Positions 1-64,000 of a stretch of 64,000 nucleotides of DNA are shown here, piece after piece; position 1 is the first letter of the stretch, and every line of letters starts with the position of its first letter. This DNA is from Pontibacter flavimaris (GTDB lineage: Bacteria > Bacteroidota > Bacteroidia > Cytophagales > Hymenobacteraceae). The stretch lies in NCBI RefSeq assembly GCF_001907195.1, contig NZ_LVWA01000004.1, positions 682,001 to 746,000 of the forward strand, written 5' to 3'. The position numbers and the translations under genes were made by a program. The notes below the pieces were generated by a model that was given only the letters and a program-made list of their open reading frames with translations, was not told the DNA's origin and made no database searches.

Positions 1-988
1 CGGCGTTTTCTTCGGGGTTTATACTTTGTAGCTCCAGCGGCAGCACGTGCTGCTTTTTGGCCAGCTCGTGGCTGTAGGCTTTATCGTAGTAGGTGAGGGC
101 AATCTCCACCATCTTCTCCATATCGCCGGTTTGAATTGCCTCCAGCGCTTCTTTGGTGGCCAGCCCGCCCAGGCGTTTCTTTATCTTCAGGATGGCTGCC
201 TCCAGCAGGGCTTTATCGGTTTGGCAGTACTCTTCCGCCAGTTTTTTCACCCGCAGCGGCAGCGGCACATGCAGCACGATGGCTGGCGACTCCTGCATCC
301 GGTCGAAGAATGGCTTTGGGATCTGCACCCTGCCAATGGTTATACTTTCGTCTTCCAGCCAGGTAGGTTTTGCGCTGTCTTGTTTGAGCAGCTCGGTGCC
401 CAGCAAATTTTCAAAATGCTCGGTGGAGGGTTGCGGGTGCATGCCTATACTTCCGAAGGCAGAGCCTTTGTGGCTGGCGAGCCCCTCCAGATCGATTACC
501 TGCTGGTGCTGCTGTTGCAGGTAGGGCAGCAGGTCTGTTTTGCCGCTGCCGGTAAAGCCACTCAATGTAAGCAGCTTGCGCGGTGCCTCGAACTGCTGGT
601 GCAGGTACTGCCGGTAAGCTTTATAGCCGCCTTGCAGCAGGTATACATTGAACCCGGAAAAATCAAGGAGCCAAGCCATAGCCCCGCTGCGCATGCCGCC
701 GCGCCAGCAATGCACCAGCAACTCTTTCCCGGGAGCCAGCTTGGTTGCCTGCTTCACAAATTTGGACATCTTGGGCCCGAACAGGTCCAAACCGATCAGA
801 ACGGCCGGGTCGTGGCCCTGCTGTTTATAGGCGGTGCCCACTTTGGCGCGCTCCTCATCTGAGAAAATAGGGAAACTCGTTGCAGCCGGCAAGTGGCCGA
901 CGGCATACTCCTTGGGGGCGCGGGCATCCAGCACGGGCAGCCGCTCCGTCAACTGGAGGAATTCTTCTATGGTTATACTTTTAACCAC
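1..988 (-). CDS. mnmH: tRNA 2-selenouridine synthase (C-terminus cut by window edge)
   Basis: Catalyses sulfur-to-selenium exchange, via a geranylated intermediate, at the wobble uridine of certain tRNAs. About 329 residues are visible and the last few tens are missing at the window edge. An N-terminal rhodanese domain (about residues 1-130) carries the active cysteine (about Cys94) in HCWRGGMRSG, the family signature. A P-loop GFTGSGKT follows at about 144-151. The reading frame opens at a GTG whose G is the last base of the pdxJ stop codon (TAGTG), so the two genes are probably translationally coupled. No selD is visible in the window; the enzyme also acts with geranyl diphosphate. Identity is confident; the start rests on the overlap, because no ATG suits better. 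Confidence 0.9.
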   Translation of the reverse strand, partial: MVKSITIEEFLQLTERLPVLDARAPKEYAVGHLPAATSFPIFSDEERAKVGTAYKQQGHDPAVLIGLDLFGPKMSKFVKQATKLAPGKELLVHCWRGGMRSGAMAWLLDFSGFNVYLLQGGYKAYRQYLHQQFEAPRKLLTLSGFTGSGKTDLLPYLQQQHQQVIDLEGLASHKGSAFGSIGMHPQPSTEHFENLLGTELLKQDSAKPTWLEDESITIGRVQIPKPFFDRMQESPAIVLHVPLPLRVKKLAEEYCQTDKALLEAAILKIKKRLGGLATKEALEAIQTGDMEKMVEIALTYYDKAYSHELAKKQHVLPLELQSINPEENA

Positions 989-1701
989 TACTTTAGCTGG
1001 CGAAGGTAGAGTTGGATCGTGTTTTCCAGGCCGAAGTATAAAGCGTCGCAGATCAGGGCGTGGCCGATGCTAACCTCCAGCAAGCCCGGCAGGGTGTCGT
1101 GCAGGTATTTGAGGTTGTCCAGGTCCAGGTCGTGGCCGGCGTTCAGGCCTATGCCGAATTCCTGCGCCTTTTGGGCAGCCTTCAGGTATGGCGCGATGGC
1201 TTTCTCGCGATCTTTGTGGAAGTTGCTGGCGTAGGCTTCGGTGTACAGCTCCACCCGGTCGGTATCCACCAGTGCGGCGCCTTCAATCATCCGTTCCTCC
1301 GGGTCCACAAAAATGGAGGTGCGGATGCCCAGCTCCTTCAGCTCCAGAATCACGTCCGTCAGGAAATCCTTGTGCTTCAGGGTGTCCCAGCCCGCATTGG
1401 AAGTAATGGCGTCGGGGGCATCGGGCACCAGCGTGGCCTGTGCGGGTTTGATCTCTTTCACCAGTTTCAGGAATTCGGGCGTCGGGTTGCCTTCAATATT
1501 GAATTCCGTCGTCACCACTTCCTTCAGGTCGTACACGTCCTGGTAGCGGATGTGGCGCTCGTCGGGGCGCGGGTGCACGGTTATGCCCTGCGCGCCGAAA
1601 CGCTCGCAGTCCCTGGCTGCCTGCACCACATTTGGCCTGTCGCCACCGCGGGCGTTCCGCAGCGTGGCTATTTTGTTTATATTTACACTCAGCTTTGTCA
1701 T
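988..1701 (-). CDS. pdxJ: pyridoxine 5'-phosphate synthase
   Basis: Last step of the DXP-dependent vitamin B6 pathway: condenses 1-deoxyxylulose 5-phosphate with aminoacetone 3-phosphate to give pyridoxine 5'-phosphate in the cytoplasm. The 237-residue TIM-barrel protein matches the usual length (about 240). It starts [19 protein letters not shown] and carries the family motif [12 protein letters not shown] near residues 41-52 and the [13 protein letters not shown] segment towards the C-terminus. It is the first gene of a minus-strand pair with mnmH, overlapping it by one base. The ATG lies 174 bp from the divergent yqeY gene, so its promoter should lie in that gap. No other pdx gene is nearby. 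Confidence 0.95.
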
Positions 1702-1875
1702 GGCTCTTGCTTGCGGGCCACAGCCCTGTCGTCGTCTTACGTAATAGAATGACTAAATTAACGGAATTTTGTTTAAGATGACAGCCTCTGGCCGCCGCCA
1801 CACACGCATATAAAAGCGCGCAGCCTACGTAAGCAATAGCACCTCAACCAGATAAAAGTATAAAACCAGAAAACT

Positions 1876-2337
1876 ATGACTCTAAAACAACGCATCGATG
1901 CCGGCATTAAACAAGCGATGTTGGCCAAGGATAAAGCCCGTTTGCAGGCGCTCAGAAGTATAAAATCCCAGATTATGCTGGCCGAGACCGAGAAGGGCGG
2001 CACCGAGGGCATCACGCCGGACACGGAGATGAAGCTCCTGACCAAAGCCGCCAAGCAGCGCCGCGAGTCGGCGGAGCTGTATGCCCAGCAGGGCCGCACT
2101 GACCTGGAGCAGGTAGAACTGGCGGAACTGACCGTGATAGAAGATTACCTGCCCAAGCAGCTGGACGAGGGTGACCTGCGCACCCGCCTGGTAGAGATCA
2201 TCCAGCGTGTGGGCGCCACCGGGCCGTCAGACATGGGCAAGGTGATGGGCGTGGCCACCAAAGAACTGGCCGGCCAGGCCGACGGGCGCGCTATTTCGCA
2301 AACTGTGGGCGAGTTGCTGAGCAATACTGATTTTTAA
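1876..2337 (+). CDS. GatB/YqeY domain-containing protein
   Basis: A 153-residue YqeY-family protein, related to the tail domain of GatB, the amidotransferase subunit that handles Glu-tRNA(Gln) and Asp-tRNA(Asn). Its own function is not settled; tRNA binding is assumed from the homology. The sequence is almost all helical with the expected pattern: N-terminal TLKQRIDAGIKQAMLAKDK, then TVIEDYLPKQL and the C-terminal GKVMGVATKELAGQADGR. It is divergent from pdxJ and followed after 125 bp by a CvpA-type gene. The stop codon TAA runs straight into AGTATAA, one of several cases of the window-wide AAGTATA motif abutting a stop. Confidence 0.88.
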   Translation: MTLKQRIDAGIKQAMLAKDKARLQALRSIKSQIMLAETEKGGTEGITPDTEMKLLTKAAKQRRESAELYAQQGRTDLEQVELAELTVIEDYLPKQLDEGDLRTRLVEIIQRVGATGPSDMGKVMGVATKELAGQADGRAISQTVGELLSNTDF

Positions 2338-2462
2338 AGTATAAATTTGCAGCCGTTGCCGACGTTCTTCCACGGCGGCGACGGCTGTGATTTACAAGTA
2401 AAGTATGGCCGCGCCATACTTACGAAGTATGATTTCCTGCTGCTTCCACCTTTTATGATGAT

Positions 2463-2981
2463 ATGAGTACGTTTGATTTTTTCCTGGCTATCCCGATTGC
2501 CTATGGCGCCTTCATGGGCTTCCGGAAGGGGCTGCTGCTGGAACTGGTGTCGTTGGTGGCGCTGGTGCTGGCCATACTTGGCGGCCTGAAACTGCTGGAC
2601 ACGGCACTGCCCTTAATGGCCGGCTTTATTGGCGACGCGCATGGACTGTTGCCCTATGTTACCTTTCTGGTAGTGTTCGTAGGCATTATCCTGCTCATCC
2701 ACCTGAGCGGCCTGCTGCTCAAGAAGGTGATCGACTTCACGCCCTTTGGCCTGTTTGATAACGTGCTGGGAAGTATACTGGGCGCCCTAAAGTGGTGCCT
2801 GGCCCTGAGCCTGCTGCTCTACGTATCGGACATGGCCGGCATCAGTGTGTCTAAGGATACGGCCGACGCCTCGATGGTATACCCGGTGGTGCTCAAGACC
2901 ACGCCCTACGCCCTCGACATTCTCAGCTACGTGCTCCCCTTCATCAAAGCGCTCATCACCTCCCTCCGGCAACACTTTTAG
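2463..2981 (+). CDS. CvpA family inner membrane protein
   Basis: A 172-residue membrane protein with four hydrophobic segments (about residues 5-20, 26-48, 60-85 and 100-125), which fits the CvpA (colicin V production) family. The N-terminal FFLAIPIAYGAFMGFRKGLL and the second-segment pattern match CvpA-like proteins, whose role is linked to membrane homeostasis but not settled. A periplasmic or loop region follows the last segment, with a final helix at the C-terminus. It is followed directly by a palindromic repeat element, with only two bases between the stop codon and the start of the left arm, and then by pabA. Family assignment rests on topology and N-terminal similarity only. Confidence 0.75.
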   Translation: MSTFDFFLAIPIAYGAFMGFRKGLLLELVSLVALVLAILGGLKLLDTALPLMAGFIGDAHGLLPYVTFLVVFVGIILLIHLSGLLLKKVIDFTPFGLFDNVLGSILGALKWCLALSLLLYVSDMAGISVSKDTADASMVYPVVLKTTPYALDILSYVLPFIKALITSLRQHF

Positions 2982-2983
2982 GA

Positions 2984-3160
2984 GTTAGAAAGTTAAAAAG
3001 TTAGAAGGTTAGAAAGTTAGAAAGTGTGGGAACATACTTTCATGGCTTGGGTAAGGCACATCAAGCTGCTCGATGAAGTATGAGAAATCTAGGGAAGCAT
3101 TCATTAACGAATGCTTCACACTTTAACTTTCTAACCTTCTAACTTCCAAACTTTCTAACT
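2984..3160. repeat. Palindromic element, GTTAGAAAGTT-arm family (copy 1)
   Basis: The whole cvpA-pabA gap is one imperfect inverted repeat. The left arm (2984-3027) is made of iterated GTTAGAAAGTT/GTTAGAAGG units. The right arm (3117-3160) is its reverse complement, including the shared unit AACTTTCTAACCTTCTAACTT. The core holds a small hairpin, GAAGCATTC/GAATGCTTC, at 3093-3116. The same arms occur around a different core at 29649-29889, and single-arm remnants are seen near 7221 and 52097. No ORF is present. The element ends 4 bp before the pabA ATG, so its hairpin would lie in the pabA leader. No target-site duplication is evident. Confidence 0.8.
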
Positions 3161-3164
3161 TCCC

Positions 3165-3737
3165 ATGCTTTTGCTGCTCGATAACTTCGACTCGTTTACC
3201 TACAACCTGGTGGACTACTTCGGTAGGCTGGGGGTAGAGGTGGAGGTGGTGCGCAACGATGTGCCGCTGCGCGAGCTGCAGAAGCTGCCCATAGAGGCGG
3301 TGGTGCTCTCGCCGGGACCGGGTGTGCCGCAAAGTGCCGGAAGTATGATGGAGGTGATCAGCTACTACCATAACCGCGTGCCAATGCTGGGCATTTGCCT
3401 GGGGCACCAGGCGCTGGGTGAGTTTTTCGGGGCGAAGCTGGAGAAGGGGCTGCGGCCGATGCACGGCAAGATATCGGAGATCATCTGTGAGGAAGACCCG
3501 CTTTTCGAGGGCTTGCCAGCCACCATGCCGGTGGTGCGCTACCACTCGCTGGTGCTGCGCCAAACACCTGAAAGTATAAAACCGCTGGCCCGCACGCAGG
3601 AGGGCGAGCTGATGGCGTTCCGGCACCGGGAGCTGCCGCTTTACGCACTGCAGTTCCACCCGGAGGCGGCACTCACCACCCACGGCCTGCACCTGCTCCG
3701 GAACTGGCTTTTACTTGCTAAGATTCCGGGCTCCTGA
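3165..3737 (+). CDS. pabA: Anthranilate/4-amino-4-deoxychorismate synthase component II (glutamine amidotransferase)
   Basis: Class I glutamine amidotransferase of 190 residues that supplies ammonia to chorismate-utilising partners for folate (PabB) or tryptophan (TrpE). It shows LLLDNFDSFTYNLVDYFGRL at the N-terminus, SPGPGVP at 49-55, the nucleophile Cys78 in GICLGHQALG and the His165/Glu167 pair in FHPEA (usually FHPES). The catalytic triad is complete. No component I, trp or fol gene is adjacent, so whether it serves folate, tryptophan or both cannot be told here; trpG is the alternative name. The start is the ATG 4 bp after the palindromic element. Confidence 0.9.
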   Translation: MLLLLDNFDSFTYNLVDYFGRLGVEVEVVRNDVPLRELQKLPIEAVVLSPGPGVPQSAGSMMEVISYYHNRVPMLGICLGHQALGEFFGAKLEKGLRPMHGKISEIICEEDPLFEGLPATMPVVRYHSLVLRQTPESIKPLARTQEGELMAFRHRELPLYALQFHPEAALTTHGLHLLRNWLLLAKIPGS

Positions 3738-3747
3738 TTCAGGCAGT

Positions 3748-3984
3748 TTAATGCTTCTCCCGCTCATGGATCTCATCTGCAGAGGACACGGTGTCCACAT
3801 CAAACCTTTCCTCATTAACGGAGTCCTGTTCCAGCTGTGGAGATATCATCTCGCCCGAGCCTTCTTCCACATTGTTTTGGACGTTGCCTTCACTTTGGGT
3901 GCCGGCATTTTCTCCATTTCCGGAGGCACCATCCCCGCAAGCGAGAGTTGCTACGGCAGTGGCTATGATCAAGAGCTTTTTCAT
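3748..3984 (-). CDS. Small putative lipoprotein, acidic and Asn/Glu-rich
   Basis: A 78-residue predicted lipoprotein of unknown function. The N-terminus MKKLLIIATAVATLACGDG is a lipoprotein-type signal, with the modified cysteine probably at Cys17 (T-L-A-C is a relaxed lipobox). The mature part is rich in Gly, Asn, Glu and Asp and has no recognisable domain. A longer in-frame reading from 4278 adds a basic N-terminal stretch without protein-like features, so I chose the ATG at 3984, which gives a clean signal peptide. It is convergent with pabA, 10 bp away. It resembles in style, but not clearly in sequence, the two acidic lipoproteins at 32.4-32.9 kb. Confidence 0.65.
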   Translation of the reverse strand: MKKLLIIATAVATLACGDGASGNGENAGTQSEGNVQNNVEEGSGEMISPQLEQDSVNEERFDVDTVSSADEIHEREKH

Positions 3985-4307
3985 ACGTTTGTCCCTGTTA
4001 GTTAATAAGTTAAACGGCAAAGCATTTTGATGAGTTTCTGGCGCGGGAGTAGCAACCGGCAAAACACCGTACAGAAAAGGAACTTTGGTAATCTGCTCCG
4101 GATGCTTCAAAATTGGGTTAGTATTGTTAATATTGCGCGGGGATCGTCCCGTTAGGGCTCCGCGTTTATTTTTAAGCTGCAGAGCAGGCAAATTCATACT
4201 TCTGCGCCATGCGGGCCAAGGCAGTTGTGGGTTCCGGAAACCGGTTGCTGCTGGAGAAAGTATAAGCAAAGGCAGCATACAGGTTTCTTTTAAAAGTTTT
4301 TCGATTC
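3985..4307. other. Intergenic region, divergent lipoprotein and hydrolase genes
   Basis: This stretch separates two divergent genes. I see no ORF with protein-like character, no strong hairpin and no clear TAnnTTTG box on either strand. It contains one AAGTATA copy (4257) and several TATA-rich patches around 4115-4130. It presumably carries the promoters of both genes. Confidence 0.5.
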
Positions 4308-5084
4308 ATGGATTTACAAGTCAGACAAGAAGGAGAATATCAGTATATTGATGAGGGAGAAGGCGACGTGCTGCTGCTGCTGCACGGCCTTTTCGGGGCG
4401 CTCAGCAACTGGAACGGCGTTGTAGACCATTTCTCGAAGAATTTCCGCGTGGTTATCCCCCTGATGCCGATCTATGAGATGCCGCTGCACAAGGCCGGCG
4501 TGCCGGGTCTGGTGAACTTTGTGGAGGGCTTCGTGAAGCTCAAGAAGCTGCAGGACATGACCCTGCTCGGCAACTCGTTGGGCGGCCACGTGGCGCTGGT
4601 TTATACGTTGGACAACCCCAAAATGGTAAAGCGCCTGGTGCTGACCGGCAGCTCCGGCCTCTTCGAGGACTCCATGGGTGGCTCCTTTCCGAAGCGCGGC
4701 AACTATGAGTATGTGGAGGAGCGCGTGGGCTACACGTTCTACGATCCCAAAACAGCCACCAAGGAACTGGTGGACGAGGTATTCGGCATCACCAACAGCA
4801 ACGCCAAGTGCCTGCGCATCATCGCCATCGCCAAATCGGCCCAGCGGCACAACATGGCCAAGGATATCACAAACATTAAGGTGCCCACACTGTTAATCTG
4901 GGGACTGAACGATACGATCACGCCGCCGCTGGTGGCCTACGAGTTTAACAGGCTCATCGATAACTCCGAATTATACTTTATAGATAAGTGCGGGCACGCG
5001 CCTATGATGGAACATCCGGAGAAGTTTAACAGTATCTTAGAGAAGTATTTAGAAAGAACACCGATAACCGCCTCATCCGTATGA
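4308..5084 (+). CDS. Alpha/beta-fold hydrolase
   Basis: A 258-residue alpha/beta hydrolase with the full catalytic set: Ser90 in the nucleophile elbow GNSLGG, Asp202 in WGLNDTITPP and His230 in CGHAPMMEHP. The oxyanion region is LLLLHGLFGALSNW (residues 22-35). Similarity is to the broad MhpC/haloperoxidase-like group, so the substrate cannot be named. The ATG at 4308 follows an AT-rich leader. The stop overlaps the start of the CBS-domain gene by 4 bp (ATGA), and the next gene follows closely, so the three are probably one transcript. In other Bacteroidota a hydrolase of this kind often sits next to the CBS/nadK block (recalled, not checked). Confidence 0.85.
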   Translation: MDLQVRQEGEYQYIDEGEGDVLLLLHGLFGALSNWNGVVDHFSKNFRVVIPLMPIYEMPLHKAGVPGLVNFVEGFVKLKKLQDMTLLGNSLGGHVALVYTLDNPKMVKRLVLTGSSGLFEDSMGGSFPKRGNYEYVEERVGYTFYDPKTATKELVDEVFGITNSNAKCLRIIAIAKSAQRHNMAKDITNIKVPTLLIWGLNDTITPPLVAYEFNRLIDNSELYFIDKCGHAPMMEHPEKFNSILEKYLERTPITASSV

Positions 5085-5746
5085 TCGCAGAAGAACTCAT
5101 CAACCAAATGATTCCGCCGCTCAAGCTCTACGACACCGTGGACAAGGCGCTGCGATGGATGGATGAGTTCCGCGTAAACGAGCTGCCGGTGGTGAGCAAC
5201 CGCAAATACATGGGCCTGGCCACCGAGCTTAACCTGATCGAGCTGCCCGACCGCACCCGCCAACTTAAAGAACTGGAGCTGGAGTACCAGGAGGTGCACG
5301 TGCAGGGGCCACAGCACTTCTACGACGTGATGGAGGCCGCCATCAAGAACAAGATTCAGGTAGTGGCCGTGCTCGACGAGGAGCAGGACTACATGGGCGT
5401 GATCACCATAAATGATACGCTGGCGGCTTTCGGGCAGATGTCGGCGCTGCAGGGCACGGGAAGTATACTGGTGCTCTCCATGCCGGAGCGCGATTACTCG
5501 CTGGCCCAGATCAGCCGCCTGATCGAGGAGGAGAAAACCAAGATCCTGAGCGCCTACGTGTCGCCCGACGAGCTGGACCCCTACCAGATCAAGCTGACCC
5601 TGAAGCTGAACACCACCGACCTTAGCCGCATCATCGCCACGCTGGAGCGCTTCGAGTACCGCATCACCGCCCAGTTCAACGACAACACCGATTACGACGT
5701 GGGCCGCGACCGCCTCGACATGCTCTTCAAATACCTCGATATTTAA
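5081..5746 (+). CDS. CBS domain-containing protein
   Basis: A 221-residue protein with a CBS pair in the first 130 residues (motifs LRWMDEFRVNELPVVSNR and VVAVLDEEQDYMGVITINDT). A C-terminal ACT-like or regulatory segment includes ILSAYVSPDELDPYQIKLTL. CBS pairs usually bind adenosyl nucleotides and act as sensors. It is soluble, with no membrane segment. Its start ATG overlaps the hydrolase stop (ATGA), which suggests coupled translation, and an Omp85-type gene starts 11 bp later. CBS proteins are found next to nadK in many Bacteroidota; here the Omp85 gene separates them. Specific function unknown. Confidence 0.85.
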   Translation: MIAEELINQMIPPLKLYDTVDKALRWMDEFRVNELPVVSNRKYMGLATELNLIELPDRTRQLKELELEYQEVHVQGPQHFYDVMEAAIKNKIQVVAVLDEEQDYMGVITINDTLAAFGQMSALQGTGSILVLSMPERDYSLAQISRLIEEEKTKILSAYVSPDELDPYQIKLTLKLNTTDLSRIIATLERFEYRITAQFNDNTDYDVGRDRLDMLFKYLDI

Positions 5747-5757
5747 TGCTTGCATAA

Positions 5758-7146
5758 ATGCCGCTGCGAGCTTTCCTGTCTATACTTATACTTTTTACCG
5801 GAGCCGCAGCGCTGGCCAACCCCTGCACGGTGCCCGCCGTGGTGGTGGCCGATATCAATCTTGCTGGAAACGAGACCACCAAAGGCCAGGTAATGCTGCG
5901 CGAGCTCACCTTCGCGCCAGGCGACACCATACCTGCCGAAGCGCTGGAGCCGTTGCTGCAGGAGAACCAGAAGCGCCTGGTTAACCTTCGCCTCTTTCAT
6001 CATGTCAACTACAGCTATACTTGTGCAGAGGGGCAGGTGCGGGTAACGTACGAGGTGCAGGAGCGCTTTTACCTGTACCCCATCCCCATCTTCGACTTCG
6101 CCGACCGCAACTTTAACGCCTGGCTGGAAAAAAAAGACTGGAGCCGCATCGACTATGGCCTCAACCTGATCCTGCGCAACTTCAGGGGGCGCAACGAGGA
6201 GGTGCGCGTGCGGGTGCAGCGGGGCTTTAACAAGCGTCTGGAGCTGGGCTACCGCATCCCCTACGTATGGCGCAAGTATAATTTGGGGGCTGATTTCTCA
6301 GTGGCCGATTACCGCAGCCGCACCATCAGCTACACCAACCTTAACAACAAGCAGCGGTTCTTTGAGCAGGAGAATGGCATGCCCATCAAGCGCAGTTCGG
6401 TGTCGGCGGCGCTGGTGCACCGGCAGAACGTGCAGCGGCAGTCGGGGCTCCGGCTGTCCTACTTCAACGAGCAGATCTCCGACTCCGTGGCCTTCCTGAA
6501 CCCGGAGTATTACCGCCACGCGCAGCGGGAGCGGCAGTACACGCGGGTGGAGCTATACAGGGTCATCAACCTGCGCAATAATTTCGCTTACCCCACAGCC
6601 GGGAGTTACTTTGAGGCGGCTCTGGGGCAAACGCTTTTCCTGGAGAAGTCCGGTTCGCCGTATACCTCCGCCCGGGCCAAGTATGTGCGGTATCTTCCGT
6701 TCTGGGGCAAGTATACGTACATGGCGGGGGCAGAGGGGCAGCTGCGGCTGGCCGGCAGGCATGCCTTTGCCGATAACATTGCGCTGGGCTACCGCTCCTA
6801 CGTGCGCGGCTACGAGCTGTACGTGGTGGGGGGACAGCACTACGGGCTTTTTAAGCAGGGCCTGACGCGGCAATTGCTGGATATTAAAAGTATAAAGCTT
6901 ACATTTATAGATAATCCGAAGTTCAATAATGTGCCGTTGGCGCTCTACCTCAATGCTTTCACGGATGCCGGGTATGTGGTGGATGACGTCTTCGGGCAGG
7001 AGAACCCGCTCACAAACCGCCTGCTGCTGGGCAGCGGGGTGGGGCTGCACGCCGTAACCTTTTACGACATCGTGCTGCGGCTGGAGTACACCCTGAACCG
7101 GGAGAGCGACACAGGATTATACTTTAGCGCAAGGTTTCCTTTTTGA
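5758..7146 (+). CDS. Omp85-superfamily outer membrane protein with one POTRA domain
   Basis: A 462-residue protein with a signal peptide (MPLRAFLSILILFTGAAALA), one POTRA-like domain at about residues 25-105 (VADINLAGNETTKGQVMLRE, then the VTYEVQERFYLYPIP segment), and a 16-strand-type barrel from about 115 to the end. The barrel carries YVRGYELYVVGG, equivalent to the lid-lock RGY motif of BamA/TamA. It ends in an aromatic beta-signal (LYFSARFPF). A single POTRA sets it apart from BamA (five) and TamA (three), so it is a minimal Omp85 protein of unknown client. It follows the hydrolase and CBS genes by 11 bp. Several AAGTATA copies lie inside the gene, in different frames. Confidence 0.85.
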   Translation: MPLRAFLSILILFTGAAALANPCTVPAVVVADINLAGNETTKGQVMLRELTFAPGDTIPAEALEPLLQENQKRLVNLRLFHHVNYSYTCAEGQVRVTYEVQERFYLYPIPIFDFADRNFNAWLEKKDWSRIDYGLNLILRNFRGRNEEVRVRVQRGFNKRLELGYRIPYVWRKYNLGADFSVADYRSRTISYTNLNNKQRFFEQENGMPIKRSSVSAALVHRQNVQRQSGLRLSYFNEQISDSVAFLNPEYYRHAQRERQYTRVELYRVINLRNNFAYPTAGSYFEAALGQTLFLEKSGSPYTSARAKYVRYLPFWGKYTYMAGAEGQLRLAGRHAFADNIALGYRSYVRGYELYVVGGQHYGLFKQGLTRQLLDIKSIKLTFIDNPKFNNVPLALYLNAFTDAGYVVDDVFGQENPLTNRLLLGSGVGLHAVTFYDIVLRLEYTLNRESDTGLYFSARFPF

Positions 7147-7220
7147 TTTGATGAAGTATGAATGTAGTAGTTAGATGCCGGTTGTTGATTATTCGCTGTT
7201 CGAATTTCGAATGGGCGAGA

Positions 7221-7261
7221 CTCTAACTCCTAAACTTTCTAACTCCCAAACTCTCCGACTC
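7221..7261. repeat. Degenerate single arm of the GTTAGAAAGTT repeat family
   Basis: The stretch contains AAACTTTCTAACTCCCAAACT, related to the right arms of the palindromic elements at 2984-3160 and 29649-29889. No matching left arm is present, so this looks like a remnant. It lies immediately before the nadK start codon, as the right arm does before pabA and 70 bp before era. Confidence 0.5.
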
Positions 7262-7262
7262 T

Positions 7263-8150
7263 ATGAAGATAGCCATACTTGGTAAACCCTTTACTGACGA
7301 CATAACCCCGTTTATCCAGGCCCTTTTTGATGAGCTGCAGCGCCGCAAGGCCCAGCTGTCCCTGGTGGAGCACTTTGAGCTGTACCTCAAGAATACCATC
7401 AACCTGCCCACAGGCATCGAAACCTTCAGGCGGGGTGACAAGCTGGAGGGAGTGGATGTGGTGTTGAGCATTGGCGGCGACGGCACCCTGCTGGATACGG
7501 TCACCTACGTGGGCGCACAGCAGCTGCCTATACTTGGAATCAACACCGGCCGCCTCGGCTTCCTGGCCACTATCCCGTTCGATAGTATAAACATTGCCAT
7601 AGACGCGCTGTACAAAGGCCATTACGCCCTGGACGACCGCGCGCTTATCCGCGTGGATTCTGACCAGGAGGTATTCAGCGGCATTAATTTCGGCTTGAAT
7701 GAGTTTAGCGTACTTAAGCGCGATTCCTCATCCATGATAGTGGTGCACACGTATATAGATGGTGAATATTTGAACTCGTATTGGGGGGATGGCCTGGTGG
7801 TGGCCACGCCTACCGGCTCCACGGGGTACTCGCTCAGCTGCGGGGGGCCACTGGTGCTGCCGCAGACCAACAATTTTGTCATTTCGCCCGTATGCCCGCA
7901 TAACCTGAACGTGCGGCCCATGATCGTGTCTGACCGCACGGTGATCTCATTTGAGGTGGAGGGGCGGAGCAGCAGCTACCTGGCTGCGCTGGACTCCCGG
8001 TCTACATCAGTGGATATGAACGTGCAACTGGCGGTGCGAAGGGAGGCTTTTGTGGCCAGGCTGGTTAAGCTTCACCATGTTAATTTCCTTTCAACGCTTC
8101 GGAGTAAGCTGAACTGGGGGCTCGATAAGCGGAATAGCATCATAAAATAA
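7263..8150 (+). CDS. nadK: NAD kinase
   Basis: Phosphorylates NAD+ to NADP+ in the cytoplasm. The 295-residue protein starts MKIAILGKPF and has the family signature GGDGTLLDTV at 71-80, ILGINTGRLGFLA near 95-107, and DGLVVATPTGSTGYSLSCGG in the C-terminal domain, all typical of PpnK/NadK. Length matches the family. The gene begins the cluster that continues with DUF6089 barrels, uppS and bamA, an arrangement found in many Bacteroidota. The promoter is unclear because the leader is occupied by a degenerate repeat arm. Confidence 0.96.
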   Translation: MKIAILGKPFTDDITPFIQALFDELQRRKAQLSLVEHFELYLKNTINLPTGIETFRRGDKLEGVDVVLSIGGDGTLLDTVTYVGAQQLPILGINTGRLGFLATIPFDSINIAIDALYKGHYALDDRALIRVDSDQEVFSGINFGLNEFSVLKRDSSSMIVVHTYIDGEYLNSYWGDGLVVATPTGSTGYSLSCGGPLVLPQTNNFVISPVCPHNLNVRPMIVSDRTVISFEVEGRSSSYLAALDSRSTSVDMNVQLAVRREAFVARLVKLHHVNFLSTLRSKLNWGLDKRNSIIK

Positions 8151-8196
8151 TATTAAATATATCTGTTATATTATTTTATTAGTCGGGTATTCTGGT

Positions 8197-8220
8197 TATT
8201 TTTGGCTTCTATTAATTTTG
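8197..8220 (+). promoter_or_regulatory. Two candidate Bacteroidota -7 boxes upstream of the DUF6089 gene
   Basis: TATTTTTG (8197-8204) and TAATTTTG (8213-8220) both fit TAnnTTTG. Either would place the transcript start 30-60 bp before the ATG at 8269, within a very AT-rich gap. No convincing -33 TTG was identified, so this is a moderate prediction. Confidence 0.4.
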
Positions 8221-8268
8221 GGTAAATACAAGCTTGCTGATACGCTACCTTTTATACATTTCTCTATT

Positions 8269-9255
8269 ATGAAGAAACTTTGTACTCTTGTTTTGACGCT
8301 TAGTTTTATGCTTACACTTATCGCCCCAGACGCCGAAGCACAGCGTTGGACGAAGCGTAAGCAGTATGGTACGTTGGGCTTCTCCCTGGGTGCCATGAAC
8401 TACTTTGGCGACATCGTACCGCAGCCGGACTTTACAAGTTTCCGCTTTAAGTCCACAAGGCCAAGCGCGAGTATTAGCTACGCTTACCGCTTTGCGCCGC
8501 GCTTCTCTTACCGCGTAGGCTTTACATGGGGGCGTATTACGGGGGATGATGCCCTGAGCGCCTCTGCGAACGAGGGGGAGAACAGGGGCCGCTTCGGCAG
8601 GAACCTCTCCTTTAGAAACGACATCAAAGAACTGAGCGCCGTCGCCATCGTAGACCTGTTCGAGAACCGCAGCACTTTCCAGCGCCGTCCGGATTTTGTT
8701 CCCTATGGTTTCTTGGGCGTGGCAGTACTGCACCATAACCCAAAGGCGTATTATGAAAGTGGCTCTCAGGGAAACCTGGGGAGTGCCGATATCGCGACCG
8801 GGTGGTATGAATTGCAACCTTTAGGTACCGAGGGCCAGTATGCCTCTGGAGGCGACTACCCGGAAGCATACAAGCGCGTGCAGATTGCCATTCCTTTTGG
8901 TCTGGGCGTTCGCTACAAGATTGACAGATACTGGGACCTGAGCCTGGAGGTTGGCTGGAGAAAGACGTTCACCGACTACCTGGATGATGTAAGCACAAGC
9001 TATGCCTCTAAAGCCAACATCCTGGCAGGAGGCGGCGAGAACCCGACCGCAGCAGCCCTGCTCTCTGATAGAAGCGCCGGCTCAGGTTTTACTACTTTGC
9101 CAGACCCAAGCGGTACGTCCTATGATATTGTAAGGGGCTACGGCAGGGACGGCCAGCAAAGAGGTGAGGTGTCTGATGACGATTGGTACATCACCACTGG
9201 CTTAACCATTAACTATATTTTAACACCACGCATCAGAAGTCCGAAGTTTAGATAA
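8269..9255 (+). CDS. DUF6089-type outer membrane beta-barrel protein (first of two)
   Basis: A 328-residue predicted outer membrane protein. MKKLCTLVLTLSFMLTLIAP followed by DAEAQ gives a clear signal peptide. The ATG at 8269 was preferred over one 51 bp upstream because it starts the signal and lies after the likely promoters. The mature part alternates strands typical of an 8-10-strand barrel (YGTLGFSLGAMNYFGD, VPYGFLGVAVLHHNP, IPFGLGVRYKIDRYWDL, DDWYITTGLTINYIL). The pattern GxxNYxGD plus the FGLGVRYK/WDLSLEVGWRKTFTDYLDD segment is typical of DUF6089 proteins, which sit next to uppS-bamA in Bacteroidota. Function unknown; a role in outer-membrane assembly is suggested only by position. Confidence 0.8.
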   Translation: MKKLCTLVLTLSFMLTLIAPDAEAQRWTKRKQYGTLGFSLGAMNYFGDIVPQPDFTSFRFKSTRPSASISYAYRFAPRFSYRVGFTWGRITGDDALSASANEGENRGRFGRNLSFRNDIKELSAVAIVDLFENRSTFQRRPDFVPYGFLGVAVLHHNPKAYYESGSQGNLGSADIATGWYELQPLGTEGQYASGGDYPEAYKRVQIAIPFGLGVRYKIDRYWDLSLEVGWRKTFTDYLDDVSTSYASKANILAGGGENPTAAALLSDRSAGSGFTTLPDPSGTSYDIVRGYGRDGQQRGEVSDDDWYITTGLTINYILTPRIRSPKFR

Positions 9256-9303
9256 TAGAACGGACAGCGGCTGCGTTGTTCAACTAAACTTTGCTCAGAA
9301 TAC

Positions 9304-10071
9304 ATGACATTACATACTTTAAAGCAAGCACTCCTTATTTGTCTTCTCGTGCAGATAGGGAGTGTTTTTTTTGGCTCAGATGCAAGCGCCCAGGCACCAA
9401 AGCCAGTTACGACCTCCGAGATAGGGATAGGTATCGGCGGCGCCAACTATAAAGGAGAAATATCCCCTAACTACCGCTTACTGAATAACCAGCCTGCGCT
9501 CACCGTCTTTTACCGTCGTGATATGTCTAACGCGATCACGCTGCGGGGAGGCCTGATGGGCAGCCATCGGATAGTTGACGATAACACTTTCAGCGATGAG
9601 GCTTTTGATGAGCGTCCGCTGCATGCTTTCCGGCAGGCTGAACTGCGCCTGAGCTTGCTGGAGCTTTCGGGCGTGATGGAGTATAACTTCCTGGATTACT
9701 ATGACCGCAGCCAAAGCCCCCGGCTGTCGCCCTACCTGTTCGTGGGAATCGCTGGCCTGCTGTATAATAAGAAGCTTCACCTGGGAGGGGACGTGGACCG
9801 GGAGTTTGACACCGATATGACGGTGGCCATACCCTTTGGCGTGGGCTTAAAGTATGCCCTCAGCACCCACTGGAACCTGGGCCTGGAGTTCGGCGCCCGC
9901 AAGACCTTCACAGATAAGATCGATTACCTGCATTCTCCTGAATACCCCGAAAACTTTGCTAACCCCCATGACAAGGACTGGTACTTCTACAACGGTATCA
10001 GTATTTCTTATACTTTTTACCGCTATAACTGTCCACCGGTATACAAGAACAGACCGGGCCTCTTAGATTAA
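9304..10071 (+). CDS. DUF6089-type outer membrane beta-barrel protein (second of two)
   Basis: A 255-residue paralogue of the preceding gene, 48 bp downstream. A signal peptide covers about residues 1-30, ending in ASAQ. Shared features are the start of the barrel (GIGIGGANYKGEI), SPYLFVGIAGLLYNKK, the IPFGVGLKYALSTHWNLGLE strand pair, FGARKTFTDKIDYL and a C-terminal DWYFYNGISISYTFY. It lacks the inserted loops seen in the first copy. A near-match to the -7 box (TAAACTTTG, one base too long) precedes it, so read-through from the first gene is likely. Function unknown. Confidence 0.8.
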   Translation: MTLHTLKQALLICLLVQIGSVFFGSDASAQAPKPVTTSEIGIGIGGANYKGEISPNYRLLNNQPALTVFYRRDMSNAITLRGGLMGSHRIVDDNTFSDEAFDERPLHAFRQAELRLSLLELSGVMEYNFLDYYDRSQSPRLSPYLFVGIAGLLYNKKLHLGGDVDREFDTDMTVAIPFGVGLKYALSTHWNLGLEFGARKTFTDKIDYLHSPEYPENFANPHDKDWYFYNGISISYTFYRYNCPPVYKNRPGLLD

Positions 10072-10130
10072 ATGGCAATCATTCATGGATTTCTCTTGCT
10101 TTTTGTAACTTGCGGGGAAATTGTGTTTTA

Positions 10131-10874
10131 ATGAATCTGAAGGAGAGAGTAGACTTAGGCAATTTACCAAAGCACATAGCCGTTATCATGGACGGTAATG
10201 GGCGATGGGCGAAGAAAAGGGGCGGCCTGCGTATCTTTGGGCATCAGAACGCTATAAAAGCCGTACGCGACACCGTGGAGGCGGCGGCTGAGCTCGGTGT
10301 GGGGTACCTGACGCTGTATGCCTTTTCCACAGAGAACTGGTCGAGGCCCATGGAGGAGGTGTCGGCGCTGATGACGCTGCTGGTATCTACCATCCGTAAG
10401 GAAACCGCCACCCTCAACAAGAACAACATACGCCTGCAGACCATTGGCAACACGGCCAGCCTGCCGGCGGCCTGCCAGCGCGAACTGATGGAGGCCGTCG
10501 AGATTACCAAAGATAACAACCGCATGACCCTGGTGCTGGCGCTGAGCTACAGTGGGCGCTGGGACATTACGCAGGCGGTGCAACGCGTTGCCGCTGAAGT
10601 GGGTCATGGTAGTATACAGGCTGACGAAATAACCGAAACCACCATTGCCGGCTACCTCTCTACAGCAGGTATGCCCGACCCCGAACTATTGATCAGGACC
10701 AGTGGCGAGCAGCGCATCAGCAATTTCCTGCTCTGGCAACTAGCTTATACTGAGTTATACATTACAGAGTTGCTTTGGCCCGATTTCCGGAAGGAGCACC
10801 TCTACGAGGCAATATTAGCTTACCAAAGCCGTGAGCGCCGCTTCGGTAAGACAAGTGAACAACTAACAAAGTGA
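10131..10874 (+). CDS. uppS: Isoprenyl transferase (undecaprenyl diphosphate synthase)
   Basis: Makes the C55 polyprenyl diphosphate carrier for peptidoglycan and surface polysaccharides from FPP and IPP. The 247-residue protein has HIAVIMDGNGRWAKKRG (catalytic Asp21), TLYAFSTENWSRP, and the C-terminal RTSGEQRISNFLLWQLAYTE block, all diagnostic of cis-prenyltransferases. The ATG at 10131 is chosen; an upstream TTG adds seven residues with no family match. The stop overlaps the possible GTG start of bamA, which suggests that the lipid carrier and barrel assembly genes are co-translated. Confidence 0.96.
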   Translation: MNLKERVDLGNLPKHIAVIMDGNGRWAKKRGGLRIFGHQNAIKAVRDTVEAAAELGVGYLTLYAFSTENWSRPMEEVSALMTLLVSTIRKETATLNKNNIRLQTIGNTASLPAACQRELMEAVEITKDNNRMTLVLALSYSGRWDITQAVQRVAAEVGHGSIQADEITETTIAGYLSTAGMPDPELLIRTSGEQRISNFLLWQLAYTELYITELLWPDFRKEHLYEAILAYQSRERRFGKTSEQLTK

Positions 10875-13417
10875 TAAACACACAAATGATTAGATGCATC
10901 TGGGTGCTTGTGTTCCTGCTTACGGCAGGCACGGCCTCTTCCCAAGTACTAAACAGACCTGCCCAGCCGTCTCCGATAGATTACCAGCAGCCGCGCCAGT
11001 ACCGCATCGGGGAAATCAAGGTGAGCGGTTACAAGTTCCTGGACCCCATTGCGCTTACCTCCCTGACAGGTCTGAAAGAGGGCGACATGATTACGGTGCC
11101 AGGGGAAGACGTTAGCCGCGCCATTCAGAACCTGTGGGACCAGGGTATTCTGGGGGATGTGGATGTAACTGCCCGTACCGAGGGGGAGGTTATCTACCTT
11201 ACGTTTAACCTGACGGAGCGCCCGCGCCTCTCTAACTTCCGCTTCTCCGGCATCAACAAATCGCAGGCCGAGACGCTGCGCGATAAAGTGACTTTGCAGA
11301 AAGGCCGTATTGTAACGGATGCCGTGCTCAACAGTACCCGTAACGTGGTGCGGGAGTATTACGTGGATAAGAGCTACCTGAACGTGAAGGTGAACATCAC
11401 GCAGCGCCCGGACTCCATACTTCCCAACAGCGTGGTGCTGAACATACATGTGGACAAAGGGGATAAGGTGAAAGTTGGCGACATTGAGTTTGTCGGCAAC
11501 GAGGCCTTTAAGGACAAGAAACTGCAGCGCCAACTCAAAAACACCAAGGAGAAGCGCTTTTACAAGCTCTTCACCTCCTCTAAGTTTAACCGCACCAAGT
11601 TCGAGGAAGACAAGGAGGCGCTCATCACGTTCTACAACAGCCAGGGCTACCGCGATGCCACCATCGTTTCTGACTCGGTGTACCGCATCAGCGAGGACCG
11701 CCTGGGCATCCGGATTACCGTGGATGAAGGCCAGCAGTACTTTTACCGCGATATCGTCTGGACGGGCAACTACCTCTACGATGACGATTACCTGGCGCGT
11801 GTGCTGGGTATCAGCAAGGGCGATGTATACGACCAGGTAGAACTGGAGAAGCGCCTGACCTACAACCCTGCCGGCATCGACGTATCCGCACTTTACCAGA
11901 ACGATGGTTACCTGTTCTCGAGCATTACCCCGGTGGAGATGCGCGTGGAAGGTGATTCCATTGACCTGGAGATGCGGGTGCAGGAAGGGCCGCAGGCTAC
12001 CATCAACAAGATCCTTATCTCCGGCAACGACAAGACGAGTGACCATGTGATCCTGCGGGAGATACGTACGTTGCCGGGCCAGAAGTATAGCCGCGATGAC
12101 CTGATCAGAACCCGGAACGAACTGGCCGCCTTGGGTTACTTCGACCCGGAGACGATCGGCCTGAACCCGATTCCGAACCCGGCAGACGGTACGGTGGATA
12201 TCGCCTACAGCGTAACAGAGCGCCCGAATGACCAGATCAGCCTTTCCGGCGGCTGGGGCGGACCGATCGGGGCCGTGGGTACCGTGGGCCTGTCACTTAA
12301 CAACTTTTCTACCCGCAAAATGCTGGACCTGTCGGAGTGGAAACCGATACCTACCGGCGACGGACAGCGCCTGTCGCTGAACGTGCAGGCAAACGGCAAG
12401 GCCTACCAGTCTTACTCCTTCTCGTTCACGGAGCCGTGGTTGGGAGGTCGCAAGCCGAACTCCCTTTCTGTAAGCTTGTTTAAAACGATCTACAGGAGAG
12501 ACCCGAGGATATACAACCCCTACATAGAGGTGGATGATGTAAACGAACTGAGCCGACTGAATGTGGATGGTGCAGCCATAAGCCTGGGCCGCCGCTTGAA
12601 CTGGCCGGACAACTACTTCTACATGAACCACTCGCTGTCTTATAACCGCTACACCCTGAAGGACTACGGACTGTTCAGCATCGTGCAAGACGGGAAGATG
12701 ACGACATTTGACAACGGTGTATCGAACAGTATCTCCATCGTGAACACGTTAGGGCGCTCCAGTATCGATAACCCGACGTTCCCAAGGCGCGGTTCAACCT
12801 TCTCCTTGAGCATGAACCTGACGCCGCCCTACTCGCTGTTCTCTGACCGTAAAGACAACTTCGAGTATATAGAGTTTAACAAATGGATGTTCGATGCCTC
12901 CTACTTTATAAATGTGGCAGGGAATTTGGTATTCAACACAAGGGCGCACTTCGGTTTTGTGGGCACGTACGGTTCCGGCGAGGTTGGGCCCTTTGAGAGG
13001 TTTAAACTGGGAGGTTCAGGCCTTGGTGGCGGTAACATCTTCGTGGGAACAGAATACATCGGCCTCCGTGGTTATGACGACGAATCCGTTATAAACTCGA
13101 ACAACGATCGTCAGTTGCTTCAGGCAGGTGGTATCGCTTACAACAAGTTTGTGTTTGAGGCACGCCAGCTGATATCGCCAAACCCGGCGGCCACCATTTA
13201 TGGCCTGGCTTTTGTAGAGGCAGGAAATAACTTCGGCAGCTACAAAGACTATAACCCGTTTAAGCTTTACCGCTCGGCGGGTGTGGGAGCCAGGATCTTT
13301 ATGGCGGCGTTCGGCCTGCTTGGCTTCGACTACGCCTGGAGACTGGATGACCTGCCGGGTGGCATGAATGATAAACGTGGCATGTTCCACTTCATTATCG
13401 GCCAGCAGATACGCTAA
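10871..13417 (+). CDS. bamA: Outer membrane protein assembly factor BamA
   Basis: Central subunit that folds and inserts barrel proteins into the outer membrane. The 848-residue protein has a signal peptide, five POTRA domains (about residues 45-430; repeat hallmarks such as VSGYKFLDPIALTSLTGLKE, VGDIEFVGNEAFKDKKLQRQ and INKILISGNDKTSDHVILRE) and a C-terminal barrel (about 455-848). The LRGYDD motif corresponds to the VRGY lid lock. The coordinates use the GTG that overlaps the uppS stop (GTGA). The ATG at 10886 (MIRCIWVLVFLLTAGTASSQ) gives an equally good, more compact signal and may be the true start. Two Skp-like chaperone genes follow. Confidence 0.95.
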   Translation: MINTQMIRCIWVLVFLLTAGTASSQVLNRPAQPSPIDYQQPRQYRIGEIKVSGYKFLDPIALTSLTGLKEGDMITVPGEDVSRAIQNLWDQGILGDVDVTARTEGEVIYLTFNLTERPRLSNFRFSGINKSQAETLRDKVTLQKGRIVTDAVLNSTRNVVREYYVDKSYLNVKVNITQRPDSILPNSVVLNIHVDKGDKVKVGDIEFVGNEAFKDKKLQRQLKNTKEKRFYKLFTSSKFNRTKFEEDKEALITFYNSQGYRDATIVSDSVYRISEDRLGIRITVDEGQQYFYRDIVWTGNYLYDDDYLARVLGISKGDVYDQVELEKRLTYNPAGIDVSALYQNDGYLFSSITPVEMRVEGDSIDLEMRVQEGPQATINKILISGNDKTSDHVILREIRTLPGQKYSRDDLIRTRNELAALGYFDPETIGLNPIPNPADGTVDIAYSVTERPNDQISLSGGWGGPIGAVGTVGLSLNNFSTRKMLDLSEWKPIPTGDGQRLSLNVQANGKAYQSYSFSFTEPWLGGRKPNSLSVSLFKTIYRRDPRIYNPYIEVDDVNELSRLNVDGAAISLGRRLNWPDNYFYMNHSLSYNRYTLKDYGLFSIVQDGKMTTFDNGVSNSISIVNTLGRSSIDNPTFPRRGSTFSLSMNLTPPYSLFSDRKDNFEYIEFNKWMFDASYFINVAGNLVFNTRAHFGFVGTYGSGEVGPFERFKLGGSGLGGGNIFVGTEYIGLRGYDDESVINSNNDRQLLQAGGIAYNKFVFEARQLISPNPAATIYGLAFVEAGNNFGSYKDYNPFKLYRSAGVGARIFMAAFGLLGFDYAWRLDDLPGGMNDKRGMFHFIIGQQIR

Positions 13418-13435
13418 ACCCCGAATTGAATTAGT

Positions 13436-14095
13436 ATGAAAAAGTTTTTGTTCATCTTTTTAACGGGCTTTTTGCTGGCCTCTGTTTCGCAGGCTCAGAA
13501 GATTGGCTATATTGACTCAAACTTTATCCTGAGCAAGATGCCAGCCTTTAACCAGGTGCAGCAGGAGATGGACAAGTATGCGGAAGCTTGGCAGCGCGAA
13601 ATAGAGCAGCTACAGCAGCAGGCTGATAAACTGAAACAGGACTACAAGGCCGAGGAAGTGCTGCTAACAGACCAGATGAAGCAGAAGCGCCAGGCCGAGA
13701 TCACCAAAAAGGAAAACGAGCTGCGCGATTACCAGCGCAAGGTGTTCGGCTATGAGGGCATGATGTTTAAGCGCCGCCAGGAACTGATGCGCCCGATACA
13801 GGATGAGGTATTTGAGGCTGTGGAGAAAGTAGCAAAGGCCCGTGGCGTTCAGATCATGTTCGATAAATCAGGCGACCTGGTGATGATCTACACCAACCCG
13901 GTGCATGACTACACCGAGTATGTGCTGGAGGAACTGGGGCTGGCCTCTGACAGGAAGAACACCCCGGGAGCCCGTCCGGCGGATGCCATTGTGGATGACC
14001 CTGAGAACCTGCCTGAGGTAGGGGAGGGCGAGCAAGAGCCGCAACAGCAGGAACCGCCTGCCAAAAAAGCAACAAAGAAGAAGTCTAACAACTAA
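13436..14095 (+). CDS. OmpH/Skp family periplasmic chaperone (first of two)
   Basis: A 219-residue Skp-like chaperone that would hold unfolded barrel proteins in the periplasm for BamA. The signal peptide MKKFLFIFLTGFLLASVSQA is followed by KIGYIDSNFILSKMP, the strand that starts OmpH domains. A long coiled-coil region (about residues 38-110, rich in Gln/Glu/Lys) follows, then the closing strand GVQIMFDKSGDLVMIYTNP. A disordered Glu/Gln/Lys tail ends in KKATKKKSNN. It lies 18 bp after bamA and 30 bp before a paralogue, in the standard Bacteroidota order. Confidence 0.92.
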   Translation: MKKFLFIFLTGFLLASVSQAQKIGYIDSNFILSKMPAFNQVQQEMDKYAEAWQREIEQLQQQADKLKQDYKAEEVLLTDQMKQKRQAEITKKENELRDYQRKVFGYEGMMFKRRQELMRPIQDEVFEAVEKVAKARGVQIMFDKSGDLVMIYTNPVHDYTEYVLEELGLASDRKNTPGARPADAIVDDPENLPEVGEGEQEPQQQEPPAKKATKKKSNN

Positions 14096-14125
14096 ACGTC
14101 TAAATACTTATTAACCAACCAACCA

Positions 14126-14722
14126 ATGATGAACAAGATTAAACTACTAGTAGCAGCGTTCTTTATGATCAGCTTTGCGTCTTTTGCCCAAAGCAACGAC
14201 CAGCCGCTAAAGATTGGTTATACTAACGTAGAGTATATTCTGCTGCAATTGCCGGAGAGCAAGCAAATAGAGTCGCAGTTGAAAGACCACAGCACCCAGC
14301 TTGAAAACCAGCTGAAGACCAAGTACTCAGAGTATGAGACCAAGCTGCAGGCTTACGAGAAAGGCGCAGCTACCATGGATGCCACCATCCGTGAGGACAA
14401 GGAAAAAGAACTGATGGGCCTGAACAACTCTATCCAGGAGTTCCAGCGTAATGCCCAGATGTCGCTGCAGCAAAAAGAGAAATCTTTGGTAGACCCGATC
14501 ATCACAAAGATCGACAAGGCTATTAAGGATGTGGCGAAAGAGAACGGCTATACTTACGTAATCAGCAACCAGGCGCTGCTTGCCGGTCCAGAGGATGGCG
14601 ATATCTCTCCGCTTGTACTGAAGAAGCTTGGCGTTGACCCTTCTAAAGTACAGCAGACTCCAGAGCCAGCTGCTGCAAAGCCAGCGGCTACACCAGCTAA
14701 GAACAACAAGAAAAAGAACTAA
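14126..14722 (+). CDS. OmpH/Skp family periplasmic chaperone (second of two)
   Basis: A 198-residue paralogue of the preceding chaperone: signal peptide (about residues 1-21, ending in SFASFAQ), KIGYTNVEYILLQLPESKQI opening strand, coiled-coil arms (about 45-120), the YTYVISNQALL closing strand and a Lys/Ala/Pro-rich disordered tail. It would act with BamA. The gene starts with two ATG codons; either fits. It is the last gene of the bamA block, followed by a strong terminator 22 bp after the stop. Confidence 0.92.
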   Translation: MMNKIKLLVAAFFMISFASFAQSNDQPLKIGYTNVEYILLQLPESKQIESQLKDHSTQLENQLKTKYSEYETKLQAYEKGAATMDATIREDKEKELMGLNNSIQEFQRNAQMSLQQKEKSLVDPIITKIDKAIKDVAKENGYTYVISNQALLAGPEDGDISPLVLKKLGVDPSKVQQTPEPAAAKPAATPAKNNKKKN

Positions 14723-14744
14723 GTAAGCTATTTTCTATAGTTTG

Positions 14745-14781
14745 GGAAAGCCGTTGTGTATACTTCGGCTTTCCTTTTTTT
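14745..14781 (+). terminator. Rho-independent terminator after the bamA-ompH block
   Basis: Stem GGAAAGCCG (14745-14753) pairs with CGGCTTTCC (14766-14774), followed by seven Ts. The loop contains TATACTT, the window-wide motif. It lies 22 bp after the second ompH gene and just before rluD, so rluD is expected to be a separate unit. Confidence 0.85.
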
Positions 14782-14799
14782 ATACCAGTAAGTATACCC

Positions 14800-15834
14800 G
14801 TGGTAGAGTACACAGAAACAGAAGGCATAGAAGACTCAGACGAGCTGTATGAGCACCACCGCATTGTAGTGGACAAGGGGCAGGCTTTGCTGCGCCTGGA
14901 TAAGTTCCTGATGGACCGCCTGCCAAACGTGACGCGCAACAAGCTGCAGAGCGCCATTCGCTCGGAGTCGGTGCAGGTGAACCAGAAGCCGGTAAAGGTG
15001 AGTTATAAGGTAAAGCCACAGGATGTGATTACCATTACCCTGGCAGAGCCCCCGCGCGACACGGACATCGTGCCGGAGAACATCCCGCTGAACATACTTT
15101 ACGAGGATGAGGAGCTGCTGCTGGTGAACAAGACGGCCGGCATGGTAGTGCACCCGGCCTATAACAACTGGAACGGCACGCTTGTGAATGCGCTGACGTA
15201 TCACCTGCAAAACCTGCCTACGCACCGAAACGGGGAGGGCCGGCCTGGTCTGGTGCATCGCATCGATAAGGACACCTCCGGGCTGCTGGTGATCGCTAAG
15301 ACAGACTACAGCATGGCTTACCTGGCCAAGCAGTTCTATGACCATAGTATAGAGCGCACCTACTATGCGCTGGTGTGGGGCGTGCCAAAGGAGCAGGAGG
15401 GAACCATCACGGGGCATGTGGGCCGCAGCGCCAAGGACAGAAAGGTAATGGCCGTGTACCCTGCCGGAGATTATGGGAAGCATGCCGTAACGCATTACAA
15501 GGTGTTGCGCAGCTTTAAATACGTGTCGCTGGTGCAGTGCAACCTGGAGACGGGCAGGACGCACCAGATTCGCGCCCACATGAAGCACATTGGCCACCCG
15601 CTTTTCTCCGACGCTACCTACGGCGGTGATAAGATCCTGAGCGGAATGCCCACCGGTACCTACAAATCATTTGTAGAAAACGCCTTCAAATTGATGCCAC
15701 GACAGGCGCTCCATGCGAAGTCTTTGGGTTTTCTTCACCCATCCACCAAAGAGTTCCTGCAGTTCGACTCTGAATTGCCGGAGGACTTTAGGGCGGTGCT
15801 GGAGAAATGGGCGCTGTATGCGGATCAGCTGTAA
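14800..15834 (+). CDS. rluD: RluA-family 23S rRNA pseudouridine synthase (RluD-like)
   Basis: Converts specific uridines of 23S rRNA helix 69 to pseudouridine, if RluD-like. The 344-residue protein has an N-terminal S4 RNA-binding domain (about residues 30-80, LRLDKFLMDRLPNVTRNKLQ) and the catalytic domain with Asp156 in HRIDKDTSGLLVIAKT, then LETGRTHQIRAHMKHIGHPL. The start is a GTG at 14800; no ATG suits the N-terminus. RluC/RluD cannot be told apart firmly by eye, but length and the S4 domain fit RluD. Convergent with the TPR gene, sharing a bidirectional terminator. Confidence 0.9.
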   Translation: MVEYTETEGIEDSDELYEHHRIVVDKGQALLRLDKFLMDRLPNVTRNKLQSAIRSESVQVNQKPVKVSYKVKPQDVITITLAEPPRDTDIVPENIPLNILYEDEELLLVNKTAGMVVHPAYNNWNGTLVNALTYHLQNLPTHRNGEGRPGLVHRIDKDTSGLLVIAKTDYSMAYLAKQFYDHSIERTYYALVWGVPKEQEGTITGHVGRSAKDRKVMAVYPAGDYGKHAVTHYKVLRSFKYVSLVQCNLETGRTHQIRAHMKHIGHPLFSDATYGGDKILSGMPTGTYKSFVENAFKLMPRQALHAKSLGFLHPSTKEFLQFDSELPEDFRAVLEKWALYADQL

Positions 15835-15972
15835 AGTATAAGGGGATGTCCAAACGCTAAAGTTCAGGACTTTATACTTTAGAAGGGGGCAACTTCCACT
15901 GTCCCGGCAGCCTGATACTGCGTTCCCCAAAGTATAAATGCCTGTTTTAGGCAAGTGAGAAGCAAAGCCTCT

Positions 15973-16017
15973 ATAAAACAGAAAGCCCGCTACAAAGTAG
16001 CGGGCTTTCTGTTTTAT
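15973..16017. terminator. Bidirectional terminator between rluD and the TPR gene
   Basis: A perfect 21-bp stem (15973-15993 with 15997-16017) closes a 3-base loop. A runs on one side and T runs on the other make it work in both directions. It serves rluD on the plus strand and the convergent exb/tonB operon on the minus strand. Confidence 0.9.
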
Positions 16018-16034
16018 ACTTATCCGAAGTTCTG

Positions 16035-17678
16035 TTACTTCTTTCTAGGCGTCTTAGAGATCTCTTTTAGAGCGGCTTCTGCCTGCGGGTTGCTTGGGTC
16101 CAGGGTTCTCACCTCTGTCCAGTATTTCACAGCGTTGTCGCGCTCTCCTTTGATGTAGTAGTAGTAACCCAGGTAAGAGTTCGCCTCGATCAGGTCACGC
16201 TTATACTTCTCCTTCTCATTACCGGTCTTCTCGATGAACTGCTCGTAGTATGGCTTGGCCAAACCTTGCTCAGTTTCCGGATCCTGGCTGGCGTTAGCGC
16301 GGGCTCTCCACAGGTAGCCGTATGCGTAGTCGGCGTTAGCCTCCGTCACCTTACCATACGTCTCGTCAGCCTTTTTAAAGTACTCATTCGCCTTAGCCGT
16401 GTTGCCGTTGGCAGCCTGCTCCTCACCGGCCATCATGTAGATGTTGCCAATGTAGTAATAGTCGGAGTTGCTTGGGGCAGTGTTCTCACGCTTGCGGTCG
16501 TATACCGCAATGGCTTTGTCGTACTGGTTGCTACGCGCATAAGCAGTGGCCAGTTCCGCATAAAGCTCCACGTTGGCGTTGTTCATGGCGAGCGCCTTCT
16601 CCAGGTTCTCGATAGCCTTCTCGTGCTGGTTGTTCTTAGACAGGATTCGGCCGTAGTACTCGTAATCCTCCGCAATCAGCTTGTTCGGATCAGCTTTCTG
16701 CATGTGCGTCTCCATCGCCTGCAGTGCTTTGTCCGGCTGACCCAGCTCTAAGTATGAGTACGCTCTCAAGCGGTTCATTACCATGTTGTCCGGCTGCTGC
16801 TGCAGTACCTTCTCCGCCGTTTTCAATGCCTGGTCGTAGTTCTTTGTCAGGAACAGGAAGGAAGCATACTTTGCCTTGGTGTCTGGTGTGTTCTCAGCCA
16901 TATCCACATACTTCTGGAACGTAGACAAAGCCTTGTCATACTGTCCGGCAAAGTAGTACAGCTCGCCCAGGTCGCGGTAAGCAGGGGCAAAGTTAGGGTC
17001 GATCTCGATGGCCTTCAGGAACGCCTGCTCCGCCTCGTTGTAATTACGTGAGCTGGTGTACAGCTGGCCACGCTTCAGGTAAGCATTTGCGTTCTGTGGG
17101 TCTAACTGGATGGCTCTGTCGTAGCTCGACATGGCTTGGCCGCCATTTTTAAGCGCCAGGTAGGCATCCCCCATAATCACGTTGGCGGTTGCGTTCTTGT
17201 TGTCACGCTCCAGCGACTGCTTCAGGTAGTCGATACCCTTTTTGATCTGTGCCTCTGTCGCGTTTGGTGCGCTTACATAAGCCTCACCGATCATGGCAAG
17301 TACATACGCGTCTTTTTTGCCTCTGCCGCTCAGCGCCTCGTTAAAGTGTTGCTCAGCCTTGGCCTGATCGCCCTGTTCCATCGCAATCTTTCCTAATCCT
17401 ACATGGTTGATGTAAGATTTCTTATTGGCAGCGATTCCCTTGTTAAAGTAATATGCTGCCGAATCTGGCTGGCTGGTGCGCAGGTAAATATCGCCCAGGT
17501 TAAAGTAGGCGTTATCGGCTGTGCTCTTATTATTCAGCTGAGATTTATAGATAGATTTAGCTTCTTCATAGCGCTCCAGGTCAACGGCCCTTCTGCCTGC
17601 ATCACCTGTTTGCGCAAATGCTGCAGTAGCAGGGAAAGCAGCCGCCATCAAAGCGATGTACTTCCAGTTTTTAGTCAT
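16035..17678 (-). CDS. Tetratricopeptide repeat protein at the end of the ExbBD-TonB operon
   Basis: A 547-residue exported protein built almost wholly of TPR units. Signal peptide MTKNWKYIALMAAAFPATAA plus FAQ. About thirteen 34-residue repeats follow, with typical tyrosine, alanine and proline spacing (for instance NAYLKRGQLYTSSRNYNEAE and FAPAYRDLGELYYFAGQYDK). It probably acts as a periplasmic scaffold. It is the last gene of the minus-strand operon exbB-exbD-exbD-tonB-tonB-pstS-like-TPR, whose order is conserved in Bacteroidota, so a role with energy transduction to the outer membrane is likely but unproven. Ends at the shared terminator. Confidence 0.88.
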   Translation of the reverse strand: MTKNWKYIALMAAAFPATAAFAQTGDAGRRAVDLERYEEAKSIYKSQLNNKSTADNAYFNLGDIYLRTSQPDSAAYYFNKGIAANKKSYINHVGLGKIAMEQGDQAKAEQHFNEALSGRGKKDAYVLAMIGEAYVSAPNATEAQIKKGIDYLKQSLERDNKNATANVIMGDAYLALKNGGQAMSSYDRAIQLDPQNANAYLKRGQLYTSSRNYNEAEQAFLKAIEIDPNFAPAYRDLGELYYFAGQYDKALSTFQKYVDMAENTPDTKAKYASFLFLTKNYDQALKTAEKVLQQQPDNMVMNRLRAYSYLELGQPDKALQAMETHMQKADPNKLIAEDYEYYGRILSKNNQHEKAIENLEKALAMNNANVELYAELATAYARSNQYDKAIAVYDRKRENTAPSNSDYYYIGNIYMMAGEEQAANGNTAKANEYFKKADETYGKVTEANADYAYGYLWRARANASQDPETEQGLAKPYYEQFIEKTGNEKEKYKRDLIEANSYLGYYYYIKGERDNAVKYWTEVRTLDPSNPQAEAALKEISKTPRKK

Positions 17679-17712
17679 CTTTTAATAGTTTAGTTGTTGC
17701 TGTTTTGGTTTA

Positions 17713-18651
17713 TCAGTCTAGGCTTATTATCCTGACAGGCATAGTTGCCGGCACTAGCCCTGACTTTAGGATAAGGCGCTGGCCTTTGTCACTTGCTACG
17801 TAAGATGCAAAACCTGTGCCAAGTCCTGTACGGCCCTCAGTGCTAATGATATACAGGAAACGGCGCAGCGGGTAAGCTTCCTGAGCAATGTATGCCTGGT
17901 AAGGCTGGTAATAGTCTTCTGTTGTAACCGGCGCTGGGTCTTCGCTGATGCCGAGCACTTTGATCCTGTTCAGGAAGCCTACTACGGTCGAGTCATCGAA
18001 ATCGCTCACCCAGTTCACCCCAATGACGCCTAGTGCATTTTTATTCTCCTCTACATAGTCTACCAAGGCTTTGTGTGAGTTTGATGCAAACGTGTTTGCC
18101 GGCAGTTTATTGCCTGCAATCAACGAGTCTCGTACGTAGCGGGCAGTGCTGGAGTTGTTGTTATCAAAAACTATCGTGATGTCACCGAGTGGGGAGTCCT
18201 TCTCCAGGCTTTTCCAGCTTTTTACCTCGCCGTTGAAAATCTGCTTTAACTCATCCATCGTCAGCAGCGAGTCCGGGTTCTGCCTGTTGGTGATCAGCGC
18301 CACCGCGTCGATCGCGATCTTGGTCACGCGCGCTACCCTGTTGTTCTTTTTGAATACAGCATTCTCCTCCTCTGTCAGCTCCCGGGAGAGTACGGCAATT
18401 TTCGTGCTGTCGTTGAGCAGGTCCTTTACAACCTGCCCCTCTGGCTTGTAGGCTGCGTTTACGTTGGCATACTTGTAGATGCCCTCGAATGTGTTGATCT
18501 CCGACTCAATAATAGGCTGAAACGACTCATCCACACTGATGTTGATGGTGCCAGATGTCGGGGTGTCTAATTTGGTGCTGGGGTCGCCGCCGCAACTGGC
18601 CAGGGCCAGAAGAGAGGCAAAGGCTGCTATAGGTCGTAAATTAATCTTCAT
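17713..18651 (-). CDS. PstS-like substrate-binding lipoprotein
   Basis: A 312-residue periplasmic binding protein of the PBP-like II (PstS/SBP) fold. Lipoprotein signal LLALASCGGDPST with the acylated Cys20. Segments typical of PstS domains include GTINISVDESFQPIIESEIN, AVLSRELTEEE, VTKIAIDAVALITNRQNPDS, FNGEVKSW and DNNNSSTARYVRDSLI. There is no ABC permease or ATPase nearby; instead the gene sits in the exbBD-tonB operon, as in many Bacteroidota, so it probably does not feed a Pst transporter. Its ATG lies 11 bp inside the upstream small membrane protein gene. Confidence 0.85.
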   Translation of the reverse strand: MKINLRPIAAFASLLALASCGGDPSTKLDTPTSGTINISVDESFQPIIESEINTFEGIYKYANVNAAYKPEGQVVKDLLNDSTKIAVLSRELTEEENAVFKKNNRVARVTKIAIDAVALITNRQNPDSLLTMDELKQIFNGEVKSWKSLEKDSPLGDITIVFDNNNSSTARYVRDSLIAGNKLPANTFASNSHKALVDYVEENKNALGVIGVNWVSDFDDSTVVGFLNRIKVLGISEDPAPVTTEDYYQPYQAYIAQEAYPLRRFLYIISTEGRTGLGTGFASYVASDKGQRLILKSGLVPATMPVRIISLD

Positions 18652-18898
18652 ATCTGTTTTTGTTGGAACGCGTGCTGTTGTAAACTCTTACAAATCTAAC
18701 AATCCCGTATAATATGAGAATCCCACCTAAGGCATACTTCATACTATCCGGTATATCCAGGTTCAGGCTATCCCCCGCAAACATGATAAAAATGCCCATA
18801 GCCACATAGAGCAGCGTCATGATGATGCCGAAGATACGGGCAAATTTCCCAAACATACTTTGCTTTGGTGTGTTGTCGTCTCTTCTTGGTCTTATCAT
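18641..18898 (-). CDS. Small membrane protein in the TonB operon
   Basis: An 85-residue protein with two hydrophobic segments (about residues 20-42 and 52-70) separated by an acidic loop (DSLNLDIPDSM). Both ends are charged: MIRPRRDDNTP at the start and RSNKNRYED at the end. No family was recognised. The 3' end overlaps the start of the PstS-like gene by 11 bp, which argues that it is translated and belongs to the same operon. It might be an accessory subunit of the ExbBD-TonB machine, but this rests on position only. Confidence 0.65.
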   Translation of the reverse strand: MIRPRRDDNTPKQSMFGKFARIFGIIMTLLYVAMGIFIMFAGDSLNLDIPDSMKYALGGILILYGIVRFVRVYNSTRSNKNRYED

Positions 18899-19011
18899 GT
18901 GTGGCTTTTCTGTTTTTAACTCTTAAAAATAAACCTATTGCTTATAAAATGAAAGCAGAAGCTAACAAAACTACTATGTTGCTTCTGCTCTCCTCAGTCT
19001 TTCCCTATTAT

Positions 19012-19854
19012 TTACTGCATTTTAAATCGTATCGGCAAAGTATAACGCACCGGAACCGCGCGTCCGTTTTGCCTGCCTGGCTCCCATTTCGGCATGTTTT
19101 CTATTACGCGTGCTGCCTCCTCTTCGGTTCCGAACCCAAGGCCTTTCAGCACTTTCACGTCTGTTATCTGGCCGTTTGCGCCTACAACAAACGTTACTAC
19201 CACGGTTCCCTCTATCCCGTTGCTTTGCGCAGGTGCCGGGTAGCGCAGCTTGCGGCTTAAGTATAGCATCAGGTCATCTACCCCGCCTTTAAATTGTGGC
19301 ATCTGGTCCACCACTATAAAGGGTTCCGTTTCGGCGGGTGCTTCTCCTGTGCCTCCCTCCAAGCCTAAGGGCGGGTCTTCTGTTATACTTACTGATGGTA
19401 TTTCAGGCAGGTTACCTTCTATTTTCTCGGTGCCGATATTCACCTCCGACAGCCTGCTTTGGTCTGGCACCGTCTCAGTGGTTTCTGTCGCATTGTTTAC
19501 TACTTCTATGTTCGTAAACTTCTCTGTGGCCACGTTTTTCTCGGGTGCGGGTGCAGGAGGGGGTGCTACAGCTTTCTCAGGTTCCAGGTTTGGTACGGGT
19601 GGGGGCGGCAGCACCAGCACCACCGGCTCCTTTATGTCGAAGACGGGTTTTACATACTTCGCCGGATCTGAAAAGAAGATCGTGTCTACCAGCGGACCGA
19701 CCAGAGCCCCGGAAAATGTCGCTATCGCGAGTGTGGATGCCAGCAGCATGTGCTTGCTGTACTTGCGGCGCAGGTAATAAGCTCCATACGCTTTGTTCCG
19801 CCCTCTGAACACAATGTTGTTGAAGGTCGTGCTTAAGAAATAGCTCTTTTCCAT
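19012..19854 (-). CDS. tonB: TonB-family energy transducer (second copy)
   Basis: A 280-residue TonB. The N-terminus carries FNNIVFRGRNKAYGAYYLRR, the cytoplasmic motif found before the membrane segment (about 36-56) in Bacteroidota TonBs. A Pro/Ala-rich linker (about 78-110: VLPPPPVPNLEPEKAVAPPP) spans the periplasm. The C-terminal TonB domain (about 190-280) shows LRYPAPAQSNGIEGTVVVTF and PVRYTLPIRFKMQ. It transmits proton-motive force from ExbBD to outer-membrane receptors. It lies 189 bp downstream of the first tonB, with a hairpin terminator between them that may lower its expression. Confidence 0.93.
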   Translation of the reverse strand: MEKSYFLSTTFNNIVFRGRNKAYGAYYLRRKYSKHMLLASTLAIATFSGALVGPLVDTIFFSDPAKYVKPVFDIKEPVVLVLPPPPVPNLEPEKAVAPPPAPAPEKNVATEKFTNIEVVNNATETTETVPDQSRLSEVNIGTEKIEGNLPEIPSVSITEDPPLGLEGGTGEAPAETEPFIVVDQMPQFKGGVDDLMLYLSRKLRYPAPAQSNGIEGTVVVTFVVGANGQITDVKVLKGLGFGTEEEAARVIENMPKWEPGRQNGRAVPVRYTLPIRFKMQ

Positions 19855-19993
19855 GGCTTTGGGGTTTATGGTTATACAATCTTTCTAAGGCATTGCGGTA
19901 GTAGCTGGGTTAAAGTTAGAAATGTGTTGTTTTCTGAATATACGGAATTATATATTGATTGTATGCATGCAGCGTGTTTTATTTTATGGGCAC

Positions 19994-20027
19994 AAAAAAA
20001 AGCCCAGCCGGTTAGGGCTGGGCTTTT
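19994..20027 (-). terminator. Terminator or attenuator between the two tonB genes
   Basis: Stem AAAAGCCCAGCC (19998-20009) with GGCTGGGCTTTT (20016-20027) and a 6-base loop. On the minus strand it is followed by eight Ts. It lies 17 bp after the first tonB, inside an otherwise co-directional gene run, so it may set the ratio between upstream and downstream operon genes. Confidence 0.8.
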
Positions 20028-20043
20028 ATAGCAGCTAAGCTGC

Positions 20044-20874
20044 TTATTTAATCGTGAATCGTACTGGAAGTGTGTAGCGAACAGGCACTGCTCTACCGTT
20101 CTGCTTTCCTGGAGTCCACTTCGGCATTGATTTAACAACGCGTACAGCTTCCTCGTCAGTACCGGCTCCAAGGGCTTTCACCACCTGGATATCGGAGATC
20201 TCTCCTGTGTTGCTCACCACGAATGATAGTACCACAAGGCCTTCCACTCCGGCACGTTGTGCAGCGGCTGGGTAGCGGATGTTCTTGCCTAAATACCTCA
20301 TCATTTCGGTGTCGCCACCCGGGAAGGTTGGCATCTGCTCCACGTAAGTATAAGGCTTCTCCTCTACTACTTCTGCTACCACATCGCTTGTTCCGTCAAT
20401 CTCGCCTAAGTCCATTGGTGCGTTAGGGTCTCCCTCTACGGTTTCGATACCTGCATCAACTTCCTCAAGAACATCCACATCCGGAATTTCCTCCTCTTCC
20501 TGAACTTCTTCGTCACGCTTCACTACCGGCGGGGTGTACTTTACAGTAGCACGCACTGGTGGTGGCGGTGGCGGAAGATCTGGCGGCGGCGGCGGCGGTG
20601 GCGGCGGCGTAGCCTCATCTAATGGTGGTGGTGGGGCCAGGTCTACTTCTGTTACAATTCGCTCTACCACTTGCTCTTCCTCCTGGTCTCCTTTGATCAT
20701 TTTAGAGATCAAAGGAATACTGATGAAAAGGAAGAACAGTATGATTGCTACGATAGCGGCAACCGTGATATGCTTGTTGTAAAGTCTGCGAAGTAGGTAG
20801 GCACCGTACGCTCTGTTACGTCCTTCGAAGACGATATCATCGAGCGATGCTTTTGCTAACTTACTTGCGTCCAT
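20044..20874 (-). CDS. tonB: TonB-family energy transducer (first copy)
   Basis: A 276-residue TonB with LDDIVFEGRNRAYGAYLLRR at the N-terminus, one membrane segment (about residues 36-56), a very proline-rich stretch (about 84-103, runs of eight or more Pro) and an acidic linker. The C-terminal domain has IRYPAAAQRAGVEGLVVLSF and ends PVRYTLPVRFTIK. The two TonBs share layout and C-terminus but differ in linkers, so they may serve different receptors. It starts 3 bp after the stop of the second exbD, consistent with co-translation. Confidence 0.94.
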   Translation of the reverse strand: MDASKLAKASLDDIVFEGRNRAYGAYLLRRLYNKHITVAAIVAIILFFLFISIPLISKMIKGDQEEEQVVERIVTEVDLAPPPPLDEATPPPPPPPPPDLPPPPPPVRATVKYTPPVVKRDEEVQEEEEIPDVDVLEEVDAGIETVEGDPNAPMDLGEIDGTSDVVAEVVEEKPYTYVEQMPTFPGGDTEMMRYLGKNIRYPAAAQRAGVEGLVVLSFVVSNTGEISDIQVVKALGAGTDEEAVRVVKSMPKWTPGKQNGRAVPVRYTLPVRFTIK

Positions 20875-20877
20875 ATC

Positions 20878-21399
20878 TTAATTTCCAATTTGTTCTTGTA
20901 ACAACTTCTTGTCTGAATCGGCAATATCTACCATTGCAAACTTCTTGGTATCCGTTATTTTTAACTCATCCAGGATGTCCACCATGTTCTTATAGCGCGA
21001 TCCCTCCATCGGCTTCACCATCACGGTCATCTTTTCGTTCGACTTCACCTGCGGTGAAGTAAGAACTTTACGGATGCCGCCTGCTGCGTAGCTCGACTCG
21101 ATTACCTCCGGATTATCTTCTGCAAGACCAAAATAATAGAATACCTTATCATCCTCACCAAGTATAATGGTCATGGCATTACTTGCCTTAAGGAGTGTTT
21201 GGGAATCTGGATTGTCATCCTTCACAGGCATGTTGATTTCCATGGTCTGTGGCTTATTAAAAGTCGTGGTAAGCATGAAGAATGTAATCAGAAGGGCGGC
21301 AAGGTCTACCAGCGGCGTCATGTCGATTTTGGTCGACGAGCGTTTGGCGCGTTTCTTACCACCTTTACCGGAGTCGGCTTGTTCTTGAATCTCTGCCAT
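20878..21399 (-). CDS. exbD: ExbD-family proton channel subunit (second copy)
   Basis: A 173-residue ExbD/TolR protein. A basic N-terminus (KGGKKRAKRSSTKIDMTPLV) leads to one membrane helix carrying the proton-conducting Asp32 in PLVDLAALLITFFML. The rest is a periplasmic domain. With ExbB it converts proton flow into motion of TonB. Two exbD genes in a row are usual in Bacteroidota, where both may join one complex. It lies 19 bp after the first exbD and 3 bp before tonB. Confidence 0.94.
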   Translation of the reverse strand: MAEIQEQADSGKGGKKRAKRSSTKIDMTPLVDLAALLITFFMLTTTFNKPQTMEINMPVKDDNPDSQTLLKASNAMTIILGEDDKVFYYFGLAEDNPEVIESSYAAGGIRKVLTSPQVKSNEKMTVMVKPMEGSRYKNMVDILDELKITDTKKFAMVDIADSDKKLLQEQIGN

Positions 21400-21418
21400 T
21401 TTCTTATCTCCTTTCTAA

Positions 21419-22024
21419 TTATAAATTCGTAGGCTTCGCTTCCATGTCCGTAATCAGGTTAAACCTGTTTACTTTTCTGTCTTGCAGGATATCGATTACA
21501 CGCTTTACAGTCGGGTACTCGGCATCTTGGTCGCCCTTGATCGCTATAACCACCTTAGGGTTCGTTAAGCGTGTCTGCAGGATCCAGTCGCCCAGCTCGT
21601 TACGAACGGAGTCGATTGGAATACCTGGCTGGTTTACCTCCTTGCGTGCTGAAGACTCCATGGCGAGCAAAGACTTAAGTTGGCTCATAGGCACTCCGAA
21701 GTTGCTCAGGAGAGAGAATGTCTTCTTCTCCTCTTCAGTGAATCCTACGCCATACTTGCCCGCCATCTTGTCAAGTAGCGCTTCCTTTGTTTGCTGCCCA
21801 TCAACTCCAAAGAACACTCGGCTATCTTTGTCTACTGTAATCGTAATTACGTTAGTGTCCGGGATTTTGATCTCTGACGCCGATGAAGGCGTGTCTACTA
21901 TAACAGCCTCGTCAGGACGGGCTGATGCAGTCAGCATAAAGAAAGTAACCAGCAAGAAGAATAAGTCCACCATTGGCGTCATGTCCAACGAGGGGTTTTT
22001 CCTTTTTACTTTTACTTTAGGCAT
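21419..22024 (-). CDS. exbD: ExbD-family proton channel subunit (first copy)
   Basis: A 201-residue ExbD/TolR protein with a basic start (MPKVKVKRKNPSLDMTPMVD), the conserved membrane Asp20 in the MVDLFFLLVTFFML helix and a longer periplasmic domain than the next copy, including the insertion KYGVGFTEEEKKTFSLLSN. It ends VNRFNLITDMEAKPTNL. It lies 24 bp after exbB and 19 bp before the second exbD in the same operon. Confidence 0.94.
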   Translation of the reverse strand: MPKVKVKRKNPSLDMTPMVDLFFLLVTFFMLTASARPDEAVIVDTPSSASEIKIPDTNVITITVDKDSRVFFGVDGQQTKEALLDKMAGKYGVGFTEEEKKTFSLLSNFGVPMSQLKSLLAMESSARKEVNQPGIPIDSVRNELGDWILQTRLTNPKVVIAIKGDQDAEYPTVKRVIDILQDRKVNRFNLITDMEAKPTNL

Positions 22025-22048
22025 TTTATCTGGTTAATACGGTTTAAC

Positions 22049-22912
22049 TTAAACAGTTTGTGGTCTGGCAGCTGTGTCGTGCTGTGCTGTGAAGGTAGAC
22101 ACCATGCTGAAGCCAGCCTCATCGATGCTGTAAGTAAGTTCGTCGATCTTGCTAGTGAAGTAGTTGTAAGCGATGATCGCGATAGTAGAACCTGTAATAC
22201 CCAGGGCTGTGTTGATAAGGGCCTCAGAGATACCGTTTGCAAGAGCTACGGAGTCCGGAGCACCTGAAGTGGCAAGCGCCGAGAAGGCCTTGATCATACC
22301 AAGTACCGTACCTATCAGACCAACCAGTGTAGAGATAGAGGCGATTGTTGAGATAACCACCAGGTTTTTCTCCAGCATTGGCAGCTCAAGCGAAGTAGAC
22401 TCTTCGATTTCCTTCTGGATAGCGGCTACTTTCTCAGCCTTCAGCAGTTCTGGTTCGTTCTGCATTTCCTTGTACTTCAGCAGGCCGGCTTTCACCACGT
22501 TAGCAACAGAACCTTTTTGTGCGTCGCAGGCAGCGATAGCACCGTTCACGTCGCGCTGGTTCAGTTTGGCGGAGATGTTACGCACGAAGTCAGCAACGCT
22601 CTTGGTTCCTTTTGCTTTACCGATGGTCAGGGCACGCTCGATAGCGAAGATGAATACCAACAGGTTCAGGGTAAGCAGAATTGGCACTACCCATCCACCT
22701 TTGTAAACGATGCCAAGATAGTTGCCCGGAAGCGGGTGGTTAGCCGGATCATTGCCTTCGAAGTTGGCAGGGTTGCCAAAAACGAACATATAGATAAGCA
22801 CACATGCTATCAGGGCGATCGGAATTACGATGGTCGCAAATAGAGAGCCTACCGCACTTGGTTTTTTCTCTACATTAGCATTCTTGCTCACTACTGCAGT
22901 CTTTTTTTCCAT
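22049..22912 (-). CDS. exbB: ExbB/TolQ/MotA-family proton channel subunit
   Basis: First gene of the energy-transduction operon. The 287-residue protein has an extra N-terminal membrane segment (about 24-46), a second (about 75-92), and the paired C-terminal helices of the MotA_ExbB domain (ATIASISTLVGLIGTVLGMI near 195-214 and ALINTALGITGSTIAIIAYN near 240). It forms the pentameric channel around ExbD. The N-terminal start MEKKTAVVSKNANVEKKPSA is Lys-rich. The upstream gap of about 500 bp to mazG must hold the promoter of the operon. Confidence 0.94.
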   Translation of the reverse strand: MEKKTAVVSKNANVEKKPSAVGSLFATIVIPIALIACVLIYMFVFGNPANFEGNDPANHPLPGNYLGIVYKGGWVVPILLTLNLLVFIFAIERALTIGKAKGTKSVADFVRNISAKLNQRDVNGAIAACDAQKGSVANVVKAGLLKYKEMQNEPELLKAEKVAAIQKEIEESTSLELPMLEKNLVVISTIASISTLVGLIGTVLGMIKAFSALATSGAPDSVALANGISEALINTALGITGSTIAIIAYNYFTSKIDELTYSIDEAGFSMVSTFTAQHDTAARPQTV

Positions 22913-23408
22913 TTTGATTAAAGTTTAAAGTTTAGCTGTTTGTGTTGTAATAAAAAAAAGTTGTGTAAGTATAAAATGTAATTGTTTCGTTTTTAGTTCT
23001 TTACTGAATTTGCAATCTAATATTTTTCTGAATTTTGCGTACTGTAACCCCCGGTGAAATTTAGGTAAAAGCCTACAACTGCAGCTTTAGCTGCCTAAAT
23101 TTAAGCTATTATCTTTCAGGATTCCAAATTTACGGTAATACAATATCGTAAATTATTAATCATAAAGTTTGTTTCAAAGTGTAAACACCGGTGCCCGCGG
23201 CGTTGCCTTTGTCTCCTGCTGTGCATTGTTTTACCAAACAGGGTGGGTGTTAGGGTAGATGGGGCAAGTAGGGTGGTGGCTGGCTTTCTATCGTGATTTA
23301 CCCTTGCTTTTACCAGCACCGCTGCGCACTACCTGCACTGCCCTTCTCCTGAGTTTAGAGAAAAGCGCAATAAATATAAGTAATAAATTTATTAAGCGAC
23401 ACGCACAC
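22913..23408. other. Intergenic region upstream of the exbB operon
   Basis: AT-rich gap downstream of mazG and upstream of exbB. It contains a 67-codon minus-strand frame without protein-like features. A possible minus-strand -7 box, TAAATTTG (23132 to 23125), would leave a leader of about 200 bases before exbB. Around 22955-22980 there are a run of As and one AAGTATA copy. I see no strong hairpin and no operator that I can name. The exb operon promoter is probably here. Confidence 0.45.
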
Positions 23409-24218
23409 CTATAGTTTTTTTGCTTTGTTCCAATAAAAATCCATTTCCTGCAGGGTCATATCCTGTAGCTGCTTGCCATCTTTAGCCGCCTCTGTCTCAA
23501 TGTACTGGAAGCGCGAGATAAACTTCAGGTTGGTGCGCTCCAGGGCCTCCTCCGGGTTGATGCCTGCAAAGCGGGCGAAGTTGATGAGCGAAAAGAGCAG
23601 GTCGCCAAACTCGGCGGTGGCTTTTTGCTGGTCTATGGCTGCGGTGTCCTCTATGTTAAACTCGCTGGCGAACTCGTTTAGTTCCTCCTGCACCTTGGCC
23701 CATACCTGGCTTTTGTCGTCCCAGTCGAACCCGGCGCCGCGTGCCTTCTCCTGTATGCGCATGGCCTTCACCAGCGCGGGCAGCGATTGAGGTACTCCTC
23801 CCAGCACAGATTTGTTGCCCTCCTTCAGTTTTAGCTTTTCCCAGTTCTGCTTTACCTCCTCCTCGCTGTCGGCCTTGGTGTCGCCGTAGATGTGCGGGTG
23901 CCGGAAGATAAGCTTCTCGCACTGGGCATGCAGCACGTCGGCAATATCGAAGGCGCCCTGCTCAGAGGCTATCCTGGCGTAGAAAACCAGGTGCAGCATA
24001 ATGTCGCCGATCTCCTTCTTCACTTCCTGCACTTCTCCTTTAAGTATGGCGTCAGAAAGCTCGTAGGTTTCCTCTATCGTCAGGTGACGCAGGCTCTCCA
24101 TGGTTTGCTTGCGGTCCCAGGGGCATTTCTCGCGCAGGTCGTCCATCACATCCAGCAGGCGGCTAAAGGCCTCGAGTTGGCGCTGGCGATCGTTTTTACC
24201 GGGTTGTAAAGTAGTCAT
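23409..24218 (-). CDS. mazG: Nucleoside triphosphate pyrophosphohydrolase MazG
   Basis: Hydrolyses (d)NTPs to the monophosphate and pyrophosphate, probably cleaning damaged nucleotides. The 269-residue protein carries two MazG domains: the first with CPWDRKQTMESLRHLTIEET followed by YELSDAIL and GDIMLHLVFYA (about residues 34-95), the second with ELNEFASE and EFGDLLFSLINFARF (about 175-220). Length matches E. coli MazG (263). A -7 box starts only 6 bp upstream of the ATG, which suggests a leaderless or nearly leaderless transcript. Confidence 0.94.
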   Translation of the reverse strand: MTTLQPGKNDRQRQLEAFSRLLDVMDDLREKCPWDRKQTMESLRHLTIEETYELSDAILKGEVQEVKKEIGDIMLHLVFYARIASEQGAFDIADVLHAQCEKLIFRHPHIYGDTKADSEEEVKQNWEKLKLKEGNKSVLGGVPQSLPALVKAMRIQEKARGAGFDWDDKSQVWAKVQEELNEFASEFNIEDTAAIDQQKATAEFGDLLFSLINFARFAGINPEEALERTNLKFISRFQYIETEAAKDGKQLQDMTLQEMDFYWNKAKKL

Positions 24219-24223
24219 AAGGG

Positions 24224-24231
24224 CAAAGTTA
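24224..24231 (-). promoter_or_regulatory. Candidate -7 box for mazG (TAACTTTG)
   Basis: On the minus strand TAACTTTG fits TAnnTTTG. Its 3' end is 5 bases before the mazG ATG, so the transcript would begin at or next to the start codon. A -33 element was not clear. Confidence 0.45.
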
Positions 24232-24366
24232 CTAAATAATTAGTGTTTATGGCCCGCCCTCCCGAGGCTTAACACTGAATTAACATCCCGGCAGCCTTAA
24301 TGGCGGGGTGCTGCGTAAGTATAATCCCGGGGAGGAGTTTTATACTATATATAGGAGGCCATACGG

Positions 24367-24627
24367 ATGAAGAAGAAAAAGGAAAAGGAGCTTAAAAGGA
24401 ATGCCGGTTCGGTGGCTGCCGTACAGTCGCAGGTGGCGTTTGCGCGCTCGGCCACGGTGTTGGCCTTGGTAAGCGTGGGGGCCATGGCGGTGGGGGGGCT
24501 GGCCATCGGGCACCTAGCTATGAAAAAGCTCGCCCTCAAATCCGGTGAGGTAGACAGCCTTCGGGTAAACGACCCGGAGGTGGGGCGGCTGAAGGTAAAG
24601 GAACGGATAACCGAGCACAAAGTATAA
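24367..24627 (+). CDS. Hypothetical single-pass membrane protein
   Basis: An 86-residue protein: very basic start (MKKKKEKELKRNAG), one membrane helix at about residues 30-52 (VLALVSVGAMAVGGLAIGHL), then a short tail with repeating pattern (MKKLALKSGEVDSLRVNDPE, then VGRLKVKERI). Such LxLxxxxVxxLxV tails resemble small Bacteroidota membrane proteins, but no family was named. The stop codon TAA is itself part of an AAAGTATAA copy of the window-wide motif. Real status is supported by codon use and topology, not by homology. Confidence 0.6.
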   Translation: MKKKKEKELKRNAGSVAAVQSQVAFARSATVLALVSVGAMAVGGLAIGHLAMKKLALKSGEVDSLRVNDPEVGRLKVKERITEHKV

Positions 24628-24763
24628 CTGCCCCGCAGCAAGCTGTTTGACAGCACTATGGCTAATGCAGCCCATGCCAATTAGTTGCCGCGCAAGTGGT
24701 GAGCAGGTATATTTTGTGCTGCCACAATACCACATAATCGGCTGGAAGTATAAGTAAAATGAT

Positions 24764-24771
24764 TACTTTTG
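24764..24771 (+). promoter_or_regulatory. Candidate -7 box for glmM (TACTTTTG)
   Basis: TACTTTTG fits TAnnTTTG and lies 24 bp before the GTG start of glmM. Its position argues against the longer reading from a TTG at 24769, which would begin inside the box. Confidence 0.5.
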
Positions 24772-24795
24772 CCGGAGCAACTAATATACGGATCA

Positions 24796-26187
24796 GTGGC
24801 TTTAATAAAATCGATTTCAGGAATACGTGGCACGATAGGCGGACAGGCTGGAGAAGGACTTACCCCTGTGGATGTGGTTAAGTTTTCCGCTGCTTTCGGC
24901 ACCTGGGTGCTTCAGAACACCGACAGGAAGACAATTATAGTGGGCCGCGATGCGCGCCTCTCCGGCGAGATGGTAAACAAGCTGGTTTGCGCCACGCTGC
25001 AGGGCTTGGGCATCGATGTAGTGGACGTGGGCCTCTCTACCACCCCAACCGTGGAGATGGCCGTGCCGGAGATGCAGGCCGGCGGCGGTATTATACTTAC
25101 AGCCAGTCACAACCCCAAGCAGTGGAACGCCCTGAAGCTGCTCAACCACAAAGGTGAGTTTATCTCGGATGCCGAGGGAAAGCTGGTGCTGGAGATAGCC
25201 GAGAAAGAGGCCTTTGAGTTTGCGCAGGTAACCGAGTTGGGCAAGTATACCCGGGACGAGGAGGCGCTGGAGAAGCACATCAAAACCATACTTGACCTGC
25301 CGCTGGTAGACGTGGAGGCCATCAGAGCCAAGAACTTTAGCGTGGTGGTGGATGCCGTGAACTCGAGCGGGGGCTTTGCCGTGCCGATGCTGCTGGAGGC
25401 CCTGGGCGTGAACAAGATCGAAAAACTATACTGCGAGCCGGACGGCAACTTCGCCCACAACCCGGAGCCGCTGCCAGAGAACCTGCGCGAGATATCCCGC
25501 CTGATGGAGAAAGGCAGGTTTGACCTGGGCATTGTGGTAGACCCGGATGTGGACCGCCTGGCGCTGGTAAACGAGGACGGCAGCATGTTCGGCGAGGAGT
25601 ATACGCTGGTAGCCGTAGCCGACTATATACTGAAAAACCAAGTGGGCAACACCGTTTCCAACCTTTCATCCACCCGTGCGCTGCGCGATGTGACGGAGAA
25701 AGCCGGCGGATCATACTTTGCCGCCGCCGTAGGCGAGGTGAACGTGGTGAACATGATGAAGGAGCAAAACGCCATCATCGGCGGTGAGGGCAACGGCGGT
25801 ATCATCTACCCGGAATTGCACTATGGTCGCGACGCGCTGGTGGGTATTGCCCTGTTCCTGACGCACCTGGCCAAGTCCGGTATGAGTATGACGCGCCTGC
25901 GCGCCAGCTACCCGAACTACTACATCTCCAAAAACAAGATAGAGCTGACGCCGGACGTGGACGTGGACGCTGTGCTGACGCAGATGCAGGAGCGCTACGC
26001 CAAGCAGCCGATCAACACCATAGACGGGGTGAAGATAGAGTTCGATAAGGAGTGGGTGCACCTGCGCAAGTCCAACACCGAGCCGATCATCCGCATCTAT
26101 GCCGAGAGCGACAGTAACGCCACGGCCGAGCACCTGGCCAATAAAATCATTGCCGATATCAAGGAGATCATCTCTAATAAAGCCTAA
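24796..26187 (+). CDS. glmM: Phosphoglucosamine mutase
   Basis: Interconverts glucosamine 6-phosphate and glucosamine 1-phosphate for UDP-GlcNAc synthesis. The 463-residue alpha-D-phosphohexomutase has the phosphoserine loop TASHNPKQWN (Ser104), the metal loop DPDVDR, the sugar-binding GGEGNGG loop and the phosphate-binding RKSNTEPIIRIY. Bacteroidota enzymes of this type could also act as phosphomannomutases, so specificity is inferred. The GTG at 24796 is chosen because a promoter-like box ends 24 bp earlier and MALIKSISGIRGTIGG is the usual N-terminus. A terminator follows. Confidence 0.9.
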   Translation: MALIKSISGIRGTIGGQAGEGLTPVDVVKFSAAFGTWVLQNTDRKTIIVGRDARLSGEMVNKLVCATLQGLGIDVVDVGLSTTPTVEMAVPEMQAGGGIILTASHNPKQWNALKLLNHKGEFISDAEGKLVLEIAEKEAFEFAQVTELGKYTRDEEALEKHIKTILDLPLVDVEAIRAKNFSVVVDAVNSSGGFAVPMLLEALGVNKIEKLYCEPDGNFAHNPEPLPENLREISRLMEKGRFDLGIVVDPDVDRLALVNEDGSMFGEEYTLVAVADYILKNQVGNTVSNLSSTRALRDVTEKAGGSYFAAAVGEVNVVNMMKEQNAIIGGEGNGGIIYPELHYGRDALVGIALFLTHLAKSGMSMTRLRASYPNYYISKNKIELTPDVDVDAVLTQMQERYAKQPINTIDGVKIEFDKEWVHLRKSNTEPIIRIYAESDSNATAEHLANKIIADIKEIISNKA

Positions 26188-26234
26188 AGTATGTGTTGTT
26201 GCTGCTGTCTTAGAAAACGAGAGTAACAGACCGT

Positions 26235-26284
26235 GTTGCGCCACTGGTAGGGGATTGTTCCTGCCGTTGGCGCAACTTTTTTTT
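26235..26284 (+). terminator. Terminator after glmM
   Basis: GTTGCGCCA (26235-26243) pairs with TGGCGCAAC (26268-26276), followed by eight Ts. It lies about 50 bp after glmM and separates it from the cysteine desulfurase gene. Confidence 0.85.
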
Positions 26285-26336
26285 ATACTTTGTTGGTTGA
26301 GTAAAGAACAGAAACAGAAAAATTTACCTTTCAAGT

Positions 26337-27479
26337 ATGCGTGTTTATTTAGATAATGCTGCCACCACCCCTCTCGACAGAGAGGTATTTGATGCCATGG
26401 CCCCTTTTATGCTGGAGCACTTCGGTAACCCTTCCTCCATCCACTCGCACGGGCGCGAGGTGCGGGCGGCCATTGAGCGGGCGCGCAAAACGGTGGCAGG
26501 CCTGCTGAACACGTCTCCGGCAGAGGTTTTCTTTACCTCCGGCGGTACCGAGGCTGATAACGCAGCCATTGTCTGCACCTGCCGCTCGCTGGGCATTAAG
26601 CATGCCATTACCACCAAACTGGAGCACCACGCAGTGCTGCATACGGTGGAACTGCTGGAGAAGCAGGAGGGCGTGCAGCTAAGCTACCTGCGACACGACG
26701 AGCGCGGCAACCTGGACCTGGAGCACCTGGAGGAGCTGCTGGCCAACCAACCGCAGACGCTGGTGTCCGTGATGCACGCCAACAACGAGATCGGCAACCT
26801 GAACAACATTGAGGCGATCGGGGAGATCTGCCGGAAGTATAACGCCATCTTCCATTCGGATACGGTGCAGACCATGGGCCACTACCAACACGACCTGCAG
26901 CAGCTGAAGGCTAACTTCATCGTGGGCTCGGCGCACAAATTCCATGGCCCCAAAGGTGTGGGCTTCCTGTACTGCGATGCCGAGACGAAGATTCAGCCGC
27001 TGATTCAGGGTGGGGCACAGGAGCGCAACATGCGTGGTGGCACCGAGAACGTGTACGGCATCATCGGGCTGGCCAAGGCCCTGGAGATTGCCTACCGCGA
27101 TATGGGCGAGCACCAAAAGCACATCCAAAGCCTGAAAGACCGCATGATCTACCAACTGCGCGAGCAAATGGACGACGTGAGCTTTAACGGCCTATCGGAA
27201 TTTAGCGACAAGAGCCTGTATACTGTCCTGAACGTGAGCCTGCCGGCCTCCGACATTAACGAGATGCTGCTCTTCAGCCTCGATATTGCCAAGATCTCTG
27301 CCTCTGGAGGCAGCGCCTGCAGCAGTGGCGCCAACACCGGCTCGCATGTGCTGCGCGCGCTGGAGTGCGATCCAGACCGTGGCTCGGTGCGCTTCTCCTT
27401 CAGCAAGTATAACACGCCGGAAGAGGTGGACTACGCCGCCGAAACGCTGGCAAAAATGTATAAGAAGCAGCTGGCCTAA
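26337..27479 (+). CDS. Cysteine desulfurase, NifS/IscS family
   Basis: PLP enzyme that removes sulfur from cysteine for Fe-S clusters or tRNA thiolation. The 380-residue protein has VYLDNAATTPLD at the start, PLP-binding His98 (KLEHHAV), Lys201 in GSAHKFHGPKG and the active Cys328 in the SGGSACSSG loop (class I NifS/IscS type, long loop). No iscU or suf genes are adjacent, so it could instead supply MnmA-type tRNA thiolation. The start is ATG within AAGTATGCG, so the motif overlaps the start codon. The stop TAA is followed by GTATAA, again making the motif. Confidence 0.92.
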   Translation: MRVYLDNAATTPLDREVFDAMAPFMLEHFGNPSSIHSHGREVRAAIERARKTVAGLLNTSPAEVFFTSGGTEADNAAIVCTCRSLGIKHAITTKLEHHAVLHTVELLEKQEGVQLSYLRHDERGNLDLEHLEELLANQPQTLVSVMHANNEIGNLNNIEAIGEICRKYNAIFHSDTVQTMGHYQHDLQQLKANFIVGSAHKFHGPKGVGFLYCDAETKIQPLIQGGAQERNMRGGTENVYGIIGLAKALEIAYRDMGEHQKHIQSLKDRMIYQLREQMDDVSFNGLSEFSDKSLYTVLNVSLPASDINEMLLFSLDIAKISASGGSACSSGANTGSHVLRALECDPDRGSVRFSFSKYNTPEEVDYAAETLAKMYKKQLA

Positions 27480-27516
27480 GTATAAATCAGCTCAGCCCAA
27501 AGTATAAAGTATAAAC

Positions 27517-27544
27517 AAGGCCCTGGCACTACGCCGGGGCCTTT
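27517..27544 (+). terminator. Terminator after the cysteine desulfurase gene
   Basis: AAGGCCC (27517-27523) pairs with GGGCCTT (27537-27543) over a 13-base loop, followed by TTCTT. The T tract is weak. Two AAGTATA copies precede it. Confidence 0.6.
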
Positions 27545-27572
27545 CTTGATTTAACGCTAGCAAGTATAACCT

Positions 27573-28154
27573 ATGAGAAGTATAGCCGTTTTCTGTGGCG
27601 CCAATGCCGGCAACGACCCGGTGTATGCGGCGGAAGCCACAAAGCTGGGCCACCTGATGGCCGCACAAAGTATAAGATTGGTGTTCGGGGGAGGTAAGGT
27701 AGGGCTGATGGGCACGATTGCCGACGCCATACTTGCCAAAGGCGGGGAGGCCGTGGGCGTGATTCCGCAGAGCCTGATAGAACGCGAAGTGGCCCATACC
27801 GGGCTGACCGAACAGCACGTGGTCAAGACCATGCATGAGCGCAAGGCGCTGATGGCCGCCAAGTCGGATGCCTTTGTGGCCATGCCCGGGGGCTTCGGCA
27901 CCCTGGACGAAATCAACGAGATCATCACCTGGAACCAGCTGGGCATCATTAAAAAGCCCGTGGCCTTCTACAACGTCAACGGTTTCTACGACAAGTTCAT
28001 GGAGTTTATAGCCGACAGTGTGCGGGAGGGGCTGGTGAAACAGGAGTTTGTGAACAACCTGATCGTGGAGAGCGACGCGGAGGTGCTGCTGCGGAAGCTC
28101 ACAAAGTATACCGATGCCGTGTCGGAGGATTGGGTGGACTCGGAGCGGATCTAA
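27573..28154 (+). CDS. LOG family (TIGR00730) Rossmann-fold protein
   Basis: A 193-residue LOG-family protein, probably a nucleotide 5'-monophosphate nucleosidase of the cytokinin-activating type. The signature PGGFGTLDE is at 105-113, with the upstream VFGGGKVGLMG (38-48) and the catalytic Arg/Glu in MHERKALM. Similar bacterial enzymes release the base from AMP or cytokinin ribotides; the substrate here is unknown. It lies between a terminator and a palindromic repeat element, as a single-gene unit. Confidence 0.9.
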   Translation: MRSIAVFCGANAGNDPVYAAEATKLGHLMAAQSIRLVFGGGKVGLMGTIADAILAKGGEAVGVIPQSLIEREVAHTGLTEQHVVKTMHERKALMAAKSDAFVAMPGGFGTLDEINEIITWNQLGIIKKPVAFYNVNGFYDKFMEFIADSVREGLVKQEFVNNLIVESDAEVLLRKLTKYTDAVSEDWVDSERI

Positions 28155-28189
28155 TTGTTGATGTTGCTCGCACAGGTTGCCTGGTTTGC

Positions 28190-28404
28190 CTGCCGCAAGT
28201 TTAGCGCAGCGTAACTTGTGGTTAAGTATGGTAGCAGTTTTCAACTGCTTTGCTTTGAAAAAGCAAGGAAGGCAGAAGCTATACTTTGACGATGCCTACC
28301 AACGAAATACTTCTGCTAAATTATATTTTTCTGCTCCGCAGAAAGCGAGTTGAAAACTTGCAACAAGTATAGCCACAAGTTACGCTGCGCTAAACTTGCG
28401 GCAG
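28190..28404. repeat. Palindromic element with 32-bp perfect inverted repeats
   Basis: The ends 28190-28221 and 28373-28404 are exact reverse complements (the left end begins CTGCCGCAAGTTTAGCGCAG). Just inside, AGTTTTCAACT is matched by AGTTGAAAACT, so the whole 215 bp could fold into a long hairpin. Between the arms is AT-rich sequence without an ORF. Both arms, when read outward, give the same spurious peptide HKLRCAKLAA, which explains two long false ORFs nearby. It looks like a MITE-type insertion; no target duplication is visible. Confidence 0.85.
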
Positions 28405-28418
28405 AAACTGTTAAAGAG

Positions 28419-28450
28419 AAGGCCGCTGCATTTATACTTGCAGCGGCCTT
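28419..28450. terminator. Hairpin terminator between the LOG gene and hemH
   Basis: A 12-bp perfect stem, AAGGCCGCTGCA (28419-28430) with TGCAGCGGCCTT (28439-28450); the loop is TTTATACT. It lies between two convergent genes, so it can end both. The T tract is short in each direction. Confidence 0.75.
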
Positions 28451-28505
28451 TTATACTTTAGCAGAGATCATCTTCCAATCTCCACATCTTCAAATCTCCA
28501 AATCG

Positions 28506-29534
28506 TTAATTTTCCAGCACGATCTCCTTCAGCGCCTCCACCCAGCTGTCGCTGGAGTTCAGGCTTTCCACCAGCTGCCACTTCTCGCCGCCGGCGTGCT
28601 CAAACATCTCCTTAAACTCTTCGCCAACCTCAATGGTCGTTTCCAGGCAGTCGGCCACGAAGGCAGGGCTGTAGGCCAGCACTTTCTTAATGCCTTTGCC
28701 CGGAAGCGTTTTGAGCACTTCGTCGGTGTAAGGCTGCAGCCAGGGGTCTTTCAGAAGCCTGGACTGGAAGGTGACGGTGTACTGGTCTTCGCGCAGGCCC
28801 AGCTCGGCGGCCAGCAGGCGCGAGGTAACAAAGCAGGAGGCGCGGTAGCAGTACTTGTTGCGCTTGTTGTAGGAGTTGCAGCAGGCTCCCAGCTGGCAGT
28901 AGCCTTTGTCGCTGCCCTTGAGTACCTGTCGCTCCGGCAGGCCGTGGTAACTGAAGATCACGTGGTCATAGTCGTCTTGGGCCATGTGCTTTTTACCCAG
29001 CTCGGCAAAGGCCTTGATAAAACCCGGATCGTCGCAGAAAGAAGAGATGAAGCTGATACTTGGGATTACCCACCAGTCTTTGACGATCTCCATCACCTTG
29101 TCCTGCACCGAGCCGGTGGAGGCCGAGGCATACTGCGGGAAAAGCGGCACCACGATGATGCGGTCCACGCTCTGTTCGCGCAGCTCATCCAGGGCACTCT
29201 GGATGCTTGGGCTCTGGTAGCGCATGCCGAAGGCCACGTGGTAGGTGTTACCCAGCGCCTGCTGCAGCTTCTGCTGCAGGTCCAGCCCGTGGTAGAGCAG
29301 CGGTGAGCCGCGGTCGGTCCAGAGCTGCTTGTATACTTTGGCCGACTTGGGCGCCCGGAAAGGGGCGATGATGCCGTTGATCAGGGCGTAGCGCTGCACG
29401 GCAGGTATGTCTATCACGCGTTTGTCCAGCAGGAACTCGCGCAGGTACTTTCTAACGTCTGGGGTATTGGGAGTGTCCGGTGTGCCTAAGTTCACCAGCA
29501 GCACGCCAATCTTACCGGTAGCTTTTTTGCTCAT
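28506..29534 (-). CDS. hemH: Ferrochelatase
   Basis: Inserts Fe2+ into protoporphyrin IX (or coproporphyrin) in the last part of heme synthesis. The 342-residue protein starts with KIGVLLVNLGTPDTP, carries VIFSYHGLPERQVLKG with the catalytic His and the C-terminal VLAYSPAFVADCLETTIEVG with the conserved Glu. A segment CQLGACCNSYNKRNKYCYRA has four cysteines in the middle of the chain, as in some bacterial ferrochelatases. A TATCTTTG box 28 bp upstream is the probable promoter. No other heme gene is nearby, although a cytochrome b5-like gene occurs at 38.0 kb. Confidence 0.95.
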   Translation of the reverse strand: MSKKATGKIGVLLVNLGTPDTPNTPDVRKYLREFLLDKRVIDIPAVQRYALINGIIAPFRAPKSAKVYKQLWTDRGSPLLYHGLDLQQKLQQALGNTYHVAFGMRYQSPSIQSALDELREQSVDRIIVVPLFPQYASASTGSVQDKVMEIVKDWWVIPSISFISSFCDDPGFIKAFAELGKKHMAQDDYDHVIFSYHGLPERQVLKGSDKGYCQLGACCNSYNKRNKYCYRASCFVTSRLLAAELGLREDQYTVTFQSRLLKDPWLQPYTDEVLKTLPGKGIKKVLAYSPAFVADCLETTIEVGEEFKEMFEHAGGEKWQLVESLNSSDSWVEALKEIVLEN

Positions 29535-29561
29535 CTATACTTCAAAAGTGCTTTAGTCTTA

Positions 29562-29569
29562 CAAAGATA
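29562..29569 (-). promoter_or_regulatory. Candidate -7 box for hemH (TATCTTTG)
   Basis: Minus-strand TATCTTTG matches TAnnTTTG and leaves a leader of about 20 bases before the hemH ATG. The same octamer occurs before the TPR gene at 59.5 kb and the barrel gene at 63.0 kb. Confidence 0.5.
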
Positions 29570-29648
29570 CAAGTATAAACAGATCTTGCTGATACTTAAT
29601 TTCTATTCCCTGATAGAGGGTAAAGCAATAAGTAGGGGAAATGTTCTA

Positions 29649-29889
29649 GAGTTAGAAAGTTGGGAAGTTAGAAGGTTAGAAAGTGAAGCTATGTTTTAAC
29701 CTCTCTCGCTCGCGTCCCGCGGGTGCGCGCTATAGGGCGGCCTCTGGCCGTTTTAAGTATAAGTATAAGTATAAGTATAAGTATAAGTATAAGTGGCGGG
29801 ACGCCACCGGATAGCACACACTCGCGGGACGCGAGCGAGAGCTGAGGTACATTTAACTTTCTAACCTTCTAACTTCCCAACTTTCTAAC
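29649..29889. repeat. Palindromic element, GTTAGAAAGTT-arm family (copy 2), 241 bp
   Basis: The outer arms 29649-29687 (GTTAGAAAGTTGGGAAGTTA onward) and 29852-29889 are reverse complements of each other. An inner pair, CTCTCGCTCGCGTCCCGCG near 29703 and its reverse complement near 29825-29843, continues the pairing. The tip holds an array of AAGTAT hexamers. There is no ORF. The arms match those of copy 1 at 2984-3160 but the core is different, as if the arms were the mobile or conserved part. Confidence 0.85.
29755..29794 (+). repeat. Tandem AAGTAT hexamer array
   Basis: Six complete AAGTAT units plus AAGT, directly head to tail, at the tip of the palindromic element. The unit is the core of the heptamer AAGTATA that is over-represented across the whole window. 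It may be a slippage product of one motif copy or a multiple binding site. Confidence 0.95.
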
Positions 29890-29934
29890 TATTCCTAAAT
29901 CCGCACATTTTCACCATGTTTCGTAAAAAAGAAG

Positions 29935-29942
29935 TAATTTTG
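29935..29942 (+). promoter_or_regulatory. Candidate -7 box for era (TAATTTTG)
   Basis: TAATTTTG fits TAnnTTTG, 20 bp before the era ATG, giving a leader of about 14 bases. The -33 element is not clear. Confidence 0.5.
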
Positions 29943-29961
29943 CAACCTCAAATTCAGACGT

Positions 29962-30852
29962 ATGGCCGAAACACCGCACAAAGCCGGTTTTGTAAGTATA
30001 GTGGGCAAACCGAACGTGGGCAAATCCACGCTGATGAACGCGCTGGTGGGCGAGAAACTCTCTATCATCACATCCAAGGCGCAGACCACGCGGCACCGCA
30101 TCATGGGTATTTTGAACGGAGATGATTTTCAGATCGTTTACTCCGACACGCCCGGCATCATCAAGCCGCAGTACGCGCTGCACGAGTCGATGATGGGCTT
30201 TGTGCGCACCTCGCTGGAGGACGCCGACATCATACTTTTTGTGACGGACATTTACGAGAAGCACGATGAGGACGACGTGATCAAGCGCCTGCAGCACGCC
30301 AAGGTGCCCATACTTCTATTGATCAATAAAATTGACCAGGCGACCGAAGAAGAGGTGAACGAGAAGGTAGCTTACTGGCAGGAGCACATGAACCCGACCG
30401 AAATTCTGCCTATCTCGGCCTTGCATAACTTTGGGCTGGACCATTTATTCAAGCGCCTGCTGCATTACCTGCCCGAGCATCCGGCCTTTTATCCCAAGGA
30501 TGAACTGACCGACAAGCCCGAGCGTTTCTTTGTGTCGGAGATGATCCGGGAGAAAATTTTCCTCAACTATAAAAAGGAAATCCCCTACAGCTGCGAGGTG
30601 GTGGTAGAGGAGTTCAAAGAGGAAGAAGACATCATCCGCATCCGGGCCGAGATCAGCGTGGAGCGGCGCAGCCAGAAAGGCATCGTGATCGGCAACAAAG
30701 GCGAGGCGCTGAAGAAAGTAGGCACACAGGCCCGCCTCGACATGGAGAACTTCTTCCAGAAAAAGATATTTCTTGATTTATACGTGCGCGTGAACGAGAA
30801 TTGGCGGACAGACCAGAAGCTGCTTCGGCGCTTCGGCTACCGCGAAGAGTAG
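29962..30852 (+). CDS. era: GTPase Era
   Basis: Essential GTPase for 16S rRNA 3'-end maturation and 30S assembly. The 296-residue protein has G1 GKPNVGKST (15-23), G3 DTPG, G4 NKID and the C-terminal KH domain with ERRSQKGIVIGNKGEALKKV. The order G domain then KH domain is standard, and the length is normal (E. coli 301). Only 63 bp separate it from der, the other ribosome-assembly GTPase, so the two may be co-transcribed. Confidence 0.97.
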   Translation: MAETPHKAGFVSIVGKPNVGKSTLMNALVGEKLSIITSKAQTTRHRIMGILNGDDFQIVYSDTPGIIKPQYALHESMMGFVRTSLEDADIILFVTDIYEKHDEDDVIKRLQHAKVPILLLINKIDQATEEEVNEKVAYWQEHMNPTEILPISALHNFGLDHLFKRLLHYLPEHPAFYPKDELTDKPERFFVSEMIREKIFLNYKKEIPYSCEVVVEEFKEEEDIIRIRAEISVERRSQKGIVIGNKGEALKKVGTQARLDMENFFQKKIFLDLYVRVNENWRTDQKLLRRFGYREE

Positions 30853-30915
30853 CGCACCATTAAAGCTTCGGGGCAAGGTGCTCCGGGGGTACTTTAACAT
30901 TTTTATTTTAGTTCG

Positions 30916-32229
30916 ATGTCAACCAACATCATTGCCATTGTAGGCCGCCCCAACGTGGGCAAATCAACACTTTTTAACCGCCTGATCGGGGAGCGCAAAG
31001 CCATCATGGACAACGTGAGCGGCGTAACCCGCGATCGCAGCTACGGCCACGGCGACTGGGTCGGCAAGTACTTCACCGTGATCGACACCGGTGGCTACGT
31101 GCACGGCTCCGACGATATTTTTGAATCCGAGATCAATCGCCAGGTAGAGCTGGCCATGAACGAGGCCGACGTTATACTTTTTATGGTGGACGTGGACGCC
31201 GGCCTCACCGGCCTGGACGAGGAGTTTGCCAACGTGCTGCGCCGCACTGATAAGCCAGTGTACGTAGTGGCCAACAAAGCCGATACCAACGCGCGCATGC
31301 ACCAGATGGGCGAATTCTACTCCCTGGGCGTGGGCCTCGATATTTTTCCGATCTCCTCGCAGAGTGGCTCCGGCACCGGCGAACTGCTGGACGAGGTGGT
31401 AAAACACTTCAAAGACGAAGGGGTGGAAGACCCGGATGCCGGTATACCGAAAATTGCCGTGCTGGGTCGCCCGAACGTAGGTAAATCATCCTTCGTGAAC
31501 CTGCTGCTGGGCACGGAGCGCAACATCGTAACCGATATTGCCGGCACTACCCGCGACGCCATCCATGCCCGCTACAACGCGTTTGGCAAGGAGTTTATCA
31601 TTGTGGATACGGCCGGCCTGCGCCGCAAGAGCAAGGTAAGCGAGGACATTGAGTTTTACTCGGTGCTGCGCTCGGTGCGTGCCCTGGAGGACGCCGATGT
31701 ATGTATTGTAATGCTGGATGCCACGCGCGGTATTGAGGCGCAGGACGTCAACATCATTGCCCTGGCCGAGAAGAACCGCAAAGGCATCGTGATACTGGTG
31801 AACAAGTGGGACCTGGTGGAAAAGGACACCCACACCACCAAGCATTTTGAGGAGGAGATCTACAGCCGCATCGCCCCGATCGCTTACGTGCCGATCATCT
31901 TTACTTCGGTGCTGACGAAGCAGCGCATCCACAAGGCTATTGAGGTAGCCATGGAGGTGTATGACAACAAGACGCGCAAGATCCAGACCTCCAAGCTGAA
32001 CGACTTGCTGCTGCCCGACATCGAGCGCTATCCGCCGCCGGCCATCAAAGGTAAGTTCATCAAGATCAAGTACATAACGCAGTTGCCGACGCACAACCCT
32101 ACGTTTGCGTTTTTCTGCAACCTGCCGCAGTACGTAAAGGAGTCGTACACACGCTACCTGGAGAACCGGATGCGCGAGCACTTCGACTTTACCGGTGTGC
32201 CGATCAGGCTGCTGTTCAAGAAAAAGTAA
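30916..32229 (+). CDS. der: GTPase Der (EngA)
   Basis: Essential double-GTPase for 50S ribosome assembly. The 437-residue protein has two G domains, with GRPNVGKST (10-18) and GRPNVGKSS (about 178-186), their switch motifs DTGGY and DTAGLRRKSK, NKAD and NKWD, and a C-terminal KH-like domain ending RLLFKKK. A strong terminator follows. Pairing of era and der is common in Bacteroidota. Confidence 0.97.
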   Translation: MSTNIIAIVGRPNVGKSTLFNRLIGERKAIMDNVSGVTRDRSYGHGDWVGKYFTVIDTGGYVHGSDDIFESEINRQVELAMNEADVILFMVDVDAGLTGLDEEFANVLRRTDKPVYVVANKADTNARMHQMGEFYSLGVGLDIFPISSQSGSGTGELLDEVVKHFKDEGVEDPDAGIPKIAVLGRPNVGKSSFVNLLLGTERNIVTDIAGTTRDAIHARYNAFGKEFIIVDTAGLRRKSKVSEDIEFYSVLRSVRALEDADVCIVMLDATRGIEAQDVNIIALAEKNRKGIVILVNKWDLVEKDTHTTKHFEEEIYSRIAPIAYVPIIFTSVLTKQRIHKAIEVAMEVYDNKTRKIQTSKLNDLLLPDIERYPPPAIKGKFIKIKYITQLPTHNPTFAFFCNLPQYVKESYTRYLENRMREHFDFTGVPIRLLFKKK

Positions 32230-32266
32230 GGATCAAAGTATAGCTTCCCGGCCACGGCCGCAGCTT

Positions 32267-32306
32267 CACCGAAAGGCACCTGAGCAGGGTGCCTTTCGGT
32301 GTTTTT
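32267..32306 (+). terminator. Terminator after der
   Basis: A 14-bp perfect stem CACCGAAAGGCACC (32267-32280) with GGTGCCTTTCGGTG (32288-32301), followed by five Ts. Confidence 0.9.
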
Positions 32307-32422
32307 ATATATTTCAAATAACTATATTCTGATTGTGCCGTATTGTTTGTCATGTTTCTGCTGCGGCCGCAAGTGTGCCGTAACGGAAGCGGGGAATAAT
32401 CCCCTCACTAAAAAATAAAGCA

Positions 32423-32587
32423 ATGAAAAAGTTACTGTACGTGTTTGCGCTGGCAGGCCTGTTTGGCTTTGCCTCCTGCGACTCTCCGGCTGAGGACAGA
32501 GCGGAGGAGATGGAAGACCAGGCCGAAGATACCGCGGATGAGATGGAAGATGCCGCCGAGGACGCCGATACCAGCGCAGTGATTTAG
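32423..32587 (+). CDS. Small acidic lipoprotein (first of a tandem pair)
   Basis: A 54-residue predicted lipoprotein: signal LYVFALAGLFGFASCDSP with the acylated Cys19, then an acidic tail of Glu/Asp/Ala heptads (AEEMEDQAEDTADEMEDAAE) likely to form an amphipathic helix. The next gene shares signal and lipobox (FASCDS) and acidic tail, so the two are tandem paralogues. Function unknown. It resembles small lipoproteins often annotated only as hypothetical in Bacteroidota. Confidence 0.7.
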   Translation: MKKLLYVFALAGLFGFASCDSPAEDRAEEMEDQAEDTADEMEDAAEDADTSAVI

Positions 32588-32662
32588 TAAAACATGGCCT
32601 GTGAGAACCACGGGCCGAACGTGTAATTTATTCAGATTGATAACCCTTAAAACCAAAATAGT

Positions 32663-32872
32663 ATGAAAAAGCCGATTTTTATGTTCCTGGCACTGGGCAT
32701 GTTTGCCTTCGCCTCCTGCGATTCTAACACTGAGAACGCTGTAGAAAGCGATGCTGAAAGAGTAGAAGAAAACGCGGAAGAGCTTGGCAACGACATTGAA
32801 GAAGGTGCCGATGAAGCCGGAGACGAAATAGAGGAGAGTGCTGAGGAAGTTGAGAACGAAGTGAACAACTAA
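32663..32872 (+). CDS. Small acidic lipoprotein (second of a tandem pair)
   Basis: A 69-residue paralogue of the preceding gene: MKKPIFMFLALGMFAFASCD signal with Cys19, then a repeated acidic tail (AEELGNDIEEGADEAGDEIE) ending EVENEVNN. The regular spacing of small and acidic residues suggests one continuous helix on the cell surface or in the periplasm. A terminator 22 bp downstream closes the unit. Function unknown. Confidence 0.75.
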   Translation: MKKPIFMFLALGMFAFASCDSNTENAVESDAERVEENAEELGNDIEEGADEAGDEIEESAEEVENEVNN

Positions 32873-32894
32873 TTTATAACAGGCAATGCCTTGG

Positions 32895-32931
32895 TAGCGG
32901 GTTAGGCTTCGGCCTTACCCGCTATTTTTTT
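32895..32931 (+). terminator. Terminator after the lipoprotein pair
   Basis: Stem TAGCGGGTTAGGC (32895-32907) with GCCTTACCCGCTA (32912-32924), one internal mismatch, TTCG loop and seven Ts. Confidence 0.9.
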
Positions 32932-33050
32932 GCACGGCCAATCCTGTCGCTGCCCGTGTCTGTGGTTTATTTAGCTTGTGTTTTGCTGATCTCAAGGTGC
33001 GTTACGGCAGCCTTCTGCGCCTTTGTAAGTATACCTATGATAAAGTATAC

Positions 33051-33620
33051 TTATGCCCCCAGCCGTTTCTGGATAAGGCTGTTAACGAGAGCAAACAGGC
33101 GCTGGGGCGTAAACGTGCGCCAATGCACGTCGTCGAGGTTGCCGCCGGAGTTAATGTAGTAGTCCAGGTTGTAGTTCTTCATCTCGCTCAGCACAAAATC
33201 CTGGAAGCCGAGCGCCACCACCCAGCCCTCCTCCACGTCCTCAAACCACTCCTCGTAATAAGAGTCGTCGGAGCCGTGGAAGTTGAACACGTTCTCCCCG
33301 ATCAGTATAAAATGCTTGATGCCCTCCTCCACCATGGGGTCGATGATGTTGCGCTTTAGCTGCATGATGTCGTTGTTGAGGGCGTCGTTCCACTCCCCGA
33401 TAAACTCGATTACGGCAAAGCCCAGGTCGTAGTCGGCGAAGAGGATCTTGAGGAAGAGCGTTTCGGAGTTTATGTCGTCCCACTGCGGGTGTATGTAGTA
33501 CCCGTAGATGGTATTGGTATACTGCGAGAGGCTGTTCTCGGCCCCATAGAGCGGCGAGCGCGGGTCCTCACAGGCCGAGTACTTCTCTATCCAGTTGTAG
33601 TATGGTTCTATCGTGTGCAT
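33051..33620 (-). CDS. Conserved-looking hypothetical protein
   Basis: A 189-residue cytosolic protein with no signal, membrane segment or known motif. It is rich in aromatic and acidic residues (YYNWIEKYSACEDPRSPLYG; DDSYYEEWFEDVEEGWVVAL). Alternating hydrophobic stretches such as LGFAVIEFIGEW and IKHFILIGENVFNF suggest a mixed alpha/beta fold. The start MHTIEPYYNW at 33620 is chosen over one 36 bp upstream, which adds only MMLRPPNPYHCL. It is divergent from the SpoIIAA-like gene. Not recognised. Confidence 0.7.
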   Translation of the reverse strand: MHTIEPYYNWIEKYSACEDPRSPLYGAENSLSQYTNTIYGYYIHPQWDDINSETLFLKILFADYDLGFAVIEFIGEWNDALNNDIMQLKRNIIDPMVEEGIKHFILIGENVFNFHGSDDSYYEEWFEDVEEGWVVALGFQDFVLSEMKNYNLDYYINSGGNLDDVHWRTFTPQRLFALVNSLIQKRLGA

Positions 33621-33890
33621 AAGGCAATGGTATGGGTTTGGGGGCCGTAGCATCATTTTACTGCCCTGGCTGCTGCAAAGTTGGGCGCTTTAGAAGGCTT
33701 TTTTTACTTCCTCCGGCGCCGTAAACCAACAAATATACTGCACAAAAAGTGGCATCCCGTTTATCAAAAACTTAAGCCTCCTAACAGGAAACCGTTTAGG
33801 GATTACAGCGGTATGCTAAGTATAGGCGTTGCCTCCGGAAGGCGCCGGTATAAAAAGTATACAACATCAACGCTAACCTATCCGCAAATT

Positions 33891-34619
33891 ATGGTATCGA
33901 TTATTCAATTTGAGGAGGATAACCTTGCAGGTTTTCATGTGCAGCACTATATTGACGAGTCCGGACTGAGGACGATTGTGCACGAGATGGAGGAGAAGGC
34001 CAGGGTGCACGACAAGGTGCATCTATACTTTGAGTTCGTGAGCTTTGGCGACTGGGACAGCGTGCAGTCTTTCTTCGACACGCTGAAGCTCAAGTTCCAT
34101 AGCTGGAATAAGATAGCCCGCTACACCATCGTGACAGACAAGGATTGGGTGAAGAAGCAGTCGCGGCTGGCCAATTTCCTGACACCCCACTTTGAGGTGA
34201 TGGCCTTTGGAATGGCCGATAAGGAGCAGGCGCTGGCGTGGCTGCGGCAGCCGTTGGCCGGCAAGCCGGAGCAGGGCGTGTCGGTGCTGGAGGCTATGCC
34301 CCGGCATGTGGTGGGGCTGGCAACGCTCGACGGCCTTTCCGCGGATGATTACCGTACTATAAACCATTTGCTGGAGGAGCAGGTACTACAGAACCCGGAA
34401 CTGCGTTTGTACCTGGAGGTGCTGCACCCCGACGGGGCCGCCCCGGATGCCATGTGGGAGGACCTGAAGCACGGGGTGCGGTACTACAACAAGTTCAGCA
34501 AGGTAGCCATAGCGGGCCACGAGGAGTGGCTGCAGCGGTCTGGGGGCCAAATGCCGGGCCACAATGTAAGATTCTTTAAACTGGATGAGCGCGACGCGGC
34601 CATAGATTGGCTACGCTAG
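33891..34619 (+). CDS. Tandem SpoIIAA-like (STAS-fold) protein
   Basis: A 242-residue protein made of two related domains (about 1-118 and 125-242). Each has the pattern of SpoIIAA-like/STAS proteins: an opening strand, a helix, then a charged strand (VHLYFEFVSFGDWDSVQSFF in the first, LRLYLEVLHPDGAAPDAMWE in the second), the ARYTIVTDKDWVKK / SKVAIAGHEEWLQR strand-helix, and a final EQALAWLRQ / DAAIDWLR. The family (DUF3478) usually has one domain of about 120 residues, so this is a duplication. The ATG at 33891 is chosen because the 70 codons upstream look non-coding. Confidence 0.75.
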   Translation: MVSIIQFEEDNLAGFHVQHYIDESGLRTIVHEMEEKARVHDKVHLYFEFVSFGDWDSVQSFFDTLKLKFHSWNKIARYTIVTDKDWVKKQSRLANFLTPHFEVMAFGMADKEQALAWLRQPLAGKPEQGVSVLEAMPRHVVGLATLDGLSADDYRTINHLLEEQVLQNPELRLYLEVLHPDGAAPDAMWEDLKHGVRYYNKFSKVAIAGHEEWLQRSGGQMPGHNVRFFKLDERDAAIDWLR

Positions 34620-34674
34620 CAGCAGCTGGCACAGGGCTGTCGCCGCACCACTCGCGCCATCAGCTCTAAAAACG

Positions 34675-35724
34675 ATGCTCAGGAAGATACTTTTATACTT
34701 TACTTTACTCGTGCTGGCGCAGCAGCATGCGCTGGCGCAGGATGCACTGGACTACACGCAGGTATACCACCCCGTTATAAACGAGGCGGAGCTGCTGGTG
34801 GTGGATAAGAAGTATGAACAGGCGCTGGAGGCCTACCAACGGGCTTTTGCCGCCGTGCCCTCACCCTTCGCCCGCGACTACTACAACGCCGTCATTTGTG
34901 CGCTGCTGCTACAGGAGCGCGGGAAAACCTTCAACTACCTGGAGGAGCTGGTGCAGAAGGGCGTGAGCCTGGAGTACCTGGAGCGGCAGCCGGTGCTGGA
35001 CTCGCTGCGCAGCACCAAACAGTGGCAGAAGTTCGCCAAAAAATACCCCAAGCGCCGCGCCAAGTATGAGCAGAAGCTGAACAAGGAGCTACGGGCCGAC
35101 CTGGACGAGCTCTATGCCCGCGACCAATACTTCCGACAGGCCAAGGGCGGCTGGCGCGTGCACGGCGATACCATCACCAAGATTGAGGCCGCCAACACGA
35201 AACTGCTGCTGGGCTGGATTGAGGAGTATGGCTATCCCGGCGAGGATCTGGTGGGCGTGGCCGATACCCTGGAGCAGCTTCCGCGGTTCACTGTGGTGAT
35301 AGAGCGGCAGACCAAGGCCCGCAAGGGTCAGGACTTTACCGAGGTGCTGACGCAGGCCGTGCAGCAGGGCCGCATCGCGCCGCAGGCCGCCGCCTACCTC
35401 CTGGACCAGCAGGCGGGCGCCAGCAAGTATGGCTCCCGTGTTTTCGCTAAAATAAATTGCAGCAAGTGCGCCGACGATGAGGAACTGGGCGCGCTGGATG
35501 ATTACATGACCACCAAGATCAGCAGAAAAGAAGAGAGCAAGGTGGATGAGCGCCGTAAGAAGCTAGGGCTGGAGCCGCTGGAGCTCTACAAGTATAAAAT
35601 CGTGCACCTTGGCGAGAAGAACCGGGACCGGTTTAAGCTGACGTACCCCTGGTCGGTGATCAACTACATTGTGCCCAGCAAGGAGGCCGCCCGCGTTCTG
35701 CTGGAAAAGCTGACGATGAAATAG
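34675..35724 (+). CDS. Hypothetical exported protein with TPR-like N-terminus
   Basis: A 349-residue predicted exported protein: signal peptide (about residues 1-21, LAQQHALAQ), then a TPR-like pair (about 28-85: AELLVVDKKYEQALEAYQRA), a highly charged helical stretch (about 110-150) and an unassigned C-terminal part with KINCSKCADDEELG and IVHLGEKNRDRFKLTYPW. The central part (GYPGEDLVGVADTLEQLPRF) resembles Bacteroidota proteins labelled DUF6624, but I am not certain. It lies 55 bp after the SpoIIAA-like gene. Confidence 0.65.
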   Translation: MLRKILLYFTLLVLAQQHALAQDALDYTQVYHPVINEAELLVVDKKYEQALEAYQRAFAAVPSPFARDYYNAVICALLLQERGKTFNYLEELVQKGVSLEYLERQPVLDSLRSTKQWQKFAKKYPKRRAKYEQKLNKELRADLDELYARDQYFRQAKGGWRVHGDTITKIEAANTKLLLGWIEEYGYPGEDLVGVADTLEQLPRFTVVIERQTKARKGQDFTEVLTQAVQQGRIAPQAAAYLLDQQAGASKYGSRVFAKINCSKCADDEELGALDDYMTTKISRKEESKVDERRKKLGLEPLELYKYKIVHLGEKNRDRFKLTYPWSVINYIVPSKEAARVLLEKLTMK

Positions 35725-35735
35725 GAGATGTATAC

Positions 35736-36017
35736 TTAGAACGGGTAGTACAACAGAATCAGGTTAAGCATACATAGTCCCATTCCCAACAGCCCGATCT
35801 TCACTTTCCATTTTCTGAAAGACAGGAAACCCAGCGCCGCGCCAACTACCTCAAGTATAAACAGCGTTAGCCTGGTGCTGTCGCTCATGGTATAAAAGGT
35901 TGCCTGCTGCTGCAGTTCCCCCGCTTCACTGTATCCCTGCATTGTCTGGAAATACACATAGGTTAGTATGGCCAAGCCTGCCAAGCCGATAAGAAGAGAT
36001 GCGATTCCTGCTTTCAT
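35736..36017 (-). CDS. Small membrane protein, three predicted helices
   Basis: A 93-residue hydrophobic protein with membrane segments at about 4-22, 43-60 and 68-90 (MKAGIASLLIGLAGLAILTY; LTLFILEVVGAALGFLSF; IGLLGMGLCMLNLILLYYPF). The start at 36017 begins the first helix; the longer frame from 36116 crosses the murQ terminator and is unlikely. No family recognised. Convergent with the preceding hypothetical gene, 11 bp apart. Confidence 0.65.
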   Translation of the reverse strand: MKAGIASLLIGLAGLAILTYVYFQTMQGYSEAGELQQQATFYTMSDSTRLTLFILEVVGAALGFLSFRKWKVKIGLLGMGLCMLNLILLYYPF

Positions 36018-36050
36018 ACGCTTAAGAAACACTATACTAAGTATAAACGA

Positions 36051-36101
36051 AAGCAAATAAAAAGAGCCGGAGTATTTTGCCCCGGCTCTTTTTATTTGCT
36101 T
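36051..36101 (-). terminator. Terminator after murQ
   Basis: A 20-bp stem AAGCAAATAAAAAGAGCCGG (36051-36070) with its exact reverse complement (36082-36101). The AT-rich base gives a T tract on the minus strand. It lies 22 bp after murQ. Confidence 0.85.
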
Positions 36102-36122
36102 GAAAATGATGGTCAATTTAGT

Positions 36123-36938
36123 CTATTGCCCGTTTCCGTTGCGGTAGGCTTCTACGGCGGCGCGCACGCTGCCATACTTTGTAAGCAGGGCTCCTGCCTC
36201 CGCCCTTCCCACACCCAGTTCCTCCATCACCATGCGGATGCCGCGGTCCACCAGCTTGTGGTTCGAGAGCTGCATATCCACCATCTTGTTACCCTTTACG
36301 CGGCCCAGTTTTATCATGGCGGAGGTGGTGAGCATGTTGAGGGCGAGCTTTTGGCCGGTGCCGGCTTTCATGCGGGTGCTGCCGGTTACAAACTCAGCGC
36401 CGGTTACAACCTCCACCGGAAACTCGGCGGCTGCGGCCACGGCACTTCCTGTGTTGCAAACGATGCAGCCGGTGGCAATGCCGCGCTCGCGGCAGGCATT
36501 CAGGCCTCCGATCACGTAAGGGGTGCGGCCCGAGGCAGCGATTCCCACCACGATGTCCTTCTCCGAAACATGGTGCTCCAGCAGGTCTTTCCAGGCCTGC
36601 TGCTCATCGTCCTCGGCAAACTCCACCGCCTTCCGGATAGCCGTGTCTCCGCCCGCTATAATGCCCACGACCATGCCGTGCGGCACACCGTAGGTAGGGG
36701 GGCACTCCGAGGCATCCACAATGCCCAACCGGCCGCTGGTGCCGGCGCCAATGTAAAACAGGCGACCTCCCTGCTGTAGGCGCTCCACGGTAGCATTCAC
36801 CAGGTTCTCCAGCTGCGGGATGGCTTTCTCAACGGCAAGGGGCACGGTTTTGTCTTCGCGGTTAATGTTTACGAGCAGCTCATGCACGCTCATTTGGTCT
36901 AAGCTGTCGTAGTTAGACGCTGATTCGGTAGTAGACAC
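36123..36938 (-). CDS. murQ: N-acetylmuramic acid 6-phosphate etherase
   Basis: Cleaves the lactyl ether of MurNAc 6-phosphate to give GlcNAc 6-phosphate in peptidoglycan recycling. The 271-residue SIS-domain protein has GAGTSGRLGIVDASECPPTY, GIAASGRTPYVIGGL, and TGSTRMKAGTGQKLALNMLT with the ASMIK-like segment TTSAMIKLG. It is slightly shorter than E. coli MurQ (298). A kinase gene lies 86 bp upstream on the same strand and probably serves the same recycling route, although a hairpin lies between. Confidence 0.95.
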   Translation of the reverse strand: MSTTESASNYDSLDQMSVHELLVNINREDKTVPLAVEKAIPQLENLVNATVERLQQGGRLFYIGAGTSGRLGIVDASECPPTYGVPHGMVVGIIAGGDTAIRKAVEFAEDDEQQAWKDLLEHHVSEKDIVVGIAASGRTPYVIGGLNACRERGIATGCIVCNTGSAVAAAAEFPVEVVTGAEFVTGSTRMKAGTGQKLALNMLTTSAMIKLGRVKGNKMVDMQLSNHKLVDRGIRMVMEELGVGRAEAGALLTKYGSVRAAVEAYRNGNGQ

Positions 36939-36969
36939 GGTGGTGCTTGGTTAAAGATGATGAACGGTA

Positions 36970-37010
36970 AACGTACAGGGAGATCGTGTGGCACCATCTC
37001 CCTGTACGTT
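36970..37010 (-). terminator. Terminator between the kinase gene and murQ
   Basis: A 15-bp stem AACGTACAGGGAGAT (36970-36984) with ATCTCCCTGTACGTT (36996-37010), 11-base loop. It lies 14 bp downstream of the kinase stop. The following T tract on the minus strand is weak, so it may act partly as an attenuator of murQ. Confidence 0.7.
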
Positions 37011-37024
37011 ATACTTGATTATAC

Positions 37025-37897
37025 TTATACTTTTTTAGGGGAGCCGAATGTCTGCAGCAGTTCCTGGTGGTACTTGATCAGGCCTTCGCTGGGGCTCTGC
37101 AGGATCGTCTCTATGTGCAAGCCATACTTTTTGGCCACCTGCTTCAGAATATCGCTGAAGTAATAGGAGATGGAGCCCACAAAGTTCACCGGAAGCGTCT
37201 GGTGGTCCGCATACTTTACCACGTGGCGCTCAAAGAACTCAGAGAAGTTCTCATAGATCATGCCGTGGATGATAGGGTGCTTCTGCTTGTCGTGCATGAA
37301 CCTGGCGAAGGTAGCCATGTAGCGGCTTGGGATGGCAGAGCCGTAGAGCGTATCCAGGAAGCCGTCCTTGGTGAGGTTGTAGGTGTTCTTCAGCGAAGTA
37401 GCCAGGTCTTCGGGCAGCTCACGGTACATGTATGCTTTCATCAGCAGTTTGCCCATAAAGGCGCCGCTGCCCTCATCGCCGAGCAGGAAACCCAGCGAGG
37501 GAACGTTGTCGATAATGTCGGTGCCGTCGTAGAGGCAGGTGTTGGAACCGGTGCCCAAGATGCAGGCGATGCCCGGCTTGCGGCCACAAAGCGCGCGCGC
37601 CGCTGCCAGCAGGTCGTGGTCCACGGAAATAAGGGCATCCGGGAAAGCTCTGCGCAGGGCATCTACCACGCGCTGGTTGCGCTCCGGTGAGCTGCAGCCG
37701 GCACCGTAGTAATAGATGGCTTCCGGGTTTTTGTCGCTTAGCTGTGGCAGCAGCACATCGTTTACTTCCTGAAAAATCTCGTCAGCCTCCTGGTACATCG
37801 GGTTAAATCCGGCAGATTGTGCCTGGCTCAGCACGCTGTCGTTTGTCACGATGCGCCAGTCCGTCTTGGTTGAGCCGCTATCAGCTATAATTATCAT
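37025..37897 (-). CDS. BadF/NagK-type N-acetylglucosamine (or muramic acid) kinase
   Basis: A 290-residue ASKHA-fold kinase of the BadF/BadG family: phosphate-1 loop IIIADSGSTKTDWRIV at 2-17, CILGTGSNTCLYDG with phosphate-2, and GFLLGDEGSGAFMG. Related proteins phosphorylate GlcNAc or, as MurK, both MurNAc and GlcNAc. The neighbouring murQ makes a MurNAc/GlcNAc salvage role likely, but specificity is inferred. Alternative: a different amino-sugar kinase. Starts at the ATG of MIIIADSGS. Confidence 0.85.
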   Translation of the reverse strand: MIIIADSGSTKTDWRIVTNDSVLSQAQSAGFNPMYQEADEIFQEVNDVLLPQLSDKNPEAIYYYGAGCSSPERNQRVVDALRRAFPDALISVDHDLLAAARALCGRKPGIACILGTGSNTCLYDGTDIIDNVPSLGFLLGDEGSGAFMGKLLMKAYMYRELPEDLATSLKNTYNLTKDGFLDTLYGSAIPSRYMATFARFMHDKQKHPIIHGMIYENFSEFFERHVVKYADHQTLPVNFVGSISYYFSDILKQVAKKYGLHIETILQSPSEGLIKYHQELLQTFGSPKKV

Positions 37898-37958
37898 TTG
37901 TATAAATTTGATTTATTTGTGTTGAATCGGGTCGTAACCCCAATATACGGTTTTATTT

Positions 37959-38228
37959 TTAGGTCTGTTGGCTCTGCGCAGGTCGGTGGGCAGAATTCTT
38001 AACAAGTCCTACAGCCTCAAATTTATCAAAAACATTGGCATTATGTGGCGCGTCGGCCAGTTCTTCTGTTAAATCCTGCCCGGCCCAGTGCTCATAATGC
38101 CTGCCGTTGCGCCACAGCCTTGATTTCTTCACGTCATAGATCACGCCCTGGTAGGCCACCCATACTTCCTCGCGGTCCTGCCCGTTCCGGAGCGCCAACT
38201 GCTGCAGCGTGTATTCTGGTAGGTTCAT
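37959..38228 (-). CDS. Cytochrome b5-like heme/steroid-binding domain protein
   Basis: An 89-residue protein that is one cytochrome b5-like domain: opening YTLQQLALRNGQDREEVWVA, then YQGVIYDVKKSRLWRNGRHY, EHWAGQDLTEELADAPHNAN and DKFEAVGLV. The usual HPGG loop is replaced by GRHYEHWAG. His44 and His61, where axial ligands would be expected, are present, but the exact ligand pair is uncertain. It is small, cytosolic, and has no partner nearby. Similar stand-alone domains are annotated as heme/steroid-binding proteins in many bacteria. Confidence 0.75.
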   Translation of the reverse strand: MNLPEYTLQQLALRNGQDREEVWVAYQGVIYDVKKSRLWRNGRHYEHWAGQDLTEELADAPHNANVFDKFEAVGLVKNSAHRPAQSQQT

Positions 38229-38243
38229 AGATTTGGAGATGAG

Positions 38244-38373
38244 GAAATTTGGAGATTTGAAAATGGTGCGCGAAGTAGTAATCTATACTTAGATGAGGTC
38301 AGACATCTTTCAAGCTTTAACGCTTGAGAATTTTGAGCATCTGCAAATTCCCAAATTTTAAAATCTCCAAATT
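38244..38373. repeat. Inverted-arm repeat element, GGAGATTTGAAAAT type
   Basis: The left arm AAATTTGGAGATTTGAAAAT (38245-38264) is matched by the reverse complement of 38345-38373 (TTTTAAAATCTCCAAATTG region). A small hairpin TCAAGC/GCTTGA lies inside (about 38310-38327). The full gap between the b5-like gene and the arginase-fold gene is this element. A related single arm occurs at 28477-28505 (TCAAATCTCCAAATC). Confidence 0.6.
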
Positions 38374-38381
38374 GATAGAAT

Positions 38382-39554
38382 TTACCCAATGCGGGCCTGG
38401 GTCATGATCCAGCGGTTGGGCACTTCGCCTTTGGTGGCCTGCAGGTAATCCTCGTAGCTGCAGGGCACAATGCGGCTGCCTTTGTCGGGGCTCATGGGGT
38501 CCACCTCCAGCCACCACTTTTCGCTGCTGCGGCTCTTGTAGAAGATCATGCGGTCGGGGTTGTCGGCGGCGAAGGCCACGGCATACTTGGTGAAGTGGCG
38601 GCTGTTGAAGTCTGTCTCGTTCTTGCGGTGGTAAAAGCCCTCCACAAAGTACCAGATCATGGTGGCCACAGTCATGGCGGTCAGTTCGCGGTCGTCGAGG
38701 GCGGGGTTATACTCGTAGATGCCCAGCGAGGTCAGGTTGTCGTTCAGGCCGGCGTACCAGCATAGCTGGCAGGCCTCCTCGCCGGTAAGCCCAAAGGGGT
38801 TGGCTGGCTCAGAGGCCGGCGCGTCCTGGTGCCGGATGGCCGAGACGTCAAAGGTCAGCAGGTCCGCCACGCGCACCACCGGCTCTATCTCCTGCACGCT
38901 GCGGTGCACCTCGCCCACGCGGTAAGCCTCAAAGTGCATCTTCTCGAAGGTGGCCATCACCTCCGGCTCCACAAAGTATGACTGGTACCCGATCTGGCTC
39001 AGGCTGAAGAGGTAGTTGGGCTCGTGCATGAGTATCTGGCGCAGCTGCCTTTTGTTGGGGGCCGCATCGGTGTCCTCGGTCATGTCCACGCTGCTGTCCA
39101 CGGTCACCATGTTCACCACGCGCTCCAGGTGCTCGTAGCCCATGTACTGGCCATACTCCAGGTCGTGCGAGCCGCCGATGATGACCGGAATGGTGTTGTG
39201 CGAGATCAGCACCTCCACGATCTCCTTCAGGCGCAGGTGCGTGTCCTCCAGCGTAATGCCGGGGCGCAGGTTGCCCAGGTCCACTACCTGGCAGCGGCCG
39301 GTGCCCTTGTTCAGGCCGTAGAGTTTTCTGCGCACGAGGCGGGCGGGGGCCTGTGCCGCTTCCGGCGCTTCCTCTGCGGCTTCCTCGCTGTGGCGGCCGC
39401 GCGTTTCGTTCACGCCAAGTATGGCGATGTCGGCGGCGCGCCAGTCGGGGAACTTGCTTACGAAGCGGCTAATGTAGGAGCCGAGCGTGCGCGGCTTGTT
39501 CAGGGTGGCGAAGGCGTCCTCGCTCAGCGGCTCAAAGAATATCGACAGGTTCAT
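38382..39554 (-). CDS. Arginase/formimidoylglutamase-fold protein with altered metal site
   Basis: A 390-residue protein of the ureohydrolase (arginase, agmatinase, HutG) family, recognised by IIGGSHDLEYGQYMGYEHLE, VTVDSSVDMTEDTDAAP and LLTFDVSAIRHQDAP. In active enzymes the metal ligands are His in GGxHS, DAHxD and DxDxxD. Here the middle His of the second motif is Ser and the second Asp of the third is Ser, so at least two ligands are missing. It may bind a single metal, act on another substrate, or be inactive. Proteins of this kind are annotated as formimidoylglutamase in Bacteroidota. The start is the ATG at 39554 (MNLSIFFEPLSED). No hut genes are nearby. Confidence 0.75.
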   Translation of the reverse strand: MNLSIFFEPLSEDAFATLNKPRTLGSYISRFVSKFPDWRAADIAILGVNETRGRHSEEAAEEAPEAAQAPARLVRRKLYGLNKGTGRCQVVDLGNLRPGITLEDTHLRLKEIVEVLISHNTIPVIIGGSHDLEYGQYMGYEHLERVVNMVTVDSSVDMTEDTDAAPNKRQLRQILMHEPNYLFSLSQIGYQSYFVEPEVMATFEKMHFEAYRVGEVHRSVQEIEPVVRVADLLTFDVSAIRHQDAPASEPANPFGLTGEEACQLCWYAGLNDNLTSLGIYEYNPALDDRELTAMTVATMIWYFVEGFYHRKNETDFNSRHFTKYAVAFAADNPDRMIFYKSRSSEKWWLEVDPMSPDKGSRIVPCSYEDYLQATKGEVPNRWIMTQARIG

Positions 39555-39788
39555 GTATGGTTGTCTCCTGGGGAGGCCTGAAACGCGCAGGCAGCACACT
39601 TGGCTTTGCCCGCACGAAAGGCCGTGGTTCTAAAAGTATAAATATAACACATGGGAAATATTTATATGCCCTGCCGTGGCAGAATTCGGAAAAAATAGTT
39701 AAAATGCATCTGTAACAGGCTATTTGCCCCGCTTTTAGCCCTGTACAAGCCAACTAATCAAAACACTGTTGTATAAATCATACACGAT

Positions 39789-41546
39789 ATGAACCTAACC
39801 CGGACCTTCGACCTTTTGCCCTACCAGATGCAGCAATTCCCTAAGCCCGACTGTTTGGCGGCTAAGGTAAACGGCACCTGGCAAAAGTATACCACCAGCG
39901 ATGTGCTGGAGTACGCCAACCAGGTGAGCCTCGGCCTGCTGAAGCTGGGCATACAGAAAGAGGACAAAGTGGCCATCATCTCCTTCAACCGCCCGGAGTG
40001 GGTGCTGGTGGATTTCGGAATACAGCAGATCGGGGCCATCAGCGTGCCCATGTACCCCACCATCACGGAGGAGGACTACCGCTATATCTTTAACGATGCC
40101 GAGGTGAAGGCGGTGTTTGTGGCCGATGCCAACCTATACAACAAAGTAGTGGCTGCCACAGAGGGGATGGAGGGGATCAAAGAGATCTATACGTTTGATG
40201 ACATACACGGCGCCAAGAACTGGAAAGAGGTGCTGAAGATGGGCGAGAACGAGGATGTGGCGCAGCTGGAGCCGCTGAAGGCCGCCGTAAGGCCAGAGGA
40301 TACCCTAACCATCATCTATACGTCGGGCACCACCGGCAACCCCAAGGGCGTGATGCTGACGCATGACAACCTGATGAGCAACGTGCGCGGCACCGTGCCT
40401 TACGTGCCGGTAAACCATACCCACCGCGCCCTGAGCTTCCTGCCGCTTTGCCACGTGTTCGAGCGCATGCTGCTGTACCTGTACTTCCGCATCGGGGTAT
40501 CCATCTACTATGCCGAAAGTATAGAGAAGGTGGCTGACAACCTGAAGGAGGTGCAGCCGCACCTGTTTACCACCGTGCCGCGCCTGCTGGAGAAAGTATA
40601 CGACAAGATCGTGGCAACCGGCATGGAGCTGACGGGCGTGAAGCGCAAGCTGTTTTTCTGGGCCCTGGAACTGGGTCTGAAGTATGATACCCAGACAGAC
40701 CAGGGCTGGTGGTACAACAAGCAGTTGGAGCTGGCCAACAAGATTATCTTCAGCAAGTGGCGCGAGGCCCTTGGCGGCAACATACGCGTGATCGTTTCGG
40801 GTGGGGCGGCGCTGCAGCCACGCCTGGCGCGCGTGTTCTGGTCGGCCAACATCCGCGTGATGGAGGGCTACGGCCTTACCGAAACCTCACCGGTTATCTC
40901 GGTGAACCGCTTCGAGCCGGAAAACAACATGATCGGCACGGTAGGCATGCCCATTGATGGCGTGGAGATAAAAATTGCCGAAGACGGCGAGATACTGACG
41001 CGTGGCCCGCACGTGATGAAAGGCTACTACAAGAAGCCCGACCTGACGGAGGAGGTGATCGACAAGGATAACTGGTTCCACACCGGCGATATCGGCGAGA
41101 TGATTCAGGACAAATACCTCAAGATCACGGACCGCAAGAAAGAGATGTTCAAAACCTCCGGCGGCAAGTATGTGGCGCCGCAGCCTATCGAGAACAAGCT
41201 GAAGGAGTCGGTAGTGATTGAGCAGGTGATGATTGTGGGCGATGGCCGCAAGTATGCCTCTGCGCTTATCGTGCCGTCGTTCCTGGGCCTGCAGGACTGG
41301 GCTAACCACAAGGGCATCAAGTATACGTCGGATGAAGAGATGATCAAGCACCCGGACGTGATCGAGAAGTTTAAGCGCGAGATCGACAAAGCCAACGAAG
41401 GCCTGGCGCAGTACGAAACGGTGAAGAAGTTCGCGCTCATCCCGAACATGTGGACCGTAGAAAGCGGCGAGCTGACGCCAACCCTGAAGGTGAAGCGCAA
41501 GATCATCACCGCCAACTACAAAAACGTGATCGAGAGCCTGTATTAA
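39789..41546 (+). CDS. Long-chain acyl-CoA ligase (AMP-forming)
   Basis: Activates fatty acids to acyl-CoA with ATP, feeding the beta-oxidation genes that follow. The 585-residue adenylate-forming enzyme has the P-loop IIYTSGTTGNPKGVMLTHDN, YGLTETSPVISV, HTGDIGEM and ITDRKKEMFKTSGGKYVAPQ with the C-terminal catalytic Lys region. It is of the FACS/long-chain type (with a LLYLYFRIGVSIYYAES segment), not acetyl-CoA synthetase. Its stop TAA is directly followed by AGTATAA. It lies 407 bp upstream of the MarR gene and is probably a separate transcript. Confidence 0.93.
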   Translation: MNLTRTFDLLPYQMQQFPKPDCLAAKVNGTWQKYTTSDVLEYANQVSLGLLKLGIQKEDKVAIISFNRPEWVLVDFGIQQIGAISVPMYPTITEEDYRYIFNDAEVKAVFVADANLYNKVVAATEGMEGIKEIYTFDDIHGAKNWKEVLKMGENEDVAQLEPLKAAVRPEDTLTIIYTSGTTGNPKGVMLTHDNLMSNVRGTVPYVPVNHTHRALSFLPLCHVFERMLLYLYFRIGVSIYYAESIEKVADNLKEVQPHLFTTVPRLLEKVYDKIVATGMELTGVKRKLFFWALELGLKYDTQTDQGWWYNKQLELANKIIFSKWREALGGNIRVIVSGGAALQPRLARVFWSANIRVMEGYGLTETSPVISVNRFEPENNMIGTVGMPIDGVEIKIAEDGEILTRGPHVMKGYYKKPDLTEEVIDKDNWFHTGDIGEMIQDKYLKITDRKKEMFKTSGGKYVAPQPIENKLKESVVIEQVMIVGDGRKYASALIVPSFLGLQDWANHKGIKYTSDEEMIKHPDVIEKFKREIDKANEGLAQYETVKKFALIPNMWTVESGELTPTLKVKRKIITANYKNVIESLY

Positions 41547-41554
41547 AGTATAAA

Positions 41555-41593
41555 CCGAAGTATGAATAGCCACAATGGCTGTCTATACTTCGG
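41555..41593 (+). terminator. Hairpin after the acyl-CoA ligase gene, built from the AAGTATA motif
   Basis: CCGAAGTATgAATAGCCA (41555-41572) pairs with 41576-41593 (TGGCT..TATACTTCGG). The outer part of the stem is one AAGTAT copy facing one ATACTT copy. There is no T tract, so it may be an RNA-stabilising or attenuating hairpin rather than a classical terminator. Confidence 0.5.
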
Positions 41594-41603
41594 CAACCTG
41601 ATT

Positions 41604-41681
41604 TGTCATCCTGAAAGGATCCTGGTTGGATCCTGGTTGGAAGGGAGGTTGTACTTCTGCCAGGGTTCTTTCAGGATGATG
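41604..41681. repeat. TGTCATCCTGAAAG inverted-repeat element (short copy)
   Basis: TGTCATCCTGAAAGGATCC at the left is matched by the reverse complement at the right (GGTTCTTTCAGGATGATG), about 78 bp in all. Inside, ATCCTGGTTGG is repeated directly. The same terminal sequence bounds the larger element at 44877-45089. No ORF. Confidence 0.7.
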
Positions 41682-41739
41682 TTGTTTATCTACTCCTCTT
41701 CGGCTTTCTACACAGCTGAAAGTATAAATCTCCTTCTCT

Positions 41740-41771
41740 AAAGCCCTTTCCATCACCGGGAAGGGCTTTTT
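41740..41771 (+). terminator. Terminator upstream of marR
   Basis: AAAGCCCTT (41740-41748) with AAGGGCTTT (41761-41769), followed by TT and CTT. It isolates the MarR-fad unit from the acyl-CoA ligase gene. The rest of the 41547-41953 gap holds the hairpin, the repeat copy and a promoter-like box listed separately, and nothing else recognised. Confidence 0.75.
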
Positions 41772-41929
41772 CTTGCCCATTCCATACTTTCTCCAAGTAT
41801 GGCAAATCCCATCTGCCAGTTTGTAGTATAACTATACCTGCAACCTCTATAATATTACCCCCAGCTGTTGCTTCAGTATCCTAGTAGAAATTTTTTCTCA
41901 AAAAGGTATGCAAGCATAACAAATTTGCC

Positions 41930-41937
41930 TATATTTG
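41930..41937 (+). promoter_or_regulatory. Candidate -7 box for the MarR-fad operon (TATATTTG)
   Basis: TATATTTG fits TAnnTTTG and starts 24 bp before the marR ATG. The overlapping sequence TATGCAAGCATA (41907-41918) is a palindrome 12 bp upstream of the box and could be the MarR operator, by analogy with other autoregulated MarR genes. Confidence 0.5.
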
Positions 41938-41953
41938 GTATACACCACTGTAA

Positions 41954-42391
41954 ATGATGAGACCGGAAGAAACAGTAGACTATAACTTTAAAGTGTGTTG
42001 GCACGCCATCTCGCGTATGTATAATACCGAGGCGGCCAAGGCAGATATCACCACGTCCATAGGCTTTGTACTGCTGAACATAGACCAGGAGCGAGGCACG
42101 CCCGCCACCAAAATCGCTCCCCTGCTGGGGCTGGAGGCTCGCAGCCTTACCCGCATCCTCAAAAGTATGGAGGAGAAGCAGCTGATCTACAAAGTATCCG
42201 ACCCGAACGATAAGCGCCTGGTGCGCATTTTCCTGACGGAGAAAGGGCTGGAGAAAAAGGAGATATCGCGGCAAACGGTGAAGCAGTTTAACCACAAGGT
42301 GCGCGAGCAAATACCGGAGGAGCAGCTGGACGTGTTTTTTAACGTGTGCGGCCGCATACTTGGCATGATCGATAATAAAGAAATCTTTTAA
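41954..42391 (+). CDS. MarR-family transcriptional regulator
   Basis: A 145-residue winged-helix regulator. The DNA-binding core is at about 35-105: GTPATKIAPLLGLEARSLTR is the recognition helix region and VSDPNDKRLVRIFLTEKG the wing with the usual DxRxxxxxLT pattern (here DKRLVRIFLT). It is the first gene of the fad cluster, 24 bp before the FadB-type gene, so it probably represses beta-oxidation until an acyl-CoA or fatty acid ligand appears (inferred). The start is the first of two Met codons (MMRPEETVDY). Confidence 0.9.
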   Translation: MMRPEETVDYNFKVCWHAISRMYNTEAAKADITTSIGFVLLNIDQERGTPATKIAPLLGLEARSLTRILKSMEEKQLIYKVSDPNDKRLVRIFLTEKGLEKKEISRQTVKQFNHKVREQIPEEQLDVFFNVCGRILGMIDNKEIF

Positions 42392-42415
42392 CCCATAGAC
42401 AACTATCGCCATTCT

Positions 42416-44818
42416 ATGAAAAGAATAATCAAGAAAGTAGCCGTACTTGGCTCGGGGGTGATGGGCTCGCGTATTGCCTGCCACTTCGCCAACATCGGGG
42501 TGCAGGTGCTGCTGCTCGACATTGTACCCAAAGAGCTGACGCCGGACGAGGAAAAGAAGGGCCTGACGCTGGAAAGCAAAGCCGTGCGCAACCGCATCGT
42601 GAACGGCTCGCTGGATGCGGCCATCAAATCAAATCCGTCGCCGCTCTACCGCAAGTCCGATGCGCGCCTGATCCAGACCGGTAACTTCGAAGACAACATG
42701 AAGGACATCGCCACCGCCGACTGGACCATTGAAGTGGTGGTGGAGAACCTGAAGATAAAGAAACTGGTGTACGACCAGGTGGAGCAGCACCGCAAGCCGG
42801 GCACGCTCATCACCTCCAACACCTCGGGCATTCCGATCCACCTGATGCTGGAGGGCCGCTCCGACGATTTTAGGAAGCACTTTTGCGGCACGCACTTCTT
42901 TAACCCGCCACGCTACCTGAAGCTTCTCGAAATTATTCCTACGCCAGAAACCGATCCGGCTGTGGTGGATTTCCTGATGCACTACGGCGATTTATACTTG
43001 GGCAAGACTACCGTGCTAGCAAAAGACACGCCGGCCTTTATCGCCAACCGCGTAGGCATCTACGCCATCATGCAGGGCCTGCAGGTAATGAACAAACTGG
43101 GCCTGAATGTGGACGAGGTGGACCGTATCTCCGGTCCGATCATCGGCCGCCCGAAGTCAGCCACGTTCAGAACGCTGGATGTGGTTGGTCTGGATACGCT
43201 GGCTAATGTAGCGAACGGGCTTTACCAGACGGGTGATAAGGATGAGTCGCGGGAGCTGTTCCAGTTGCCGGGCTACCTGCAGAAAATGGTCGAGAACAAA
43301 TGGCTGGGTGATAAGACCGGCCAGGGCTTCTACAAAAAGACAAAAGACGCGAGCGGCAAAACCGAGATCCTGACGCTGGACCTGAACACGCTGGAATATG
43401 GCCCGAAGCAACGCGCCAAGTTCCAGAGCCTGGAAGTGCTCAAGCCTATCGAAGACCTGAAGAAGCGCGTGAAGGCTTTCTCCAAGCAAACAGATAAGGC
43501 CGCACAATTCTTTAATGAGTCGCTTTACGGTCTGTTCCAGTATGTGAGCAACCGCATCCCCGAGATCTCAGACGAGCTTTACAGAATAGACGATGCCATG
43601 CGTGCCGGCTTTGGCTGGGAGCTTGGTCCGTTTGAGTACTGGGATGGCATTGGCGCCCGTGAAGGCGTGCAGCGCATGATCGAAGCCGGATATGAGCCTG
43701 CCCGTTGGGTAGAGGAGATGCTGGAGCATGGCAAAGAGTCCTTTTACGTCGTGGAGAACGGCCAGCGCCGCTACTACGACATCCAGAGCAAAGAATACAA
43801 AACCATCCCGGGTGCCGAGAACTTCATTATACTGGATAACCTGCGTGGCAACAACGTCATCTGGAAAAACACCGGCGCCACTATAACGGACCTGGGCGAT
43901 GGCATCCTGAACGTGGAGTTCCACACCAAGATGAACACCATGGGCGGCGATGTGATTCAAGCCCTGAACAAAGGGATAGAATTGGCCGAGAAAGATTTCC
44001 GCGGGATGGTTGTGGGTAACCAGGGAGCCAATTTCTCTGCCGGTGCCAACGTGGGCCTAATCTACATGTATGCGCTGGACCAGGATTACGATGAGCTGAA
44101 CATGATCATCCGCCAGTTCCAGAACACGATGATGCGCATGCGCTACTCGGCTATACCGGTAGTAGGTGCGCCGCATGGTTTAACGCTGGGCGGCGGCTGC
44201 GAGCTGAACCTGCATGTGGACCACATCCAGGCAGCTGCCGAGACTTACATGGGCCTGGTGGAGTTTGGCGTGGGCCTGATCCCAGGCGGTGGCGGTACCA
44301 AGGAGATGACGCTGCGCGCGGCTGATATGTATGCTGATGGCGACATAGAGCTGAACGACCTGAAGAACGTGTTTCTGAACATCGGTATGGCAAAGGTTTC
44401 TACTTCTGCCAAAGAAGCGATCGATTTAGGCTATATGCGTGCAAGCGATGGCATTTCCATCAACAGCAACCGCCAGATTGCCGATGCCAAAGCGCAGGCT
44501 ATACTTTTAGCGGAGGCTGGGTACACCAAGCCGGTGCAGCGCACGAACATTAAAGTGCAGGGCCGCAGTGCGCTGGGCATGTTCCTGACGGGTGCCAACG
44601 CCATGATGACCGGCCGCTACATGTCGGAGCATGACCTGAAGATCTCGCAGAAGTTGGCCTATGTGATGTGCGGTGGCGATCTGTCGGCCCCAACGGAGGT
44701 AAGCGAGCAGTACCTGCTGGACCTGGAGCGTGAGGCCTTCCTGTCGCTGACAGGCGAGCGTAAAACGTTGGAGCGTATCCAAAGCATCCTGACCACAGGC
44801 AAGCCGCTGCGGAATTAA
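42416..44818 (+). CDS. fadB: 3-hydroxyacyl-CoA dehydrogenase / enoyl-CoA hydratase fusion
   Basis: Carries out the second and third steps of beta-oxidation. The 800-residue protein begins with an NAD-binding Rossmann domain (VLGSGVMGSRIACHFANIG, residues 10-28), followed by 3HCDH domains (TKDTPAFIANRVG-type segment AKDTPAFIANRVGIYAIMQG near 200) and a C-terminal enoyl-CoA hydratase domain (about 510-720: GANFSAGANVGLI, APHGLTLGGGCEL, GLIPGGGGTKEM). The order dehydrogenase then hydratase is the reverse of E. coli FadB but usual for this Bacteroidota type. Downstream, an inserted repeat element separates it from the thiolase gene. Confidence 0.93.
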   Translation: MKRIIKKVAVLGSGVMGSRIACHFANIGVQVLLLDIVPKELTPDEEKKGLTLESKAVRNRIVNGSLDAAIKSNPSPLYRKSDARLIQTGNFEDNMKDIATADWTIEVVVENLKIKKLVYDQVEQHRKPGTLITSNTSGIPIHLMLEGRSDDFRKHFCGTHFFNPPRYLKLLEIIPTPETDPAVVDFLMHYGDLYLGKTTVLAKDTPAFIANRVGIYAIMQGLQVMNKLGLNVDEVDRISGPIIGRPKSATFRTLDVVGLDTLANVANGLYQTGDKDESRELFQLPGYLQKMVENKWLGDKTGQGFYKKTKDASGKTEILTLDLNTLEYGPKQRAKFQSLEVLKPIEDLKKRVKAFSKQTDKAAQFFNESLYGLFQYVSNRIPEISDELYRIDDAMRAGFGWELGPFEYWDGIGAREGVQRMIEAGYEPARWVEEMLEHGKESFYVVENGQRRYYDIQSKEYKTIPGAENFIILDNLRGNNVIWKNTGATITDLGDGILNVEFHTKMNTMGGDVIQALNKGIELAEKDFRGMVVGNQGANFSAGANVGLIYMYALDQDYDELNMIIRQFQNTMMRMRYSAIPVVGAPHGLTLGGGCELNLHVDHIQAAAETYMGLVEFGVGLIPGGGGTKEMTLRAADMYADGDIELNDLKNVFLNIGMAKVSTSAKEAIDLGYMRASDGISINSNRQIADAKAQAILLAEAGYTKPVQRTNIKVQGRSALGMFLTGANAMMTGRYMSEHDLKISQKLAYVMCGGDLSAPTEVSEQYLLDLEREAFLSLTGERKTLERIQSILTTGKPLRN

Positions 44819-44876
44819 TGTTTTAGAAAGTATGAGTGGGAGCTAAATGACCGCCATTCATACTTTACTTGTTCTT

Positions 44877-45089
44877 TGTCATCCTGAAAGAATCTTGGTT
44901 GAAGGGTAAGCCTCAGTATGCTCTTTCGGATTTGCAATCCGAAAGTATAATAGCCGCGGATTTGTAATCCGCAATAGGTTAAGCAGTAGCTATTAACAGG
45001 CAGGCGGATTACAAATCCGCAGTTACCCGAGTTCCGGATTGCAAATCCGGAACAGCAACCATAAATAAGCAAGATCCTGAGGAATGACA
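44877..45089. repeat. Nested palindromic element with TGTCATCCTG ends and TTTGCAA hairpins
   Basis: Outer ends TGTCATCCTGAAAGAATCTT and (reverse complement of) TGTCATTCCTCAGGATCTT enclose four small hairpins. Their arms vary but the loop is always TGC/TGT or its complement: CTTTCGGATT-TGC (44923-44945), GCGGATT-TGT (44956-44972), GCGGATT-ACA (45004-45020) and TTCCGGATT-GCA (45032-45052). The middle two are inverted copies of each other. It lies between fadB and fadA, filling most of the 322-bp gap, with no ORF. It looks like one repeat inserted in another. Confidence 0.8.
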
Positions 45090-45140
45090 GAAGAAAATTG
45101 AAAGTATAGCTGATAGTATAAACTATAAAAGAGCATCAAA

Positions 45141-46319
45141 ATGAACAATGCCTATATCGTAGCCGGATTTCGTAGCGCCGTTGGGAAAGCCGGCCGTGGC
45201 GGATTCCGGTTCACCAGACCTGATGACCTGGCCGCTGACGTCATCAAACATGTAATGGCCTCTGTGCCTGCCCTTGACCCGGAGCGGGTGGACGACCTGA
45301 TCGTGGGGAACGCGGTTCCGGAAGCCGAGCAGGGCCTGCAGATCGGACGTATGATTTCGTTACTGGCGCTGCCGATGTCGGTTTCTGGTATGACGGTAAA
45401 CCGCTACTGCGGTTCTGGCCTGGAAACCATCGCCATAGCCGCAAACCGTATTTCGGCCGGTATGGCTGATTGCATCGTGGCAGGTGGCACGGAGTCTATG
45501 TCGCTGGTGCCTACGGCTGGCTGGAAAACCGTGCCTAATTACAAGATCGCCAAAAACAACCCCGACTGGTACCTGAGCATGGGCTTAACGGCTGAGGCGG
45601 TGGCTGCCGATTACAATGTTTCACGTGAAGACCAGGATGCGTTTGCCTTTAAATCGCACCAGCGGGCCATCAATGCCATCCAGAACGGTTATTTCAAAGA
45701 CCAGATCGTGCCGGTAACGGTAGAGGAGACGTACCTGGACGAGAACGGCAAAAAGAAGACCCGCACGTATGTGGTAGATACCGATGAAGGCCCGCGTGCT
45801 GACACCTCTCTGGAGGCCCTGGCCCGCCTGAAGCCGGTGTTTGCGGCAGGCGGAACGGTAACGGCCGGTAACTCTTCTCAGACTTCGGATGGTGCTGCCT
45901 TTGTGATCGTGATGAGTGAGCGCATGGTGAAAGAACTGGACCTGGAGCCGATTGCGCGCCTGGTGAGTTACGGCACCGGTGGCGTAGACCCGCGCGTCAT
46001 GGGTATGGGCCCGATCGCGGCCGTTCCGAAGGCGTTGAAACAGGCAGGGATGACGCTGAACGACATCGACCTGATCGAGATGAACGAAGCTTTTGCAGCC
46101 CAGTCTATCGCCGTGATGCGCCACCTCGACTTCGACCCGGATAAGCTGAACATCAACGGCGGCGCCATTGCGCTCGGTCACCCGCTGGGCTGCTCCGGCG
46201 CCAAGCTAAGCGTGCAGCTCTTCAGCGACCTGCGCCGCACCGGCGGCAAGTATGGCATGGTGACTGCCTGCGTAGGCGGTGGACAGGGTGTAGCCGGCGT
46301 GTTCGAATTACTGAAATAG
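45141..46319 (+). CDS. fadA: Acetyl-CoA acyltransferase (3-ketoacyl-CoA thiolase)
   Basis: Last step of the beta-oxidation cycle: thiolytic cleavage of 3-ketoacyl-CoA. The 392-residue thiolase has the acyl-accepting Cys90 (NRYCGSGLETIAIA), GHP with His347 (GGAIALGHPLGCSGA) and the proton-exchanging Cys377 (VTACVGGGQG). Partner of the fadB-type enzyme upstream. Its TAG stop is followed at once by the inverted arm of the S23 element. Confidence 0.95.
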   Translation: MNNAYIVAGFRSAVGKAGRGGFRFTRPDDLAADVIKHVMASVPALDPERVDDLIVGNAVPEAEQGLQIGRMISLLALPMSVSGMTVNRYCGSGLETIAIAANRISAGMADCIVAGGTESMSLVPTAGWKTVPNYKIAKNNPDWYLSMGLTAEAVAADYNVSREDQDAFAFKSHQRAINAIQNGYFKDQIVPVTVEETYLDENGKKKTRTYVVDTDEGPRADTSLEALARLKPVFAAGGTVTAGNSSQTSDGAAFVIVMSERMVKELDLEPIARLVSYGTGGVDPRVMGMGPIAAVPKALKQAGMTLNDIDLIEMNEAFAAQSIAVMRHLDFDPDKLNINGGAIALGHPLGCSGAKLSVQLFSDLRRTGGKYGMVTACVGGGQGVAGVFELLK

Positions 46320-46740
46320 CGTATCACGTATCACGACACACGAATCACGACTTCTGTTTATGCACAATTTTAAGGAATTGAGAGTATGGAAAGAAGCGAT
46401 TGAACTTGCTAAGTCTGTCTATATAATAACAGCAAATTTTCCGGCAGATGAAAAGTACGGCTTGAAGTCCCAAGTCAATCGTGCAGCCGTGTCAATTCCT
46501 TCAAACATAGCGGAGGGAGCTGGTAGAGGTTCTAATAAAGAGTTTGCACAGTTTCTGAAAATAGCCTTAGGATCGGCTTTTGAAGTTGAAACTCAGATGA
46601 TCTTAGCGGAAGCTTTTGGGTTTGTAACGGAAGCCGACAACGAGAAGCTAATGCAGCAGCTATCAGGTGTGCAAAAGATGCTGAATGGTCTAATCAACAA
46701 ATTTTAAAGTCGTGTGTCTTGATACGTGATACATGATACG
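46320..46740 (+). mobile_element. Small hairpin-bounded element carrying an S23/four-helix-bundle gene
   Basis: A 421-bp unit bounded by inverted arms of iterated CGTATCACGTATCACG (left, 46320-46351) and its near reverse complement (right, 46709-46740; first 16 bases match 15/16, and ACACACGA is shared). The only content is one intact ORF on the operon strand. It sits exactly between the fadA stop and the acyl-CoA dehydrogenase leader, without visible target duplication. The inside is visibly richer in AT than its flanks. It resembles the intervening sequences that carry S23 genes in 23S rRNA, but here it lies between protein genes. Mobility is inferred. Confidence 0.7.
46360..46707 (+). CDS. 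Four-helix-bundle protein, S23/IVS-Avd family
   Basis: A 115-residue protein of the S23 (23S rRNA intervening sequence) family, TIGR02436 type. Diagnostic features are FKELRVWKEAIELAKSVYII, YGLKSQVNRAAVSIPSNIAE with GAGRGSNKEFAQFL, and ALGSAFEVETQMILAEAFGF. The fold is a four-helix bundle that forms pentamers and is related to Avd, the accessory protein of diversity-generating retroelements. It probably binds nucleic acid. No reverse transcriptase or template repeat is nearby. The gene is intact, AT-richer than its neighbours and enclosed by inverted arms, so it was probably acquired. Confidence 0.9.
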   Translation: MHNFKELRVWKEAIELAKSVYIITANFPADEKYGLKSQVNRAAVSIPSNIAEGAGRGSNKEFAQFLKIALGSAFEVETQMILAEAFGFVTEADNEKLMQQLSGVQKMLNGLINKF

Positions 46741-46762
46741 AAAAAATAAAAATCAAAAAAAC

Positions 46763-48553
<1,791 letters not shown>

Positions 48554-48574
48554 TTTCTGACCATTTATAGTTCG

Positions 48575-48607
48575 AAAGGCTGTTACCCCAGGTAGCAGCC
48601 TTTTTTG
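48575..48607 (+). terminator. Terminator after the fad cluster
   Basis: AAAGGCTG (48575-48582) with CAGCCTTT (48596-48603), with partial inner pairing (TTACC/GGTAG), then Ts. It ends the acyl-CoA dehydrogenase transcript. Confidence 0.8.
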
Positions 48608-48712
48608 TATAAAAAAGGGAGAACATCGGGGTATTAAAAGCAAATTTCTAATCAATTTTATACTTGGAGCGGTAATAGTAGCAGGCATCTTACGTATTAG
48701 GGAAACAGCAGT

Positions 48713-49459
48713 ATGGTACAAAACAGAACTATGAACGTGACTTGCCTTATACCTTGCTTTAACGAGCGCGAGCGGATTGGCGGGGTGCTGGATGTAATCG
48801 TTGGCACAGCCTGTATCTCCCAGGTTATTTGTGTGGATGATGGCTCCACGGATGGTACGGCAGACTTTATACAGCGGCACTGGCCCGAAGTGGAGGTAGT
48901 GCGTCTGCTGCAGAATGTGGGCAAAACGGCTGCTATAAAGTATGGCTTGAAGTACGTGCGGCACAAGGCGCTGCTGATGATGGACGCCGACCTGCAGGAC
49001 CTGCGGAAGTATGAGTTGGAGGCCGCCCTACAGGCATACCGGAAGTATGATTCCGTGGATATGATCATCCTGCGCCGCATCAACTCGCCCTGGTTTGTGA
49101 AGTGGTACCGCAGCGATGTGCTTTTATCCGGCGAGCGCATTCTTAAAACCGCCGACCTGCGGCAGGTGCTGCGCCAGAGGCTGAAGTGCTACCAACTGGA
49201 GGTAGCCATAAACCGCTACATGCTGCGCCATAAAAAAGTGGTGCGCTGGATGCCGTGGTCCGCCATGAATACCTATAAGGTGGATAAGCTGGGCGTGCTG
49301 GACGGCTCCCGCAAGGAGTTCAGGATGTATGTGGATATTGTGAACTACGTCGGCTTCTCGCATATGCTGCTGCAGCTGACCTCCTTTACGCGCAAGATGC
49401 GGGAAAAGCAAAAAAGCGAGTCACGGCGGCCCCGCTTTCTGCAGCAGTTAAAACTGTAA
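48713..49459 (+). CDS. Glycosyltransferase family 2 protein
   Basis: A 248-residue GT2 enzyme. The nucleotide-sugar domain is at about 7-110: VTCLIPCFNERERIGGVLD, VICVDDGSTDGTADFIQ with the first Asp motif, NVGKTAAIKYGL, and LLMMDADLQDL with the DxD motif. A shorter C-terminal part has a positively charged tail (KSESRRPRFLQQLKL). It lacks membrane segments. The start at 48713 or the Met at 48731 both fit. The acceptor is unknown. It is convergent with the next gene: the two stop codons are directly adjacent, with no gap. Confidence 0.88.
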   Translation: MVQNRTMNVTCLIPCFNERERIGGVLDVIVGTACISQVICVDDGSTDGTADFIQRHWPEVEVVRLLQNVGKTAAIKYGLKYVRHKALLMMDADLQDLRKYELEAALQAYRKYDSVDMIILRRINSPWFVKWYRSDVLLSGERILKTADLRQVLRQRLKCYQLEVAINRYMLRHKKVVRWMPWSAMNTYKVDKLGVLDGSRKEFRMYVDIVNYVGFSHMLLQLTSFTRKMREKQKSESRRPRFLQQLKL

Positions 49460-50914
49460 CTATTTTATTTCGATGCGGCTTAGTTGCAGCTTGTCTGCCT
49501 TTTTACCGCCACGCAGTACCGTTACGATGCTCTTATCGGCCAGCCAGGTGGTGTAATCCTTCACATAAGCCAATTTTTTATCTTTCGGGATGCTGAGGCG
49601 CAGGCCCTGCGGGGCAGTGGCGCTTCCGTCGTTGGTGTTGATCTGGCGCAAGTATAAATCATACTTGCCGTTGAGTTCCTCCAGGGTGAGCAGGTTAAGC
49701 ATGTTGCCGCTGAGGTAGGAGCTATAGGAGATACTGGTAAAGCCTTCGGAGGCCGGGGCCTGTTGTTGCTTCATCAGCACGGAGTTCCAGTCGAAGGTCA
49801 TGTACTCATCGTAGGCGAACAGGTGCAGCTCTTTGGCAAAGTATGGCGCATCCTCACCGCCCTCGGTATACTTCTTCTCTGCAAGTATAAGCAGCTGCTT
49901 CTCCGGCGTCAGCAGCAGGTCGGTCAGGTAGATATCTTGCAGTTTGTTGCTTTTGTTGGCCTTGTCCAGCGCGTTCACCTTCTGCACGTACTCCGGCGTA
50001 AATTTATACTCTTCGGCAAAGCGCATGTCCTCCTGCTCAAAATCATACTTCACGGCTTTCAGGCTGTAGTAGCTGCCGGTCTTCTCGTCGGCTGTCAGCA
50101 CGGCGCCATACATTTGCCCGTCCGGCATCAGCTCGAAGCGCGTGTCGCGTATGTATACTTTCCTGCCGTCAAACACGCCGCCTACCAACACCGACATCAC
50201 CTGCGCCTTTTTGCTGCCCGGCTTGTACTGGCGCACGCTCAGGCGGTTCATCTGGTCCGAGATCAGGTTTACGTACTGCTCACCGCCGTTGCCCACTTGT
50301 ATGTCGGCTGTCAGGATGCCGCGCAAATCGCTCAAATCATACTTCACGTCCTGCTGCTTCTGCAGGCTGCCGTTGTAGAGCGTGCCGCTGATTTGTTGTA
50401 TCTGGAAGCTGTTATCGGTATGGAAACGGTATGCCAGCACCTGCGAGCCATCGGCAGACACGGCCACACCGGCCCTGCGCCCTTTGGCCGGGGCCTCCAG
50501 CAGTTGTACCGGCTTCTCCGTTTTACCATTTTTCAGGTTGATGCGGTGCGCGTGCAGCAGCTGGATTTTGCCCTCTTGCAGGTGCGTTACCACCAGCGCC
50601 GCCTCTTGTCCGGCCGTAAACCTATCCACTTCCTCGCCCGCAGCCATGGGTATCTCCGCCGTCCAAAGCTTTTTCAGGTCTGCGTTATACTTCTCCACGG
50701 TATACTTACCATCGCCCTGGCGGTTTAAAAGTATAAACTCGTTCTGCCCCACCGAAATGGATTTGTGCGGCAGGCGCTGGTTGTAATGGTCGGCCTCCGG
50801 GTTAGGCTGGTAATTAAAGTCTACTGCTGCCCTGATTTTGGACTGGGCAAGTATAGCCTGCGGCAGGCAAAGCAGGCACAGAAGTATAAAGTATAGTATA
50901 AACTGCTTTTTCAC
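49460..50914 (-). CDS. Hypothetical exported protein
   Basis: A 484-residue exported protein: signal peptide MKKQFILYFILLCLLCLPQA plus ILAQ. The rest is a series of beta-rich segments with repeated patterns (DGKYTVEKYNADLKKLW; SADGSQVLAYRFHTDNSFQI; DGQMYGAVLTADEKTGSYYS; TPEKQLLILAEKKYTEGGED), suggesting a beta-propeller. No family was recognised. Its stop is adjacent to that of the glycosyltransferase gene and I see no terminator between them. Several AAGTATA copies occur in the gene. Confidence 0.7.
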   Translation of the reverse strand: MKKQFILYFILLCLLCLPQAILAQSKIRAAVDFNYQPNPEADHYNQRLPHKSISVGQNEFILLNRQGDGKYTVEKYNADLKKLWTAEIPMAAGEEVDRFTAGQEAALVVTHLQEGKIQLLHAHRINLKNGKTEKPVQLLEAPAKGRRAGVAVSADGSQVLAYRFHTDNSFQIQQISGTLYNGSLQKQQDVKYDLSDLRGILTADIQVGNGGEQYVNLISDQMNRLSVRQYKPGSKKAQVMSVLVGGVFDGRKVYIRDTRFELMPDGQMYGAVLTADEKTGSYYSLKAVKYDFEQEDMRFAEEYKFTPEYVQKVNALDKANKSNKLQDIYLTDLLLTPEKQLLILAEKKYTEGGEDAPYFAKELHLFAYDEYMTFDWNSVLMKQQQAPASEGFTSISYSSYLSGNMLNLLTLEELNGKYDLYLRQINTNDGSATAPQGLRLSIPKDKKLAYVKDYTTWLADKSIVTVLRGGKKADKLQLSRIEIK

Positions 50915-50992
50915 GGGTGGTTTGGGTTTTGGTAGAGGTAAAACGGAGGTGTGGAGTGTTTGTTGTGGGTGACGCTCTGCTCTTGTGTCAGC

Positions 50993-51973
50993 TTAGCTAC
51001 CGAATTTCTCTGTATAACAGCTCTTTAACAGAAATTCCTCGGTGTTCTTCATCATGATTATCTCTTCGATGGCCTGCTTTTTATCAGACGCCTTATGGTA
51101 GTAGGCCTCACATATCCTGTAGCCAATGAAATACCCTAGATCAGCCGGCCTGCTTGATCTGTAGTTATACATCCAGTCCGTATCTGATACAAGCTTTCCC
51201 GCTTTAACATCTGCGTAGAACTCCTGCCATAACTGCCTTTCGTGCGCTACTCCGTAATCATAAATGGCCTTGCTTAAGGTAACCTTGTTTAGAATGAGTG
51301 AGGCAATGAAATCAGCGGCACCTTCCTCAATAGCTTCTTTCAGCAGCGAACTGTCTTCGGCATCGCTGGCTAGCTGCTGCGTGTGCACTGCTTCATGCAG
51401 AACCAAGCCGACAATATCCCCTGTCTTGTGTTGTAAGACTGTTCCGATAAAGTTACCCTTCTCAAACTCACTTAGGTTTACAGATTGATCTGCCGCTTCT
51501 ATTTCTGCTCCGATAAGGATCAAGCCATTCGTTACTGTTCCGCCAGTCCGCAGAGCACCAATGGCAAAACACACGTCTGGCTGCTTGAAGGCTGGATAAA
51601 GCTCCCTGAATTTATTGAAAGCCGGCCCTAACTCTGACTTCCTGTTTTGAATGTCTTCCGTCAGTGGCCTGATTGTCTTCCAGTACTCAGGCATAGTTCT
51701 GACGAGGTGCGCGTATTCCTTCGCCCGGAAATTCCTTACCCGGAGAAACTCCTGGAAGTAAGGGCTTGCCTTATCCAGGTAGAACTCCTGGAAGGTTCTG
51801 GCACTGTCTGTCGAGGTTGCCAGGCTATCGTAGGCGGCCCAGAAGTTGTCTATGTCCCGCGTCTCAATCGTGTAGCCTACTTCTTCCGCCTTGTTTGATT
51901 CCGGTGCATTAGAGTTAGTGCAGCCAGCTGCGATGAAGCTAAGAAAAATGATTCTGTAAATCTTTTTAACCAT
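50993..51973 (-). CDS. Putative zinc-metallopeptidase-like lipoprotein (DUF2268/GldB-like)
   Basis: A 326-residue lipoprotein: signal with lipobox IAAGC (Cys18). The second half carries HEAVH at 193-197 followed by EEGAADF at 216-222, the arrangement of DUF2268-type zincin proteases, and closes with GYFIGYRICEAYYHKASDKK. The GldB lipoprotein at the right end of the window has a related architecture, so it may be a distant GldB relative. No partner genes. Catalytic activity is inferred from the motif only. Codon use looks less GC-rich than in neighbouring genes, and AAGTATA is absent from the gene. Confidence 0.7.
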   Translation of the reverse strand: MVKKIYRIIFLSFIAAGCTNSNAPESNKAEEVGYTIETRDIDNFWAAYDSLATSTDSARTFQEFYLDKASPYFQEFLRVRNFRAKEYAHLVRTMPEYWKTIRPLTEDIQNRKSELGPAFNKFRELYPAFKQPDVCFAIGALRTGGTVTNGLILIGAEIEAADQSVNLSEFEKGNFIGTVLQHKTGDIVGLVLHEAVHTQQLASDAEDSSLLKEAIEEGAADFIASLILNKVTLSKAIYDYGVAHERQLWQEFYADVKAGKLVSDTDWMYNYRSSRPADLGYFIGYRICEAYYHKASDKKQAIEEIIMMKNTEEFLLKSCYTEKFGS

Positions 51974-52109
51974 GCAGTAGATTGATTAAGTAGCCAACTG
52001 GTGTATGAGAACAGTTATTACATTCCGTTAAAGTATAAACAGCTTTAATATTCACATTCTGCTATTGTTTCGCGTGGAACCAAAGTTTAAGTAGCCCCAA
52101 CTTTCTAAC

Positions 52110-54215
52110 TTAGCTGATTCTGCTCCAATTAACAGTATTGGCGCTAAGCGACTGGATGTGGCGGCGGATGTTGGCATGCTCCGGCTGCTCCAGCTGTGGG
52201 TCCTGGTGCAGCACGCGTTGGGCGGCGGCACGGGCCTCCTGAAGTATAGGCGCATCTTTGGCCAGGTCGGCGATGAGCAGGTCGAGCACACCGCTTTGCT
52301 GCGTTCCCATCAGATCGCCGGGGCCGCGCAGTTTCAGGTCGATGTCTGCAATCTCGAAGCCGTTGTTGGTGCGAACCATCGTCTCGAGGCGGGTCTTGCT
52401 GTCCTTGCTCAGTTTGTAGCCCGTCATCAGGATACAGTAGCTCTGTTCGGCACCACGGCCCACGCGGCCGCGCAGCTGGTGCAACTGCGACAAACCAAAA
52501 CGCTCGGCACTCTCAATGATCATCACGGAGGCATTCGGCACGTTCACACCTACCTCAATTACGGTGGTGGCCACCATAATCTGCGTCTCGTTCTTCACGA
52601 AGCGCTGCATCTCGTAATCCTTATCCTGCGACTTCAGTTTGCCGTGCACCATACTTACCTGGTACTCCGGGAAAGCACGTTTTATACTTTCGTAGCCATC
52701 CATCAGGTCCTTGTAGTTCTCCATCTGCTCCGACTCCTCGATGAGCGGGTACACGATGTATACCTGGCGGCCCAGCTTTATCTGGTCGCGAACGAACTGG
52801 AACACGCGCAAGCGGTGCGAATCGAAGCGGTGTACGGTCACGATCTCCTTACGGCCGGCCGGCATTTCATCAATCACCGACACATCCAGGTCGCCGTACA
52901 GGGTCATGGCCAGTGTGCGGGGAATAGGGGTGGCCGTCATCACGAGCACGTGCGGGATGATGCGCGGGTTTTTGCGCCATAGCTTGGAGCGTTGCTCCAC
53001 GCCAAAGCGGTGCTGCTCGTCTACGATGCACAGGCCCAGGTTCTGGAACTGCACCACGTCCTCCAGCAAAGCGTGCGTACCCACGATCATTTTCATCTCG
53101 CCGGAGCGCAGCTGCTCGTGCAGCACTTTGCGGTCTTTGGCTTTGGTGGAGCCGGTGAGTTTGCCCAGATTGATGCCTAACCTGTCGGCAAAAGCTCTCA
53201 GGCCTACGTAATGCTGGTCGGCCAGGATTTCGGTAGGCGCCATCAGCACCGACTGCGCCCCGTTGTCGGCGGCAATCAGCATCGTAATAAAGGCCACGAT
53301 AGTTTTGCCCGAGCCCACGTCGCCCTGCAGCAGGCGGTTCATCTGCTTGCCCGCCGTTAAATCGCCATAAATTTCCTTCACCACCCGCTTCTGCGCGCCT
53401 GTCAGGTCGAAGGTCATGTGGTTTTTATAGAACTCATTGAGCGTGGGCACCTGGTTAAACACCTGGCCCTTCAGGTCAGCCTTGCGCACCACCTTCTGAC
53501 GGAACAGGCGCAGCTGTATGTAAAAAAGCTCCTCGAACTTCAGCCTGAACTTGGCTTTGTTATACTTGTCGGCCGACTCTGGGAAGTGAATATTGGCATA
53601 AGCACTGCGCTTGTCCATCAGCTTATACGTCTCGATCAGCTCCGGAGACAGCGATTCCTGCACCTGTGGTAGCGCCACCTTCAGCAAATGCTCCATCATT
53701 TTAGCTATTACCTTGCTGTCGATGCGGTGGGCTTTGAGCTTTTCGGTGGTGTTGTAAACCGGCTGCAGGAAAGAGGTTGTTTGCTTCTCCTCGGCCAGTT
53801 CCTCCAGCTCCGGGTGGGCCATGCTGAACCTGCCGTTGAACTCGGTAGGCTTGCCAAACACAATGTAGTCGGTATGGTTCTTCAGCGATTTCTCCATCCA
53901 CTTCACACCCTTAAACCACACCAGTTCCAGCTGGTCGCCGTTTTCGTCTACCAAGGTGGCTGCCAGTCGCTGTTTTCGGCCTTCGCCAATCACCTCTTTT
54001 CCCCGGATGCGGCCGCGCACTTGTACGTAGGGCATGCTCTCGTCCAGCTCGGCCACTTTATAAAACTGCGTGCGGTCGAGGTAGCGGAAAGGGTAGTGCT
54101 GGATCAGGTCGCCGTAGGTGAAGATGCTGAGTTCTTTCTGCAACAGCTCCGCCCGCATCGGCCCCACGCCCTTCAGGAATTCTATTTTGGTGTTGAAGAA
54201 GTTGCTCCCAGTCAT
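52110..54215 (-). CDS. recG: ATP-dependent DNA helicase RecG
   Basis: Branched-DNA helicase that reverses stalled forks and processes Holliday junctions. The 701-residue protein has an N-terminal wedge/OB domain (about 1-160), Walker A GDVGSGKT at 298-305, Walker B DEQH at 399-402 and the C-terminal helicase motifs TTVIEVGVNVPNASVMIIES, HQLRGRVGRG and the TRB-like LRGPGDLMGTQQSG. The ATG at 54215 (MTGSNFFNTKIEFLKGVG) is chosen; an upstream in-frame ATG at 54260 overlaps the promoter-like box. It is not obviously in an operon. Confidence 0.96.
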   Translation of the reverse strand: MTGSNFFNTKIEFLKGVGPMRAELLQKELSIFTYGDLIQHYPFRYLDRTQFYKVAELDESMPYVQVRGRIRGKEVIGEGRKQRLAATLVDENGDQLELVWFKGVKWMEKSLKNHTDYIVFGKPTEFNGRFSMAHPELEELAEEKQTTSFLQPVYNTTEKLKAHRIDSKVIAKMMEHLLKVALPQVQESLSPELIETYKLMDKRSAYANIHFPESADKYNKAKFRLKFEELFYIQLRLFRQKVVRKADLKGQVFNQVPTLNEFYKNHMTFDLTGAQKRVVKEIYGDLTAGKQMNRLLQGDVGSGKTIVAFITMLIAADNGAQSVLMAPTEILADQHYVGLRAFADRLGINLGKLTGSTKAKDRKVLHEQLRSGEMKMIVGTHALLEDVVQFQNLGLCIVDEQHRFGVEQRSKLWRKNPRIIPHVLVMTATPIPRTLAMTLYGDLDVSVIDEMPAGRKEIVTVHRFDSHRLRVFQFVRDQIKLGRQVYIVYPLIEESEQMENYKDLMDGYESIKRAFPEYQVSMVHGKLKSQDKDYEMQRFVKNETQIMVATTVIEVGVNVPNASVMIIESAERFGLSQLHQLRGRVGRGAEQSYCILMTGYKLSKDSKTRLETMVRTNNGFEIADIDLKLRGPGDLMGTQQSGVLDLLIADLAKDAPILQEARAAAQRVLHQDPQLEQPEHANIRRHIQSLSANTVNWSRIS

Positions 54216-54257
54216 TGGCTTGCTATCGGATGAAAGTATGGCAAGTAGTACAAAGTA

Positions 54258-54265
54258 CAAAAATA
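54258..54265 (-). promoter_or_regulatory. Candidate -7 box for recG (TATTTTTG)
   Basis: Minus-strand TATTTTTG matches TAnnTTTG, 43 bp upstream of the recG ATG. It lies next to a GC-rich hairpin at 54270-54304. Confidence 0.45.
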
Positions 54266-54269
54266 AGCA

Positions 54270-54304
54270 AAAGCCCCGACAGGAGTAAATGCTGGCGGGG
54301 CTTT
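54270..54304. other. GC-rich hairpin upstream of recG
   Basis: AAAGCCCCGaCAG pairs with CTGgCGGGGCTTT. It marks the edge of the repeat island. It could stop transcription leaving the island in either direction. Confidence 0.7.
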
Positions 54305-55060
54305 ATACTTGGTAATTATACTTTAGGCATACTTTAAATATGGGCTATACTTTATACTTGCCTGGCGATGCCAACTACTGGCGCGAGTTTGCAACTCGTG
54401 CCTACTATGATGTTGGGTTTGCAACCCAACTGGCTTGAAAAGCCATACTTTATACTTCTGCTATACTTCATACCTTCTCTGGCGCAAGCGTCCGCTTGTG
54501 CCTCTTTATACTTTGGCTATACTTCCTTAGCCATAGCCATGGCTTCCATCTACTTGAACCAAGCTATACTTACTAGCGATTGTTCATCCTCCAGATTTAC
54601 AAACCTACTGTTGCATCTCTGGCTTTGGTGCTCTCAAGCCCGAGAGGGCTCGCCTTCGGGCATCGCGCTGTGTTCCCTCCTGCCTCCGCTGCGCTACGGC
54701 TGCTCAACAAGTTGAGCACCGGATCTCACAAGGCGATCAACCCAAAGGCTGGGATCTGTTTTCGATAGCTTCTGCCCTTACTGTCATCTCGAACGTAGTG
54801 AGAGATCTCTTTAGAATTCTGTTTAGATCTCTCGCGCTGCTCGAGATGACAGGGAAAGTAGCAAGTATAACTCCCTCCCCTGTTCTGGGGGTAGGGGCCC
54901 TCGATAAAAGGGGAGGGTTGGAGTGGGGTGAAAAGGGGCCAGGGGGTATACTTTGTAGGGACAGGTCGCGACCTGTCCGCACGATAGCCGCAGAAATGAA
55001 ACTCATACTTTTGAAGAAGTAGATATAGAACTCCTCACTTTGGCTCCAGAACAGTATACA
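54305..55060. repeat. Gene-free island of palindromes and TATACTT motifs
   Basis: About 750 bp without a credible gene between recG and gldD. It holds at least seven separate hairpins: GGCGCGAGTT-TGC (54380-54402), GTTGGGTT-TGC (54412-54430), GGCGCAAGC-GTCC (54481-54502), GCCCGA/TTCGGGC (about 54642-54663), TGCTCAAC-AA (54701-54718), the CTGTCATCTCGA inverted repeat (54781-54852) and CCCTCCCCT/AGGGGAGGG (54873-54917). A perfect 20-bp palindrome, GGACAGGTCGCGACCTGTCC, lies at 54959-54978. The first half is also crowded with TATACTT. It may be a nesting ground for REP-like elements. Confidence 0.85.
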
Positions 55061-55067
55061 AAGTATA

Positions 55068-55116
55068 AAAAGCAACAGCCCCTGAAGTATACTTTGCTTC
55101 AGGGGCTGTTGCTTTT
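55068..55116 (-). terminator. Terminator after gldD
   Basis: A 20-bp perfect stem (55068-55087 with 55097-55116; AAAAGCAACAGCCCCTGAAG and its complement), A/T-rich at the base. It lies 85 bp after the gldD stop. Confidence 0.85.
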
Positions 55117-55200
55117 CCAGACGCTCGCAGGAGCTGCGCACGCTTCGAGGTCTTTATTTTATACTTGTTAATCAAACAATTACCAAGTACCAACCAACAA

Positions 55201-55821
55201 CTACATTTCCTTCCACTCCAGGGTATTCAGCAAATGGATAATATCCTTCTTCACAAACTCGATCACCGGGGCAAGCGAGTCGTTCTGGGTGGCGGTTCTA
55301 AAGTATAAAGCCCCGCGCAGGAAGTTTTCGGTGGAGTCGGTTACGTAGAACTGGAACTGGCTGGGCACCTCGCCCTCCAGCTCAAAAACCGCGGCCACAT
55401 CACCGGTAGGGATCTTTATCTCTGCCTCTTCGATGGCGTAAGCCTTAATCTGGTGCTTGGCAGTCAGCTTGCGGGCATCCTCCACCAAATCGTTCAGCTT
55501 TTTAGGGTCATTCCCCAGTGCCTTATACGTTAGCTGCACGTTGGCCCCCAGGCTCGGGTAGATGATGTTGATCCAGTGCGGCTGCGCAATGCCGGAAGAG
55601 TCGGGGCGGATCTTGGCGTGCTGCGAGTACTCAAACGTATAGGGGTGCGCCTCCTGCAGCTGCTGGTAGGTTTGCGACGGCAGGTCGATGCGGTTATAGC
55701 CTTTGGGCTTGGGCGTGTAGTCTGCGCTGCTGCAGGCCACTGCGCCGGCGGCAAGGGCTACCCACATAAAGGCCTTCAGGCTAACTAACTTTATGGTACT
55801 GTTCTTTCTTGCTTGCGACAT
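55201..55821 (-). CDS. gldD: Gliding motility lipoprotein GldD
   Basis: One of the proteins needed for Bacteroidota gliding, with an unresolved role in the gliding/type 9 secretion apparatus. The 206-residue lipoprotein has its lipobox at GAVACSS (Cys30), then [20 protein letters not shown], a GldD hallmark, and a conserved core ([40 protein letters not shown]). The ATG used overlaps the gldE 3' end by 41 bp. An internal start at 55767 ([14 protein letters not shown]) would avoid the overlap, so the start is uncertain. gldE-gldD is a standard pair. Confidence 0.93.
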
Positions 55822-57151
55822 TGATCTTTACTCGTTTTACGCGCTTCGTGTCCGCCGACTCAACCGTGAAGTGGAAGCGGCCATAGGCTACGTCTTCGCC
55901 CACCCGCGGTATCCGTGAGAACAGCGCCAGCACCAGGCCGGCCACCGTCTCGTTTTCGCCCTTCACCTCGTCAAAGATGTCAAAAGGCACCTCCGCTATC
56001 TTACAGAAGTCGTGCAGCGAGGTCTTGCCATCAAAGATAAAGGTATTTTCGTCGAGTTGGGAGTAAATGATGTCATCGTCGTCGTCAAACTCATCGTTGA
56101 TCTCACCCACGATCTCCTCCACAATATCCTCCAGCGTAAGCAGGCCTATGGTGCCGCCATACTCGTTCACCACGATGGCCATGTGCACGTGCTTGTCCTT
56201 AAAGTCCTGGAAGAGGTCGGCGATGCGCTTGGTTTCCGGCACGAAGAAGGGCGGGCGCACCAGCTGCTGCCAGTTAAAATCGGCGCCTGCGCCCAAGTGG
56301 GGCAACAGGTCCTTCACATAAAGTATGCCCTCAATATGATCGGTGTTATCGGTGTAAACAGGCACCCGCGAATAGCCCCACTCCACGATCTGCGGCATGA
56401 GTTCCGGCAGGGTCATGGCGGTGTCGAAGGCCACAATGTCCACGCGCGGCCGCATGATCTGCTTCACGGAGATGGCGCCGAAGTTCACCACGCCACGCAA
56501 AATCTTGCGCTCTTCCGGCGAGGTGTCGGCGTTAATCAGGGCCACGTCCAGGCTGTGGTGCAGCTCCTCTATAGTATGGTTGTATCCCCGGATAATGTAC
56601 TTGCGCTCGATGTGCTCGTTGATGGAGATAAGGAGCCAGGAGATAGGGCGCATGATGCCCTGCAGCCTATCTAAAACGCCGGCCATGCGGCGCACCAGCG
56701 GCATGCGGTGCTTTTGGGCGTATACCTTTGGCAGCACTTCCCCGCAAAAAACGATGAAGAAGGTGGCAAACAGCATGCACACGGCCAGATTTCCTGCCGA
56801 TAAGGCCATGGTGCCGAACACCTGCCAGGCTACGTAGGCAAACAGCGTGATGATGGTCACGTTGATGCCGTTGTTCAGTATAAGTATGGTAGTAAGAAGC
56901 TTGCGCGGATTCTGCAGGAGGCGGTACACACGTTGCTCGGCGGGGCGCCTGCTTGTCTTGCACTGCTCCAGTTCCTGCTCCGAAAGAGAGAAAAAAGCTG
57001 CCTCGGCACCTGAGGTCAGGGCCGAGAGCAGCAATAAGATCAGGCCGCCTGCTATGGCTGCCAGGTATTCAAACCTGAGTTGCGTTAACGAACTCTGTAA
57101 AAGTTGAAGTAAACTATAACTCAGGGGGTCTCCGGGATCTGTACTTTCCAA
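55781..57151 (-). CDS. gldE: Gliding-associated transmembrane protein GldE (CorC/HlyC family)
   Basis: A 456-residue inner-membrane protein of the CNNM/CorC type. It has a DUF21 domain with membrane helices (about residues 25-160; LIATIAGG-like [20 protein letters not shown] and [20 protein letters not shown]), two CBS domains (about 220-345; [40 protein letters not shown] with [17 protein letters not shown]) and a C-terminal CorC_HlyC domain. GldE supports GldD function in Flavobacterium johnsoniae. It lies 26 bp after ssb. Confidence 0.94.
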
Positions 57152-57177
57152 GATGGTTCTGTTTAATGAAACATAGG

Positions 57178-57669
57178 TTAGAACGGCAGGTCGTCGGGCT
57201 CGTCACTCTGGAACCCGCCGGCTGGGCTGCCGCCTTTGCTGGCCGTGGCGCCACCGCCGTAGTTTCCGCCGCTTGTAGCCGCAGATGCTGAGGAAGCAGA
57301 AGCTCCTCCCTGGTAGTCGCCGCCGCCGTTGTTATCTCCGCGGCCGCCCAACATGGTCATGTTATCGGCTACGATCTCGGTGCTGTAGCGCTGCACGCCG
57401 TCTTTGTCCTGGTAGTTGCTGGTGCGGATCTTGCCCTCGATGAACACCGAGTTGCCTTTGCGCAGGTATTTTTCCGCCACTTCGGCCAGGCCTCGCCACA
57501 CCACAATGTTATGCCACTCGGTGCGCTCCTGCTTCTGTCCGTTTTTGTCCTTAAAGGACTCGGAAGTAGCGATTGGGAAGCGGGCAACAGCCACTCCACC
57601 TTCCAGGTGACGTACTTCCGGGTCTTTGCCCAGGTTTCCGATCAGGATTACTTTGTTTACACTTGCCAT
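57178..57669 (-). CDS. ssb: Single-stranded DNA-binding protein
   Basis: A 163-residue SSB: OB fold at about residues 1-110 ([60 protein letters not shown]), a Gly/Ser-rich linker ([18 protein letters not shown]) and the acidic tip DEPDDLPF that recruits repair proteins. The ATG at 57669 is chosen; the longer frame adds 16 non-homologous residues. It is the first gene before gldE-gldD on the minus strand and follows mutY. Confidence 0.96.
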
Positions 57670-57782
57670 GTCTTTTTTGTCTAATATTAACGTGAATTGG
57701 GCTACTCCAGCAACCAAGCTGGAGGCAAATATGGCTTTTACTGAAACTACTAGAATGCTTTTATCCCCAGAAAAGTTTCAGC

Positions 57783-58874
57783 CTATAAATATACTAAAAT
57801 CTTAGCATCTTTCAAATAGCTATTGATTAAAACTGGTTTGGGTAAAGCCTCGATTTCCTGAACGTTATAAGCAGTCAACCTTGTTTCCTGAAGCACCTCT
57901 GCTTTTAGCGATGCCTTGAGTTTTATACGGTAAAACCGCGCATTTATTTTCTGGTGGCTGAGAATGTGCTTGTAGTCTTTGGCGGGCGGCTGCACCTGCG
58001 CCTCCTGCACCGCCACACCGGCCTGCTGCAGCTCGTGCAGCAGCTGCTCCCCGGGCAAGTCCTTGCTGTCGCTCTCATAAAGGTAAAAGTCGTAGAGCCC
58101 CTGCCAGATATCGCCCTCCAGGCGCTTGCGCAGGTAAAAGGTGCCGTTTAGCTCGAACACGAGGTAGTGGAAAAAGCGGGGCCGCGCCGCCTTTGCCTTC
58201 GATTTTACCGGCAGCTCCTGCACCATGCCGTGGTTAAAGGCAAAGCAACTCTGCTGCAGCGGGCAGAACAGGCAGTCGGGCATAAGGGGCGTGCACTGGA
58301 TGGCCCCGAACTCCATGATGGCCTGATTGTAGGTATCCGGCTCTCCGGCGGGCACCAGCTCATCGGCCAGTTTCTGGAAAATTTTCCGGGAGGAGGGAGC
58401 AGCTATATCATCCGAGATGCCGAACACACGCGCCAGCACCCGGAACACGTTACCGTCCAGCACGGCCACCTGCTCTTTGAAGGCAAAGGCCGCAATGGCC
58501 GCCGCTGTGTAGCTGCCTACGCCCTTCAGCTTGATCAGCTCCTCATACTTGTCCGGGAAGTTGCCGCCATACTTTTCCGCCACCAGTTGGGCGGTGTGGT
58601 GCATGTTGCGGGCCCTGGAATAGTAGCCGAGCCCCTGCCACAGCCGCAGCACCTCGTCCTGCGGGGCCGCCGCCAGGTCCTGCACGGTGGGGTAGGCCGC
58701 TACAAACCGCTCGTAATAGGGCAGGCCCTGCGCCACCCGCGTCTGCTGCAGAATCACTTCGGAAAGCCATATAAAGTAGGGGTCTGTGGTGTCGCGCCAG
58801 GGCAGAGACCGCTTGTGCCGGCCATACCAGCTTAGCAGGGTTTGGGCAAAATGGGCGTGTGTGGCAGTGGACAT
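57783..58874 (-). CDS. mutY: A/G-specific adenine DNA glycosylase
   Basis: Removes adenine opposite 8-oxoguanine. The 363-residue protein has the HhH-GPD core: LPWRDTTDPYFIWLSEVILQ with catalytic Glu39, LKGVGSYTAAA and VAVLDGNVFRV with Asp140. The [4Fe-4S] cysteines are Cys194, 201, 204 and 210 (C-x6-C-x2-C-x5-C). A C-terminal MutT-like domain ends the chain (YLVFELNGTFYLRKRLEGD). Length matches E. coli MutY (350). Member of the conserved gldDE-ssb-mutY-HU-rng neighbourhood. Confidence 0.95.
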   Translation of the reverse strand: MSTATHAHFAQTLLSWYGRHKRSLPWRDTTDPYFIWLSEVILQQTRVAQGLPYYERFVAAYPTVQDLAAAPQDEVLRLWQGLGYYSRARNMHHTAQLVAEKYGGNFPDKYEELIKLKGVGSYTAAAIAAFAFKEQVAVLDGNVFRVLARVFGISDDIAAPSSRKIFQKLADELVPAGEPDTYNQAIMEFGAIQCTPLMPDCLFCPLQQSCFAFNHGMVQELPVKSKAKAARPRFFHYLVFELNGTFYLRKRLEGDIWQGLYDFYLYESDSKDLPGEQLLHELQQAGVAVQEAQVQPPAKDYKHILSHQKINARFYRIKLKASLKAEVLQETRLTAYNVQEIEALPKPVLINSYLKDAKILVYL

Positions 58875-59197
58875 CTATTGCATTGCTTAAGGTTTGCAGA
58901 ACAGGCAAGTTACGGCTTTGTTCGGGGCAACAGCAAGTATAAACCTAGTGGGTGAACTTTGAAATATAAACTGCCAGGGTGCGTTAGGGGAGGGTGAGAC
59001 AGCCACGGTGGCTGCACAAAGCAGGTATGGCGGCGGGAAAAGACGGCAGTTTTGAACCTAATAATTTAGCACTAAAGCTTTTACTATTCGAAAAGTAAAA
59101 CTACCTTTGTGCCCCGAATTTGATCATTTTACGGAACAGTCTGATTTCCAAAGATTAGAAAGTTAACATATTATTAATATCCTAAAAATTTAAGAAA
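58875..59197. other. Intergenic region, divergent mutY and HU genes
   Basis: Contains the HU promoter listed separately, one AAGTATA copy (58934) and a long AT-rich leader before HU. No ORF of substance and no strong hairpin was seen. A promoter for mutY should be at its left end, but no TAnnTTTG box was found there. Confidence 0.5.
59102..59109 (+). promoter_or_regulatory. Candidate -7 box for the HU gene (TACCTTTG)
   Basis: TACCTTTG is a clear TAnnTTTG box 89 bp before the GTG start of the HU gene. TTTTA near 59079 may stand in for the -33 element. The leader of about 80 bases is long for this window. Confidence 0.55.
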
Positions 59198-59503
59198 GTG
59201 ACTAAAGCAGAAGTAATATCAGAGATTGCTGATAAGACAGGGATTGATAAGGCAGATGTACAGTCTACAATCGAGGCTTTCTTCAAAGTGGTGAAGGACT
59301 CTATGGCTGATGGCAACAACATCTACGTGAGAGGTTTTGGTAGCTTTGTGAATAAGAAGCGTGCGAAGAAAGTAGCTCGTAACATTTCTAAAAACACATC
59401 TATCATCATCGACGAGCACTTTATCCCGAGCTTCAAGCCATCCAAGACCTTCATCCAGAAGATCAAGAACAGCAAAAAGATTCAGGAGCTTACGCATTCT
59501 TAA
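59198..59503 (+). CDS. HU/IHF-family DNA-binding protein
   Basis: A 101-residue histone-like protein that bends DNA. It has the HU dimer helix pair (TKAEVISEIADKTGIDKADV) and the DNA-binding arm preceded by YVRGFGSFVNKKRAKKVARN, with the arm carrying IIIDEHFIPSFKPSKTF instead of the usual RNPxTG tip. It has an extra C-terminal helix (QKIKNSKKIQELTHS). The start is GTG. Neighbour of mutY and rng in many Bacteroidota. Confidence 0.95.
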   Translation: MTKAEVISEIADKTGIDKADVQSTIEAFFKVVKDSMADGNNIYVRGFGSFVNKKRAKKVARNISKNTSIIIDEHFIPSFKPSKTFIQKIKNSKKIQELTHS

Positions 59504-59510
59504 TTTTTTG

Positions 59511-59518
59511 TATCTTTG
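59511..59518 (+). promoter_or_regulatory. Candidate -7 box after the HU gene (TATCTTTG)
   Basis: TATCTTTG lies 8 bp after the HU stop and 43 bp before the ATG of the TPR gene. This suggests that the TPR gene has its own promoter. Confidence 0.5.
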
Positions 59519-59561
59519 CTGATCGGAATTAAAAAAGTAGCATAGCAATAAGGTAAAAAGA

Positions 59562-60431
59562 ATGAAACGATCACAGATATTGATAGTTGTAGCAGCCATC
59601 GTGTTGGTGGTGGGTTTGTTCTTTTTGCCTAAAATTGTTGTTAACAACGAGGATCAGGACAGCGTAGCCGGAACTGAAGCCGGTGCCGCACTGCCTGAGG
59701 GCCACTCCGAGGACGATGGCCACGACCACGGGTCTGCGGAGGCAGGGGCCGCTGAAAGCGCGCACAGAACAGCCACACCAGAGCAGATGATGGCGCTCAC
59801 CACTGCCCGCGCCAAGTATAACAAGGCTTCCGACGAGCAGGCACGCAGCCTGTTGGCGGTAGAGCTTGGCGAGGCCTATTCCAACGCTGCCAAGTATGAC
59901 AGCGCTGGCTACTATTACGAGGTTGCTGCGAAGACCCGTGGTGGCGAGAAAAGCTTTAGAAGAGCCGGAGACGCCTATTACGAGGCCTTTACGTTTGCCG
60001 CTACACAGGAGCGTGCCGGTGAGATGGGCGCGAAAGCCCGCAGCATGTACGAGCAGGTGCTGAAGAACAACCCCTCTGACCACGATGCCAAGACCAACGT
60101 AGCCATGACCTACATCGCGACCTCTAATCCGATGCAGGGAATCACCATGCTGCGCGAGGTACTGGCCTCGGCCCCAAACAACCAGAAGGCGCTGTTCAAC
60201 CTTGGCATCCTCTCCATCCAGTCGAACCAGTACGACAAGGCCGTGGAGCACTTCCGAAAGCTGGTTGCGGTGAACCCGGAGCACGTGGAAGGAACCTTCT
60301 ACCTGGCGGTGGCGTTGGCTGAGACGGAGCAGACCGAAGAGGCAAAGGCCTTATTCAACAAAGTGAAGGGCATGAGCAACGATCCTGCGCTGAACACTTC
60401 GGTTGATGAGTACCTGGCCAGACTGCAGTAA
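59562..60431 (+). CDS. Membrane-anchored TPR protein
   Basis: A 289-residue protein with one N-terminal membrane segment (about residues 6-25, LIVVAAIVLVVGLFFLPKIV), a charged linker rich in Asp, Glu and His (EGHSEDDGHDHGSAEAGAAE), and about five TPR units (for example SDHDAKTNVAMTYIATSNPM and GITMLREVLASAPNNQKALF). It is conserved next to HU and rng in Bacteroidota as a TPR protein of unknown role. Signal-anchor topology places the repeats in the periplasm. Confidence 0.85.
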   Translation: MKRSQILIVVAAIVLVVGLFFLPKIVVNNEDQDSVAGTEAGAALPEGHSEDDGHDHGSAEAGAAESAHRTATPEQMMALTTARAKYNKASDEQARSLLAVELGEAYSNAAKYDSAGYYYEVAAKTRGGEKSFRRAGDAYYEAFTFAATQERAGEMGAKARSMYEQVLKNNPSDHDAKTNVAMTYIATSNPMQGITMLREVLASAPNNQKALFNLGILSIQSNQYDKAVEHFRKLVAVNPEHVEGTFYLAVALAETEQTEEAKALFNKVKGMSNDPALNTSVDEYLARLQ

Positions 60432-60472
60432 AGCATTAAAAAAATCATCCATAAAACAAAAACTACAAGATT

Positions 60473-60562
60473 ATGCCTTGCGGAAAGAAAAGAAAAAGAC
60501 ATAAGATCGCGACTCACAAAAGAAAGAAGCGCCTTAGAAAAAACAGACATAAGAAGAAGTAA
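60473..60562 (+). CDS. Very small basic protein, AURKAIP1/COX24 (bS22/mS38-like) type
   Basis: A 29-residue protein, MPCGKKRKRHKIATHKRKKR to ..RKNRHKKK, in which nearly two thirds of the residues are Lys, Arg or His. The motif KRKKRLRKNRHKKK resembles the C-terminus of mitochondrial mS38 (AURKAIP1/COX24) and the small bacterial ribosomal protein bS22, so it probably sits in the ribosome. It is conserved at this place before rng in Bacteroidota (recalled). It starts at ATG and ends at TAA; coding is strongly suggested by the composition. Too short for most gene finders. Confidence 0.75.
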   Translation: MPCGKKRKRHKIATHKRKKRLRKNRHKKK

Positions 60563-60581
60563 TTCTTCTGCGTTCACGAGG

Positions 60582-60608
60582 GCCCACTTTACATAAGTTA
60601 AAGTGGGC
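60582..60608 (+). terminator. Hairpin between the small ribosomal-type gene and rng
   Basis: GCCCACTTTA (60582-60591) with TAAAGTGGGC (60599-60608), followed by TTTGG. The weak T tract suggests partial termination or an attenuator ahead of rng. Confidence 0.6.
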
Positions 60609-60645
60609 TTTGGTCTTATACATCCAACTAACCATTTGAGAGAAA

Positions 60646-62247
60646 TTGAGCAACGAGCTAATCATCAATTCTACTCAGGATGGGGAACGCATTGCGCTTT
60701 TACAGGATAAACGCCTGGTAGAGTATCACTTCGAGTCGAAAGACACGGACTACATTGTAGGCGATATTTTCCTGGGAACTGTAAAAAAAGTAATGCCTGG
60801 ACTGAACGCCGCCTTTATTGATATTGGCTACCAGAAGGATGCATTCCTGCATTACCATGATCTGGGAGCCAACATCAAAACGCTGAACAGGTACGTAAAA
60901 GCGGCGCAAACACAGAAGAACGCAACACCCAAGCTAAACCAGGCGAAGTTTGAGCCTGAGATAGACAAACTCGGCAAAATAGCTGACGTGCTCAAAAAGG
61001 GGCAGCAGCTGTTGGTGCAGATCGTTAAAGAGCCTATCTCAACCAAAGGCCCACGCTTATCCTGCGAGCTCTCACTTGCCGGACGTTATCTGGTGCTCGT
61101 GCCGTTCTCAAACACGGTAAGCGTATCCAAGAAGATTGTCAGCAAGGAGGAGCGGACCCGTCTGAAACGCCTGATCACAAGTATAAAGCCGGAGAACTTC
61201 GGCGTGATCATCCGGACAGTGGCGGAAGGCCGCGATGTGGCAGAGCTCGACAGAGACCTGCGCAACATGCTAGCAAATTGGGAAGAGGGTTTTAAAACCC
61301 TCAGAATAGCAAAGCCAAACGACAAGATTATTGGCGAGCTGAACCGTTCTTCCTCCATCTTGAGGGATTTATTAAACGAGAGCTTTGACAACATAGTGGT
61401 TGACAACACGCAACTCTATGACGAGATCAAGGCATACGTGCAAAGTATAGCGCCGGAAAGGATCAAGATCCTGAAGCACTACACTGGCAAAACCAAGACC
61501 TTTGAACACTTCCACATCGAGAAACAGCTAAAGGCTGCCTTCGGAAAAACCGTGACGATACCAGGTGGCGGATACCTGGTGATAGAGCACACCGAGGCGC
61601 TGCATGTAGTCGATGTGAATAGTGGGAACAAATCCAATACCGAAACCGATCAGGAGGCAACCGCACTGCACGTAAACATGATGGCCGCCAAAGAAGTGGC
61701 CCGTCAGCTGCGCCTTCGGGATATAGGTGGTATCATTGTCGTGGACTTCATCGATATGAAGTCGCCGGAAAACCGCCAGAAAGTATACGAGGTGGTGAGG
61801 GAGGAAATGAAGCGGGACCGCTCCAAATCCACTATCCTTCCGATCTCGAAATTCGGCCTGATGCAGATTACCAGACAGCGCGTAAGGCCCGAGCAAAACA
61901 TTGTAACCGGTGAGGTTTGCCCTACCTGCGGCGGCACCGGTAAAACATCTGCCAGTATTCTGGTGACAGACGAAATTGACGCAGCGGTAGACGACCTGCT
62001 GACAAGCCACAACCACAGGAGCCTGGAAGTATACTTACACCCGTTCGTGCACGCCTACTATACCAAAGGGCTGCTGTCGCGGCAGGTGAAGTGGTTCTTC
62101 AAGTACTTCAGGTGGGTGAGCCTGGTAAAAGACACCTCGCTGGGCATCATGGAATTTAAAGTGATGGACAGCAGAGGAGAGGAAATAGAGTTGCGTTCCG
62201 CCTTCAGCGACATGAATGGCGTGCAGGATAAAGAAGAGGAGGAGTAA
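60646..62247 (+). CDS. rng: Ribonuclease G (RNase E/G family)
   Basis: Endoribonuclease for rRNA and mRNA processing. The 533-residue protein has an N-terminal S1 domain (YIVGDIFLGTVKKVMPGLNA, residues about 35-115), the DNase I-like catalytic core with VVDVNSGNKSN and VVDFIDMKSPENR (metal-binding Asp residues), and the zinc-link-like CPTCGGTGK. Length fits RNase G (489) and not the longer RNase E. The start is a TTG (SNELIINSTQDGERI follows), as no ATG fits the family start. Last of the gldDE-rng block; terminator follows. Confidence 0.95.
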   Translation: MSNELIINSTQDGERIALLQDKRLVEYHFESKDTDYIVGDIFLGTVKKVMPGLNAAFIDIGYQKDAFLHYHDLGANIKTLNRYVKAAQTQKNATPKLNQAKFEPEIDKLGKIADVLKKGQQLLVQIVKEPISTKGPRLSCELSLAGRYLVLVPFSNTVSVSKKIVSKEERTRLKRLITSIKPENFGVIIRTVAEGRDVAELDRDLRNMLANWEEGFKTLRIAKPNDKIIGELNRSSSILRDLLNESFDNIVVDNTQLYDEIKAYVQSIAPERIKILKHYTGKTKTFEHFHIEKQLKAAFGKTVTIPGGGYLVIEHTEALHVVDVNSGNKSNTETDQEATALHVNMMAAKEVARQLRLRDIGGIIVVDFIDMKSPENRQKVYEVVREEMKRDRSKSTILPISKFGLMQITRQRVRPEQNIVTGEVCPTCGGTGKTSASILVTDEIDAAVDDLLTSHNHRSLEVYLHPFVHAYYTKGLLSRQVKWFFKYFRWVSLVKDTSLGIMEFKVMDSRGEEIELRSAFSDMNGVQDKEEEE

Positions 62248-62266
62248 GCCTGGCTTACCCGCACAA

Positions 62267-62300
62267 AAAAGCCGCTGCTAAGTTAATAGCAGCGGCTTTT
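62267..62300. terminator. Bidirectional terminator between rng and the barrel gene
   Basis: A 14-bp perfect stem AAAAGCCGCTGCTA (62267-62280) with TAGCAGCGGCTTTT (62287-62300), 6-base loop, A/T-rich base in both directions. It serves convergent genes. Confidence 0.9.
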
Positions 62301-62321
62301 CTCGTTTTATAAGTATGGCTT

Positions 62322-62981
62322 TTAGAATTTCAGGCCAAAGTCCAGCGACACGCCGTTGTTCTTCACGGAGATATTCTTGTCACCGAATTTCTTCTCGTAG
62401 AAATCGTCAATGTCGGTGAGGCCGCGGTGGTAGGTAAGGCCGCCGAAGACCTTGGTGCTCTCGCCCATCTGGAACTCCACGCCGCCGCCAAGTATGGCAT
62501 CGGCCTCAAAAATATTGAAGCGCTTGATCACCTTCTCGCTGTTAATCACCTTTTTGTTGTCTACCTGTGCGGCAACCTTGGTGTTGAGCGCGCCACCCAC
62601 CTGGAAGTACAGCAGCGTGCCTGGGGCCACCTCGTTAGTGAAAAGCTTCAGCGTTAGCGGTAACTGAATGTATTGGATACTGAGGTCATCTTTTTCAGTA
62701 AAAAGGTTGCCATTATTATCCGAGTCAATATAGCTAATCTCAGCCCCTTTTCCACGGTACATCAGGCCGGTGCTGAAGGCATAGTTCTGGGCAAAGAAGT
62801 AGTCTACCACCACACCCACACCCAGGCGCAGGTTGTTGTTCTCCTTCTCGAAGTTATACCTGTCTTCGGCCACGAAGCGGTTACCCGAGATTGTCGGGGA
62901 GAGTTGCAGGCCGATCTCAACCTGGGCCATGGATGCGAATCCGGCGCACAAAAACAGCAATAAGAGTGTGATTTTCTTCAT
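62322..62981 (-). CDS. Small outer membrane beta-barrel protein
   Basis: A 219-residue PorT-like/OMP_b-brl_2 family protein. Signal peptide MKKITLLLLFLCAGFASMAQ precedes VEIGLQLSPTISGNRFVAED, then strands typical of an 8-strand barrel (NLRLGVGVVVDYFFAQNYAF; YIQLPLTLKLFTNEV; LGGGVEFQMGESTKVFGGLT) and a final FGLKF beta-signal. The ATG at 62981 is chosen for its signal peptide; the longer frame from 63044 crosses the promoter. Porin-family annotation is common for these; function unknown. Divergent from gldB. Confidence 0.85.
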   Translation of the reverse strand: MKKITLLLLFLCAGFASMAQVEIGLQLSPTISGNRFVAEDRYNFEKENNNLRLGVGVVVDYFFAQNYAFSTGLMYRGKGAEISYIDSDNNGNLFTEKDDLSIQYIQLPLTLKLFTNEVAPGTLLYFQVGGALNTKVAAQVDNKKVINSEKVIKRFNIFEADAILGGGVEFQMGESTKVFGGLTYHRGLTDIDDFYEKKFGDKNISVKNNGVSLDFGLKF

Positions 62982-63031
62982 TAGCTTAGCTTTTATTATA
63001 CGTTGCGTTACCCTATTACGAAGTAACCGCC

Positions 63032-63039
63032 TATTTTTG
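63032..63039 (+). promoter_or_regulatory. Candidate -7 box for gldB (TATTTTTG)
   Basis: TATTTTTG fits TAnnTTTG, 16 bp before the gldB ATG, so the leader would be about 10 bases. It lies 2 bp from the opposed barrel-gene box. Confidence 0.5.
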
Positions 63040-63041
63040 TA

Positions 63042-63049
63042 CAAAGATA
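63042..63049 (-). promoter_or_regulatory. Candidate -7 box for the barrel gene (TATCTTTG)
   Basis: On the minus strand TATCTTTG fits TAnnTTTG, with a leader of about 55 bases. It is back to back with the gldB box, so the two polymerases could not bind at the same time. Confidence 0.5.
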
Positions 63050-63055
63050 CGAAAC

Positions 63056-64000
63056 ATGTATTACAGATTACTTATACTTGCCATACTTGTATTCGCCTTT
63101 GGGTGCGGTGAGAAAGGGTGTGAGTTACCCAAAGAGATCGCCCGGATACCGGTGGATGTGGAGATAGAGCGGCTGGAGAAACCTTTCTTTGCGGCAGAGA
63201 CCAGGGCCGACATTGCCGGCTTCATCCAGGCCCACCCATACTTTGCCAAGCAGTACCTGCAGCAGGGCGAGTACCCCTCCGATTCTGCCTTCATCAACCC
63301 GCTGTATTCCCTGGCCACCAACCCTGCCCTGGACTCGCTGGCGCAGCAGGCCATGCATACGTTTGCCGATATGCAGGAGCAGGAGCAGCAGTTGGAGGGT
63401 GCCTTTAAGGTGCTAAAGTATAACTACCCTGATTTTGCGGTGCCGGAGGTGAAAACCTTCGTGACGGGCCTTGGCACCCTGGGCAACGACTTGTACGTGT
63501 CGGACAGCCTCATCGTGTTCGGGCTTGACTACTTTATCGGGCCGGAGGCAAAGTACCGTCCGCAGGCTTACGAGTACATCCTGAATCGCTACGAGGGGGA
63601 GAAGATGGTGCCGGCCGCCATGCTGCTGCTCTCCAACCGCTACAACAGAACAGACTTTGCAGAACGCAACCTGCTCACCGAGATGATCGGGATGGGGAAG
63701 GCCTATTATTTTGTGAAATCAGTGCTGCCCTGCGTGCCCGATTCGCTGATCATCTCTTATACTGACAAACAGATAGCGGACGTGTCTCATAACGAGGGGC
63801 GCATCTGGGCGCATTTTGTGGAGAAGGAGCTGCTGTTTGATAAGACGCCGTTTATCGTGAACAAGTATATTGGGGAGCGCCCCAACACGCCCGAGATCGA
63901 CGCCACCGCCCCGGGCCGCATCGGTACCTGGGTGGGATGGCAGATCGTGCGCAAGTACATGGAGCGCAACCCGGAGGTAAGCCTGCCGGAATTAATGGCC
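63056..64000 (+). CDS. gldB: Gliding motility lipoprotein GldB (3' end cut by window edge)
   Basis: The first 315 residues of GldB, one of the lipoproteins needed for gliding. Signal and lipobox LVFAFGCGEKG (Cys17), then the family pattern VDVEIERLEKPFFAAETRAD, FIQAHPYFAKQYL, a middle with GLGTLGNDLYVSDSLIVFGL and the C-terminal IGTWVGWQIVRKYMERNPEV. The frame is open to the last base. Family members are about 320-340 residues, so little is missing. gldC usually follows and would lie just outside. Confidence 0.93.
   Translation, partial: MYYRLLILAILVFAFGCGEKGCELPKEIARIPVDVEIERLEKPFFAAETRADIAGFIQAHPYFAKQYLQQGEYPSDSAFINPLYSLATNPALDSLAQQAMHTFADMQEQEQQLEGAFKVLKYNYPDFAVPEVKTFVTGLGTLGNDLYVSDSLIVFGLDYFIGPEAKYRPQAYEYILNRYEGEKMVPAAMLLLSNRYNRTDFAERNLLTEMIGMGKAYYFVKSVLPCVPDSLIISYTDKQIADVSHNEGRIWAHFVEKELLFDKTPFIVNKYIGERPNTPEIDATAPGRIGTWVGWQIVRKYMERNPEVSLPELMA

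Follow-up and report, generated by a model that had tools for sequence, protein, structure and literature searches.

Since the 1990s, annotation has treated genes of the S23/IVP family as rRNA-intervening or ribosomal curiosities that have no function. The 23S rRNA intervening sequence (IVS) of Coxiella burnetii is an element of ~430 nt which carries the S23p ORF and ~28-bp inverted repeats, occurs sporadically, and is regarded as selfish (PMC4990558). An S23 gene inside a hairpin element is, in other words, already known from rRNA, and a survey from 2013 located an S23 gene between cmr3 and cmr2 in Pleurocapsa, again in a gene gap (PMC3936711). The element considered here resembles the rRNA IVS in that an S23 ORF lies inside a terminal inverted-repeat stem. 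However, the IVS resides in rRNA and fragments it, whereas this element is placed between the protein genes fadA and fadE, its arms are tandem 7-8-nt repeats that vary by element, and S23-less copies are dispersed.

Three further systems invite comparison. REPIN-RAYT systems (PMC3116915) likewise feature many dispersed inverted-repeat hairpins, a gene bordered by the same repeats, and a repeat type that tracks the gene, but they rely on a Y1 tyrosine transposase and GC-rich REPs, while the S23 system has a four-helix bundle and AT-rich heptamer or octamer arrays. REPIN-like high-copy inverted doublets were found for the GTTAGAAA, GAATGAGT, and GGTAGAGA families described below, not for the GTATCAC arms of the element between fadA and fadE. 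Avd, from diversity-generating retroelements, shares with S23 a homologous four-helix-bundle fold and a pentameric state; unlike Avd, S23 has neither a reverse transcriptase nor a variable/template repeat beside it and falls under the cut-off of the Avd model. The TAACTGA heptamer direct repeats which MacGregor reported in Beggiatoaceae, Cyanobacteria, and Bacteroidetes (PMC4679880) are, like the S23 arms, intergenic heptamer arrays near start codons, with a patchy distribution over distant phyla and an unknown means of spread. In contrast to the S23 arms, they were reported as direct repeats, and S23 is unmentioned in that report; the two kinds of array may be related. In the open-licence full-text literature we found no account of free-standing S23 genes with arms on either side, although subscription papers could hold one, and S23 hairpin elements in gene gaps represent a widespread and apparently undescribed kind of tiny mobile DNA.

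According to our analysis, the element found in the window (the whole stretch of 64,000 nucleotides of Pontibacter flavimaris DNA analysed here) probably belongs to a family of mobile hairpin elements of very small size. The features of the locus are as follows.

45141..46319, + strand: fadA, thiolase gene, upstream flank (ORF list and profile matches)
46317..46319, + strand: fadA stop codon TAG, read from the sequence, where the element starts
46320..46353, + strand: left arm of tandem 7-nt units, namely GTATCAC twice, GACACAC, GAATCAC, and a final GACTT
46360..46707, + strand: S23 / 23S-rRNA-intervening-sequence-protein gene, 115 aa (PF05635, TIGR02436, 2GSC-like fold)
46708..46740, + strand: right arm, 7-nt units as reverse complement, pairing with the left arm
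46763..48553, + strand: fadE, acyl-CoA dehydrogenase (FadE, NF058590), downstream flank, with a start judged by comparison with relatives to be probably at 46763

An earlier note on this DNA had described an S23 gene between inverted arms, set between the fadA stop and the leader of the next gene in operon orientation, and the sequence, the HMM matches, and the pairing of the arms confirm this arrangement. All three genes run in the same orientation, and the reading frame 46360-46707 has no internal stops. Its product matches PF05635 (23S_rRNA_IVP) with 137.9 bits against a cut-off of 33.8, and TIGR02436 with 129.6 bits, above the curated cut-off. Structure prediction returned a four-helix bundle (pLDDT 95.6), to which 2GSC is the closest solved fold (TM 0.92-0.94); the crystals of 2GSC and of a second relative, 2RLD, contain five chains. 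Avd structures are remote fold matches of the model (4DWL, TM 0.77-0.83, E about 0.06; 4DWL and the 8UB-series together, TM 0.73-0.83), and the Avd equivalog NF033474 scored 24.1 bits, under its cut-off of 80, so that the label "Avd-like" in the earlier note is apt for the fold and not for the sequence family.

The positions 46321-46343 and 46710-46732 are complementary at 96% over 23 nt and form part of two arms of ~33 nt. The arms had been described as 32-bp inverted copies of an iterated 8-mer; they are indeed inverted, but the repeat unit is 7 nt (GTATCAC/GAATCAC/GACACAC), and over the full 32 nt the arms pair imperfectly, with an offset of one unit. When 4000 segments of 350 nt were drawn at random from the genome, none reached the score of these arms, 21.5 (99.9% level, 18.5). 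Upstream of fadA, at 44815-45140, the window also contains the palindromes CGGATTTGCAATCCG and GCGGATTACAAATCCGC, which are of the same kind as those beside RAYT-like Y1 genes of this genome (L369) and constitute a separate REP family.

Inverted arms are also present around other S23 genes, whose flanks the earlier note had proposed to inspect. The 4.62-Mb genome encodes seven S23 genes (the copy in the window and six more), and all seven are enclosed by inverted arms of short tandem units, each copy with a different unit; the arms at L004 and L005 are weak, inside the top 1-2% of random segments. Among 76 S23 loci from 50 Pontibacter species, the left arm compared with the reverse-complemented right arm scored 20.0 for the element's own pair and 9.4 between different sites, with 68 elements above the 95th percentile of between-site arm pairs and 66 above 99% of random 350-nt genome segments. 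A second sample of 80 loci from other genera (Bacteroidota, Geobacter, Syntrophus, Ignavibacteria, and an Atribacterota bin) gave 20.5 for own arms against 10.6 for crossed ones, and 55 of the 80 lay above the 95th percentile of crossed pairs. Identity at lag 7 was 0.43-0.48 in the arms and 0.23-0.25 in the background, and the best lag was 7 in 55/76 and 8 in 19/76 of the Pontibacter loci and 7 in 63/80 of the others. Arm sequences differ among elements, whereas the left and right arm of any one element match. Within an arm family, arms from the same element (16.9) were no more alike than arms from different species (16.5), and we saw no excess likeness of the kind expected from ongoing homogenisation. 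The anatomy of these elements is therefore that of an S23 gene between inverted arms of tandem 7- or 8-nt repeats, and they are placed in gene gaps, from the stop codon of one gene to the leader of the next. At 60 of the 76 Pontibacter loci both neighbours run, by crude calls, in the direction of S23, and the flanks read at the 76 loci differ from rRNA.

The gap upstream of fadE shows how such elements come and go among relatives. Each of the 50 Pontibacter genomes has one fadE match, and the gap before it holds an S23 element in 25 of the 50 species, while the others have a plain short spacer or other repeats; the empty sites sought by the earlier note do exist. G044, G028, G045, and G007 retain an apparent left-arm remnant without the S23 gene. 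The fadA stop codon is TAG in 19/25 filled sites and TAA in 19/24 unfilled ones (Fisher p=1.7e-4), which indicates that the element replaces the stop codon of fadA. Four arm families (GTATCAC, GACAAAG, GACACAA, and TTAGATN) correspond to four S23 clades in a protein-only tree, but 1670 nt of fadA and fadE reject every one of these families as a clade (p_AU 0.0036, 7.8e-35, 4e-4, and 6e-7) and demand 13 changes of arm family. Identity of the element is hardly related to that of its flanks (rho 0.11-0.14), in comparison with a rho of 0.61 between fadA and fadE. In the pair G003 and G025, the element is 90.6% identical and the flanks 82-83%, the rise in identity beginning at the fadA stop and stopping at the fadE start; this profile requires that the element moved horizontally, either by itself or with very little flanking DNA. 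S23 elements thus travel horizontally into the same gap, and the claim that gene and arms form a mobile unit of their own is well supported by empty and scarred sites and by a history decoupled from the flanking genes. Neither of the refuting observations named in the earlier note, armless flanks at other S23 genes or conservation at one site with no empty sites, was borne out. Against movement of the element alone it may be said that ordinary homologous recombination in the flanking fadA and fadE could also bring about transfer into the same gap. No case was seen in which strains of the same species differ by an insertion. No target-site duplication was recognised at the empty sites compared, where the gaps have diverged too far for a firm comparison. 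Between the arms there is S23 only.

Sites without S23 in the fadA-fadE gap often contain other palindromic repeats (GCTGGCGCGAG... and GTCCCCCTTTGAAGGGGG...), some of them beside a left-arm remnant, as seen in G004, G015, G028, and G044 (L080, L102, L100, and L081) and in G007, G013, and G045 (L115, L095, and L105). These other palindromes indicate that the gap is a general insertion hotspot. A second gap, upstream of a small monooxygenase gene, was compared in 30 species and is occupied by an S23 element (G000, G011, and G019), by an S23-less hairpin, or by neither. The S23-less hairpins there belong to five arm families and usually extend from stop codon to ATG, and the close relatives G011 and G025 (flanks 93-95%) have different arm families at this site. 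The locus L073 was taken for an insertion into a CusA-type transporter gene; this candidate was rejected since the gene is split there in all Pontibacter homologues read, which makes the site another gene gap. Across 30 Pontibacter genomes (L207-L236), the CusA/RND-type transporter is encoded by two ORFs with the same split point in all homologues read, and the gap contains S23 elements, arm remnants, a palindromic element GTCATTTCGAGC...GTCGAGATGAC, or a short spacer.

Dispersal of the arms was measured by pattern counts and in a 464-kb sample (10% of the genome). The scan of this sample detected S23-less hairpins of the same design, two of which are within the window.

2977..3165, + strand: S23-less hairpin with 8-nt GTTAGAAA arms at about 2983-3027 and 3117-3160 and an 85-nt loop
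29647..29893, + strand: S23-less hairpin with 8-nt GTTAGAAA arms at 29650-29687 and 29856-29890

The first spans the distance from an ORF stop codon to the ATG of a trpG-like gene. Over the whole genome, the arm motif AAGTTAGAAGGTTAGAAAGTTA has 86 forward and 87 reverse matches, 173 in all, against 0 for the control. About a third of the loci read for this motif form inverted pairs, 141-255 nt long; a single one, of 460 nt, encloses S23. S23-less derivatives with the same arms are therefore dispersed through the genome, and the "minimal free-standing unit" of the earlier note, correct as to a mobile unit, understated a large family with many gene-less derivatives. GTATCAC, the 7-nt family of the element at fadA, did not occur as a dispersed repeat within the scanned 10% of the genome, and a search for S23 remnants in the loops of S23-less hairpins gave no significant match. 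Inside the loop of the hairpin at 29647-29893 lie a further palindrome, which is GC-rich, and an array of the hexamer AAGTAT, as though one repeat had entered another. The window also has, at 28469-28505, a lone partnerless octamer arm of TTTGAAGA type (CATCTTCCAATCTCCACATCTTCAAATCTCCAAATCG), the arm family of S23 site s04.

The arms might instead have been born in place, by replication slippage or template switching in AT-rich gaps, with S23 alleles moving only by homologous recombination of the flanks. Drift of the unit at one site from GAATGAGT to GAATAACT, a hybrid arm in G041, arm mismatches without strand preference, and the target duplication that was not found all fit such an origin. 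We deem it very unlikely, however, since copies of one and the same arm number about a hundred per genome and occur in both orientations, against 0 matches for the control, which needs copying; the transfer of the element alone in G003, with flanks unshared, and the related S23 genes with the same arms found at three different gene pairs count against it as well.

The relation between the resident gene and the dispersed arms speaks for a family of mobile hairpins served by S23. The S23 subfamily with 8-nt arms was gathered across Pontibacter, and 51 members were read, a matching S23 being one with an arm within 3 mismatches of the pattern. The median number of GTTAGAAA copies was 95 in genomes with a matching S23 and 15 in the others (p=5e-4), and that of GAATGAGT copies was 66 and 14 (p=3e-5), both p-values being optimistic because genomes from a single genus do not count as independent observations. 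The crossed comparisons of GTTAGAAA and GAATGAGT were nonsignificant (p 0.16 and 0.93). For GGTAGAGA, the count was 107 in G033, which has an S23 gene with GGTAGAGA arms, and did not exceed 22 elsewhere. There are exceptions, namely G008, G029, G021, and G044, which have many dispersed copies and for which a matching S23 was not found. Overall, the sequence of the dispersed arms follows the arms of the resident S23 gene. The suggestion that the protein contributes to its own spread is upheld in part, by this covariation and by the low dN/dS given below.

Another idea is that the hairpins are ordinary REPIN/MITE-like repeats moved by a RAYT Y1 transposase or by an insertion sequence, S23 being a trapped passenger. 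Y1_Tnp/RAYT-like genes occur in 43 of the 50 genomes, with 7 in the P. flavimaris genome itself, and their number is weakly correlated with that of GTTAGAAA copies (rho 0.35, p=0.013) but not with that of GAATGAGT copies (rho 0.09). The RAYT genes read in G000, G009, G011, G015, G019, and G025 have no adjoining heptamer arms, and most RAYT genes read are bordered by different, GC-rich palindromes; the REPIN-RAYT and S23 systems coexist in Pontibacter with different repeats. Moreover, the repeats persist in genomes without Y1_Tnp (53 + 57 copies in G030), and the enclosure of S23 by such arms across several phyla is too consistent for a passenger, so we consider this account quite unlikely.

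The selection acting on the gene could be read differently, with the element as a resident host module, vertically inherited, that regulates its operon or processes RNA (RNase III cutting, mRNA stability) and whose arms change while their RNA pairing is kept by selection. S23 orthologues are under strong purifying selection (median dN/dS 0.065, about 0.07), the same sites are common to the genus and lie inside operons, and RNase III cuts the stems of rRNA IVSs (PMC4990558), all of which such a module would explain. Yet half of the species lack the element at fadA/fadE, some with remnants, its phylogeny conflicts with that of the flanks, and about a hundred S23-less copies lie at unrelated genes. 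Selection on a sense-RNA stem further predicts that G-U mismatches exceed A-C mismatches in the arms; the counts were 175 and 184 (p=0.67), and under strict alignment 57/44 and 33/36. The sense strand thus has no G-U excess, which argues against the proposal in the earlier note that the RNA hairpin is the selected feature, and a host module of this kind appears unlikely. Some S23 copies have internal stops, and their existence together with purifying selection fits a gene that is important to the element and dispensable for the host.

The resemblance to Avd raises one more route, in which S23 would partner a reverse transcriptase supplied in trans that copies the excised hairpin RNA to new sites. 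Besides the fold similarity, the short transfer tracts confined to the element are as in retrohoming. RVT_1 is, however, missing in 26/50 genomes, including the S23-rich G038 (9 S23 genes), G035 (7), G041 (7), and G011 (6) and the recent recipient G003, the Avd sequence model remains far under its cut-off, and no reverse transcriptase is found among the ORFs located at 42-52 kb. This route, to which the earlier note had alluded, is unnecessary and in our judgement highly improbable. Contig C1 of G037 encodes one 444-aa reverse transcriptase at least 7 times in identical form, and another reverse transcriptase lies close by, indicative of a recent burst; G037 has only weak matches to the S23 with 8-nt arms.

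In the explanation we favour, that of a family of mobile hairpins, S23 would recognise the arms and act as the mobiliser, the substrate being folded DNA and not RNA and the chemistry being carried out by host enzymes; we know of no catalytic residues in S23. The protein would bind the arms in a folded state, as single-stranded DNA or as a cruciform, and there may be one bundle per 7-nt unit, a guess derived from the five-chain assembly of the solved relatives and from arms of four to five units. Together with host replication or repair enzymes, it would promote the copying of hairpins bounded by such arms into gene gaps where the DNA is single-stranded or broken; the element would be tolerated since it sits between genes and comes with a stop codon and a leader of its own. 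Copies that lack S23 would be mobilised in trans, and S23-bearing rRNA IVSs would be a special case that landed in an rRNA loop. A broader proposition, which we regard as possible but more doubtful than not, is that S23/IVP proteins are dedicated mobilisers of minimal elements that cross phyla, a nonenzymatic pentamer cooperating with host enzymes in a transposition without transposase, of which the rRNA IVS is an offshoot. If true, the widespread and uncharacterised family PF05635 would gain a testable role, the origin of rRNA IVSs would be answered, and the AT-rich heptamer and octamer repeats that fill Bacteroidota gene gaps would be explained. S23 as mobiliser would also make this a new kind of system, mobile without a recognisable transposase, recombinase, endonuclease, or reverse transcriptase of its own, and a second way, beside REPIN-RAYT, for one resident gene to sustain a hairpin population.

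Very long inverted arrays, up to ~95 nt, surround S23 at L162, L172, and L174, in MAGs or genomes of Clostridia (a bin which may be mis-assigned), Ignavibacteriae, and Geobacter; they are possibly young insertions.
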